DNA from: a virus
Virus record (IMG/VR): IMGVR_UViG_3300025652_000194
Location: 1 to 38,658 of that record
DNA: 38,658 nt
Direction: 5' to 3' (one strand)
Below the pieces are notes generated by a model that saw only the letters and a list, made by a program, of their open reading frames with translations, ran no database searches and was not told the DNA's origin. The stretch's first letter is position 1. Every line of letters begins with the position of its first letter. This document shows, in pieces, positions 1 through 38,658 of this stretch. The translations under genes were made by a program, and so were the position numbers.

Positions 1-191
1 TGTGAATACCAAAGACCTTTAGGTTTATAACTCCCCTCTTCATTTTGGTTTACAGAAAATGGATGAATTTTATCATCGGTTGTCATAATGGTTAAAGCAT
101 CATCTGGAATTCTATCCATAATTTCTTGATTAACCTCACCCATAACAATTGATTCTTTTAATGTATTACCCCATATGTTGGTTAGTTTCAT
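1..191 (-). CDS. Hypothetical protein, N-terminal part (cut by window edge)
   Basis: Sixty-three codons are open from an ATG to the left edge; the protein begins MKLTNIWGNTLKESIVMGEV and continues with a mixed, mostly polar sequence. No family is recognised. It lies immediately downstream, on the same strand, of the major capsid gene and its terminator. A copy of the late-promoter-like 10-mer ends only two bases before the ATG, so it probably forms its own late transcription unit. Its place after gp23 suggests a virion or assembly protein, but that is inference from position only. Confidence 0.6.
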   Translation of the reverse strand, partial: MKLTNIWGNTLKESIVMGEVNQEIMDRIPDDALTIMTTDDKIHPFSVNQNEEGSYKPKGLWYS

Positions 192-193
192 AT

Positions 194-203
194 TAATAAA
201 TAT
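194..203 (-). promoter_or_regulatory. Late-promoter-like motif ATATTTATTA
   Basis: Exact copy of the 10-mer found in front of many minus-strand late genes. It sits between the terminator of the capsid gene and the ATG of the next gene. The gap to that ATG is only two bases, so a T4-like start-site spacing would put the transcript start at or inside the ATG; either the mRNA is leaderless or the real start codon is further in. Confidence 0.5.
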
Positions 204-226
204 CTAAAAAAGTATTAAACATAAAA

Positions 227-252
227 AAAGGTTCTGATAAATCAGAACCTTT
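227..252 (-). terminator. Rho-independent terminator after major capsid gene
   Basis: A 12-bp perfect stem (AAAGGTTCTGAT paired with ATCAGAACCTTT) with almost no spacer, followed on the minus strand by a run of T. It begins about 24 bases after the capsid stop codon. Confidence 0.85.
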
Positions 253-275
253 AGTTTTATATATAAAATAATTTC

Positions 276-2075
276 TTATCTTAATTCATTAGTGTTGAAA
301 GTAACAACTCCATCAACTCTTACGTGTCCGTAGAATCTGTTGTTTACCACTTTCTTAGCGTAACGTGTCATAATACCTTTTACTGGTGCAAAGTTGAACG
401 GGTTGAACATTGTTGGAGTAAGTTGCATTGGCACGTATGGTGCGTAAATGTAACCAGTATCTAATAATGATTTACCTTTGTGTCCTACTATGATTGAGTA
501 AGATGGGCTATAAGGGTCACGGTACACTTGGTAACGTCCACTTAATGAACCAACTCTTTCAATACCCATATTGTACTGGTCTTGTTCTGGACTTGCGTCT
601 GAAACGTGGAAGTACTCAAGGTCGTCAAAGATTGCAGAAATTTCCGAAGAAACAACTATAAAGTTTGCTCCACCTCTTAAGGTAGCTTTATGGATTTGTG
701 CAGACAATTGGTTTACTCTTGTAATAAGAGTTTGATTCCAATCCTTTTGCGTATAAGGACTTGCAGCACTTGAAGCTTTTCTCCAACCGTTGTAATCCCA
801 TCTAAGAGTCCAAGCCGCAGCTTTTCTGATATCTCTAAGGATTTCCCTATCGATTTCAGCAGCAACTTGTTCAGATAACATAGCAGTTAATTCTGCTTCT
901 GCATCAATGTTGTGGAAAGCACTAACATCTTGAGCAAGTTCTGGAGACCAGGTAGCTCTTAATTTTCTTTCTTCAACAGATACAACAACTTCTTCCAAGT
1001 TGAATGATACCTCACCTAATTCAGTTTCAAGTTCTAAAGACGCATATTGTGTCCAAGATACACCGAAAGCTGTTTGAGTTAATGCAGAGTGAACACCCGC
1101 ATCAGCACCTACATAACCATCATATGTGGTTGTAGTTACTGCTGGGTGAGTTAAATCTACCTCTAAGTATAAGTCTCCAGCAGCATCACATATGTCACCA
1201 TATACAACAATACCTTTACCATATTTTTGTGTAACTAATCTGAAAGGAATTTCTTCACCAACAGCAAATATAGTTTCACCATCGTTTAAATCTACGATTG
1301 GAGCACCAGTGTCATTAACAACTTTAAGAGAAGCAAGGAATGATTCTGTATCCATTTCGTTTCCGTCTGGACCAGTTAATCTACCTTTATCTCTACCAGC
1401 ACCAAATCCAGATACTTTAAGGATAGCAGCTCTAAGAGAACCATCAGTTGCAGTTGGAAGTGCGGCAAGTGTTGCAGCAGCAGCGAATTCACCACTAGCG
1501 TTCATTGTTTGTAATGCAACAGTTGGGTTAGTAAGAATTGTTACCGTACCTTTAGATGCATCAAATAAACCATCATTGTAGTATAAATCGTAAAGTGATT
1601 TAGTCTTGTATGGTGTAGCAGCACAATTACCATCTACGTCAACGCAGTTTGGTAAGTGGTCAACAGCCATAGATGTATGAGCACTGAACGTAGGTCCATC
1701 AACGTATGGGTCACCACCAGCTCCAGAACCATCAACTCTGTTAGAAGTTTGTGGAACGAAGAAGAATAACTTACCGATAGGCATGTTCATAGCTTGTACT
1801 GATACAATATCATTAGCTAATAATTTAGAGAATACTCTCCTAACGATAGGGAATACAACTGTTTCAAATGAACCAGAAGATGTAGCGTTAGTAGTCTCTG
1901 TTAATAGAGTTGACGCTTGATTCTCAAATAATTGAGCAACGTTCTCTTTTACGTGTCCTTGTAGACCGTCTAAGAATCCTAAAGATTCCCATTTAGATTG
2001 AGTAAGTCTTCGAACTTCCTTCATGTGGTTTAATCCGATGTTTCCTACTTGACCTGAGTTTAATAAATGTGACAT
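276..2075 (-). CDS. 23: Major capsid protein, T4 gp23-like
   Basis: Precursor of the protein that forms the hexamers of the phage head. The 599-residue product aligns by eye with T4 gp23: the stretch RKLRATWSPELAQDVSAFH followed by DAEAELTAMLSEQ matches T4 RQLKAAYSIELAQDLRAVHG-DADAELSG, GGANFIVVSSEIS matches the T4 GEGNFIIAS region, and the C-terminal GYIYAPYVPM and GIMTRYAKK match T4 YYAPYV and GFKTRYG. It is somewhat longer than the T4 protein (521 residues). Residues 58-60 are LTE, in the position of the T4 prohead-protease cleavage site, so about 60 N-terminal residues are probably removed during maturation. It lies directly after the scaffold gene with a 31-base gap lacking any promoter motif, so the two are probably cotranscribed. 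The ATG is preceded by AAAATT. Confidence 0.95.
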   Translation of the reverse strand: MSHLLNSGQVGNIGLNHMKEVRRLTQSKWESLGFLDGLQGHVKENVAQLFENQASTLLTETTNATSSGSFETVVFPIVRRVFSKLLANDIVSVQAMNMPIGKLFFFVPQTSNRVDGSGAGGDPYVDGPTFSAHTSMAVDHLPNCVDVDGNCAATPYKTKSLYDLYYNDGLFDASKGTVTILTNPTVALQTMNASGEFAAAATLAALPTATDGSLRAAILKVSGFGAGRDKGRLTGPDGNEMDTESFLASLKVVNDTGAPIVDLNDGETIFAVGEEIPFRLVTQKYGKGIVVYGDICDAAGDLYLEVDLTHPAVTTTTYDGYVGADAGVHSALTQTAFGVSWTQYASLELETELGEVSFNLEEVVVSVEERKLRATWSPELAQDVSAFHNIDAEAELTAMLSEQVAAEIDREILRDIRKAAAWTLRWDYNGWRKASSAASPYTQKDWNQTLITRVNQLSAQIHKATLRGGANFIVVSSEISAIFDDLEYFHVSDASPEQDQYNMGIERVGSLSGRYQVYRDPYSPSYSIIVGHKGKSLLDTGYIYAPYVPMQLTPTMFNPFNFAPVKGIMTRYAKKVVNNRFYGHVRVDGVVTFNTNELR

Positions 2076-2106
2076 AATTTTTATGTTTTAATTTTAATTT
2101 TTATTA

Positions 2107-3663
2107 TTATCTATTATCGACTCTTTTCATTAAGTCCATAATTCTTGAAGTTTCTGTATCCATATAAGCACTGGCTTCATTTAGCTTAGACTTACTGGTA
2201 GATTCTTCTTTATTTAATTTGCTAAGTACTGACTCTGTAACTGATTTTTTTGAACCAAGTTCATTATCAATAGCCTTATAAAGTCTTTTTGATTCTAAGA
2301 TTGTGTTAACTTCATTATCAAATCTTTCGAATATAACTTCTTTCTCTTGTCTAGTAGTTGAATGTTCCATAAATAACTTAGCTACGTATGTTAAGTTAGA
2401 ATTGAACACTACTGTCTCGGCTAACATTGTTCTGAATTTATTATTGGCTTGTTTATATTCACCAATCTTACTTTTTAATTCATTAGCCTCTTTTAATAGG
2501 TTATTATATTTCTTGTTACTCTCGCTCATATTAGGAGCAGTAACGTTAGGAGCTTTAACCTTGTTGGCATCACCACCAGCACCTTGTATTGTTGTTTTGT
2601 TGGTTGTTACATTACGTCCTTTACCAACTTGTATTTTTTCTTCAATAGCTTCATCACCTTCTACATCTTCTTCTTCTACGATATCATCTTCTGCCATTAC
2701 CATTTGACCTTCGCCATTAGCATGAGATACAGCATCGTCATCAAATCCACCTACTAGATTATCTCCAGTGATTTCTTTGTCTGGACTAGCTTTAGTACCT
2801 TCTATATCACCAGTTTCTATATCACCAGTCATACTTGATTCTACATCACTTGATGCAGTTCTTGGTTTTCCACTTGCGGAAGCACCAATTTTTGTTTCTT
2901 TATTGAATTTTGGGTCAGCAAGTTCACTTTCGTCAAGAGCAATTTCATAAATCGCTTCTTCTTCTTCTTCACCAGGTATTTCATCCGAACTTGTGAAATC
3001 ATCAGTAGGAAGTTCTTCACCACCAATTTCAGCACCACCCATATCTGGTTCAGCACCAATTTCTTCTCCACCAAATTCTTCTGCACCAAATTCTTCTGGT
3101 TCAACAGCACCTTCTTCAGTTTTGATTACAAATTCACCAGGTTCGTTTACTGTTAATTTAACATCACCAGTTACATCATCAACCACCACTTCGATTTCAT
3201 CATCACCAGTTAATTTTTTATAAACCGCAATTACTTCATCATCTGAAGCACCAGTCATATCCATTTCTTCACCACCGAATTCATCTCCACCAGTTTCGTA
3301 ATCACCTTCAAGGTCATCACCTTCAAGGTCATCACCTAATTCAGAATCCGCACCAACTGCTGGGTCTGCACCCATTTCTTGACTAGCATCGCCAACATCA
3401 ACTCCACCCATATCATCATCAGCAGGTTCTGCACTAGGAACTTCTTCCCCAGCATCACTACTATCTAAATCTAATTCTTCGGTATCATCCATGTCAACAT
3501 CTTCTTCTACAAAACCTTCTTCTAAAGATTCTTTCACTACACCGTCAATTTCTTCTCTAGCTACGCTACGAAGTATTTCCTTGGTATTGGCATTTAGTGC
3601 TTCTTGGATTTTCTTAAGGTCCAACAAACTTTGTTCTAAAATTGATTTTTCTACTTTTGCCAT
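2107..3663 (-). CDS. 22: Prohead core scaffold protein, gp22-like, strongly acidic
   Basis: Expected role: internal scaffold on which gp23 assembles, later degraded by the prohead protease. Position between protease and capsid is that of T4 gene 22. Residues 1-35 are helical, about 45-345 are an extremely acidic Asp/Glu/Gly region with short repeats (for example GDDLEGDDLEGD and several GGEE units), and 383-518 are charged helices. Within the last part, FNSNLTYVAKLF followed by QEKEVIFERFD and ESKRLYKAI fits the pattern common in scaffold proteins of many large phages. At 518 residues it is about twice the T4 gp22 length, the excess being the low-complexity region. Identity rests on position plus this motif; confidence is good for scaffold, less for strict orthology. 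Confidence 0.8.
   Translation of the reverse strand: MAKVEKSILEQSLLDLKKIQEALNANTKEILRSVAREEIDGVVKESLEEGFVEEDVDMDDTEELDLDSSDAGEEVPSAEPADDDMGGVDVGDASQEMGADPAVGADSELGDDLEGDDLEGDYETGGDEFGGEEMDMTGASDDEVIAVYKKLTGDDEIEVVVDDVTGDVKLTVNEPGEFVIKTEEGAVEPEEFGAEEFGGEEIGAEPDMGGAEIGGEELPTDDFTSSDEIPGEEEEEAIYEIALDESELADPKFNKETKIGASASGKPRTASSDVESSMTGDIETGDIEGTKASPDKEITGDNLVGGFDDDAVSHANGEGQMVMAEDDIVEEEDVEGDEAIEEKIQVGKGRNVTTNKTTIQGAGGDANKVKAPNVTAPNMSESNKKYNNLLKEANELKSKIGEYKQANNKFRTMLAETVVFNSNLTYVAKLFMEHSTTRQEKEVIFERFDNEVNTILESKRLYKAIDNELGSKKSVTESVLSKLNKEESTSKSKLNEASAYMDTETSRIMDLMKRVDNR
3301..3335. repeat. 15-bp tandem duplication within scaffold gene
   Basis: The unit ATCACCTTCAAGGTC occurs twice in direct succession and a third partial copy follows. 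On the coding strand it gives the repeated acidic peptide GDDLE. It is a local slippage-type repeat that helps explain the length of the acidic region. Confidence 0.7.
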
Positions 3664-3727
3664 TTTTTGTTTGTATTAATTTTTAAATGTTAATTTATTG
3701 AATGCGTGGTATAATCCACCCATTTGA

Positions 3728-3737
3728 TAATAAATAT
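3728..3737 (-). promoter_or_regulatory. Late-promoter-like motif ATATTTATTA (scaffold-capsid operon)
   Basis: Exact 10-mer in the 111-base gap between protease and scaffold, 64 bases before the scaffold ATG. Just upstream on the minus strand is an AT-only-arm hairpin (ATGTTTTTT, 4-base loop, AAAAAACAT, 3738-3759) without a following T run; it might act as a weak terminator for the protease gene. The rest of the gap holds nothing else recognisable. Confidence 0.6.
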
Positions 3738-3774
3738 ATGTTTTTTATGTAAAAAACATTTTTTTGTTATTTTT

Positions 3775-4476
3775 TTAATTTAATAAGAATTTATTTATTT
3801 TAGTAATTAATAAATTTTCACTTTTATCTATAGACTCTGTAAATGGTTTTGCTTGTTCTCTACTATTAAACATCCAAGACCCAGGTGTACTTGGTGATGT
3901 CACAACATCCCAACAAATGATTTCAAAATCTTCTTGAACAATATGGTCACCATTAATTTCTGTAAGTGAACCAACACCCCTAGATGATACTCCAATCATT
4001 ATCTTATGTCTTAATAAGTTAGCAACTTCATCACCTTTACAAGATATAATTCCATGCTTAATGAAACCTGGTGACATAAGTACTTCCATAGTACCCATAA
4101 GTGTTTTTCCTTCCCACCATGTTTTAGTTATGTTATGTGATATTCTATCCCCAGCGATTATTGAAGATTCTGGATGGTCTAGTTCACCAACAGCTCTACG
4201 TTGTTGAATCAACTCTTGGTATCTATCTACCTCTCTTTCTAAGATATTTCGTGGATATATTCTTCCATTACGATTCTTTACACCCCATTTTTGTAATACA
4301 ACATAAACCACAAGTGGTTCAAACATTATATTAACACCAGTAGATATCTTATCAATCTCATTGATGAATTCTTGGTTTCGTGTATCATCTGGTGATATGT
4401 AACCAGCATCTTGTTCTATTAAGTATCCAAAACCAGTTTGTCCAGGTTTAAGTATTTTTACGTCAGCGTCAAACAT
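3775..4476 (-). CDS. 21: Prohead core protease, T4 gp21-like (herpesvirus-assemblin fold)
   Basis: Serine protease that matures the T4-type prohead by cutting scaffold, capsid and itself. The 233-residue product has the family landmarks: NRNGRIYP at 69-76, GELDHP at 98-103 with the probable catalytic His101, the ISHNITKTW strand at 112-120, and GVSSRG at 162-167 with the probable catalytic serine (Ser164 or Ser165). Length is close to T4 gp21 (212 residues). It lies between a terminator and the scaffold gene and has its own copy of the late motif 17 bases before the ATG. Predicted substrate sites of the L-x-E type occur in the neighbouring capsid protein. Confidence 0.92.
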   Translation of the reverse strand: MFDADVKILKPGQTGFGYLIEQDAGYISPDDTRNQEFINEIDKISTGVNIMFEPLVVYVVLQKWGVKNRNGRIYPRNILEREVDRYQELIQQRRAVGELDHPESSIIAGDRISHNITKTWWEGKTLMGTMEVLMSPGFIKHGIISCKGDEVANLLRHKIMIGVSSRGVGSLTEINGDHIVQEDFEIICWDVVTSPSTPGSWMFNSREQAKPFTESIDKSENLLITKINKFLLN

Positions 4477-4493
4477 GTATTCTTTTTTTATAC

Positions 4494-4503
4494 TAATAAA
4501 TAT
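4494..4503 (-). promoter_or_regulatory. Late-promoter-like motif ATATTTATTA (protease gene)
   Basis: Exact 10-mer inside the extended form TATATTTATTAGTA, 17 bases before the protease ATG. It lies about 16 bases downstream (minus sense) of a terminator, a terminator-then-motif arrangement repeated elsewhere in the window. Confidence 0.65.
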
Positions 4504-4519
4504 AAAGAAGACATTAAAA

Positions 4520-4541
4520 AAACCTAGAGTGGACTAGGTTT
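4520..4541 (-). terminator. Rho-independent terminator of the gene 6642-4541 operon
   Basis: Stem AAACCTAG / CTAGGTTT with a 6-base loop, followed on the minus strand by seven T. It starts at the stop codon of the upstream gene, so the hairpin overlaps the end of the coding sequence. Confidence 0.8.
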
Positions 4542-4978
4542 TATTTATTTTGCGTAAACTCGAAGTATTCAGAATCATTAAACACATCATCCAGTAATAT
4601 CTCAATGATATCATTTAATGTGTCCTTAATAAGTTGATTTTGCATGTTGTAGTTATTCTTTTGAAATAAGGTTACCTCACAATTCATATAACTCTTCCTT
4701 CCAAACCTAACACCAGATTTTCTCATATTAAAATCTACAATTACCTTATTAGTATGAAACATTGTAGAATCAATATTTAAGAATAACGTGTTTTTAATCT
4801 TTTTTGTAATGTTATGGATAATCTTATCATAATCATCAATTGTTATATCAATTGGGTTTGCCCAACCAGATATGTTAATGTACATAGATTTTGGATTCTT
4901 ATTATCTACTGTTCCGAAAACAACGTTAAGATTTGAGTGTTTGTCGATGATTAATTTTTTTCCATTTTTTACTATCAT
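4541..4978 (-). CDS. Conserved-looking hypothetical protein in head operon
   Basis: Product of 145 residues beginning MIVKNGKKLIID. An upstream in-frame TTG would add 11 residues, but the ATG is preferred because the extension begins between the neighbouring genes and adds an unrelated Leu-rich segment. The protein alternates predicted strands and helices, with a central NKVIVDFNMRKSGVRFGRKS segment and an acidic C-terminus. No family is recognised. It is the last gene of a four-gene late unit between portal and protease; the T4 counterpart interval carries small prohead core genes 67 and 68, so a minor prohead role is possible but unproved. Confidence 0.7.
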   Translation of the reverse strand: MIVKNGKKLIIDKHSNLNVVFGTVDNKNPKSMYINISGWANPIDITIDDYDKIIHNITKKIKNTLFLNIDSTMFHTNKVIVDFNMRKSGVRFGRKSYMNCEVTLFQKNNYNMQNQLIKDTLNDIIEILLDDVFNDSEYFEFTQNK

Positions 4979-5028
4979 AGTTGGTTGCTTAAGCCTTAAT
5001 ATAAGCAACAATTACGATAAGTCAAATT

Positions 5029-5394
5029 TTATTTGTAGTATATGGCGATGATGATTCCAAAACCAATTTGAACGATAGCCCATACAGTTGTTGCTACTGT
5101 TTTAAAAGTATTAAGTGATTCAACATCTGCTTTGATTTGTCTAAGAACACTTGGTGTACCAACCTCTTCCATATCTAGTTTCCACTTATCTATTACATCA
5201 ATTTCTCTTTCAAATGCTTCAAGACGAGCTAATTTAATATTAATCTCACTAAGTGCTTTATATAACCTACCATTACTCTCTGTGATTGTATCACGAAGCT
5301 TATTATCGTTATCATTTAATCTAAGTAGTTCAGCCAAAACAAGTTTTGAGTACTCATTCCAACCATCTTCTTTGGTTTCATCTTTATTTGCCAT
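5029..5394 (-). CDS. Coiled-coil protein with C-terminal membrane helix (XhlA-like layout)
   Basis: Product of 121 residues starting MANKDETKEDGW. The ATG follows a T-rich leader just after the previous stop; a longer reading with 21 extra residues overlaps the preceding gene and is less likely. Residues 15-95 are charged amphipathic helix (LNDNDNKLRD, INIKLARLEAFEREID), and the last 25 residues form one hydrophobic helix (TVWAIVQIGFGIIIAIYY). The order coiled coil then one membrane span resembles XhlA-type phage proteins, but sequence identity to that family cannot be claimed. A membrane-anchored protein in a head-gene operon could link prohead assembly to the inner membrane. Confidence 0.7.
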   Translation of the reverse strand: MANKDETKEDGWNEYSKLVLAELLRLNDNDNKLRDTITESNGRLYKALSEINIKLARLEAFEREIDVIDKWKLDMEEVGTPSVLRQIKADVESLNTFKTVATTVWAIVQIGFGIIIAIYYK

Positions 5395-5407
5395 TTTTTT
5401 TAATGAT

Positions 5408-5851
5408 TTATAATTTAGTAATGTTAATATATGAACCAACCATCTTTTTTGGTTCATTGTTTATTCCCCAATCTGTTATTAAACCCCTACATAGTAGTGT
5501 TACAACACTCCCATCTTTATGGTAATAATCAAGGATTATTTGAAACGGTTTTTCTGTCTTACTTTTAATATATTCATCTAATTTATTAATGAATTTTATA
5601 TCATCTCCTTTAACTAATAATTCTGTCAGTGGTTTATACCCATTTAATTCATCATCACTATAACCAAGTAACTTCTTTACTGATGAACTTAAATAACAAA
5701 ATTCTTTTTCAATATTCCATGACCAATAACCATTATCATTAGCATCATTTATTATATCACATGCCAATTCCAATTCATGTGTGCATTGGTCATAATCTTC
5801 ATAATTTATTAACTTCTTTAATTTGGTAATATTACTAGACTCTTCTATCAT
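5408..5851 (-). CDS. Stand-alone PAS-fold (PAS_3-like) protein
   Basis: The 147-residue product is almost entirely one PAS domain: GYWSWNIEKEFCYLSSSVKKL at 41-61 with LLGYSDDELNG at 61-71, then the beta-hairpin FQIILDYYHKDGSVVTLLCRG at 103-123 and the closing MVGSYINITKL. These are the hallmark PAS_3 elements (W-W/Y-x-x-S-x-x-K-x-x-LGY, then Y-R/H-x-x-DGS-x-x-W-like strand, then G-x-x-x-DIT). PAS domains usually bind a small ligand or dimerise and are attached to kinases or cyclases; here no output domain is present. It sits inside the late operon between portal and protease, 13 bases before the next ATG. Possible roles are a structural scaffold use of the fold or interference with host PAS signalling. 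The fold call is firm, the function unknown. Confidence 0.8.
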   Translation of the reverse strand: MIEESSNITKLKKLINYEDYDQCTHELELACDIINDANDNGYWSWNIEKEFCYLSSSVKKLLGYSDDELNGYKPLTELLVKGDDIKFINKLDEYIKSKTEKPFQIILDYYHKDGSVVTLLCRGLITDWGINNEPKKMVGSYINITKL

Positions 5852-5862
5852 GATAACTTTTT

Positions 5863-6642
5863 TTATTTTAAATCTTCTGTGAATTCTAATATCTTAGATA
5901 TATCGGTTAAAAATGTTTTAGGTTCGTACTTCTTATTTAATAAATTTTCCTTTGCTGCTAATAGACTTTCTTTAACACCAATTTCAGAATCTTTCAAGTT
6001 GCTGTTTATTAACTCTAAACAGTTAGAAACTGATTCTGTGAAAAACTCACTTTGTTCACTCTCATTAGATTCTGTTATGATTCTAATGGCCGTTTTGTAT
6101 GATTCATCCAGGTCTTCATATGTTTCATTATACTTCTCAACTAAGAATAAACCAATTTGACTATTTGGCATTACGAAACCTTCCGATACAACACTTGGTT
6201 TGTTATTTTTAATGTAATTAACAATACAGTTTGTTGTTTCAACAATCTTACCAATGGTGTTAGGGTTTCTATCTGTTAGTATTAAGTATGAAATGTTTTC
6301 ATGTAACAATTTTAAATCATCATTACCCATGTAAACATCTTTTACATTTAATACATCTGGATTTATAGCTATTAAAGAATTTATAGCTTCCTTTATTTCC
6401 TTCTTAGAAAACCCATCCATAAAGCCAATGCTTTCTTTCACAAATTCACGTGCAAGACTTTCATTTTCTTCAACCTTATCTTCAATATTCTTATATATTA
6501 AAAATTGGGTTTTCAATGATTTATTCTCCTTTAGTTGTTTTACGTAGCTTTTAAATGACGAATCACTATTAGCTCTTTTATTGCTAATATTTTCACATAA
6601 AACTGTATTAAAAGAACTTTTTATAAAACCAAAATTTTTCAT
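5863..6642 (-). CDS. Hypothetical helical protein, first gene of portal-protease operon
   Basis: Product of 259 residues, predicted nearly all alpha-helical and rich in Lys, Glu, Asn and Ser, starting MKNFGFIKSSFNTVLCENIS. Segments such as LKENKSLKTQFLIYKNIEDK and EDLDESYKTAIRIITES look like helical bundles; no signal peptide or membrane segment is seen. It has its own late motif 14 bases before the ATG and is followed at 11 bases by the PAS gene. Helical composition and position would suit a prohead core component, but there is no recognisable motif to prove that. Confidence 0.75.
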   Translation of the reverse strand: MKNFGFIKSSFNTVLCENISNKRANSDSSFKSYVKQLKENKSLKTQFLIYKNIEDKVEENESLAREFVKESIGFMDGFSKKEIKEAINSLIAINPDVLNVKDVYMGNDDLKLLHENISYLILTDRNPNTIGKIVETTNCIVNYIKNNKPSVVSEGFVMPNSQIGLFLVEKYNETYEDLDESYKTAIRIITESNESEQSEFFTESVSNCLELINSNLKDSEIGVKESLLAAKENLLNKKYEPKTFLTDISKILEFTEDLK

Positions 6643-6656
6643 AGTTTATTATTTAT

Positions 6657-6666
6657 TAATAAATAT
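6657..6666 (-). promoter_or_regulatory. Late-promoter-like motif ATATTTATTA
   Basis: Exact 10-mer within TATATTTATTAATA in the 45-base gap after the portal gene, 14 bases before the next ATG. This copy is embedded in a palindrome (TATTTATTAATAAATA), so a near-match also reads on the plus strand; that is probably incidental because no plus-strand gene follows. Confidence 0.6.
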
Positions 6667-6687
6667 AGATTATAGAGACAAAAAACA

Positions 6688-8835
6688 TTATTCATCTAAC
6701 GTTTTGTTTATTTCCTTAATCATCTCATCTATATTTTCATTGATACGAATATTTTTGTCCACAATCTTAATTCGCTCATTCATTATTTTATCACCATCTG
6801 GCTTAATAGAATTAAGTAAGGCATTACCATGGATATTACTAATTCTACGGATATTATTACCCAATTTTTTATTACCATTATGCTTTCTAATTTCTCTAAC
6901 AATACCTTTAGCTTTTTCTCTGTAATAATTAGCGGTTTCAAAATCTTGTTCGGCAAGATATTTCTTTTGATTACCTAATGCAGTTAGTCTATCTTCTTTA
7001 AGTAGTTTTAATTTATTAAAACCTTTAGATTCTTCTGTGGTTTCTGGTGCATCTGTATCACCACCATCTAAACCTTCATCGCTACCATCACCCAATTCAA
7101 GTTCACCACCATCTTCTAAACCTTCATCACCATCAATTTCTAAATCATCACCACCTTCATCAAAGTCAAGACCCCCACCACCGAAGCCACCACCACCGAA
7201 GCCACCATCTCCGCCACCTTCTCCATCGCCACCTTCGTCTTCAGCAGATTGTCCACCTTCTTTAGCTTTATCCATATCACCATGAACCCTATCAACTGGG
7301 TCAAATGTACCAGTATGTTTAATAACACTCGCAGTATTCTCTAATTCTGCTGCGGCTGCTTTCTCCATTCTTTGTTCAAGTAAATCTTGTTTAATCTCAT
7401 CATCACTCCATTCAAGTATTTCTCGTTTACCCCTAGTCATTGACATAGGTGCAAATCCATTACCCGCATCAGTTACGGCATCCCTATAAAGGTTAACCTT
7501 AGCTTGTAAGTGTTCAGTCCTAAGCATCTCTGCTTGTGTTGAGGGGTTGTTAAGTGTAAGTGTGAAATTATCTAACTCATCTTCTAACCCTAATAAGAAT
7601 AAATGTAATATAGCAATCTTGTTCAATTCTTGAATCATTGCTTGTTGTATTCTATTAATGGTTCTTGTAAACCTAATATCTTGTAGTGCTAAGTTTTTAC
7701 CATCACCAAAAGCATCTTCATATCCTATGAATGACTTAGGTACTCTAACAGCAGTAAATAGCTTTCTTTGTAAGTATTCTATATCCGCAATTTGGTCTAA
7801 GTTTGCAGCACCTGGAAGTGTCTCAATTGGACTTGGTGCATCTTCAGTTCTAACTGGTATGAAGAAATCTTGGTCATTAGCCAATTGATTGTATTTCACA
7901 TCAATTTGACCCGTTTGGGCATCCATGATTGGGGTTCTCTTAAACCTATTAGCAATTTCATCTACATAAGCACCCACATCGGCATCATCAATGTTACCAA
8001 CATAAATCTTGTATATTCTTCTTTCTGGTGCTCTAGTTACACGATATATAAGCATCGCATCTTCAGATAGTAATAGTTGTTTCCAAATACGTCTACCCTT
8101 TTCAAGCATAGATGTACCATATGGAAGTCTTCTATCATCACCAAGAAGTCTAAAGTGACCTACTTGCCAAGAACTAAATTCAATATCTCTACCTCTCCAG
8201 TAAAACTTAACCTTTGGGTCATCATCTGGGTCAGTACTTGTTGAAGTACCTAATAAAAGTCTGTTGTATAAATCACCCTCACGTCTTTCAATTTCGAAGT
8301 TAGGTAATTGTCGTGCACCAATAACACCAGCTTTATCATCGATGTTAAGGAATACAAAGTTATCACCATACTTACAAGTGTTTCTAGTCCACATCGGAAG
8401 TGTTGTATGTACATCCAGTCTATTGAAGAATAAATCTTCTAAAATGGTTTTCACCCTTTTTGAATCTGAATAAACGTTTAATACTCTACCCTTTTCATTA
8501 ATGGTAGTAGCTTCTTCCATCATCACATCTAGTGCTGCCGAAATCTCTGGATAAAATTCCATACTTTCGAAATCGGTATAAGAACCAATACGGGTTGTTT
8601 CATAGTGAACTGAGTGTTGAAATAATTCTCCATCAACTTTCTTCCACATCCCACCAAGATACTTATTTTGTTGTGCTTGTAATTTAGCTTGGTCATACTC
8701 TGCTTTATCAGAGGTTTTCAGTAATACATCATTACCGATTGAATATCTATTTGTTATACTCTTAGGAACATTAATACCTTCTGGTGAAAATATATTGTTT
8801 AACCTTTGAAATACTGTTAAATTCTTTTTTGCCAT
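6688..8835 (-). CDS. 20: Portal vertex protein, T4 gp20-like, with long C-terminal extension
   Basis: Forms the dodecameric ring through which DNA enters the head. The core matches T4 gp20: LIYRVTRAPERRIYKIYVGN, then IETLPGAANLDQIADIEYLQ and KLFTAVRVPKSFIGYE, the counterparts of YRVVRAPERRVFYVDTGN and STLPGGQNLGELADVEYF-KLYRALNVP. At 715 residues it is much longer than T4 gp20 (524). The excess is C-terminal: residues 526-604 are a Gly/Asp/Glu tract including GGFGGGGFGGGG, and 605-715 are charged helices containing a UVR-like motif (QDFETANYYREKAKGIV). The gene follows the small gene after terminase at 51 bases and has AAAATTATGGC at its start. Probably cotranscribed with terminase. Confidence 0.95.
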   Translation of the reverse strand: MAKKNLTVFQRLNNIFSPEGINVPKSITNRYSIGNDVLLKTSDKAEYDQAKLQAQQNKYLGGMWKKVDGELFQHSVHYETTRIGSYTDFESMEFYPEISAALDVMMEEATTINEKGRVLNVYSDSKRVKTILEDLFFNRLDVHTTLPMWTRNTCKYGDNFVFLNIDDKAGVIGARQLPNFEIERREGDLYNRLLLGTSTSTDPDDDPKVKFYWRGRDIEFSSWQVGHFRLLGDDRRLPYGTSMLEKGRRIWKQLLLSEDAMLIYRVTRAPERRIYKIYVGNIDDADVGAYVDEIANRFKRTPIMDAQTGQIDVKYNQLANDQDFFIPVRTEDAPSPIETLPGAANLDQIADIEYLQRKLFTAVRVPKSFIGYEDAFGDGKNLALQDIRFTRTINRIQQAMIQELNKIAILHLFLLGLEDELDNFTLTLNNPSTQAEMLRTEHLQAKVNLYRDAVTDAGNGFAPMSMTRGKREILEWSDDEIKQDLLEQRMEKAAAAELENTASVIKHTGTFDPVDRVHGDMDKAKEGGQSAEDEGGDGEGGGDGGFGGGGFGGGGLDFDEGGDDLEIDGDEGLEDGGELELGDGSDEGLDGGDTDAPETTEESKGFNKLKLLKEDRLTALGNQKKYLAEQDFETANYYREKAKGIVREIRKHNGNKKLGNNIRRISNIHGNALLNSIKPDGDKIMNERIKIVDKNIRINENIDEMIKEINKTLDE
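7024..7260. repeat. Low-complexity Gly/Asp/Glu-coding tract in portal gene
   Basis: The DNA is a run of CCACCA, CCGAAG and TCATC-type units encoding residues 526-604 of the portal, with the duplicated peptide GFGGGG. It separates the conserved portal core from a helical tail. Confidence 0.7.
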
Positions 8836-8886
8836 AATTTTTTTTTTCTTTGATTAATATAATTGTTTTAATATAAAATTAAACAC

Positions 8887-9159
8887 TTACATTACATAAT
8901 CACATTGAACATATGCTTCCCTAACTAATCGTCCATCAATTATCACTGGGTTATACACATATGTTGTTATAAAGTCATTACCTTGTCCACCTATTGGGGT
9001 GGTACAAAAGTATACACCACCTATTATTGTATCATTATCTGGTGCGTTTACCTTCTTTTGTGTATCTCTTGGTGACCATTTATATAATTTACCACCCTTA
9101 ACACCACCATTCTTCCTCACGAAGACCTTACTTCTTGTATTTTGTTGTTTCTTTGCCAT
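8887..9159 (-). CDS. Hypothetical 90-residue protein between terminase and portal
   Basis: Starts MAKKQQNTRSKVFVRKNGG with a basic, Gly-rich N-terminus, then predicted beta strands (IIGGVYFCTTPIGG, DFITTYVYNPVIIDG) and ends QCDYVM. No family is recognised. It begins three bases after the terminase stop, with AAATTATGGC at the start, so it is translated from the same mRNA. A small virion or neck-associated protein is possible. Confidence 0.75.
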   Translation of the reverse strand: MAKKQQNTRSKVFVRKNGGVKGGKLYKWSPRDTQKKVNAPDNDTIIGGVYFCTTPIGGQGNDFITTYVYNPVIIDGRLVREAYVQCDYVM

Positions 9160-9162
9160 AAT

Positions 9163-10974
9163 TTATCTTGTTCCACTAAATAACCAAAGGTAATCACCAT
9201 TTGGGTCTTGCACCGAATTCCTAACACTTGGGTGTAACCTAGGTTTAGGTAATGCTTTTATATTTCTATTTGCTCTGGATACATATCCAGTATTATATTC
9301 TTCTTTTACTGTTGCCGCACCACCAATTGCCCAACCACTTAACATAGCCTTATTTTGACTTTCTAATTTTTCCATCTTTTTAAATGCGTGTTCCATTATC
9401 CAAAGAATCATGGCCAAAGCCATAAGTAAATCATCATGAGAACCAGCTTGGTGGTCTGGTCTACCATTTACATAAATAAATGTACCCATCTCAGATGTTA
9501 ATCTACTAGACCTAACTTTAATACCATTAGTCCTAATCATTAATTCCAAATTTGCAATCATTGGTAATCTAACACCATTCACATTGAAACCTGGGGTTTT
9601 ACTATTCTTTTCATAGAATTGTAATTGACTAGCTTTACTATTAAGTATTTTTCTACCATTGGGGTCCTCATAATGTAAATATTGATAATCTAATTCAATT
9701 AATTTTAATACGGTTGCAACACCCATACCACCACAGATATCAACTACCGTGTAAGCTGCATATAGATTACCCCATTTATAAACTAACTCACCAAGTAAAT
9801 CTGGTGCTATCATACCTTGGTATTCCATCACCTCTTCCATGGTGGTCATATCAACAATAACTATTGTAGATGAATCTTCCCCATCACCTCTAGCAACATC
9901 GACACCCATACCATATTGGTGACCAACAATTGGTTTCTCCCAAATCCAAAACTCACCCTCTTTACCATCTGTATAATCTGGCTCTCTAACATTATGTAAT
10001 TCTTGGTATAAGATATCTTTATCTGCGATAACGTTACCACCAGAACCAAGGAATGATACATCAAGCTCTTGAGCAATCTTTCTTGGATTTTGATGAAGTG
10101 TTTCACACATACCCTCATACCAACTAGATGTTGGTTTAAAACCATCCTTAAGAAAATCATCATACTTAAGTTTATCGTATTCTACTTCATCAAACGCATC
10201 CTCAATCTCACCATCTTCACCTTCTTTAATCCATCTAAGGTCTTTGTTATAACGTGGGTCTTCATACCAACGCATTTCAATTATATTATATGTATCTTTA
10301 GTTTTAACCTTTGTGTTCTTAGCGTGGTCATATGTTTTCCAATATAATGAATCCTTACCATTAGGTGTAGAAATAAGCATTGCTTTACCACCAGTTGCAC
10401 AAGATGACATCGCTGCCGAATAAACATCGATACCATTATCAATAAAGGCTGCCTCATCAAATATTAAGTGTGTTGGTGTATATCCCCTAAGTGCATCTTC
10501 AGATGTTGCAACGGCTATGAATGAAGAACCATTTGGTAATGTAAATTCTGTTGTAGAGTTATTAAGCCAAGCATCTTTAGACTCTTTTTCTTTTGAACCG
10601 TAATATTCTTCACCCCATACCCATCTAGGTAATTGTTTAGAATACCCTTTAATCCCTTTTAAGAACTTCTTAGCCAGTGTAAGCTTGTTGGCGATGATAA
10701 GACATGTTACTGGTTTCTTTTTACTCGCAAACGCAGCCTTAACGGTCATATAGGCTTGTGTGGTTGTAGATATTCCAGCTTGCCTTGGTTTTGCAACAAG
10801 ATTAAATCTATATTCTTCGTAATCCCTTATAATTTCAACTTGTTTATCAAACAAATTAAAGGGTACAAAACTTTCATTGGTGTGGTCATAAGTTTCCAGA
10901 TACGTCTTTATAGGATATACTGGGTCTTGCAGACATTTACCATATTCAGTTAATATTTCTAATTTTGTTAACAT
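9163..10974 (-). CDS. 17: Large terminase subunit, T4 gp17-like
   Basis: Motor that packages DNA and cuts concatemers. In the N-terminal ATPase the P-loop is AKPRQAGIST (61-70), Walker B is LIFDEAAFI (170-178) and the coupling motif is ISTPNG (201-206). The P-loop lacks the usual GK and instead reads PRQAGIS, a variant known from other T4-like terminases in which an upstream lysine (here Lys62) may serve. The C-terminal RNase H-like nuclease shows GMGVDVARGDGEDSS around Asp359, TVVDICGGMG and HDDLLMALAMIL with the acidic metal ligands. At 603 residues it matches T4 gp17 (610). It heads the terminase-90aa-portal unit, with the late motif 10 bases before the ATG. Tail sheath and tube genes, which lie between 17 and 20 in T4, are absent from that interval here. 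Confidence 0.95.
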   Translation of the reverse strand: MLTKLEILTEYGKCLQDPVYPIKTYLETYDHTNESFVPFNLFDKQVEIIRDYEEYRFNLVAKPRQAGISTTTQAYMTVKAAFASKKKPVTCLIIANKLTLAKKFLKGIKGYSKQLPRWVWGEEYYGSKEKESKDAWLNNSTTEFTLPNGSSFIAVATSEDALRGYTPTHLIFDEAAFIDNGIDVYSAAMSSCATGGKAMLISTPNGKDSLYWKTYDHAKNTKVKTKDTYNIIEMRWYEDPRYNKDLRWIKEGEDGEIEDAFDEVEYDKLKYDDFLKDGFKPTSSWYEGMCETLHQNPRKIAQELDVSFLGSGGNVIADKDILYQELHNVREPDYTDGKEGEFWIWEKPIVGHQYGMGVDVARGDGEDSSTIVIVDMTTMEEVMEYQGMIAPDLLGELVYKWGNLYAAYTVVDICGGMGVATVLKLIELDYQYLHYEDPNGRKILNSKASQLQFYEKNSKTPGFNVNGVRLPMIANLELMIRTNGIKVRSSRLTSEMGTFIYVNGRPDHQAGSHDDLLMALAMILWIMEHAFKKMEKLESQNKAMLSGWAIGGAATVKEEYNTGYVSRANRNIKALPKPRLHPSVRNSVQDPNGDYLWLFSGTR

Positions 10975-10984
10975 AGTATTTTAC

Positions 10985-10994
10985 TAATAAATAT
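10985..10994 (-). promoter_or_regulatory. Late-promoter-like motif ATATTTATTA (terminase-portal unit)
   Basis: Exact 10-mer in the extended form TATATTTATTAGTA, 10 bases before the terminase ATG and about 24 bases after the preceding terminator on the same strand. Confidence 0.65.
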
Positions 10995-11018
10995 AGTAAA
11001 GTACCGTAAAAACAACAA

Positions 11019-11036
11019 AAGCCCCGTATGGGGCTT
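11019..11036 (-). terminator. Rho-independent terminator after the 15323-11060 operon
   Basis: GC-rich stem AAGCCCC / GGGGCTT with loop GTAT, the strongest hairpin in the window, followed on the minus strand by TTGTTGTTTTT. It lies about 24 bases after the stop of the last gene in the block. Confidence 0.88.
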
Positions 11037-11059
11037 GGTTATTGGTTAGTTTATTTTAA

Positions 11060-12235
11060 TTATAATAAGTCTTCAATATTGAAATAATCATCACCCATTG
11101 ATTCATTAAATTCATCGTCTTTAAGTTCATCCTTAACCTCGGTAAGTATTTCAAGTATTATTTGTTTACCCTTCATGGTTTGTGCTAGAATTTCTTTCAT
11201 TGTCATATTAAACTCATGTGGTGGTAATTTAGCTATATCAGCATATACGTAGTGTTTTAACCCAAAATCTTCTTCTGGTATTGCCTCACATAATCTAGAC
11301 CACATTGGTGGTCCAAGTCTCATATCCCATGGTTCAGCCCCCATAAAGTCTGCTTTATCAATTACATATTCTGCAATATTCTTTTGTGTTGGTAATCCGT
11401 GTGCAGATAATACTTCCATTACACCCTTAACTAATTCATGAATTAATACTGGAAATATAATAGCTTCAACCCTTATTACTGGTCTATCATCACCTTCATC
11501 ACCATCAAAATCTACACTACATGAACCACCAGCCGCAGTTGATTCGCCATTAATGTCTGGGGCGATAAAGTATAAGTAATCAGCAGAAGACATTATTTTT
11601 TTATAGTTATGTGGTAACCTTGGGTTCAATTCACTTAATTCACCATTAACCATATGAAACATATGATTAACCTTAGTAGCCGCACCTTGTGTCATAGCAT
11701 TAAGTACACGTCTTTTTTTAACTTGAGCATTAGCTTCTATGATTTCATCATGGTCGTTAAACGCCTCACTAACATCTTCATTACCAGGTTTAATACTTGC
11801 ACCAGATAAATTAACGTTTGGAGTTAACTTAGCTTCTAACAATACATCATCTTCATCCATATCAAACTCTTCCATAACCATTCTTATGGCTAACTCTTCT
11901 AATTCTTTAAGATGGGGTCCTTCCAAATCCATAGCCTTATAAACCAGTGGCATTTGTTGTGCTTTCATTTCATTATCGTTAATTTTATCAACATCAAACG
12001 CATCTCTACACCTATGTACCACTTCCTTAAACCTTTCACGAATAAGTTTCATTTCAGAAGTAATTACGTCACCCTCTGGGAATACATCACACTCAGCTAA
12101 TGAATGTTTGTTATTTCTTAAGTCTTCTTCTAATTTAGGGTGTATTCTCTCAGTAATACCATCTTCGTATAGAAAATTCTCAACCAATCTATTGGTTAGT
12201 TTATTACGTAGTATTTTTTTTGGGAATTTACTCAT
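11060..12235 (-). CDS. Hypothetical 391-residue late protein
   Basis: No family recognised. The N-terminal 130 residues are charged helix (EEDLRNNKHSLAECDVFPE, LEELAIRMVMEEFDMDEDD). A central region from about 165 has KKRRVLNAMTQGAATKVNHM, NPRLPHNYKKIMSSADYLYF and VEAIIFPVLIHELVKGVMEV; the last resembles an amphipathic or buried helix and its HELVK is not a complete HExxH metal site. The C-terminus is acidic. It begins two bases after the previous gene and is the last gene before a strong terminator. The size and late operon suggest a virion component or morphogenesis factor; that is inference. Confidence 0.75.
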   Translation of the reverse strand: MSKFPKKILRNKLTNRLVENFLYEDGITERIHPKLEEDLRNNKHSLAECDVFPEGDVITSEMKLIRERFKEVVHRCRDAFDVDKINDNEMKAQQMPLVYKAMDLEGPHLKELEELAIRMVMEEFDMDEDDVLLEAKLTPNVNLSGASIKPGNEDVSEAFNDHDEIIEANAQVKKRRVLNAMTQGAATKVNHMFHMVNGELSELNPRLPHNYKKIMSSADYLYFIAPDINGESTAAGGSCSVDFDGDEGDDRPVIRVEAIIFPVLIHELVKGVMEVLSAHGLPTQKNIAEYVIDKADFMGAEPWDMRLGPPMWSRLCEAIPEEDFGLKHYVYADIAKLPPHEFNMTMKEILAQTMKGKQIILEILTEVKDELKDDEFNESMGDDYFNIEDLL

Positions 12236-12237
12236 TA

Positions 12238-12618
12238 TTATTTTTTTAAATCTCTAATTTTTATTGTTTTAACTACTCGTCTACCTTCAACAACCTTTTT
12301 TTTCTTAGTACCCTCAAATGGTAAATCTGGTTCACCACCACTCTTTTCACCATAATCAATACCACCAGTCTTAGGCATATTTCTATCTACTTGTTTTCCC
12401 AACTCTGGTTCTTCAACACCAAAATCGATTGCTCTACTAGCAACATCATCTTCTGTATCTTCAGATACATTACCACCAGTCATACCTTTAATAAAATCTA
12501 CGGCAGTATCATCATCTGATTTTAATTCACCTTTTACTGCATCAACAACATCTCTAGTTTGTTTTGCAACCACATCTGGGTTTATCTTTTCTTGTATACT
12601 TCTTTTTTTAATCCTCAT
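12238..12618 (-). CDS. Hypothetical charged 126-residue late protein
   Basis: Highly polar product (MRIKKRSIQEKINPDVVAKQ at the start, a basic KKKKVVEGRRVVKTIKIRDL end) with an acidic middle. It looks largely disordered and has no recognised domain. Its first 11 bases overlap the end of the preceding gene, so translation is probably coupled. The contrast of acidic middle and basic tail resembles assembly chaperones or internal head proteins, but this is only a compositional hint. Confidence 0.65.
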   Translation of the reverse strand: MRIKKRSIQEKINPDVVAKQTRDVVDAVKGELKSDDDTAVDFIKGMTGGNVSEDTEDDVASRAIDFGVEEPELGKQVDRNMPKTGGIDYGEKSGGEPDLPFEGTKKKKVVEGRRVVKTIKIRDLKK

Positions 12619-13030
12619 CGAATATATTTTTAACTTTATTGTTATATGTTAATACTAAATCACTTTCAAATAGCTTTTCTTCCACCGCTTTAATGGTATC
12701 ACCAAAGAAGAATTTAAGTCTTGTTTCTGGGTAGTCTTCATAACCTTCAATATTTTCATATCCCAAAGCTATAATACCATCTACCGCATCCCAAACACTA
12801 TTACTATCACTTTCTTGAATTAGTTTTAATTCAATCTTTTCAAGTGTTATCTTACCAACCTTCTTTACGAATGAATTGTTTGGACCACTTGGTTGTCCAG
12901 AGGCTGGTTGTGCATCCCAATCTTCACCATCTACATCTTCAATAGTATCTGAAAATATAAATTCATGAACACCATTACCTTCCCAGTCATCACCTATCTT
13001 ATTTATATATATTAAAAATAATTCTTCCAT
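12608..13030 (-). CDS. Hypothetical 140-residue late protein
   Basis: Begins MEELFLIYINKIGDDWEGNG and continues with predicted strands (VHEFIFSDTIEDVDGEDWD) and a more ordered C-terminal half (DAVDGIIALGYENIEGYEDY, RLKFFFGDTIKAVEEKL). The motif WDAQPASGQPSGPNN looks like a flexible loop. No family recognised. It starts two bases after the stop of the upstream gene and overlaps the next one, within the six-gene late operon. Confidence 0.7.
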   Translation of the reverse strand: MEELFLIYINKIGDDWEGNGVHEFIFSDTIEDVDGEDWDAQPASGQPSGPNNSFVKKVGKITLEKIELKLIQESDSNSVWDAVDGIIALGYENIEGYEDYPETRLKFFFGDTIKAVEEKLFESDLVLTYNNKVKNIFDED

Positions 13031-13032
13031 AG

Positions 13033-14238
13033 TTAAGGTATTAAACTTTCGTATGCCATATCAAGTATTAAACTAGAATATTCGTTTTGAAATAATTCAC
13101 GCTCATCTTCTGATAATTCAGTACCATCATTATAATAAGCTTTACTAATGAATGCATCTGTAAATTTTGGGTAATCGTTTGGATTAACCCCCTCCAGTTC
13201 AATTGAACCTTGTTCAACAAATCTACCGTTAAATGCTAAATCTTTATTACCACCCTCGTCAATATTAGCCTTTGGTTTTGGATTTACATCTGGTTTTGCC
13301 CTCCAAACCCTTTTCTTTTTTGGTAATGGTTTTTCAGTTGGTTCAACAGTTGGTGCTGGTTTAACTTCAGTACCACCCTTTAATTCTGCAATCTCACGTC
13401 TTATCATTGGCATTACGCTTTCAACAAAGATAGTTCTTTTATTCTCATGTTTCAACCCCTCATTTATATCCTTTTCAGCATTAGGGTCTTGTTGGTAAAC
13501 ATGAATATTTGGTTTTGTTTCTTCTTCTGGCTTTCTTATGGCAGCTTCATCTACATCACTTTCAGTGAATACTGCATCGTAATGTTCTTTACTTTTATTA
13601 TATTCGGCTTCTTCTTCCTTTTCATCATCACTTAAGTTTTTACCAAAATAACCATCATCAGCACTACCATCGGCTTCTTCTAATTCACCATCTTCTGTAT
13701 CACCTATCTCTAGACCATTATCACCACCATCTACTGGTTCACTAGTGTCTAGATTTAAATCGTTTGGTGCTTCTTCACCACCCATATCATCCTCTGCACC
13801 AGAACCTTTAACCTTAGCTATAATATCTTTTTGGTCACCATCATCCATTTCAGCAGTATGTGTAGCCGAGATAACAGAATTAACTGCGAACTTCTCTAAA
13901 TCGAAATCTGGTTGACCTCTTTCTTCACTATACTTTCTAAGACTAGTTCCTAGTTTTCCAGATAATTGTTGTATGAATTTTTCTGGGTCTTCAGTTTCAT
14001 CTGCTTCAACACCAGCATCAAATGGTTGGTCATCAAATGGTTTATCACCATCTTCACCACCCAGGTCTTCAAGACCACCAAGGTCGTCTTCACCACCTAA
14101 GTCCTCAAAACCACCTAAGTCGTCATTACCAGACGTAGGTAAAGCCGAATCATCCGTAGGGACATCCAGCTTTAACTTATAATTTGTTTCTTCTAAATTG
14201 TATCCATCTTCCTCGTCTTGGAATAGACCAGTGGACAT
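13033..14238 (-). CDS. Hypothetical acidic repeat protein, late
   Basis: The 401-residue product is mostly acidic low-complexity sequence. Residues about 38-66 contain repeated DDLGG / EDLGGE units; DDMGGEE and GGDNGLEIGDTEDGELEE follow. A basic Pro/Lys-rich segment (EKPLPKKKRVWRAKPDVNP) interrupts the acidity, and the C-terminal 80 residues look ordered (GVNPNDYPKFTDAFISKAYY). The style is very like the neighbouring scaffold and portal tail. No family recognised; a scaffold-like or internal head role is plausible. Confidence 0.7.
   Translation of the reverse strand: MSTGLFQDEEDGYNLEETNYKLKLDVPTDDSALPTSGNDDLGGFEDLGGEDDLGGLEDLGGEDGDKPFDDQPFDAGVEADETEDPEKFIQQLSGKLGTSLRKYSEERGQPDFDLEKFAVNSVISATHTAEMDDGDQKDIIAKVKGSGAEDDMGGEEAPNDLNLDTSEPVDGGDNGLEIGDTEDGELEEADGSADDGYFGKNLSDDEKEEEAEYNKSKEHYDAVFTESDVDEAAIRKPEEETKPNIHVYQQDPNAEKDINEGLKHENKRTIFVESVMPMIRREIAELKGGTEVKPAPTVEPTEKPLPKKKRVWRAKPDVNPKPKANIDEGGNKDLAFNGRFVEQGSIELEGVNPNDYPKFTDAFISKAYYNDGTELSEDERELFQNEYSSLILDMAYESLIP
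14054..14124. repeat. Short imperfect tandem repeats encoding DLGG-type units
   Basis: Four imperfect copies of a CCACC-AGGTCTTC-like unit encode FEDLGGE, DDLGG and LEDLGGED in the acidic protein above. The same peptide style occurs in the scaffold and portal genes. Confidence 0.6.
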
Positions 14239-14264
14239 ACCATCTGCTTTAGTTTCAGATATCC

Positions 14265-15041
14265 TTAGCTTTTTTTTTTAGCTAATTTTTTGATTAGTGC
14301 ATCTTTTTGGTCACTAGAAAGCCCTTCTAAAAGAACATCTACATCATCTTTCTCAAATACAGACTCAACGATTCCGTCCATTTCTGCAATTGCTCTAGCG
14401 ATGCTAAATCCTTTTTTAGTTTCTTCTATAACCTCTTCTGGTTTACCAGTAATCATTTCATCAATAGCTAATTCAGTTTCACTTAACTTTACGGTTTCAT
14501 CTTCACTCTCAGCTTTACCCTTAGCAACATTATCACCAGAGTTTTCTTTATCAATAGGTGCGTCTGAATCTAATTCAGTACCTTTAGCTTTAGTTACAAA
14601 TTCATCGTTATCACCCCAACCTTGTTTTTCACTAAAACTTCTATTAGGACTCATTTCTTCTTTTAATAGCTTATCACCAACAAACACATTAACACCACCA
14701 TTTTTTTCGTGTGCTTCAGCAAGGCTAATAAACTTAAGATTTAATTGTTTAAGTGCTTTTGAATATGATGGGTATGATGCTTCTTTTTTGTTCTTAAGAC
14801 CACCCATGTAATTAAAATCTTCAGTAACTAAGTTTTGTGTTTTACTTGTAACCTTAATGTAGTATTCGTGGTTCTCCCTAACAATAGCATATGAATTACC
14901 ATCTGGTCCACTTTTAGTTATCTCAATAACAGAACGATTTACTCTATCACTATTGAATGCTTCACCCATTAGCTCTTTCATTCTATTAAGCTTCTCGTTT
15001 CCTTTTAAACCAACTGGTCTTACTGTATTTACTTTTTTCAT
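14265..15041 (-). CDS. Hypothetical 258-residue late protein
   Basis: Starts MKKVNTVRPVGLKGNEKLNR followed by MKELMGEAFNSD, an N-terminal helix of a style seen in several proteins of this phage. Residues 40-130 look ordered (YAIVRENHEYYIKVTSKTQN, YPSYSKALKQLNLKFISLAE), then comes a polar linker and a C-terminal helical part ending VDVLLEGLSSDQKDALIKKL with a poly-Lys tail. No family recognised. It is followed at 26 bases by the acidic repeat protein and lies in the operon driven from the motif at 15350-15359. Confidence 0.7.
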   Translation of the reverse strand: MKKVNTVRPVGLKGNEKLNRMKELMGEAFNSDRVNRSVIEITKSGPDGNSYAIVRENHEYYIKVTSKTQNLVTEDFNYMGGLKNKKEASYPSYSKALKQLNLKFISLAEAHEKNGGVNVFVGDKLLKEEMSPNRSFSEKQGWGDNDEFVTKAKGTELDSDAPIDKENSGDNVAKGKAESEDETVKLSETELAIDEMITGKPEEVIEETKKGFSIARAIAEMDGIVESVFEKDDVDVLLEGLSSDQKDALIKKLAKKKS

Positions 15042-15062
15042 AATTTTAATTTATATATTTTT

Positions 15063-15323
15063 TTATACTGGTTGAGGATAATTACTCAAAGTTTGTGGTC
15101 CATTGACAACATCTTTCTTAACACCCAACACGTATATTCCAGCCGTAGCACTTATTGATTTAACAGATATATCTAATGTTGTAGCTGCAGACATTGTTAC
15201 TGCAACATCATTAATTACTGGTGCACCACCAGTACCCGCATATACTTGATAGTATCTGTAGTTTACAAAATCTGCATCTGTTGATAGATGTATTGTTGAA
15301 AAAACTCCACTTCTTAAAGCCAT
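15063..15323 (-). CDS. Small beta-rich, probably structural protein
   Basis: The 86-residue product (MALRSGVFSTIHLSTDADFV at the start) is rich in Thr, Ser, Val and Ala with alternating hydrophobics (VAVTMSAATTLDISVKSISA, AGIYVLGVKK), as expected of a compact beta-sandwich such as a decoration or fibre-associated protein. There is no signal peptide. It is the first gene of the six-gene late operon, 26 bases after a late motif, and starts at AAATTATGGC. The structural assignment is inferred from composition and position only. Confidence 0.7.
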   Translation of the reverse strand: MALRSGVFSTIHLSTDADFVNYRYYQVYAGTGGAPVINDVAVTMSAATTLDISVKSISATAGIYVLGVKKDVVNGPQTLSNYPQPV

Positions 15324-15349
15324 AATTTATATTTTTGTTGTTATTATAT

Positions 15350-15359
15350 TAATAAATAT
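15350..15359 (-). promoter_or_regulatory. Late-promoter-like motif ATATTTATTA (six-gene late operon)
   Basis: Exact 10-mer in TATATTTATTAATA, in the 76-base gap after thymidylate synthase and 26 bases before the first ATG. Nothing else is recognisable in the gap. Confidence 0.65.
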
Positions 15360-15399
15360 ATTAAAACTTATGAAAAATCAATACTTTATATAAATAACC

Positions 15400-16500
15400 T
15401 TAATTAGAAAGTGGGGCTTTAATACTTGAATGGGACTTATAATCTTCAATCTTGAAATCTTCGAACTTATAACTGAATATATCCTTAGCTTTATTTAAGA
15501 TTAACTTAGGTGAATCAAATTCATTTGTTCTACTCAATTGTTCGGCTACCTGGTCAAAATGGTTCTTATAGATATGTACGTTGGTTAAATCACCAATCAA
15601 CTTATCTGGAATCATATTAACTTGTTGTGCAACCATATGAAGTAAAAATCCATAACTAGCAATGTTAAATGGAATACCTAAGAAGGTATCACAAGAACGT
15701 TGATGCCATTTAAGAGATAACTTACGATAAGGTATTAAATCACCATAAATTAAAGGTTGTCCACGATATAAATACTTATTTGCTTCATGAGCTGGGTCAA
15801 ATGAATCCCTTACCCAATCCACAGTATCAATAACAATTTTAATCCTTTCATCATGAGTTAATTCCTCAGTATAGAATTCAAATGCCCAGTGACATGGTGG
15901 TAGTGTCATTTCACTTATCTCACCAACATTCCAAGCAGACACCATAATACGTCTACCATCTGGGTTGTTATTTAATTGGTCAATAACATTTTGGATTTGG
16001 TCAATTGTTTTAACCGCCACTTTACAATTTTCATTAGTTATATCATATGGAATAAGAGTTTTCCATTCTCTCCATTGTTTTCCGTAGATTGGACCTAAAT
16101 CACCCCATTCCTTAACAAAGTGGTCATCATCATCAAAATTATTAATCTTATCTACAAAATCTTCTTGTGAAAGGATATCAAATCGATTAGAATGTATTGT
16201 TGGATGGTTGTTATGATAATGTTCATATTTCTTATATGCGTCACCAGTCCAAATATTAACCCCATTATTCACAAGGTATTTAATGTTGGTATCACCATTA
16301 AGAAGCCAAAGTAACTCATGTATGATTCCTTTAGTAAACATCTTTTTGGTTGTAAGCAGTGGAAAACCATCTGCCATATCTAATTCAAGGGTATGGTGAA
16401 ATATGGATTTAGTACCAGTACCAGTTCTATCACCCTTTAGTACACCTTCATCCATAATCTTATGGAGAAGCCTTAAGTATTTTCCATCAACCCTACTCAT
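15400..16500 (-). CDS. thyA: Thymidylate synthase
   Basis: Converts dUMP to dTMP with methylene-tetrahydrofolate, supplying thymidine for phage DNA. Family signatures are in order: DRTGTGT (24-30), FPLLTTKK (46-53), IIHELLWLLNGDTN (59-72), GPIYGKQWR (136-144), the catalytic LPPCHW with Cys203 and its downstream partner RSCDTFLGIPFNIASY (268-283), HIYKNH (309-314) and the C-terminal SIKAPLSN. At 366 residues it is about 100 longer than the E. coli enzyme; one insertion of about 45 residues lies between the catalytic Cys and RSCD (TEELTHDERI to RKLSLKW). It overlaps the preceding gene by 8 bases and follows the KTSC gene in the same direction. Confidence 0.95.
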   Translation of the reverse strand: MSRVDGKYLRLLHKIMDEGVLKGDRTGTGTKSIFHHTLELDMADGFPLLTTKKMFTKGIIHELLWLLNGDTNIKYLVNNGVNIWTGDAYKKYEHYHNNHPTIHSNRFDILSQEDFVDKINNFDDDDHFVKEWGDLGPIYGKQWREWKTLIPYDITNENCKVAVKTIDQIQNVIDQLNNNPDGRRIMVSAWNVGEISEMTLPPCHWAFEFYTEELTHDERIKIVIDTVDWVRDSFDPAHEANKYLYRGQPLIYGDLIPYRKLSLKWHQRSCDTFLGIPFNIASYGFLLHMVAQQVNMIPDKLIGDLTNVHIYKNHFDQVAEQLSRTNEFDSPKLILNKAKDIFSYKFEDFKIEDYKSHSSIKAPLSN

Positions 16501-16921
16501 TGATTTGAAGATAATGGTTAGTCATGTGATTAATTCTTTCGATTGCTTGGTTGGTGATAACGTTACCAGTATCAACACTACTAATAAACATCCTCATATA
16601 TTCAACCATATCTTCAGTATGCGATTTAATTTCACTTTCCTTTAATAGTAAGATTTCATCTTCGAATACTTTAACGTCTACATCTTCATTCTTTACAAAC
16701 TTAAATTTCTTAATACTACTGTTTAATACCTTACCTTGGCTTTCAGCAGTTTCAAATCTAAAATAGTCAGTATGTGGTACATCAAGATAGGTATAACTCC
16801 CACCAAATTTAAATATTACTGTTAAATTGTTATTACTTGTGTCATAAGTTGACGCTACAACGTTGGATGAATCATACAATGATGTAGTTACGTTTTCATT
16901 AATTACTTTTTGTCTTAACAT
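16493..16921 (-). CDS. KTSC-domain protein
   Basis: The 142-residue product carries a KTSC-type domain at about residues 18-75: SSNVVASTYDTSNNNLTVIF, FGGSYTYLDVP, YFRFETAESQGKVLNSSIKK. This fits the family pattern S-x-x-I-x-x-x-x-Y-D, F-x-x-G-x-x-Y-x-Y-x-x-V-P, A-x-S-x-G-x-x-x-N. The domain is common in phages and near lysyl-tRNA synthetases, and its biochemical role is not established. Residues 80-142 are charged helix. The gene precedes thyA with an 8-base overlap and belongs to the unit started by the minus-strand early promoter at 17173-17203. Confidence 0.8.
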   Translation of the reverse strand: MLRQKVINENVTTSLYDSSNVVASTYDTSNNNLTVIFKFGGSYTYLDVPHTDYFRFETAESQGKVLNSSIKKFKFVKNEDVDVKVFEDEILLLKESEIKSHTEDMVEYMRMFISSVDTGNVITNQAIERINHMTNHYLQINE

Positions 16922-16936
16922 AGTTTTTGTTTTTGT

Positions 16937-17155
16937 TTAATTATAATATTGTCTAAAAGATTTTATTTCACTTAAATTATAAACGATTGATTCAATAAAT
17001 TGTAGTTTTTCTTTATCTTTATCATCCCAATCTGTAATATATGTGCGTTTTTCGATAATCATATGGTTACCCTCAAATGATAATTGGGCATCAATATGAG
17101 TTATTTTATTAATGTTATTATCCTCAATTTTAAGTATTTCGATTCTTTTAGGCAT
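16937..17155 (-). CDS. Hypothetical 72-residue protein
   Basis: Begins MPKRIEILKIEDNNINKITH; a short alternating strand pattern (HIDAQLSFEGNHMIIEKRTY) is followed by an acidic helix and ends IKSFRQYYN. No family recognised. It is the first gene after a host-like promoter, about 10 bases from the expected transcript start, followed by KTSC and thyA genes. Confidence 0.7.
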   Translation of the reverse strand: MPKRIEILKIEDNNINKITHIDAQLSFEGNHMIIEKRTYITDWDDKDKEKLQFIESIVYNLSEIKSFRQYYN

Positions 17156-17172
17156 TGTTTTTTAATTTGTTA

Positions 17173-17203
17173 CAAATATAGTCAATATTTATTAATAAGT
17201 CAA
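17173..17203 (-). promoter_or_regulatory. Bacteroidota-type promoter (minus strand)
   Basis: On the minus strand TTG (17203-17201) is followed after exactly 20 bases by TATATTTG (17180-17173), matching the Bacteroidota -33/-7 pattern. It points at the 72-residue gene, KTSC and thyA. Its -33 element is only two bases away from the -33 element of the divergent clp promoter. Confidence 0.8.
17185..17194 (+). promoter_or_regulatory. Late-promoter-like motif ATATTTATTA on plus strand (clp operon)
   Basis: The only exact copy noticed reading toward a plus-strand gene; it continues as AATA, matching the extended consensus. It lies 51 bases before the clp ATG and inside the spacer of the divergent early promoter, so the clp operon may be expressed both early and late. 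Confidence 0.45.
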
Positions 17204-17205
17204 CC

Positions 17206-17236
17206 TTGATTTATTGGTTTTAATTAACTATCTTTG
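17206..17236 (+). promoter_or_regulatory. Bacteroidota-type promoter of clp operon
   Basis: TTG (17206-17208), a 20-base spacer and TATCTTTG (17229-17236). The expected transcript start is only a few bases before the ATG at 17246, so the clp mRNA should be almost leaderless. Confidence 0.85.
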
Positions 17237-17245
17237 TTTGACAAG

Positions 17246-19753
17246 ATGATAAACAAAATATATATGAATAGAAATGTAGTCCCAAAGGTTAAGGTCATTA
17301 TAAAAAACGCAAATGATATTGCAAAGGAGTTCGATGATAACTTCGTAAGACCAGAACATGTGTTACTGGCAATCCTTAATGATAAAAAAAATAACTGCGT
17401 ATCGTTGTTATCAGAAATGAATGTAGATTTAATTTCATTAACTGAAGATACTAACGAATTTATAACCACTTCAAATCTAAATAGGATTGAAGGGCTTAAG
17501 ACAAACGTAAAATTAGAATTTAGTGATGAAACCAAAACTGCGTTTAGGTTATTATCAACAGAAGCCAAGGGTGTTAAATCAGATGTAATTGATACGGCAC
17601 ATGTATTGTTGGGGATATTAACCCACAATACTTGGGATTTTGTTAAATTACTTAGAAAACATCGTATAACCCATAAAAGCTTTAAAGGTATAATTATGAA
17701 ACTTAATAATGAATTCGGTTCTTTTAAAGATGATGATAGCGATGCTAGTGATTCAGATATACCATTCCCAATGGGTAGTAAAGACAAGAAAGATAAAAAC
17801 GGTCGCACACCAGTTTTGGATAATTTCTGTAGGAACATAACCGAGGTTGCCAACGAAGGTGGTATTGACCCAGTTATTGGTAGACAAAAGGAAATTAAAA
17901 GAATATCTCAAATACTTGCTAGACGTAAGAAAAATAACCCAATTTTAATTGGTGATGCTGGAGTTGGTAAAACAGCGATAGTTGAAGGTCTTGCAATACT
18001 TATAAATGAAGGTAAGGCATCTAGGGTGTTATTGGATAAAAAGATTTATTCATTAGACCTATCTTCAATTGTTGCTGGTACTAAGTATCGTGGACAATTT
18101 GAAGAACGAATGAAGGCCATTTTAAATGAATTAAAAAATAATAAAGATGTTATTTTATTCATAGATGAATTTCACACCATTGTTGGTACTGGTAATGCAT
18201 CTGGAAGTATGGATGCTGCTAATATATTTAAACCAGCCTTAAGTAGTGGTGAAATTCAAGTAATCGGTGCTACAACACCAGATGAATTTAGAGAAAATAT
18301 CGAAGGTGATACTGGTTTAACAAGAAGATTCCAAAGAGTGAATATTGAAGAACCATCAATTGAAGAAACTACGGTGATTCTTAATAACATAAAAAACAAA
18401 TATGAGGAACACCATGGTGTTATCTATACAGATGAAGCCATTAACGAATGTGTTAGGTTATCAGATAGATATATAACAGATAGAGCCATGCCAGATAAAG
18501 CAATCGATGTTTTGGATGAGGTGGGTGCAACTACTAATGTTGATATAGTAGCACCAAATAATATTAAAACCTTAGAAGAAAACAAATACGAAATTAGTAA
18601 ACATAAATTAACTGCCGTAGCTAAACAAGATTTCGAAGCCGCAGCCAAACTAAGGGATGAAGAACGTAAAATTATCGAAGCGTTGGATATTGAAAAAGAG
18701 AAATGGGAAAAATCATTAGACAATAATAAAACTATTGTTAATGAAGTATTGGTTTCAGAAGTTGTTAGTATGATGACTGGAATACCAATTAGTAATATGT
18801 CCACTGAAGAAACCAAAAGATTGGTTAATATGGATAAAGACATTAAAAAACTAATCATTGGTCAAGACAGAGCCGTAGATAAGGTTGTTAAAGCCATTAA
18901 ACGTAACCGTCTTGGTATTAAAGATAAAAGTAAGCCTATCGGGTCATTTATATTTTTAGGACCAACTGGTACTGGTAAAACCCATTTAGCTAAATTACTT
19001 GCAGAAAACCTATTTGGTTCTGAAGATGCATTGATAAGATTAGATATGTCCGAATATATGGAAAAATTTAATGTTACAAGCCTTATCGGTCCACCACCTG
19101 GGTATGTTGGTTATGAAGAAGGTGGTCACCTAACTGAGAAAGTTAGAAAAAGACCATACTCTGTTGTTTTATTTGATGAAATCGAAAAAGCACATGAAGA
19201 TATTTACAATGTATTACTTCAATTATTAGATGATGGTCAATTAACAGATGGATTAGGTAGGCAAGTTAACTTTAAAAATTGCCTAATTATAATGACATCT
19301 AATATTGGTGTTTCAGAACTTAATACATTCGGTAAGAATATGGGGTTTGAAACGGGGGCTACTGTTGTTAATACAGAAAAGAACATGCGTTCAATCATTG
19401 ATAAGGCACTTAAAAAGAAATTCAAACCAGAATTCCTTAATAGACTAGATGATTCAATCGTGTTTAATAGCTTAACACAAGAAGATATTCATAAGATTAT
19501 CTATAATGAAATAGATGACCTTAAAGAACGTGTGTTGGAAAGTGGGTATGTGATTAAAATTGCTAAAAGTGCAATTACCTATGTGGCAATACAAGGATAT
19601 GATGCAACCTATGGTGCAAGAGAACTTAATAGAGCAATACAAAGATGTATTGAAGAACCAATAGCGGATAAGATTCTATCTGGTGATGTTAAGAGGGGGG
19701 ATACAATTAATATTACCTATAATAAAAAGACCGACAAATTAATACTTAAATAA
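17246..19753 (+). CDS. ClpC/ClpA-type AAA+ unfoldase with two ATPase domains
   Basis: Hexameric unfoldase that threads proteins into ClpP or refolds them. From the ATG (835 residues; an upstream TTG lies inside the promoter) the order is Clp_N repeats (about 10-145), D1 with GDAGVGKT (236-243), pore motif KYRGQFEER and Walker B LFIDEFH (about 304-310), a short middle region with a UVR-like helix pair ([16 protein letters not shown], about 460-475), and D2 with GPTGTGKT (about 572-579), [16 protein letters not shown] and [10 protein letters not shown]. The middle region is short, as in ClpC, not the long ClpB coiled coil. At 699-701 is MGF where ClpA/ClpC/ClpX carry the ClpP-docking loop (I/L/V-G-F/L). 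All nucleotide-binding and arginine-finger motifs look intact. It leads an operon with a DUF5661-like gene (TAATG overlap). No clpP is in the window, so host ClpP would be the partner. Confidence 0.93.
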
Positions 19754-20055
19754 TGAAAGACAAACTAAAGGGTGGTCTATCCGATGATAAATCAGTGGAA
19801 GACATAGCAAATAAATTTGATATATCCGTTGCCGATATTAAAAAACAATTAGAAATTGGTGGTAAGGTTGAATTGGAACATGTTAATGATGAATCGTTAG
19901 CCAAAGAAATTAGCCTAGACCACCTTATAGAAATTCCAGATTATTATACTAGACTTAAGGAAATGGAAGATAAAGCTATTAAATATTGGAAAACAAAAAA
20001 AAGGATTAAAGATATTAAAGAAAAACTTAATAGGTTAAAACCAATAATTAAATAA
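19753..20055 (+). CDS. DUF5661-like protein with HTH-like N-terminus
   Basis: Product of 100 residues. Residues 13-38 (KSVEDIANKFDISVADIKKQ) look like a helix-turn-helix or a short helical bundle of the type 'which components go before'. Residues 38-75 (KVELEHVNDESLAKEISLDH, then LIEIPDYYTRLKEMEDKA) follow the DUF5661 pattern of K-V-G/E-x-E-H, A-x-x-I-A-x-D-H-L, P-x-Y-Y-x-x-L-x-x-M-E. The C-terminus is Lys-rich helix. Start and clp stop overlap as TAATG, so translation is coupled. DUF5661 has no established function; being tied to the unfoldase, an adaptor or substrate role is a testable idea. Confidence 0.75.
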   Translation: MKDKLKGGLSDDKSVEDIANKFDISVADIKKQLEIGGKVELEHVNDESLAKEISLDHLIEIPDYYTRLKEMEDKAIKYWKTKKRIKDIKEKLNRLKPIIK

Positions 20056-20075
20056 TAAACAAAAATTAAAAAATT

Positions 20076-20477
20076 ATGGCATTAAATATTATAGAACAAG
20101 AACAAATCATTAGAGGTGTAATTAAACCACCATCAGAAATGAATTTACAAGATTGCGTATTTCAAGCATCATATAAGTTTGCATTCGATTTTCGTGCATC
20201 TATAAAAGATACAACTGGGGATGAAGCAGCAACAAATTATGTTAATAAAATGAATGTGTCGTTTGAATATATGATGACCCATCAAACTAAAATTAGTAAT
20301 GTATTCTCAAGGGCATTGATTATGTTATTGGGTGATACTGCATCGACCTATGCTAGTGTTGGTGCGGCAGATGATGCGGCTTGGTCAACCTTTATTAATA
20401 ATAATATTGAAGAAGCAATAGAAACGGCATCACAAGTATTACCTTCAGAGAAGACTGCCTATGACGCAATTATTTAA
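20076..20477 (+). CDS. Hypothetical 133-residue protein, last in clp operon
   Basis: Predicted helical, starting MALNIIEQEQIIRGVIKPPS, with an Ala-rich C-terminal half (GAADDAAWSTFINNNIEEAI). No family recognised. It follows the DUF5661-like gene by 20 bases with AAAATTATGGC at the start, and a bidirectional terminator follows at 13 bases. Confidence 0.7.
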   Translation: MALNIIEQEQIIRGVIKPPSEMNLQDCVFQASYKFAFDFRASIKDTTGDEAATNYVNKMNVSFEYMMTHQTKISNVFSRALIMLLGDTASTYASVGAADDAAWSTFINNNIEEAIETASQVLPSEKTAYDAII

Positions 20478-20488
20478 TTATAAACAAA

Positions 20489-20527
20489 AAAGATTAGTGT
20501 CTATATGATATAAACACTAATCTTCTT
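20489..20527. terminator. Bidirectional terminator between convergent operons
   Basis: A 10-bp perfect stem (AGATTAGTGT / ACACTAATCT) with a 13-base loop. On the plus strand it is followed by TCTTTTATTTTT; on the minus strand by TTTTTTG. It separates the clp operon from the convergent gene at 20551-20748. Confidence 0.85.
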
Positions 20528-20550
20528 TTATTTTTATGGATAAGTTCTCC

Positions 20551-20748
20551 TTATTTTTTAGCTTCAGTCAATGCTGCAACTTTTTTCTCCAGGTCTGCTA
20601 ACTTATTTTCAACTAATTTATTATTAGCTTCTTTTTGTTCTGCAAGCCACACTTTTTTCTCTTCAACAATCGCTTCTGTTGCGATTTTATCTATAAGGGT
20701 AACTAATTCACTTTCTGTAATTCTTACAGTCTTTACATTTTTTGACAT
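20551..20748 (-). CDS. Small coiled-coil protein with ITE-type N-terminal motif
   Basis: Product of 65 residues: MSKNVKTVRITESELVTLID at the start, then a continuous charged helix with heptad-like Leu/Ala spacing (NKLVENKLADLEKKVAALTE). The segment VRITESELVTLI resembles the start of the gene at 24216 (ITITEEQFNRI), a short N-terminal motif shared by several small proteins of this phage. Function unknown; the terminator at 20489-20527 closes it. Confidence 0.7.
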   Translation of the reverse strand: MSKNVKTVRITESELVTLIDKIATEAIVEEKKVWLAEQKEANNKLVENKLADLEKKVAALTEAKK

Positions 20749-20779
20749 AATCTTAAGGGTTTATTTTTTAATATATATA

Positions 20780-20812
20780 TTTATTCGCCTACTATAATAA
20801 GTATCGAATAAA
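20780..20812. repeat. Inverted repeat in intergenic gap
   Basis: TTTATTCG and CGAATAAA form an 8-bp inverted repeat with a 17-base spacer in the 86-base gap between two minus-strand genes. No T run follows on either strand, so it is not a clear terminator; an operator or weak promoter-associated dyad is possible. Confidence 0.35.
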
Positions 20813-20834
20813 TACACAAAAGGCCTAAAAATTA

Positions 20835-20981
20835 CTATTTTTTTCTTACAATATAAATTTCTAATAACTGTGATACTGAAAATTTCTTCACTTTCGCAAA
20901 GTAATTTTCAGCAACAGCTAAAGAGTTGCAATCTTTTTTATTAATAATTTCACCACATGTTGTCGTTAAAACGTATATCAT
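20835..20981 (-). CDS. Small hypothetical protein, 48 residues
   Basis: ATG to TAG reading frame giving MIYVLTTTCGEIINKKDCNS followed by LAVAENYFAKVKKFSVSQLL and a basic end (VRKK). The ATG lies four bases after the stop of the upstream gene on the same strand. The mixture of one beta-like N-terminal stretch and a helix looks like a real folded small protein; the region has no other gene. No family recognised. Confidence 0.6.
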   Translation of the reverse strand: MIYVLTTTCGEIINKKDCNSLAVAENYFAKVKKFSVSQLLEIYIVRKK

Positions 20982-20985
20982 AATA

Positions 20986-21531
20986 TTAAGTTCTACTTAC
21001 CCTATCGGCAGATTTAGTTGCAGCCCAAGCATCTGGTTTAACCTTAAAGTCGTAACCCATACCAAGAACGTAACCAACGGCTTCGTCCATAGCCTTATTT
21101 GATTCCCACATTACATTTGCGTTAACATCAATGTGAATTTCTAATTTAACACCATAGTCAAGAACTAAATCATTTATTTCGTATGCTACTTCAATTGAAT
21201 TACCAACTTCATACATCATTCTTTCTTTAACCCCATCTTTATTTTTTGGGTATTTATCACTGAAGTAGTTACAACCGATAACCTTAGCACCTTTACCTTG
21301 CATAAGTACTTTACCATACTTATCCTTACCAAGATTTTGCTCCATGGCAACAACAATTACAGTCCCAAATTTATATCCTTTACCTTTTCTTTGTGAATCA
21401 GTACCAATACATAATTTAAAGGTATAACCTTGTGCTAATATTTCATCGAACATATTAGCTAAGTAATCCTTTAATGAACCTTTTATTGGTCCGTGCTCCA
21501 TCCTTTTCCATTTTTTGTCTTCAAATGCCAT
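20986..21531 (-). CDS. YkuK/DUF458-like ribonuclease H-fold protein
   Basis: The 181-residue product matches the YkuK (DUF458) family: CIGTDSQRKGKGYKFGTVIV at 41-60, a helix with YEVGNSIEVAYEI (107-119), LEIHIDVNANVMWESNKA (130-147), AVGYVLGMGYDFKVKPDAWA (151-170) and SADR at 174-177. Acidic residues Asp45, Glu108 or Glu114, Asp135 and Asp167 are placed as in the RNase H-like core. Family members occur in Firmicutes and in many phages, and their substrate is not known. Its start overlaps the end of the LRR gene by 11 bases. Confidence 0.85.
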   Translation of the reverse strand: MAFEDKKWKRMEHGPIKGSLKDYLANMFDEILAQGYTFKLCIGTDSQRKGKGYKFGTVIVVAMEQNLGKDKYGKVLMQGKGAKVIGCNYFSDKYPKNKDGVKERMMYEVGNSIEVAYEINDLVLDYGVKLEIHIDVNANVMWESNKAMDEAVGYVLGMGYDFKVKPDAWAATKSADRVSRT

Positions 21532-22990
21532 AATCGTTTTTATTTATAATTGTTTCGGGCAACAACTCTATTAATTTATTATAATTTACATTCCCGATTT
21601 TCGTCCTATCCACAGATAAGCCATATAATGACCCACCATTGGATTTATCTAAGTATTTTATCTCATCTGGTATATGAGTAATCTCATTCCCCTTCAAGTT
21701 TAAATACACTAGATTTTTCAAGTTACCAATCTCTTTTGGTAACACCGTTATTCTATTATTTGGTAAAGATATTAACTCTAACGTCTTTAACTTACCAATT
21801 GATTCATCTATTGTTACTAATCCACAATTCGTTAGAATTAAATTATCTAACATTGTAAATCTACTTATATTTGGTAGCCTTGGTATTTCAAGATTATCAA
21901 AATCAATAATCGTTGTGAAATACTCCATAACATCAAACATTGCCTCAGTCCAACCAAACTTGGTTAAAATATTCAAGTATCTGTTATTCCTATGACCACC
22001 CAAATCTTTTGCCATTACAGTCAACTCTTCGTGAAAATAATTAGAAAGACTCTCACTATGTTGCAACACATATTCATATAGGTTTGCATCATCTTGTTTC
22101 CTATCTCTAACTTGGTCTGTTTCAAAATGTAACTGAAACAAAAACTTGTCTTCTAATCTATCTGTAAAAAACCTTGTGTCTATTACAATATAAATATCTG
22201 ATTCATCACCATTAGGTTTTTTATTATTCCTATAAGTCACAAAATTTGAATTACCAGGTCTTGCTGTACACCAGTTAACAAATTTATCAAATATAACACT
22301 AGCCTCTAGTGTTGTTGGGATATAGACCAAAAATCGCCTATCTCTAACTGGTATCGTTGCATGACCCATGGCAACAAATTTATTTAATGTTTTCTCCATT
22401 TCTGAAGGGTCTCTTATAATAAACGGGTCAACCGCATCATATAATTGATTAAGAGATGTGTATTGATTTATATTGGTTGGGTCAACCATATATTTCAATA
22501 GATAACTAGCTTCTGAAAAAACCTTAAAAATATTCTTACGCTTATTAGCCTCAAATATTGTTAGATAATCCTTTGCTAGTGGTAAATCTTCGTGATAGAA
22601 CCTACCAGCCAACACAAACTCACCTTTCTTTAATGAATTGGTGAATATATTAAGCATCCACTGACAACACATTTTATTCTTTGTGGGGTCCGATTCGACA
22701 ACATCGTTAAAAACATCATTTGAGATATAAACCTTTAACTTACGTTTAATAACCTCATTTCCATTATCATCAACCTTATGTATCTTATTACCACCCTCAT
22801 CAAAAACCTCTATCTCAAGACTAAAAACAATAGCAGCTTCAGATAAATTGTTATAATTTTGTAATGTTTGACAATCATAACCACGTTCTTCATAATCAAG
22901 CTTGAGAGTTCTAATCCCAACCACATCATCACAGTCAATCACATTATACTTATCACGTAAGAAGTTTAACCTTTTCGTGTTATCAATCAT
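21521..22990 (-). CDS. WCTA-domain protein with C-terminal leucine-rich repeats
   Basis: The 489-residue product starts at ATG (MIDNTKRLNFLRDKYN); a TTG two codons upstream is less likely. Residues 1-100 are a variable N-terminal domain; 105-230 are helical (GRFYHEDLPLAKDYLTIFEA); 228-330 carry NWCTARPGNSNFVTY, DIYIVID and FQLHFETDQVRDR, a pattern W-C-T-A, Y, L-Y-I-I, Q-x-H-F-E recurrent in uncharacterised phage proteins; and about 370-470 are leucine-rich repeats (LDNLILTNCGL, LELISLPNNRITVLP, LVYLNLKGNEITHIP). LRRs normally bind proteins, so it may recognise a host factor. A host-like promoter lies directly upstream. Confidence 0.8.
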   Translation of the reverse strand: MIDNTKRLNFLRDKYNVIDCDDVVGIRTLKLDYEERGYDCQTLQNYNNLSEAAIVFSLEIEVFDEGGNKIHKVDDNGNEVIKRKLKVYISNDVFNDVVESDPTKNKMCCQWMLNIFTNSLKKGEFVLAGRFYHEDLPLAKDYLTIFEANKRKNIFKVFSEASYLLKYMVDPTNINQYTSLNQLYDAVDPFIIRDPSEMEKTLNKFVAMGHATIPVRDRRFLVYIPTTLEASVIFDKFVNWCTARPGNSNFVTYRNNKKPNGDESDIYIVIDTRFFTDRLEDKFLFQLHFETDQVRDRKQDDANLYEYVLQHSESLSNYFHEELTVMAKDLGGHRNNRYLNILTKFGWTEAMFDVMEYFTTIIDFDNLEIPRLPNISRFTMLDNLILTNCGLVTIDESIGKLKTLELISLPNNRITVLPKEIGNLKNLVYLNLKGNEITHIPDEIKYLDKSNGGSLYGLSVDRTKIGNVNYNKLIELLPETIINKNDYGI

Positions 22991-23008
22991 ACTCAATCAT
23001 ATTTTATA

Positions 23009-23039
23009 CAAAAATACACATAATTTATGGAACTTACAA
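23009..23039 (-). promoter_or_regulatory. Bacteroidota-type promoter (minus strand) for LRR operon
   Basis: TTG (23039-23037), exactly 20 bases, then TATTTTTG (23016-23009) on the minus strand. The expected transcript start is about 12 bases before the ATG at 22990. A terminator lies immediately upstream. Confidence 0.75.
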
Positions 23040-23052
23040 GCTTAAACATAAA

Positions 23053-23075
23053 AAAAGTGCGAAAAACGCACTTTT
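23053..23075 (-). terminator. Rho-independent terminator of gene 23419-23081
   Basis: Perfect 9-bp stem AAAAGTGCG / CGCACTTTT with a 5-base loop and, on the minus strand, a run of T after it. Confidence 0.88.
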
Positions 23076-23080
23076 AAAAT

Positions 23081-23419
23081 TTACTGGGAGAAAGAATTAT
23101 AAAAATCTTCCTCTATATAGCGTTTAACACGATTCTTTAAGAACCAACCTAATTCAGACTTATAGTCTTCCCTTTCTAATATTTCTAACATAATTGTTGT
23201 TGGGTTTTCACCATCGGTAAGTCTATACTTTACCTCATCAAATACTCTTGTTAGTTTTAACGCAATTAAGTCATTCATAATAATATTATAAATGTCCCAT
23301 CTATTGGTGGTTTCGGTATCTAGACCACCGATGGATTTTTTAATAAACTCTTTATATTCTTTGTCTAAGTTAGTGTAAACACCTGGACCATCTTTGATGG
23401 TGTAATCGAAATTTTCCAT
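23081..23419 (-). CDS. Hypothetical 112-residue protein
   Basis: Starts MENFDYTIKDGPGVYTNLDK; the rest is helical (WDIYNIIMNDLIALKLTRVF) with an acidic end. No family recognised. It has its own terminator and an upstream near-copy of the late motif (ATATTTATAA), so it is probably a single-gene late unit. Confidence 0.7.
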   Translation of the reverse strand: MENFDYTIKDGPGVYTNLDKEYKEFIKKSIGGLDTETTNRWDIYNIIMNDLIALKLTRVFDEVKYRLTDGENPTTIMLEILEREDYKSELGWFLKNRVKRYIEEDFYNSFSQ

Positions 23420-23445
23420 GCTTGTATTTTTAGTAGTTATTATAA

Positions 23446-23455
23446 TTATAAATAT
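23446..23455 (-). promoter_or_regulatory. Late-motif variant ATATTTATAA
   Basis: One-base variant of the late 10-mer, 26 bases before the ATG of the 112-residue gene. The identical variant occurs in front of the antisense membrane peptide at 35490-35591. Confidence 0.4.
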
Positions 23456-23487
23456 TAAAAAAACATCCGAACCACTAATAAATTAGG

Positions 23488-23808
23488 TTAAAATCCCTTA
23501 ATTTTATAATATAATCTTTCCATTTCAACAGTCTTAAATTTAAACCCATCCAACACATTAATACAAGCCATATTTGGGTCTGTATTTTCTGTTAATTCAT
23601 ATTGTAATTGTTTAACTTTTAGTGAATTTTTTAAATTGTGTTTGATTTCTAAGATGACTTGGTTATACGTTACCCACTCTTTCTTGTTTTTAAGAGAACC
23701 AGATAGTAGATTTTCAGTAATAGTATTTTCATACTCAAGCTCAAGGTTTGTCTGGAAGTCTCCATAAAACTCTCTTAATACTCGCCTTATCTTTTCCCTC
23801 AATAGCAT
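23488..23808 (-). CDS. Hypothetical 106-residue protein
   Basis: Begins with a basic helix (MLLREKIRRVLREFYGDF) and ends VLDGFKFKTVEMERLYYKIK. No family recognised. Its ATG directly abuts the stop codon of the upstream gene, so the two are cotranslated. The basic N-terminal helix is of a type also seen in other small proteins of large phages. Confidence 0.7.
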   Translation of the reverse strand: MLLREKIRRVLREFYGDFQTNLELEYENTITENLLSGSLKNKKEWVTYNQVILEIKHNLKNSLKVKQLQYELTENTDPNMACINVLDGFKFKTVEMERLYYKIKGF

Positions 23809-24216
23809 TTAAGTCATTGTTACACCAGTCGATAATGTATCATCCTTGATAGTACCATCACACCAATCATCCAATAGTTGCTTTAAAAAGTCTTCACTAA
23901 CCTCATACTTACCCTTAAGATATTTTAGTAGGTCACTAGGGCTAATTAATTCACCATCTATTATTATTTCAAAAACCTTACGTTGTTTATATTCATTACC
24001 ATCTCGATAAGTTTCAAGAGCCTTTTTATAATTACGTTCTAAATCAGATACAATCTTACTAACCATATCATTATGGGCAGCTTCATCGATTACTTTGTTT
24101 AATCTATTGAATTGTTCCTCAGATATAATTAATTTATAAGGTAGATGCTGTGTTTCATGCATCAGTTGACTTATTCTATTAAATTGTTCTTCGGTTATTG
24201 TTATCTTCCTTTTCAT
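23809..24216 (-). CDS. Hypothetical protein with duplicated EEQFNR motif
   Basis: The 135-residue product starts with two copies of one unit: ITITEEQFNRISQLMHE (5-21) and LIISEEQFNRLNKVIDE (29-45), separated by a short linker. The remainder is helical with a GELISPSDLLKYLKGKYEVS segment and a DDWCDG turn. The duplicated unit is the ITE-type motif seen singly in the gene at 20748. Function unknown. An exact late motif ends two bases before the ATG, an unusually short distance. Confidence 0.7.
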   Translation of the reverse strand: MKRKITITEEQFNRISQLMHETQHLPYKLIISEEQFNRLNKVIDEAAHNDMVSKIVSDLERNYKKALETYRDGNEYKQRKVFEIIIDGELISPSDLLKYLKGKYEVSEDFLKQLLDDWCDGTIKDDTLSTGVTMT

Positions 24217-24218
24217 AC

Positions 24219-24228
24219 TAATAAATAT
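24219..24228 (-). promoter_or_regulatory. Late-promoter-like motif ATATTTATTA
   Basis: Exact 10-mer within TATATTTATTAGTA, only two bases before the ATG of the duplicated-motif gene. As with the copy at 194-203, the spacing implies a leaderless message or a later start. Confidence 0.5.
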
Positions 24229-24234
24229 AAAAAA

Positions 24235-24546
24235 TTACTTCAATCCACCAATAATTTCTGTTAATTTAGTCGTTGGTATAACACCTTGAACCTTAGTAAT
24301 TAATTGTCCGTCTTTAAGAAAGACTGTCGATGGAATTCCTCTAACACCATATTTAACTGCTAAATCTTGATTCGAATCAACGTTTACCTTACCAACACTA
24401 ACATCACCATTGTTTGATGCAAAATCATTAATAATTGGGGTATATGTTCTACACGGTCCACACCAGTCTGCGTAAAAGTCTAAAACCGTAATCTTATTTA
24501 ATCCAAGTATTCCTTCTAATTTATTATCTGTAATTTCTAAAACCAT
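24235..24546 (-). CDS. trxA: Thioredoxin
   Basis: Small disulfide reductase of 103 residues, normal thioredoxin length. The active site is WCGPC at 28-32 in VLDFYADWCGPCRTYTPII; Asp23 of the DFYA strand and the cis-proline loop GIPST (70-74) are in place. No signal peptide is present, so it works in the cytoplasm. Possible uses are electron supply for ribonucleotide reductase (as T4 nrdC product) or, as in T7, a polymerase partner. It is the first minus-strand gene left of a divergent promoter region and carries a late-motif variant 23 bases before its ATG. Confidence 0.95.
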   Translation of the reverse strand: MVLEITDNKLEGILGLNKITVLDFYADWCGPCRTYTPIINDFASNNGDVSVGKVNVDSNQDLAVKYGVRGIPSTVFLKDGQLITKVQGVIPTTKLTEIIGGLK

Positions 24547-24569
24547 AATTTCTGTTTTTTATTTGTTAT

Positions 24570-24579
24570 CTATAAATAT
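24570..24579 (-). promoter_or_regulatory. Late-motif variant ATATTTATAG (thioredoxin)
   Basis: Two-base variant of the late 10-mer at the same kind of position, 23 bases before the thioredoxin ATG, in the 111-base divergent gap that also holds the plus-strand promoter. Confidence 0.35.
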
Positions 24580-24602
24580 AATCACATATATCTAAAAAAC
24601 AA

Positions 24603-24633
24603 TTGTATATTAAAAATAATTTTACTATCTTTG
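24603..24633 (+). promoter_or_regulatory. Bacteroidota-type promoter of PcfJ-rnhA-glnA operon
   Basis: TTG (24603-24605), a 20-base spacer and TATCTTTG (24626-24633). The ATG follows 24 bases later, giving a leader of roughly 18 bases without Shine-Dalgarno sequence. Confidence 0.85.
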
Positions 24634-24657
24634 TAGAAAATAACAACTAAACGGATT

Positions 24658-25869
24658 ATGAGCAAAAAAAATAAAGAAGATTGGGGAGAAGCAATAACTT
24701 TGTATAACGAAGATAACCCTAAGATTAAAAAACTATTTGATTTATATAAAAAAAATAAACAATTTGCTAGGATTGTTTTTATGTCAAATGAACGAAGTAG
24801 TTATTACCAATATAGGTTAATTGTTTTTTATAAAAGTAATCGAGACTATAACATTGTTCTATTTAGAAAATGCTTTGGTGTTAGTGTAACCAATAAAATA
24901 TATAGCAATGAAAAACGGGTGGCATCACTTGTTTATAAAAATTGTAAGTTTCATTTAATTGAAAATTATTCCACCAAAAAAATAATGCAACCATCTTTAA
25001 GGTCAATACAAGATGCATTTACACGTGATAATATGGGTGGTAACCCAAACAATATGTTTGGTAATCCACAACTAGAAACAAATGTTAATTTTTATATACT
25101 AATTAAAACCTGGTTGATAACAAAAATTGGTTGGTTTAGAATGTTAGATGAATACCCAATCCTTAATAACCTAACAATCAATATTATTAAAAATTATAAA
25201 TTATATTCATATAAAAAGGCATTATCCCACCTTTATGGTGTACCCTATCCAACTGCCAGTTTTTTACATGGAATGACTAACCCTAAATATTGGGGTGCGT
25301 TTAAATCATACCTACCATTTATGGTGAATGTGGAAAATATACAAAATGGTGATTTATTATCTGATGGTAATTCACACATTTTCTTCGACACACTTAGGAT
25401 GGCTAAAATACTTAACAAAAAGGTTAATTGTTCATGGTCTAAAAAGAGATTAACTAAAGAACATGATGACTATTCTCTAGAAATTACAACAATACTCTTC
25501 ACCGAAGATAATCAAAAGTTAAATATTAAACAACACTTCATTGATTTTGGTAAGAAATATAACTACCCAATCTTTACCGATACCAAAGGGTTGGCTGGTG
25601 AAGGTATGAAAAGAAAACACTGTGTTGCAACATATGCAAACACCGTTAATCAAGGTGGTTCTGGGATATATACCGTAAAAGAACACACATTAGAATTAGG
25701 ACGAAACAGTGGTGGATTGTATATTAAACAATTTAGGGGTTTTAGAAATACTCCAGCACCAATTGATATACGAGAAAATGTAGAAAAAAACTTAAAAGAA
25801 TTTAATAAAATCGATGCATCAATATTTGAAGAAGAATTTAATGAATGTCTTGATGATATGCCATTTTAA
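24658..25869 (+). CDS. PcfJ-like protein
   Basis: The 403-residue product ends with a PcfJ-type domain at about 310-365: LAGEGMKRKHCVATYAN (312-328), GIYTVKEHTLELGR and GLYIKQFRGFRN. This fits the family pattern L-x-x-E-G-x-x-M-x-H-C-V-x-x-Y, a T-L-E strand and Q-x-R/G-x-x-N. PcfJ was named from an enterococcal conjugative plasmid operon, and many phages carry homologues of unknown function. Residues 1-300 are basic and aromatic, mostly helical, without a recognised domain. It is the first gene after a host-like promoter and is followed at 5 bases by ribonuclease HI. Confidence 0.8.
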   Translation: MSKKNKEDWGEAITLYNEDNPKIKKLFDLYKKNKQFARIVFMSNERSSYYQYRLIVFYKSNRDYNIVLFRKCFGVSVTNKIYSNEKRVASLVYKNCKFHLIENYSTKKIMQPSLRSIQDAFTRDNMGGNPNNMFGNPQLETNVNFYILIKTWLITKIGWFRMLDEYPILNNLTINIIKNYKLYSYKKALSHLYGVPYPTASFLHGMTNPKYWGAFKSYLPFMVNVENIQNGDLLSDGNSHIFFDTLRMAKILNKKVNCSWSKKRLTKEHDDYSLEITTILFTEDNQKLNIKQHFIDFGKKYNYPIFTDTKGLAGEGMKRKHCVATYANTVNQGGSGIYTVKEHTLELGRNSGGLYIKQFRGFRNTPAPIDIRENVEKNLKEFNKIDASIFEEEFNECLDDMPF

Positions 25870-25874
25870 AAGTT

Positions 25875-26264
25875 ATGGATAAACCAATAAAAGGAATAAA
25901 CGTAGATGGTGGAACTAGGGGTAACCCAGGTGAATGCTTCTACCGTGGAAAAGACTTAGAAACTGGGGAAATACTATTCTCAGAAGAATTAGGAATGGGT
26001 ACAAATAATATTGCTGAGTTTCTAGCAGTTGTACACGCAATTCACTATGTTAGAAAACATAAAATTGTAACACCCATATATACCGATTCCGTGACAGCAA
26101 TGGCTTGGGTTAGGAAAATGGAAGTTAATACAAGGTTCGAAGGTGATGTAACACCAAGACTTAATAAAGCTTGTGATTATCTAAAAAAAATAATACCACC
26201 ACAAATCCTTAAATGGGAAACTAAACAATGGGGTGAAATACCAGCAGATTATGGGCGAAAATAA
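25875..26264 (+). CDS. rnhA: Ribonuclease HI
   Basis: Cuts RNA in RNA-DNA hybrids, for example primers. The 129-residue product has the four catalytic acids: Asp10 in INVDGGTRGNPGEC (8-21), Glu48 in NNIAEFLAVVHAI, Asp70 in IYTDSVTAMAWV and a C-terminal Asp in PADYGRK. The spacing is that of a compact RNase HI (E. coli 155 residues). No hybrid-binding domain is present. The small gene downstream starts inside its last codons. T4 has its own unrelated RNase H, so this is a functional replacement. Confidence 0.9.
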   Translation: MDKPIKGINVDGGTRGNPGECFYRGKDLETGEILFSEELGMGTNNIAEFLAVVHAIHYVRKHKIVTPIYTDSVTAMAWVRKMEVNTRFEGDVTPRLNKACDYLKKIIPPQILKWETKQWGEIPADYGRK

Positions 26265-26403
26265 AAAGAAACCAGTAATGTTATCAACAGTTAGACCACC
26301 AGACAATGGTATCTTCTACCAACTTAATTGGTGGAAAATATCTCCAGGTATTGAACCACCATTTCAAGAATATTATATAAGAAAACCAAAAATTAAACCA
26401 TGA
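26251..26403 (+). CDS. Small hypothetical protein, 50 residues
   Basis: Reads MGENKKKPVMLSTVRPPDNG and then FYQLNWWKISPGIEPPFQEY with a basic end. Its ATG lies within the last five codons of ribonuclease HI and its TGA overlaps the ATG of glutamine synthetase (ATGA), so it fills exactly the gap between the two. The aromatic, Pro-rich composition does not suggest a known family. Confidence 0.65.
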   Translation: MGENKKKPVMLSTVRPPDNGIFYQLNWWKISPGIEPPFQEYYIRKPKIKP

Positions 26404-27467
26404 AAGAACAACTATTAGAAATGCCAACAATACAATTCCACGACCATGTTGTAGAATATATATGGTTAGATGGGCACAAACCAACCCAAAACCTTAGAAG
26501 TAAAACTAAAATAGTAAGAAAATTCGTTAGCGATGACAAACCAATCTGTAGCATCCTCAAATTAGAGGATGTACCAGAATGGTCATTCGATGGCTCATCA
26601 ACAGAACAAGCCGAAGGTAACTTCTCAGACTGTATACTTAAACCAGTCGCAATATATACTGACCCAGGTAGATATAATGGTAAAATGGTGATGTGTGAAG
26701 TAATGAATACAGATAATACACCACACGAATCAAACGCTAGGGCAACAATCCAAGATGATACAAATGAATTCTGGTTCGGATTTGAACAAGAATATTTTAT
26801 AATGGATTGTGCAACACATAAACCATTGGGATTCCCAATTGGTGGTTATCCAGCACCACAAAGTCTTTACTATTGTTCAGTTGGTGGTAAAAATACCCAT
26901 GGTAGAGAAATAGTGGACGAACATATGGAACTATGTTTAGACGCAGGCCTTAAATTTGAAGGTATTAACCAAGAAGTGGCTTGTGGACAATGGGAATTCC
27001 AACTATTCGCAAAAGGTGCAAAGAAAGCTGGTGATGAAATATGGATTGCTAGATACCTATTAGACCGTTTAACTGAAAAATATAAGGTGTATATTGATTA
27101 TCACCCAAAACCAATCAAAGGAGACTGGAATGGTAGTGGTATGCATGCTAACTTCTCAAATGAAACACTTAGAACGTGTGGTTCTGAAGAAAAATTTATG
27201 GAAATATGTGAAACCTTTAGTACCGTAATAGAAGAACATATAGAAGTGTATGGACATGATAACCATAAACGACTAACTGGTAAACACGAAACAGCTTCTA
27301 TAAAAGACTTCTCATATGGTGTTGGAGATAGAGGGGCATCAATTAGAATACCAACGTTGGTTGTTAATAATGGGTGGAAAGGTTATCTGGAAGATAGAAG
27401 ACCAGCATCTAATGGTGACCCATATAAGATTGCTGCTAGAATAATTAAGACCGTTAAGAGTTGTTAG
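26400..27467 (+). CDS. glnA: Glutamine synthetase, type II (eukaryote-like)
   Basis: Makes glutamine from glutamate, ammonia and ATP. The 355-residue length is that of compact GSII enzymes. Signatures in order: PEWSFDGSSTEQAEGNFSDC (59-78), WFGFEQEYF (125-133) with the metal-binding Glu residues, GREIVDEH (168-175), GINQEVACGQWEFQ (188-201), GDWNGSGMHANFS (241-253), RLTGKHETAS (291-300), and FSYGVGDRGASIRIP (304-318) with GYLEDRRPASNGDPY (328-342). All substrate and metal positions appear intact, so an active enzyme is likely. It ends a four-gene early-type operon; start overlaps the upstream stop as ATGA. Glutamine would feed nucleotide synthesis. Its 3' end overlaps the convergent peptidase gene by 14 bases. 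Confidence 0.95.
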   Translation: MKEQLLEMPTIQFHDHVVEYIWLDGHKPTQNLRSKTKIVRKFVSDDKPICSILKLEDVPEWSFDGSSTEQAEGNFSDCILKPVAIYTDPGRYNGKMVMCEVMNTDNTPHESNARATIQDDTNEFWFGFEQEYFIMDCATHKPLGFPIGGYPAPQSLYYCSVGGKNTHGREIVDEHMELCLDAGLKFEGINQEVACGQWEFQLFAKGAKKAGDEIWIARYLLDRLTEKYKVYIDYHPKPIKGDWNGSGMHANFSNETLRTCGSEEKFMEICETFSTVIEEHIEVYGHDNHKRLTGKHETASIKDFSYGVGDRGASIRIPTLVVNNGWKGYLEDRRPASNGDPYKIAARIIKTVKSC

Positions 27468-27825
27468 TGTAAATCTCTGGATTTTGTTTACCAAATATCC
27501 TAATGATTTCACCCGCTTTAGCGTTGGCTTCGTTTTCTATTGCAGAACCATCTGCACCATCTTCGGCAGTACCAGTTAAAGTACCAATCTCATTTTGGTG
27601 GTGATGAACCATTTCATGTGCAAGACTACGCATGACATCCATAATCGCTCTATCCTTTATATATATAACGGTTATGAAGTTCTGGGTGTCGTAGTAAGCA
27701 GTTGTTACTATGTCACCCCTATCTTTGGTTAGTTTAATCTGTAATGGTGTTGTAATATCTAAATAACTCGTTACGAAGTCAATAAACTTACCCATTAATT
27801 CCTTGTTGGACATTCTTTTTTCCAT
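27454..27825 (-). CDS. HExxH metallopeptidase-like protein
   Basis: The 123-residue product carries LAHEMVHHHQNEIGT at 68-82, with the zinc motif His70-Glu71-x-x-His74, and a second helix ENEANAKAGEIIRIFGK (97-113) whose acidic residues could supply the third zinc ligand. This is the minimal zincin layout seen in small phage peptidases. A start four codons later (MSNKELMG) is also possible. No signal peptide is present. It is the only minus-strand gene between two plus-strand operons, overlaps the end of glutamine synthetase and has a late-motif variant 7 bases upstream, so it may be expressed late. Substrate unknown. Confidence 0.8.
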   Translation of the reverse strand: MEKRMSNKELMGKFIDFVTSYLDITTPLQIKLTKDRGDIVTTAYYDTQNFITVIYIKDRAIMDVMRSLAHEMVHHHQNEIGTLTGTAEDGADGSAIENEANAKAGEIIRIFGKQNPEIYTNNS

Positions 27826-27832
27826 ATCTTTT

Positions 27833-27842
27833 ATATAAATAT
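27833..27842 (-). promoter_or_regulatory. Late-motif variant ATATTTATAT
   Basis: Variant of the late 10-mer, 7 bases before the peptidase ATG and directly adjacent to the -33 element of the divergent plus-strand promoter. Confidence 0.3.
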
Positions 27843-27873
27843 TTGTTTTTTAACTAAAAATTGATTATCTTTG
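27843..27873 (+). promoter_or_regulatory. Bacteroidota-type promoter of early cluster
   Basis: TTG (27843-27845), 20 bases, TATCTTTG (27866-27873). It precedes the 27898-29581 genes, with a leader of about 18 bases. Confidence 0.85.
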
Positions 27874-27897
27874 TTGTAACGAATAAAAACATGAAAA

Positions 27898-28266
27898 ATG
27901 GCAACACTTTTAAATAAGAATTTAGTTAGAGAATCAACCGTTAAAATTAATGATAGAGAAATTAATATCACTCTAACGGCAGACCAAGAGATTAAAATGA
28001 AACTTAAAGGTATGAAATCTGGAGAGGTATCAATACCAATTAGAGACGTATACTGTCAATTAACCGATTGTGAGATGCCAGAAGCAGAACCAACTAATGG
28101 TGGTGCATTAGCAATTAGTAGAACCAATAAAAGTTTGGGTAAGGATGATTTAATGATATCATTATACGACTTAAGGTCACACAATGCTATCTCAATGTTA
28201 GATACACCAACCCTAGCAAAATTCGACCAAATAATTAAAAGCGTTATCGATGCAAGTAAACTCTAA
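27898..28266 (+). CDS. Hypothetical 122-residue early protein
   Basis: Begins MATLLNKNLVRESTVKINDR. The N-terminal half looks beta-rich (REINITLTADQEIKMKLKGM) and the C-terminal part helical (LAKFDQIIKSVIDASKL). An ATG seven bases upstream opens a different short frame and is not used here. No family recognised. The gene is the first after the promoter and overlaps the Lar-like gene by 17 bases. Confidence 0.75.
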   Translation: MATLLNKNLVRESTVKINDREINITLTADQEIKMKLKGMKSGEVSIPIRDVYCQLTDCEMPEAEPTNGGALAISRTNKSLGKDDLMISLYDLRSHNAISMLDTPTLAKFDQIIKSVIDASKL

Positions 28267-28447
28267 AACAGATAAATTAAATACATGTTCATGTGGTCAC
28301 AAACCAGATGGATATTGGATTGGGTATAGTAGAACCCCATATTATTTAACTTGTAAATGTGGTAAACATGTTGGTGGTTATGGTGGAAACCCCCAAAATA
28401 TAATAGATGCTTGGAACAAACAATGCGATGTAATATATAAAAAATAA
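28250..28447 (+). CDS. Lar-like zinc-ribbon protein (restriction alleviation family)
   Basis: The 65-residue product has two C-x-C knuckles, CSCG (13-16) and CKCG (35-38), separated by YWIGYSRTPYYLT, then GNPQNIIDAWN. Zinc ribbon plus a final I-x-A-W-N is the pattern of the Lar family, whose Rac-prophage member modifies type I restriction in E. coli. The usual C-x-x-C spacing is C-x-C here. Many phage members are known only by similarity, so anti-restriction is an inference. Its stop overlaps the next ATG (TAATG). Confidence 0.7.
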   Translation: MQVNSKTDKLNTCSCGHKPDGYWIGYSRTPYYLTCKCGKHVGGYGGNPQNIIDAWNKQCDVIYKK

Positions 28448-28926
28448 TGGCAACTGGAGAATTTTTAAATGACCTAGAACTAGGTAAAAAAGGTGAACAA
28501 TTCGTAAGACGTGACCTTGAATCATACGGTGCAACATACGTAAGAGATAATGAAGATAATGATAACAAATATGATATCGTTATGGTTCTACCTAAAAGCC
28601 CTAAAGAAGTTACATTAGAGGTTAAAACCGATGTTACTTGTAGACCAGATTATGACACCAATAATCTATTCATTGAAATAGAATGTAGGGGTGTAGAATC
28701 TGGAATCATTGTAACAGAAGCTGATTACTTTATAACATTCTATCCATACCTAAAGGAAATCTGGTATATTAAATCAGATAAACTAAGGGATTTAATAGAA
28801 GATAATGATTTTGAATTAAAGTCTGGGGTTGGTGATTGGAATAGTAATACCAAAGGGTATATCATACCAAGATACCAATTTAGAGAACACTTCAAAATGA
28901 CAAGACCAAAAGAACCATGGGAATGA
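28447..28926 (+). CDS. PD-(D/E)XK nuclease-like protein
   Basis: The 159-residue product shows a restriction-endonuclease-fold pattern: GKKGEQFVRRDLESYG (13-28) with Glu17, KYDIVMV (41-47) with Asp43, and VTLEVKTD (55-62) with the E-x-K of the active site, followed by a strand-helix (SGIIVTEADYFITFYP). It resembles small stand-alone Holliday-junction- or repair-type nucleases, but the exact family is uncertain. It starts at TAATG with the Lar-like gene and overlaps the HNH gene by 10 bases. Confidence 0.7.
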   Translation: MATGEFLNDLELGKKGEQFVRRDLESYGATYVRDNEDNDNKYDIVMVLPKSPKEVTLEVKTDVTCRPDYDTNNLFIEIECRGVESGIIVTEADYFITFYPYLKEIWYIKSDKLRDLIEDNDFELKSGVGDWNSNTKGYIIPRYQFREHFKMTRPKEPWE

Positions 28927-29411
28927 AAGTACTATTAGAACTAATACCTAAGACTTGCTTCTATACCAACGTTAGAACACTTCTCCCAACTAAGTATTGG
29001 AATATACTAAGAAAGGAAAGCTACGCTAAAGCTGGTAATAAATGTGAGATATGTAAACAAACTGGTAAAGAACAAGGATATAGACATAACGTGGAATGCC
29101 ACGAAATATGGGATTATAATGATGAGGTTAAAACTCAAAAACTAATCGGTCTTATATCACTTTGTCCGAAATGCCACCAAGTGAAACACTTTGGTAGAGC
29201 AACAGCAATTGGTAAACAAGCTGAGGTGCTGAAGCACATGGAAACCGTTAATGGTTGGTCACATAAAGAATGTCTTGACCACCTAGCAGAAACAATGACA
29301 ATACATATGGATAGGTCTCAATATAAATGGAGACTCGACCTGGGAATACTTTCAGAACTATGTGATGTACCAAAAGAATTATTAACTAAAGCAGAAAAAA
29401 AACGATTATGA
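28917..29411 (+). CDS. HNH-type zinc nuclease-like protein
   Basis: The 164-residue product has an HNH/beta-beta-alpha zinc core: NKCEICKQTGKEQG (41-54), HNVECHEIWDYND (57-69) with the His62-Glu63 pair, and LISLCPKCHQVKHFGRA (79-95). Four cysteines (43, 46, 83, 86) would bind a structural zinc, and His62, His87 or His91 the catalytic metal. The C-terminal 70 residues are helical. It lacks repeats or NUMOD elements of homing enzymes, so a phage-specific DNA-processing or host-DNA-degrading role is possible. The next gene starts at ATGA. Confidence 0.75.
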   Translation: MGMKVLLELIPKTCFYTNVRTLLPTKYWNILRKESYAKAGNKCEICKQTGKEQGYRHNVECHEIWDYNDEVKTQKLIGLISLCPKCHQVKHFGRATAIGKQAEVLKHMETVNGWSHKECLDHLAETMTIHMDRSQYKWRLDLGILSELCDVPKELLTKAEKKRL

Positions 29412-29581
29412 TTGAAACAATTAAACATTTACTAGGAATATGTGGCGAAGGTCACCCATCATTACTTTGGGGACTAATTGGTGGTAGTGGAATACTATAC
29501 TACCTAAAACATAACATCCAATGGTGCTGGAAGAAAGGTTGTGATATGTGTATGTCGAAGATTAAACAATTGAAAAAGTAA
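29408..29581 (+). CDS. Small membrane protein, 57 residues
   Basis: Reads MIETIKHLLGICGEGHPSLL and then WGLIGGSGILYYLKHNIQWC with a Cys-containing basic tail (KKGCDMCMSKIKQLKK). One membrane helix (about 19-34) is predicted. Its ATG overlaps the stop of the HNH gene, and its stop directly abuts the stop of the convergent gene. Function unknown. Confidence 0.65.
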   Translation: MIETIKHLLGICGEGHPSLLWGLIGGSGILYYLKHNIQWCWKKGCDMCMSKIKQLKK

Positions 29582-29821
29582 TCATACGGTTGTACCATAA
29601 TGAGACTTTAAGATGGTAGAAACAGTTTTTCTGTCCATATCATAAATTGTCTGCATTAAATTAAATAAACGACCTATGATGTATTTTTTCTCGGTTAATA
29701 ACATATGTGGCCTACCATCAATTACGATGGCACGTCTAAATTTGGTTTTAATCTTAACCCTATTTACTGGGTAATACGTCTTTAAATACTTAGATATCAT
29801 GTCTGGTCTTGGGTCTTTCAT
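29582..29821 (-). CDS. Hypothetical 79-residue protein on opposite strand
   Basis: Read from ATG as MKDPRPDMISKYLKTYYPVN, followed by a basic segment (KIKTKFRRAIVIDGRPHMLL) and a helix with DRKTVSTILKSHYGTT; an upstream TTG is rejected. The plus strand has no gene here, and the sequence has the even composition of a real protein. It is one of two minus-strand genes inside the plus-strand cluster. A weak late-like site (ATATTTAGTA) lies about 40 bases upstream. No family recognised. Confidence 0.6.
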   Translation of the reverse strand: MKDPRPDMISKYLKTYYPVNRVKIKTKFRRAIVIDGRPHMLLTEKKYIIGRLFNLMQTIYDMDRKTVSTILKSHYGTTV

Positions 29822-29848
29822 ATCACCAATATAATAAGAATAAAACAA

Positions 29849-30142
29849 ATGTCAAATAATACTAAATATAGGAGATTAATTGACTTTACAATATGTAATG
29901 AATTATATCTTAATACACCCGACAATGTTAGACTTAGAACAATATGTGATAGCCTAAAATTAAATATAAAAGGTGGTGTTAAACTAACACGTACCCAATC
30001 AAGTTTGATAAAACGTATTATCAATAAATTAACATTAGTGTTTGATGATACAAATGAAAATTATGGAAAATATATTCAAGAGTTCTTCTTAAAAAATACA
30101 TGGAAAGAACATATAAAATACGTATCAGCAATAAACTCTTAA
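29849..30142 (+). CDS. Hypothetical 97-residue protein
   Basis: Begins MSNNTKYRRLIDFTICNELY; the sequence is basic and predicted helical (LTRTQSSLIKRIINKLTLVF). No family recognised. It starts 27 bases to the right of a divergent minus-strand gene, with no clear promoter of its own, and is followed by the DUF1508 gene. Confidence 0.65.
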   Translation: MSNNTKYRRLIDFTICNELYLNTPDNVRLRTICDSLKLNIKGGVKLTRTQSSLIKRIINKLTLVFDDTNENYGKYIQEFFLKNTWKEHIKYVSAINS

Positions 30143-30147
30143 AAACT

Positions 30148-30480
30148 ATGAAACAAACAAACCCAAAATTCGAAATTAAAGAAACAAGTGATAACCAATT
30201 TCACTTCGTTCTAAAAGCTAGGAATGGTAGAACAATCCTATCCTCAGAAACATACGCATCTAAACAAGGTGCTGAAAATGGAATTAATTCCGTTATAGAA
30301 AATGCCCAAGATTTGACTAACTTTGAAGTTAAAATTGGTTGTAATTTAGAAGAATATTTTATACTAAAAGCTGGTAATGGTGAAACCATTGGTATATCAG
30401 AAACATATAAAACTAGAGTTGGTTTGAATAAAGGGTTACACAGTGTGTCCAAAAATTCAATCGAAATAGCCAACAGATAA
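30148..30480 (+). CDS. Tandem DUF1508 (YegP-like) protein
   Basis: From the ATG just after the previous stop the product is 110 residues, the same length as E. coli YegP; a longer frame overlapping the upstream gene by 43 bases is less likely. Two DUF1508 units are visible: KFEIKETSDNQFHFVLKARN plus GRTILSSETYASKQGAENGI (7-46), and EEYFILKAGNGETIGISETY (68-87) with an N-K-G-L-x-S-V end. The family forms small beta-alpha units of unknown function, widespread in bacteria and some viruses. The stop overlaps the start of the next gene (TAATG). Confidence 0.8.
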   Translation: MKQTNPKFEIKETSDNQFHFVLKARNGRTILSSETYASKQGAENGINSVIENAQDLTNFEVKIGCNLEEYFILKAGNGETIGISETYKTRVGLNKGLHSVSKNSIEIANR

Positions 30481-30632
30481 TGGAAGGTCAATGTGATACT
30501 TGTGGTACATCAATAGAAATACACATGTGTTGTGGTGGATATGAATGTGGTTGTATGGGTATGCCCACCGAACCACCAGTCTGTGCTAAAGCAGCTTGTT
30601 GGGATGTATACTTTAAAAAACTAGGTAAATAA
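30480..30632 (+). CDS. Cysteine-rich small protein, 50 residues
   Basis: Reads MEGQCDTCGTSIEIHMCCGG, then YECGCMGMPTEPPVCAKAAC and a short basic end. Nine cysteines in C-x-x-C, CC, C-x-C and C-x(4)-C arrangements suggest one or two zinc sites. It overlaps the DUF1508 stop as TAATG. No specific family recognised. Confidence 0.7.
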   Translation: MEGQCDTCGTSIEIHMCCGGYECGCMGMPTEPPVCAKAACWDVYFKKLGK

Positions 30633-30633
30633 C

Positions 30634-30664
30634 TTGTGGGTTAATAATTAATTAACTATATTTG
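30634..30664 (+). promoter_or_regulatory. Bacteroidota-type promoter of NADAR-cREC cluster
   Basis: TTG (30634-30636), 20 bases, TATATTTG (30657-30664), 12 bases before the next ATG, so the message should have a leader of only about six bases. Confidence 0.8.
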
Positions 30665-30676
30665 TTTAAATTATAA

Positions 30677-30802
30677 ATGATGGAAGAAAAAATGTTAAAA
30701 AGAATATTCAACGTAGCAATTAGCTTTTTAGTTGGTGCTGGTGTTGGTGTAATAGGAGCATTAATAGGATTTGCAATTCTTAAATTGACTGGTGTTATAT
30801 GA
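30677..30802 (+). CDS. Small single-span membrane protein, 41 residues
   Basis: Starts MMEEKMLKRIFNVAISFLVG and continues as a Gly/Ala-rich hydrophobic helix (AGVGVIGALIGFAILKLTG). Glycine spacing suggests helix packing in the membrane. The second ATG, one codon later, is an equally good start. It is the first gene after a promoter, and its stop overlaps the next start (ATGA). Function unknown; small size does not allow a holin call. Confidence 0.7.
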   Translation: MMEEKMLKRIFNVAISFLVGAGVGVIGALIGFAILKLTGVI

Positions 30803-31098
30803 AAACATTAAATATAAACGGTCAAACAGTATACTACGGAATAATCTATGATTATGATGAAGTTAATGGTGAAACCGCAGAAACTAAATTCTATCTAACC
30901 AATAACGTCTATAAAAAGGTTAAGAAGTATAGATTCTTTGGTCCACTGATTACAGTACCAAATAATAAAATGGTATTTAGACTAGGTTATGATATTGAAT
31001 CTGTTAATCGAACCAAAGGTGGTGTAAGAAAAGATATTGAAAGAAAAATAGAACTTCTTGGTAGAGCTGAGGAAATCGCAAATGGTGAAATAGTATGA
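30799..31098 (+). CDS. Hypothetical 99-residue protein
   Basis: Begins MKTLNINGQTVYYGIIYDYD; alternating strands (TKFYLTNNVYKKVKKYRFFG, NKMVFRLGYDIESV) followed by a C-terminal basic helix. No family recognised. It is linked by ATGA overlaps to the membrane peptide before it and the NADAR gene after it. Confidence 0.7.
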   Translation: MKTLNINGQTVYYGIIYDYDEVNGETAETKFYLTNNVYKKVKKYRFFGPLITVPNNKMVFRLGYDIESVNRTKGGVRKDIERKIELLGRAEEIANGEIV

Positions 31099-31523
31099 TA
31101 TACGAATTTAGAGAAGATACCAGATGGCTTTCAAACTTCGCACCAGTCGATATAAAAATTGGTCCATATGTTTTTGCCTCTGTAGAAAATGCCTACATGT
31201 CATTGAGAAATGATAGTGTTGAATGGTTAAAAATCTGTTTGAGTCATTCACCAGCAGAGGTGAAAAGAAAGTCTAAAGAAATTAAAGACGATATTGGTTG
31301 GGATGATAGAAAGATATCAGCAATGAGAATATGTCTTGAGAAAAAATTCGCACAAGAACCATACTTCACCAAGTTAATTGAAACTGGTGACCAAAATATT
31401 CAAGAAGGTAACCTATGGAAAGATAAATTCTGGGGTGTAGACCTAAGCGAATCTCCCAACGTAGGTGAAAACCACCTGGGAAGACTTATTATGCAAATTA
31501 GAAAAGAAATAAAATATAGCTAA
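31095..31523 (+). CDS. NADAR-domain protein (YbiA-like)
   Basis: The 142-residue product is a complete NADAR domain: WLSNFAP (11-17), FASVENAYMSLR (27-38) with Glu31, MRICLEKKFAQEP (77-89), LIETGDQNIQEGN (94-106) and FWGVDLSESPNVGENHLGRL (112-131). These match the family signatures W-x-S-N-F, S-V-E-H-A-Y-Q, K-F, T-G-D, E-x-N, W-G and G-x-N-x-L-G-x-L. NADAR proteins hydrolyse N-glycosidic bonds in ADP-ribose-type compounds; some act as antitoxins that remove ADP-ribose from DNA guanine. A phage copy could therefore counter an ADP-ribosylation defence or process NAD-related nucleotides. Confidence 0.9.
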   Translation: MIYEFREDTRWLSNFAPVDIKIGPYVFASVENAYMSLRNDSVEWLKICLSHSPAEVKRKSKEIKDDIGWDDRKISAMRICLEKKFAQEPYFTKLIETGDQNIQEGNLWKDKFWGVDLSESPNVGENHLGRLIMQIRKEIKYS

Positions 31524-31550
31524 ACATGAGTAATACTAAAAATAAAACCT

Positions 31551-31778
31551 ATGGAAAATACAATAATTGAAAACGAAGATAACTTCTTAATCTATCTTAA
31601 TGATGATAGTGTTTACTTACAAAGAAAAGAGCCACGAATGGCTACTGAAAGTGAATTAACAACCACTGAAGTGGTAATCCTTAAACTATGTCGAAAGATG
31701 ATTAGTTGTAACGGTGTTCTTAACGATATCGTAGATTCGATTCAAGAAGAACAAAAAGCTAAAATGGTAGAAGCATGA
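31551..31778 (+). CDS. Hypothetical 75-residue protein
   Basis: Begins MENTIIENEDNFLIYLNDDS and is acidic overall, with a helical C-terminal half (EVVILKLCRKMISCNGVLND). No family recognised. It starts 27 bases after the NADAR stop and overlaps the next gene by ATGA. Confidence 0.65.
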   Translation: MENTIIENEDNFLIYLNDDSVYLQRKEPRMATESELTTTEVVILKLCRKMISCNGVLNDIVDSIQEEQKAKMVEA

Positions 31779-32290
31779 AAGCAGAAATAGGATATAAAGA
31801 TAAAGATACCCTCATCATAGATTGGGGTAAAGAAGGTACTGGATTTGGGCAACTAACATTCAAACATAAGGATGGGTGTAAAATAGAAGTAGATGCCGAA
31901 TGTATGGATATTAACCATATTATAGAAACAATTTTAGCGTTAAAAGAAGATGAAACATATCTAAAATGGGAATCACTAGGGTTTTTATCCGATTCAACAC
32001 CATTTCTAGGTCGTCTTGAAACAGCCCAAAGCATGGAACAAATGGCTCAATATATGTTATCCTTAGAAACAGAAACAATGGCTTCCCCAATTGAAACCAT
32101 AATTTTCCCAGTCATCCATGGAATCATCAAAGGTGGTGGTAGTGTTGAAACTATAGACCTATATGATAAACTAACAGAATATATTAATGAAAATTGGCAT
32201 CAAATGGATGACCATAACCATAAGACTGATTTGGACATGGAAGCCGTATTAGTATCAACCTTTATTAAAAACTACTTAAATAATGAATAA
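31775..32290 (+). CDS. Hypothetical 171-residue protein
   Basis: N-terminal beta-rich part (MKAEIGYKDKDTLIIDWGKE, GQLTFKHKDGCKIEVDAECM) followed by helices (MEQMAQYMLSLETETMASPI) and a His-rich turn (HQMDDHNHKTD). No family recognised. It overlaps the cREC gene by 8 bases. Confidence 0.7.
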   Translation: MKAEIGYKDKDTLIIDWGKEGTGFGQLTFKHKDGCKIEVDAECMDINHIIETILALKEDETYLKWESLGFLSDSTPFLGRLETAQSMEQMAQYMLSLETETMASPIETIIFPVIHGIIKGGGSVETIDLYDKLTEYINENWHQMDDHNHKTDLDMEAVLVSTFIKNYLNNE

Positions 32291-32687
32291 ATTACTCTGG
32301 CTTGATGACCTTAGAAATCCATACCTAAATTTGGCGAAGACCGTACCATCTGGGTATGACGATATCGATTGGGTATTAAACTACGAACAATTCGTTATGT
32401 GGATTGAAATGTATGGTATGCCATTGGCAATTAGCTTTGACCACGACCTGGCAGATGAACACTATACCCCAGAAGAACATTGGGGTACGTATGAATCAAG
32501 TAAAGCTTACCAAGATGCCCAAACATACCAAGAGAAAACTGGAATGGACTGTGCAAAATGGCTTGTGGAATACTGTATGGATAACGATGTTAAATTACCA
32601 ACGTTCTATGTGCACTCGGCTAATCCAGTTGGTGCAGATAATATACTGGGTATATTAAACAACTATAATAAATTTACTAACAAATAA
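32283..32687 (+). CDS. Cyclic-phosphate processing receiver-domain (cREC) protein
   Basis: The 134-residue product shows the cREC pattern: LLWLDDLRNP (4-13), MPLAISFDHDLADEH (46-60), TGMDCAKWLVEYCMDN (86-101) and HSANPVGADNILGILNNY (111-128). It is a receiver-like fold in which the D-D and D-H-D-L motifs and the H-S-x-N-P loop are thought to handle cyclic phosphate ends; the family was predicted by comparative genomics of RNA-processing and conflict systems. No kinase or ligase is fused. In a phage it could act on tRNA or nucleotide ends generated by host defence, but this is inference from the domain. Confidence 0.82.
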   Translation: MNKLLWLDDLRNPYLNLAKTVPSGYDDIDWVLNYEQFVMWIEMYGMPLAISFDHDLADEHYTPEEHWGTYESSKAYQDAQTYQEKTGMDCAKWLVEYCMDNDVKLPTFYVHSANPVGADNILGILNNYNKFTNK

Positions 32688-32688
32688 T

Positions 32689-33015
32689 ATGAACCCTAAT
32701 TTAAAAAATGTAAGTGGTCTAGGTGTATGTAATTTCTGTGGTAGTGGTGACCATGTATTTACTAAAGAAACATGTACACAATTTATTGAACAAGATAGAA
32801 TCTATAAAGAAAAACTAAAAGAAACTTGTTTAAAAGAAACGGATATATTCCAAAAAGCAATTGATACTATGGGATATACCCAAATGGAATTTACTGATGA
32901 TATTATGAAAGGTAAAGTATCAAAGATTATTCCAATGATGAAGGAAGATACTTACCTATTCACCAAAGAAGAAACTAAAGCTGTTAAGAACTACATTAAA
33001 CTACATACAAAATGA
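32689..33015 (+). CDS. Hypothetical protein with N-terminal zinc knuckle
   Basis: The 108-residue product contains VCNFCGSGDHVFTKETC (13-29), a C-x-x-C-x(4)-H-x(5)-C arrangement close to a CCHC knuckle, then a charged helix and an ordered C-terminal part (IIPMMKEDTYLFTKEETKAV). CCHC knuckles bind single-stranded nucleic acid. No specific family assigned. The stop overlaps the next start (ATGA). Confidence 0.7.
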   Translation: MNPNLKNVSGLGVCNFCGSGDHVFTKETCTQFIEQDRIYKEKLKETCLKETDIFQKAIDTMGYTQMEFTDDIMKGKVSKIIPMMKEDTYLFTKEETKAVKNYIKLHTK

Positions 33016-33356
33016 AAAATGAACCAATCGTTATAAATGGTAAAACATATCCCCTATGGGAACAATTTGTTAATAAACAAGATGAATTTATCGGTGGTGT
33101 ACTTGAAGACTTCGGTGATTCAATGGATAGAGCACTATTTGGTGGTGAATTACCAGAACTCACTAACATTAATAAAATTACTGCTATTACATTAGAACCA
33201 AATGGTGATGACTCTGCATACTTTGAAGTAGAAGGTGACCAATACTCTTGTGGATTTGATGTGGGTCATGGTGGTATAACATCTGGGGAAGAAGGGTGGA
33301 TTACATTCAGTGGATACATGGGACATAAGTGGAGAATGAAAAAAATAGAAGAATAA
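33012..33356 (+). CDS. Hypothetical 114-residue protein
   Basis: Begins MKNEPIVINGKTYPLWEQFV; acidic, with strands in the second half (KITAITLEPNGDDSAYFEVE, GWITFSGYMGHKWRMKK). No family recognised. Linked to both neighbours by start-stop overlaps. Confidence 0.7.
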   Translation: MKNEPIVINGKTYPLWEQFVNKQDEFIGGVLEDFGDSMDRALFGGELPELTNINKITAITLEPNGDDSAYFEVEGDQYSCGFDVGHGGITSGEEGWITFSGYMGHKWRMKKIEE

Positions 33357-33886
33357 TGACTGAAACTGTACACATAACCGTAAGTGACTATATAAACCTA
33401 GGTGGTGAATTAAAACCTGGTAGGAAGATATTCACTGGTAAAGATTTAGAAGGATTTTACCATAAATATACCTTTGTTGAATTAACCCATAAGGGTATGC
33501 AAGTGGTTGGGACAGATACATTAATCGGAACTGGTTGGACATATGTTGAAGCAACCGTTGGACTAGTCGAAGATGATGACCAACAAGAAGACTTACTGGA
33601 AACCCTAAACCAAAATGTTATTAAAAATTATGCTAGATGGACTCTGGATATGATACCCGAAGATGAAGCAATGGATGAAGATGATTGTGACTGCCATGAT
33701 TGGCACATAGATGACTTCGATAACGATGAAATCCTTGAACACCTAGAAAAAGAGGGTTATAGCGTAGGGTCACTAATACACCTACAAAATGATATCGTAA
33801 CCGATTCATTTATGAAAGACTTCTTTAATAACTTCCATAAATTACCAAGACATAAATTAGAAAAACTAATCGAAAAACATAGATAA
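33356..33886 (+). CDS. Hypothetical 176-residue acidic protein
   Basis: The ATG forming TAATG with the previous stop is chosen (MTETVHITVSDYINLGGELK); a start nine codons earlier would overlap the upstream gene by 28 bases. A notable segment is AMDEDDCDCHDWHIDDFDND, rich in potential metal ligands, followed by helices and a basic end (HKLEKLIEKHR). No family recognised. Confidence 0.7.
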   Translation: MTETVHITVSDYINLGGELKPGRKIFTGKDLEGFYHKYTFVELTHKGMQVVGTDTLIGTGWTYVEATVGLVEDDDQQEDLLETLNQNVIKNYARWTLDMIPEDEAMDEDDCDCHDWHIDDFDNDEILEHLEKEGYSVGSLIHLQNDIVTDSFMKDFFNNFHKLPRHKLEKLIEKHR

Positions 33887-34326
33887 TGATACCAAAAAAA
33901 ACAAGGGTGTGGGTAACTAACGAAAGCAACCCAAATGGTGCTATGATTAACCCAAATGAAGATAATGATTTCGCCATTAACCTAATGGGTGATTTAATCG
34001 AAGTAGAAAGATTATATAATGATGATGATGGACTAACATATAAAATGCGATTTGCAAGGTTAACACATGATACCATAGAAATGATGACATCAACAGACCT
34101 TCTGGATTATGATAATAATGAAATATTTGAAGGTGACTTCCTAGAATTTAGAGACTGGAAAGTGGAAGTTAGATTTATGGTCGGATGCTACATGGGTATC
34201 TATACCAAAATGGCAACACTAGAAGAAGTGGGACAACCACTTCATGAAGTAATAGCAAAAAATCAATGGAGAATCATTGGTAACGTCTTTGAAACACCAG
34301 AACTAATAGGAACTAATAAATACTAA
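33886..34326 (+). CDS. YopX-like protein
   Basis: The 146-residue product matches the YopX family pattern: STDLLDYDNNEIFEGDFLEF (69-88), corresponding to T-G-L-x-D-x-x-G-x-x-I-Y-E-G-D, then strands VEVRFMVGCYMGIYTK, and the terminal QWRIIGNVFETPEL (127-140), corresponding to x-V-I-G-N-I-Y-E-x-P-E-L. YopX proteins are common in phages and prophages and have no established function. Start overlaps the previous stop as TAATG. Confidence 0.8.
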   Translation: MIPKKTRVWVTNESNPNGAMINPNEDNDFAINLMGDLIEVERLYNDDDGLTYKMRFARLTHDTIEMMTSTDLLDYDNNEIFEGDFLEFRDWKVEVRFMVGCYMGIYTKMATLEEVGQPLHEVIAKNQWRIIGNVFETPELIGTNKY

Positions 34327-34330
34327 ATAT

Positions 34331-34504
34331 ATGATACCACAACTACTAATACTATTCCTTATGACAATAGACTTTGTAAGCAACGTAATAAAACATGGTG
34401 AACCAAAAGACCAAAAATATAATGGGTGGGCATCCCTTGTAGCTGTAATAATCAACATCATAATCCTATCATATGGTGGGTTCTTTGAAGTAATGGGATT
34501 TTAA
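34331..34504 (+). CDS. Small membrane protein with two spans, 57 residues
   Basis: Reads MIPQLLILFLMTIDFVSNVI, a short polar loop (KHGEPKDQKYN), and a second hydrophobic stretch (WASLVAVIINIIILSYGGFF). Two membrane helices joined by a cytoplasmic-type charged loop are predicted. It sits between the YopX-like and the 89-residue gene with 4- and 2-base gaps. Function unknown; a pinholin-like size is noted but not claimed. Confidence 0.7.
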   Translation: MIPQLLILFLMTIDFVSNVIKHGEPKDQKYNGWASLVAVIINIIILSYGGFFEVMGF

Positions 34505-34506
34505 CT

Positions 34507-34776
34507 ATGGCACATAAATCAACCAAAGAAATATTACAACTCATGTTGACCGAATACCGTAAAGGACTTAAGGGTCCTCACCATATTCTTCACGAATTAG
34601 GTAAAGAAGGTGTGCTATCAGCATATGAATTAAATAAGGCTAGAAACCATGTGTATAACCATATGGTTAACGTAGAAAGGGATACCATATCTCAAGTAGA
34701 TTGGTTTCATTACGATGTAATACCAAATGAAAGCTGGTATAACTGGCATATATTTAGACTTAAAAAACAATCATGA
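34507..34776 (+). CDS. Hypothetical 89-residue protein
   Basis: Begins MAHKSTKEILQLMLTEYRKG; helical, with several histidines (KGPHHILHELGKEG) and a Trp-rich end (PNESWYNWHIFRLKK). No family recognised. Overlaps the next start as ATGA. Confidence 0.7.
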   Translation: MAHKSTKEILQLMLTEYRKGLKGPHHILHELGKEGVLSAYELNKARNHVYNHMVNVERDTISQVDWFHYDVIPNESWYNWHIFRLKKQS

Positions 34777-35027
34777 AAGATACATATAAGATAAAAACAT
34801 TCATAATAGCCGACCAAATAGCCGACCTAATATTAATGGATAACCAAGATGGTAACTACCAATTAATAAGTGGTGTCCTTTTAGGTCAATTAAATAGTGG
34901 TATCTTCTTTACCAAAAAGGAATACGAAGAATTGAAAAATCAAGCAATACTTGATTCCAATACGGGTAGAAGAATTAAAACTGAAGACCTAAAATTAAAA
35001 AAAGTAATAATAACAATTCAACACTAA
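34773..35027 (+). CDS. Hypothetical 84-residue protein
   Basis: Begins MKDTYKIKTFIIADQIADLI; an alpha-beta mix, with the stretch GIFFTKKEYEELKNQAILDS. No family recognised. Followed by the next gene after 11 bases. Confidence 0.65.
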   Translation: MKDTYKIKTFIIADQIADLILMDNQDGNYQLISGVLLGQLNSGIFFTKKEYEELKNQAILDSNTGRRIKTEDLKLKKVIITIQH

Positions 35028-35038
35028 AAAAAACAATC

Positions 35039-35269
35039 ATGAAACTAAACGAAAAACAAAAACAATACCTTCTTGATAGATTTAACGAATCACTGGCTAA
35101 TGATGGTGATGCAGAAGATATATTGGAAATTGTAAAAGAATTCTTAAGCGATATCGAAACACCATTCAATATCAAACCAGTATCTCAAGAAGATGTGGAC
35201 AAAGCAATTGCTAAAGCCAAGGGGGGAACTAAAAAATTCCTTCAAAGTATTATAGATAAACTAGACTAA
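35039..35269 (+). CDS. Hypothetical 76-residue protein
   Basis: Acidic helical protein (MKLNEKQKQYLLDRFNESLA, AEDILEIVKEFLSDIET). No family recognised. Its TAA overlaps the ATG of the following gene. Confidence 0.65.
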   Translation: MKLNEKQKQYLLDRFNESLANDGDAEDILEIVKEFLSDIETPFNIKPVSQEDVDKAIAKAKGGTKKFLQSIIDKLD

Positions 35270-35493
35270 TGGCATTCGCAAAGGATAAAATATCACCATC
35301 TTGTAAACTTATAGACTGGTTACCACCAGTTATATTAAAAAATGTGCGTTCATCAAATATACAAAAAACATCAAGACATAGACAATGTTTTAAGTGTATG
35401 GATAGAATACCAAAAGGTGATGAATATATCAACCACCAATTTAGATATGATAAGTCTATTAAAACCATTAGCTTTCACAAAGAATGCTTCTAG
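35269..35493 (+). CDS. Zinc-finger-like protein, 74 residues
   Basis: Basic N-terminal half followed by QCFKCMDRIPKGDEYINHQF and a terminal SFHKECF: C-x-x-C-x(n)-H-x-x-C spacing, typical of a treble-clef-like or PARP-type zinc site in which a protein is G-D-x-Y and ends H-x-x-C. No specific family assigned. Its end overlaps by four bases the end of the antisense membrane peptide. Confidence 0.65.
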   Translation: MAFAKDKISPSCKLIDWLPPVILKNVRSSNIQKTSRHRQCFKCMDRIPKGDEYINHQFRYDKSIKTISFHKECF

Positions 35494-35591
35494 TAAAATA
35501 GAAAGACCATAAGGGTACATAATAATACCCAAAAGATTGCGAGAATGCAACCCATAAATAGGTTCTTAAGGAATTTAAGTACTTGTTTCAT
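35490..35591 (-). CDS. Antisense 33-residue single-span membrane peptide
   Basis: Complete ATG-to-TAG frame giving MKQVLKFLKNLFMGCILAIF followed by WVLLCTLMVFLFY: a basic amphipathic start and one continuous hydrophobic helix, the pattern of small phage membrane peptides. It fills the only sizable gap (about 120 bases) in the plus-strand cluster, and the late-motif variant ATATTTATAA lies 6 bases upstream on the same strand. Candidate roles are a lysis-related or membrane-modulating peptide expressed late; none is proved. The reading frame is short, so coding status is uncertain. Confidence 0.5.
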   Translation of the reverse strand: MKQVLKFLKNLFMGCILAIFWVLLCTLMVFLFY

Positions 35592-35597
35592 AGTTAA

Positions 35598-35607
35598 TTA
35601 TAAATAT
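35598..35607 (-). promoter_or_regulatory. Late-motif variant ATATTTATAA (antisense peptide)
   Basis: Identical to the variant in front of the gene at 23419 and placed 6 bases before the antisense ATG. It overlaps the leader of the plus-strand gene at 35617. Confidence 0.35.
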
Positions 35608-35616
35608 CAAATAAAA

Positions 35617-35781
35617 ATGAAAAAAATAAAACTAAATAAAACCGAACTATATATCGCATTCTGGGCATTATTGATTCTTGGCGATTCATACGAATCTGAT
35701 AACCTAAAAATACTCAATCTAGTACTAGCTGGAATGTGCTTAATAATGTACTTCGTTGTAGATAATAAAATTGAAGAATAA
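35617..35781 (+). CDS. Small membrane protein, 54 residues
   Basis: From the ATG in AAAAATGAAAAAAATA the product is MKKIKLNKTELYIAFWALLI, a short polar loop and a second hydrophobic stretch (LNLVLAGMCLIMYFVVDNKI). A start 24 codons upstream would extend it across the antisense peptide and is less likely. Its stop overlaps the next start (TAATG). Confidence 0.65.
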   Translation: MKKIKLNKTELYIAFWALLILGDSYESDNLKILNLVLAGMCLIMYFVVDNKIEE

Positions 35782-36080
35782 TGAAATTATATCTAAACTT
35801 TACACCAGAAGAAAAAAAAGAAACCCTACACCAAATGGGTTACGAAATAATAACGTTTACAGCTCTTCAATGTGGTGACCTATATCCAACCGATGAATGT
35901 TACGATATAGAAGTGTCTATAGCAGTTAAACCTGGTACTGAATACCTCAAATGGGTCGGAGAAGAAACATTCCACTTCATGCCTTGGCATGGTGTAGATG
36001 TAATGTTCGAAAAACATATAACACAAGCATATAAAGATGTGCTAATGAATCAAATGATTAAAGAAAAAATATATGAGTAA
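35781..36080 (+). CDS. Hypothetical 99-residue protein
   Basis: Begins MKLYLNFTPEEKKETLHQMG; an alpha-beta mix with DIEVSIAVKPGTEYLKWVGE and a His-rich turn (FHFMPWHGVDVMFEKH). No family recognised. Overlaps the next gene by 8 bases. Confidence 0.7.
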   Translation: MKLYLNFTPEEKKETLHQMGYEIITFTALQCGDLYPTDECYDIEVSIAVKPGTEYLKWVGEETFHFMPWHGVDVMFEKHITQAYKDVLMNQMIKEKIYE

Positions 36081-36321
36081 AAAAGATAACTGGGACATAC
36101 ATAAACTCCCAATAGAAACAAAAATATTAATGGGGGTGATGGTATCAACATTATTAACATCAATAATAGGATTGGTGGTGATGATATGGTCACCAAGCCC
36201 ATTCCTCTTTAAATTAATAGTATCTTGTATAATCGTATCAGTATTCCTTAGATGGATGGTTAGAGGGGCTATATTCGATTCAGATGATAATGTATATAAA
36301 AAATATAGAGAAGATGAGTAA
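36073..36321 (+). CDS. Membrane protein with two spans, 82 residues
   Basis: Two hydrophobic segments (ILMGVMVSTLLTSIIGLVVM and LFKLIVSCIIVSVFLRWM) between charged termini. No family recognised. It is followed by a 49-base AT-rich gap with no promoter or hairpin that I can identify. Confidence 0.7.
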   Translation: MSKKDNWDIHKLPIETKILMGVMVSTLLTSIIGLVVMIWSPSPFLFKLIVSCIIVSVFLRWMVRGAIFDSDDNVYKKYREDE

Positions 36322-36370
36322 AAGAAAAATTAACAAGAGTTATAAATAAAATAAATAATAAAAAGACCAA

Positions 36371-36577
36371 ATGAATATAACCCATGATGATTTAGGGTAT
36401 GGTGATAAACCAATTATCCCCAATAGAAGAATAAAACAAGCCGTGTCAGAAATACTTGATAACCTATGTGATAGAAGTGGATTCGATGACTGGTGGTACA
36501 ACCTGGACGATGATATCGAAAAAGAAATTGAAGATATGATGTTCGAAGTAATTAAAAGAAGAACAAATGGAAAATGA
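36371..36577 (+). CDS. Hypothetical 68-residue protein
   Basis: Begins MNITHDDLGYGDKPIIPNRR; helical acidic C-terminal half (DDDIEKEIEDMMFEVIKRR). No family recognised. Overlaps the next gene by 11 bases. Confidence 0.65.
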   Translation: MNITHDDLGYGDKPIIPNRRIKQAVSEILDNLCDRSGFDDWWYNLDDDIEKEIEDMMFEVIKRRTNGK

Positions 36578-36953
36578 AAATAAAACCATGTACGATGCGT
36601 ATGAAGAACAAATGGCTGATGCAATAATAGCACATCTAAGGGAAATAACTAATGGTGAAAAAAAGAAGGTAGAAATCACCGAAGGATGGCTAGTTAATTT
36701 GGGGCTATGGGGGGCTAAGATGATGAATGAAGCATATACCATGCATGCTGCCGAACAAGGTGAAAAAATCCTTGAAAAAATAAAGTCAATAGATTGGGAT
36801 GATAACACTGCTGTTATGGAAAGCTTTGTAGAATTAGAAGACCCATTGATAAATATGATGAAAAATAATTCAAAAGATATAAAGGACTTGTTTGAAAATG
36901 CTAAAGAGAATTTGAATAATGAACAAACCCCAAAAATAAAAGATGATGAGTAA
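36567..36953 (+). CDS. Hypothetical 128-residue protein
   Basis: Almost wholly helical and charged (MYDAYEEQMADAIIAHLREI, EAYTMHAAEQGEKILEKIKS). A minus-strand frame of 164 codons lies across it and is regarded as a shadow. No family recognised. Overlaps the next gene by 11 bases. Confidence 0.7.
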   Translation: MENENKTMYDAYEEQMADAIIAHLREITNGEKKKVEITEGWLVNLGLWGAKMMNEAYTMHAAEQGEKILEKIKSIDWDDNTAVMESFVELEDPLINMMKNNSKDIKDLFENAKENLNNEQTPKIKDDE

Positions 36954-37200
36954 AGCAATGAAACCTCTAGACATATTAGACTATACAGATACTAACGGTT
37001 TGATAGATACTCATAGACTAGCAATCGATACCAATCTATACCACTCCAAAGAAGAACGTATGAAAAGACCAATGTCTGGTAACGAACTTAATGAACTCCT
37101 TGGGGAAATTAATGAAGGACTAGTGCTTATAGAATCAAGAACCAAATATGTTAAATCAGTACTTAAAGAAATAAATATAAGAAGACTAAATGGAAAATAA
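36943..37200 (+). CDS. Hypothetical 85-residue protein
   Basis: Starts MMSKAMKPLDILDYTDTNGL; several ATG codons at the start leave the exact first residue open. C-terminal helix ELNELLGEINEGLVLIESRT followed by a basic end. No family recognised. Overlaps the next gene by 11 bases. Confidence 0.65.
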   Translation: MMSKAMKPLDILDYTDTNGLIDTHRLAIDTNLYHSKEERMKRPMSGNELNELLGEINEGLVLIESRTKYVKSVLKEINIRRLNGK

Positions 37201-37513
37201 AGTAAGTGACTGCTGTGGATTTGAAATGATTCCACCAGCTTCAGAAGAAGAAATAGAAGCATCTGGTAGTATGTGGAGAGCATACGCTTGTTACATATGT
37301 AAGATGTGCTCCAAAGCATGTGAACCAGTCGATAAAATGGACGTGGAAAAAGAACTAGAAGAAACACTAGAAACTTCTGGTGATGAATATAAAGGAATGA
37401 CGGTTGAAACATTTAATTCCCTCCTAATTGAATTGGCTACTGCCGAAAGAGTAGGGATAAGAAGAAAAATGGTGCTGCTTAGAAAATTTGTGAATGCAAT
37501 AGATAAATCATGA
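37190..37513 (+). CDS. Zinc-binding-like protein, 107 residues
   Basis: N-terminal cysteine pattern DCCGFEM (7-13) and YACYICKMCSKACEP (32-46) would form one zinc ribbon of the C-C-x(n)-C-x-x-C type, as in many small phage proteins that bind nucleic acid. The rest is helical (ETFNSLLIELATAERVGIRR). Function unknown. Its TGA overlaps the next ATG. Confidence 0.7.
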   Translation: MENKVSDCCGFEMIPPASEEEIEASGSMWRAYACYICKMCSKACEPVDKMDVEKELEETLETSGDEYKGMTVETFNSLLIELATAERVGIRRKMVLLRKFVNAIDKS

Positions 37514-37647
37514 GTAGAGATATAAATAGAGAAATCGATAAAGATATTGAGTTTTTAAATGCCATTACCCAGACTAATAAAGACTATCCAACTACAAACC
37601 CATGGAACAAAATCATCCCAGTCGAACATGCAATAAGAATACTTTAA
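37510..37647 (+). CDS. Small hypothetical protein, 45 residues
   Basis: ATG overlaps the previous stop (ATGA) and the frame closes after MSRDINREIDKDIEFLNAIT, QTNKDYPTTNPWNKIIPVEH and AIRIL. The start-stop overlap matches the style of the cluster. No family recognised. Confidence 0.55.
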   Translation: MSRDINREIDKDIEFLNAITQTNKDYPTTNPWNKIIPVEHAIRIL

Positions 37648-37664
37648 AAATATCAAATAAGATA

Positions 37665-37835
37665 ATGACATTTATGAACCTATCTAATTTTGCCCATACT
37701 AAAGAAAGCTATATAAGAAATATTATAGAACCATATCTAAATGGCTATTGTGTAGAAGCTATCTCTATAAGAACAAACTCATCTCAAGAAGAAGTGAATA
37801 ATATAATCGATTGCTATAATTATTGCTATGTCTAA
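37665..37835 (+). CDS. Small hypothetical protein, 56 residues
   Basis: Chosen start is MTFMNLSNFAHTKESYIRNI, 17 bases after the preceding stop; a longer frame starting 63 bases earlier would overlap the previous gene. Two helices are predicted, the second, IRTNSSQEEVNNIIDCYNYC, resembling a small HTH-like element. Function unknown. Confidence 0.5.
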   Translation: MTFMNLSNFAHTKESYIRNIIEPYLNGYCVEAISIRTNSSQEEVNNIIDCYNYCYV

Positions 37836-38658
37836 AAAAATTAAATCTAGTTGTGGAAATTATGATATACTCATTGATGATGAGGACTATGTGAAAATTA
37901 TATCGTTTTCAGAAAAATGGAGTTGGGAAGCACGTAAAACAACCAATAGTAATACAAGGTATGCTCTGATTAGAAAACATGTTAAAGGTTCTTCAAAAAG
38001 AAAACAATTCTTAATGCATAGATTGGTGTTAGATGTTTTGTATGACCGAACTTTTGATGTTGACCATATAAACCAAAATGGTTTGGATAACAGAAAAGAG
38101 AACTTGAGATTAGTTACTAAATCTCAAAATATGAAAAATAGACAACCCAAAAAGAATGGTACTAGTAAATATCTGGGTGTTAGTTATATTAATGAAGAAA
38201 AGAAAAATAATAAAAATTGGCGTGTTGCCATTAAACCTTATGATTTAAAAAATAGTATTCATATAGGATATTATGAGTGTGAAGAACAAGCTGGATATGC
38301 ATATAATATTGCAGCCAAAATAATCCATAAAGAATATGGTAATTTAAATGAAGTTGATTTATCTAAAATTATTGATAAAACCGAAATCCAAAAATATATA
38401 GAATATGTGGTAGAAACTAGATGGGTGAAAAAAGAAACCCCTAAACCAAAATGGATGTATAAATTAACAGAAATTGAAGTTAGAAATATAAGAGATGTTT
38501 ATGAATTAGGTGAAGTGACAACACAAACACTAGCAAAAAAATACGATGTAAGTGATACCACTATTAAAAATTGTTTGAAATATAAGAAATATTCACATGT
38601 AGACCCAGAACGAAAGATGGACTATAGAATTAATAAACCTGGTGAAACTTGGAATTCA
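37828..38658 (+). CDS. HNH homing-type endonuclease with AP2 domain (cut by window edge)
   Basis: Open for 277 codons to the right edge without a stop. Residues 60-103 carry a H-N-H core: QFLMHRLVLDVLYD, then DVDHINQNGLDNRKENLRLV with the D-H and N residues of the active site. Residues 112-172 resemble an AP2 DNA-binding domain (TSKYLGVSYINEE, NWRVAIKPYD, IHIGYYECEEQAGYAYNIAA). A further helix-turn-helix-like part (TQTLAKKYDVSDTTIKNCL) follows. This is the layout of free-standing homing endonucleases of large phages. It overlaps the previous gene by 8 bases. No adjacent intron is visible in the window. Confidence 0.88.
   Translation, partial: MSKKIKSSCGNYDILIDDEDYVKIISFSEKWSWEARKTTNSNTRYALIRKHVKGSSKRKQFLMHRLVLDVLYDRTFDVDHINQNGLDNRKENLRLVTKSQNMKNRQPKKNGTSKYLGVSYINEEKKNNKNWRVAIKPYDLKNSIHIGYYECEEQAGYAYNIAAKIIHKEYGNLNEVDLSKIIDKTEIQKYIEYVVETRWVKKETPKPKWMYKLTEIEVRNIRDVYELGEVTTQTLAKKYDVSDTTIKNCLKYKKYSHVDPERKMDYRINKPGETWNS

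Follow-up and report, generated by a model that had tools for sequence, protein, structure and literature searches.

The presence of an intact clpC-like gene in a viral genome fragment raises the question of which protease, if any, the encoded unfoldase serves. The fragment, referred to here as the window, is the whole of a 38,658-base IMG/VR virus record (IMGVR_UViG_3300025652_000194) with a GC content of 32.5%. PHROG profiles identify T4-like head genes in it, namely those for the major head protein (276-2075) and the portal (6688-8835), and a terminase (9163-10974) and a gp21-like protease (3775-4476) were assigned from their own sequence. The clpC gene adjoins this head gene block, and the source is a large T4-like phage, most likely of Bacteroidota. 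The matches returned by PADLOC were generic AAA matches. The features on which the analysis rests are given below, with residue numbers counted from the ATG at 17246 (the 835-aa form).

15400..16500, minus strand: thymidylate synthase gene (thyA), a member of a block conserved in 72 of 80 relatives
16493..16921, minus strand: KTSC-domain gene, divergent and upstream of clpC, a synteny marker
17246..19753, plus strand: clpC-like gene, an intact open reading frame with its ATG at 17246, 835 aa
17282..17716, plus strand: N domain with the Clp_N fold, residues 13-157 (Pfam Clp_N, 3e-14; helices 13-157 in the model)
17354..17368, plus strand: first EH-LL motif, EHVLL, residues 37-41 (sequence, alignment)
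17597..17611, plus strand: second motif, AHVLL, residues 118-122 (sequence, alignment)
17951..17974, plus strand: D1 Walker A, GDAGVGKT, residues 236-243 (sequence, alignment)
18083..18091, plus strand: D1 pore loop, KYR, residues 280-282 (invariant in 65 phage rows)
18164..18169, plus strand: D1 Walker B, Asp307-Glu308 (alignment)
18557..18724, plus strand: M domain of the short ClpC type, residues 438-493 (Phe at the F436 position; model helices)
18959..18982, plus strand: D2 Walker A, GPTGTGKT, residues 572-579 (sequence, alignment)
19100..19114, plus strand: D2 pore loop, GYVGY, residues 619-623 (alignment)
19175..19180, plus strand: D2 Walker B, Asp644-Glu645 (alignment)
19340..19348, plus strand: ClpP-docking tripeptide MGF, residues 699-701, at the tip of the flexible loop 698-708 (alignment, model, ClpB control)
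19442..19444, plus strand: D2 arginine finger, Arg733 (alignment)
19753..20055, plus strand: DUF5661 gene, whose ATG shares one base with the clpC stop codon

Judging from the sequence, the true start of clpC is probably the ATG at 17264, which would give a protein of 829 aa, since the initiator methionine of the relatives aligns with Met7 in 46 of 64 phage rows. Pfam matches to Clp_N (3e-14), AAA, AAA_lid_9, UVR, AAA_2 and ClpB_D2-small, together with the structural model and a fold search, give the domain order N-D1-M-D2, with Clp_N followed by two AAA+ modules. The M domain, with its UVR match, a Phe at the F436 position and helices at 438-493, is of the short ClpC type. The Walker A and B motifs of both rings, the pore loops, the arginine fingers and sensor 2 are all present and essentially invariant across 65 phage sequences. 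The best sequence relatives in the PDB are ClpC/MecB proteins, with B. subtilis ClpC at E 3e-207, and the top folds for the model are the ClpC-ClpP complexes 9a66 and 9rai. The first-pass annotation had described a ClpC-like unfoldase with two intact ATPase modules, pore loops and an N domain, and on this Pfam, the PDB and the residue alignment agree; the protein is most likely a ClpC-type hexameric unfoldase, predicted to be catalytically competent.

It shares its domain order, short M domain, catalytic residues and hydrophobic-Gly-Phe loop site with the bacterial ClpCs of B. subtilis (ClpC/MecB), S. aureus and Bacteroidota, and differs from them in being phage-encoded, in belonging to a distinct phage clade with about 50% identity to the Bacteroidota copies, and in not keeping the phosphoarginine pocket. 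With ClpB/Hsp104 it has the two-ring Hsp100 architecture in common, whereas the long M domain and the missing docking tripeptide of ClpB are both features that it does not have. A ClpB identity was rejected on this tripeptide and on a TIGR03346 score of 818 bits, below the cut-off of 1232, and a ClpA identity on the presence of the M domain and a TIGR02639 score of 767 bits, below the cut-off of 993.

With regard to ClpP, the first-pass annotation had placed a docking tripeptide at residues 699-701, and this assignment holds up well. The MGF follows the TSN motif in D2 and aligns with the VGF of B. subtilis ClpC and with the AGF position of S. aureus ClpC, in which AGF occupies residues 671-673 and its mutation, in the mutants G672D/F673D, abolishes ClpP binding (PMC12521514). 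The tripeptide is kept in all 65 distinct phage relatives according to the pattern [IVLMFA]G[FLY]; this pattern has a chance of about 0.003 per position, so that its conservation is more than chance would give. Gly700 is found in 65 of 65, and position 701 is Phe, Tyr or Leu in 61, 3 and 1 of them, respectively; the other loop columns, mostly at about 2-3 bits of entropy, vary around this fixed tripeptide. As a control in Bacteroidota genomes, the tripeptide was present in 7/7 ClpC and in 0/7 host-type ClpB proteins. The annotation had also considered that the loop might be buried or lie away from the IGF position. It is correctly placed in the alignment, and in the AlphaFold2 model residues 698-708, between helices 689-694 and 707-725, have a pLDDT under 50; the loop is thus predicted to be flexible and exposed rather than buried, as expected for such loops. 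Several huge-phage ClpC copies that have lost the N domain (L310, L311, L314-L316) still keep V/IGF at this site.

A ClpP-family search of the 38.7-kb window returned no match, in keeping with the earlier remark that it contains no clpP. Among the relatives, all eight related phage contigs of at least 190 kb (two of them near-copies) and one 130-kb contig have a clpP of their own, and none was found in the remaining 56 related records, all shorter than 160 kb. The gap between clpP and clpC is 114-181 kb in the eight large contigs and 97-181 kb across all nine contigs with both genes, and since the relatives encode clpP so far from clpC, its absence from the window carries little weight. The window's sister clade is known only from fragments: the relatives nearest to the window, represented by fragments of up to 158 kb, gave no clpP, and searches by terminase and by ClpP yielded no long contig belonging to the window's subclade. 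Furthermore, of eight clpP-bearing contigs tested, six have dnaJ immediately upstream of clpP, and dnaJ was found in 0/25 clpP-less fragments tested, among them the 158-kb fragment of the sister group. As dnaJ is also absent, these fragments probably do not contain that region, which suggests that the clpP-less fragments of close relatives are incomplete, although clpP may have been lost in the window's subclade. In the reverse test, starting from ClpP, four large contigs with the terminase region all have clpC, and a 205-kb ClpP contig without that region has no clpC. The huge phages LR745206, LR756502 and LR756508 carry ClpC together with PF00574 genes, LR756508 with only a weaker ClpP-family match.

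The Ser-His-Asp triad is kept in 63/63 distinct phage ClpPs, and a representative protein scores below the NCBI clpP equivalog cut-off, yet has a ClpP match far above that to head-maturation proteases. In S. aureus and B. subtilis ClpP, Tyr63 is a gate-controlling residue of the H-pocket, and replacing it with Ala leads to an open pore (PMC8182300). This Tyr is kept in all 15 host main ClpPs; among the distinct phage ClpPs (L228-L307) the position is His in 57 of 63 and Tyr in six, a natural experiment on the control of the ClpP gate and docking pocket. Comparison of the loop type (MGF, VGF or IGY) with the ClpP pocket residue in eight ClpC-ClpP pairs gave no clean one-to-one match, and because of this mismatch no co-evolution is claimed beyond shared descent.

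In a tree computed without ClpB rows, the phage ClpCs form one clade (34 rows, support 100) whose nearest cellular kin is Bacteroidota ClpC. In a tree of their own, the phage ClpPs form one clade (100/100) among the Bacteroidota main ClpPs. Distances among the ClpCs are correlated with those among the ClpPs (r 0.90, Mantel p 0.0008), which shows co-inheritance and not by itself contact, as vertical inheritance alone would give it. The genome site is also shared: the KTSC gene is divergent from clpC, at an identical clpC site, in the contigs of 77 of the 80 relatives. This single clade at one conserved site indicates that clpC is an old, near-core gene and not a recent capture.

We consider it fairly probable that the window protein is the unfoldase component of a ClpCP protease owned by the phage itself, a reading favoured because the large relatives carry clpP and because both clades are nested within Bacteroidota and co-inherited. 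ClpC would stack on the ClpP barrel via the MGF loop, and substrates would be threaded through the ClpC pore and then fed into ClpP for degradation. The partner would most likely be the phage's own ClpP, encoded beyond this fragment. The substrates would most plausibly be phage proteins that are misfolded or in excess, together with host proteins involved in regulation or defence. They would be selected either by phage adaptors or by the phage N domain, which has departed from the phosphoarginine-binding type. A more tentative extension, which we hold to be possible although doubtful, is that this private ClpCP is orthogonal to that of the host, the phage ClpC reading its own substrates and preferring the phage ClpP, with His63 keeping the phage and host Clp machines apart or making the phage barrel more open.

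The first-pass annotation had instead proposed a takeover of host ClpP, to which the phage ClpC would bind and which it would direct to selected substrates; a phage ClpP would then be absent or of minor importance. The lack of clpP in the window speaks for this proposal, and cross-docking seems plausible because the host main ClpPs keep the H-pocket and the VGF in the loops of host ClpC is similar to MGF; additionally, SPO1 is known to encode an adaptor-like protein that modulates host ClpCP (PMC6873191). Against it stand the ClpPs of the large relatives, a clpC-clpP distance at which a window of this size would not show clpP, and the absence of clpP's neighbour dnaJ from every clpP-less fragment tested. 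The conserved docking loop on which the proposal was built is real; redirection of host ClpP, at one time the first choice, was demoted once clpP had been found in the large relatives and is now the less probable, though still serious, rival.

Less likely still than such a diversion of host ClpP is a stand-alone, ClpB-like chaperone that would act on head or tail proteins, either as a disaggregase or by unfolding them for assembly, and whose docking loop would be an unused leftover. The position of clpC beside the head gene block would suit such a role, and a part in translocation or assembly has been suggested for phage ClpA and ClpX (PMC7824862). Conversely, the tripeptide is strictly kept in an otherwise variable loop, even in the huge-phage copies devoid of the N domain, it is missing from ClpB, and the co-occurrence with ClpP speaks for proteolysis. 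That clpC was taken from a host only recently and has yet to settle into a role in the phage is very improbable. Its closest non-phage kin are indeed Bacteroidota ClpCs, with about 50% identity to cellular copies, but the recency of the capture is refuted by the well-supported phage clade, by the shared site and divergent neighbour, and by an identity of at best 52% to cellular proteins against 64% to phages.

Borrowing and blocking of host proteases are known phage strategies; if the phage-owned ClpCP is real, a lineage of large Bacteroidota phages brings its own protein-disposal machine, with both Clp halves inherited, and phage-directed proteolysis could be tested directly with two purified proteins. 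Taken alone, the window gives a less remarkable result, a further phage ClpC whose partner is probably encoded elsewhere than on this fragment.

The N domain of the window protein bears on how substrates might be selected. The key phosphoarginine residues of ClpC are Glu32 and Glu106 (PMC12583610), and the window protein has Glu, Ala and Val at the Glu32, Glu106 and Thr7 positions, an incomplete pocket set. The first-pass annotation was right in that EHVLL is kept and the second motif is AHVLL. The phosphoarginine reading that it attached to this difference did not stand, given that the second-motif Ala is also common in cellular Flavobacteriaceae ClpC, that nearly all of these N domains have the first PEH motif and that Thr7 is missing as well. 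Among phage sequences the E106 position is mostly Thr. Loss of the glutamate as a phage adaptation was rejected because the cellular Flavobacteriaceae proteins share the identical Ala. A search for arginine kinase (PF00217) gave no matches anywhere, control genomes included, and a search for the ClpS adaptor found none in ten large phage contigs and found it in three hosts.

Phage Clp ATPases and ClpPs as such are already catalogued, in PHROG 4871, in moraphages and in bS21 phages. PHROG 4871 ('ATP-dependent protease') and the moraphage family VOG02072 ('ClpA') are likewise phage-borne Clp ATPases; in the available part of PMC12619734, VOG02072 has an occurrence of 24 in the moraphages, which are large Bacteroidota phages, and a Clp ATPase is near-core in large aquatic Bacteroidota phages with glutamine synthetase, DnaJ and T4-like head genes. 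The moraphage 'ClpA' is catalogued there by name, and that part of the source does not discuss the docking loop, the ClpP partner or the N domain (PMC12619734). The bS21-encoding Bacteroidetes phages are also large and are reported to carry chaperones and Clp protease, and the available text on them does not analyse the ClpC pairing, the catalytic residues or the pocket (PMC9723584). ClpP, ClpA, ClpX and ClpS are known from jumbo phages, with ClpP in groups 1 and 2.2 and ClpA/ClpX in some (Iyer et al. 2021, PMC7824862). In contrast to the jumbo-phage ClpP, the ClpC and ClpP described here are both found within a single lineage and derive, once each, from Bacteroidota-type proteins, and most of the ClpPs carry the Tyr63-to-His change. 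The literature searched gave catalogues and host-factor papers and no study that considers ClpC jointly with ClpP in these phages, most subscription papers lying outside the search; as far as could be searched, the paired ClpC-ClpP inheritance and the His for Tyr63 in most phage ClpPs appear to be new.

Several observations concern the genes around clpC and clpP. The DUF5661 gene lies on the same strand as clpC, at most 2.2 kb away, in 38 of the 80 relatives and is a candidate functional partner. A small protein with a strictly conserved HExxH...ENEAN signature is encoded at 27454-27825 (minus strand), 7.7 kb from clpC in the window and directly 3' of it in 30 of 80 relatives; its model (pLDDT 89.5) bears a weak likeness to IrrE/SprT-like and minigluzincin peptidases, and the protein is a putative metallopeptidase, often located within the clpC operon. 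The window also contains a glutamine synthetase gene (26400-27467, plus strand), an enzyme reported for nine moraphages (PMC12619734).

The clpC of a 362-kb relative, IMGVR_UViG_3300042502_001233, is interrupted at the D2 Walker A (GPTGVGK / TMLAK), where two intein-like halves that lie in different frames flank a 430-aa endonuclease-like ORF (L312:1477-3321, L313:610-2301). The halves have weak Intein_splicing and Hint matches, and the arrangement resembles a split intein. An insert is present in this phage's terminase too, within one 1001-aa frame. Two near-identical large relatives carry a second, strongly diverged ClpP-family gene of 189 aa with aligned triad residues (L091/L092 1474-2040). 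Finally, dnaJ and two small genes (about 149 and 133 aa) precede clpP in 52-59 of 80 clpP contigs (L228 965-2917 and similar loci) and an FKBP-type isomerase lies near clpP in some, the dnaJ-clpP-FKBP loci forming a phage proteostasis cassette.
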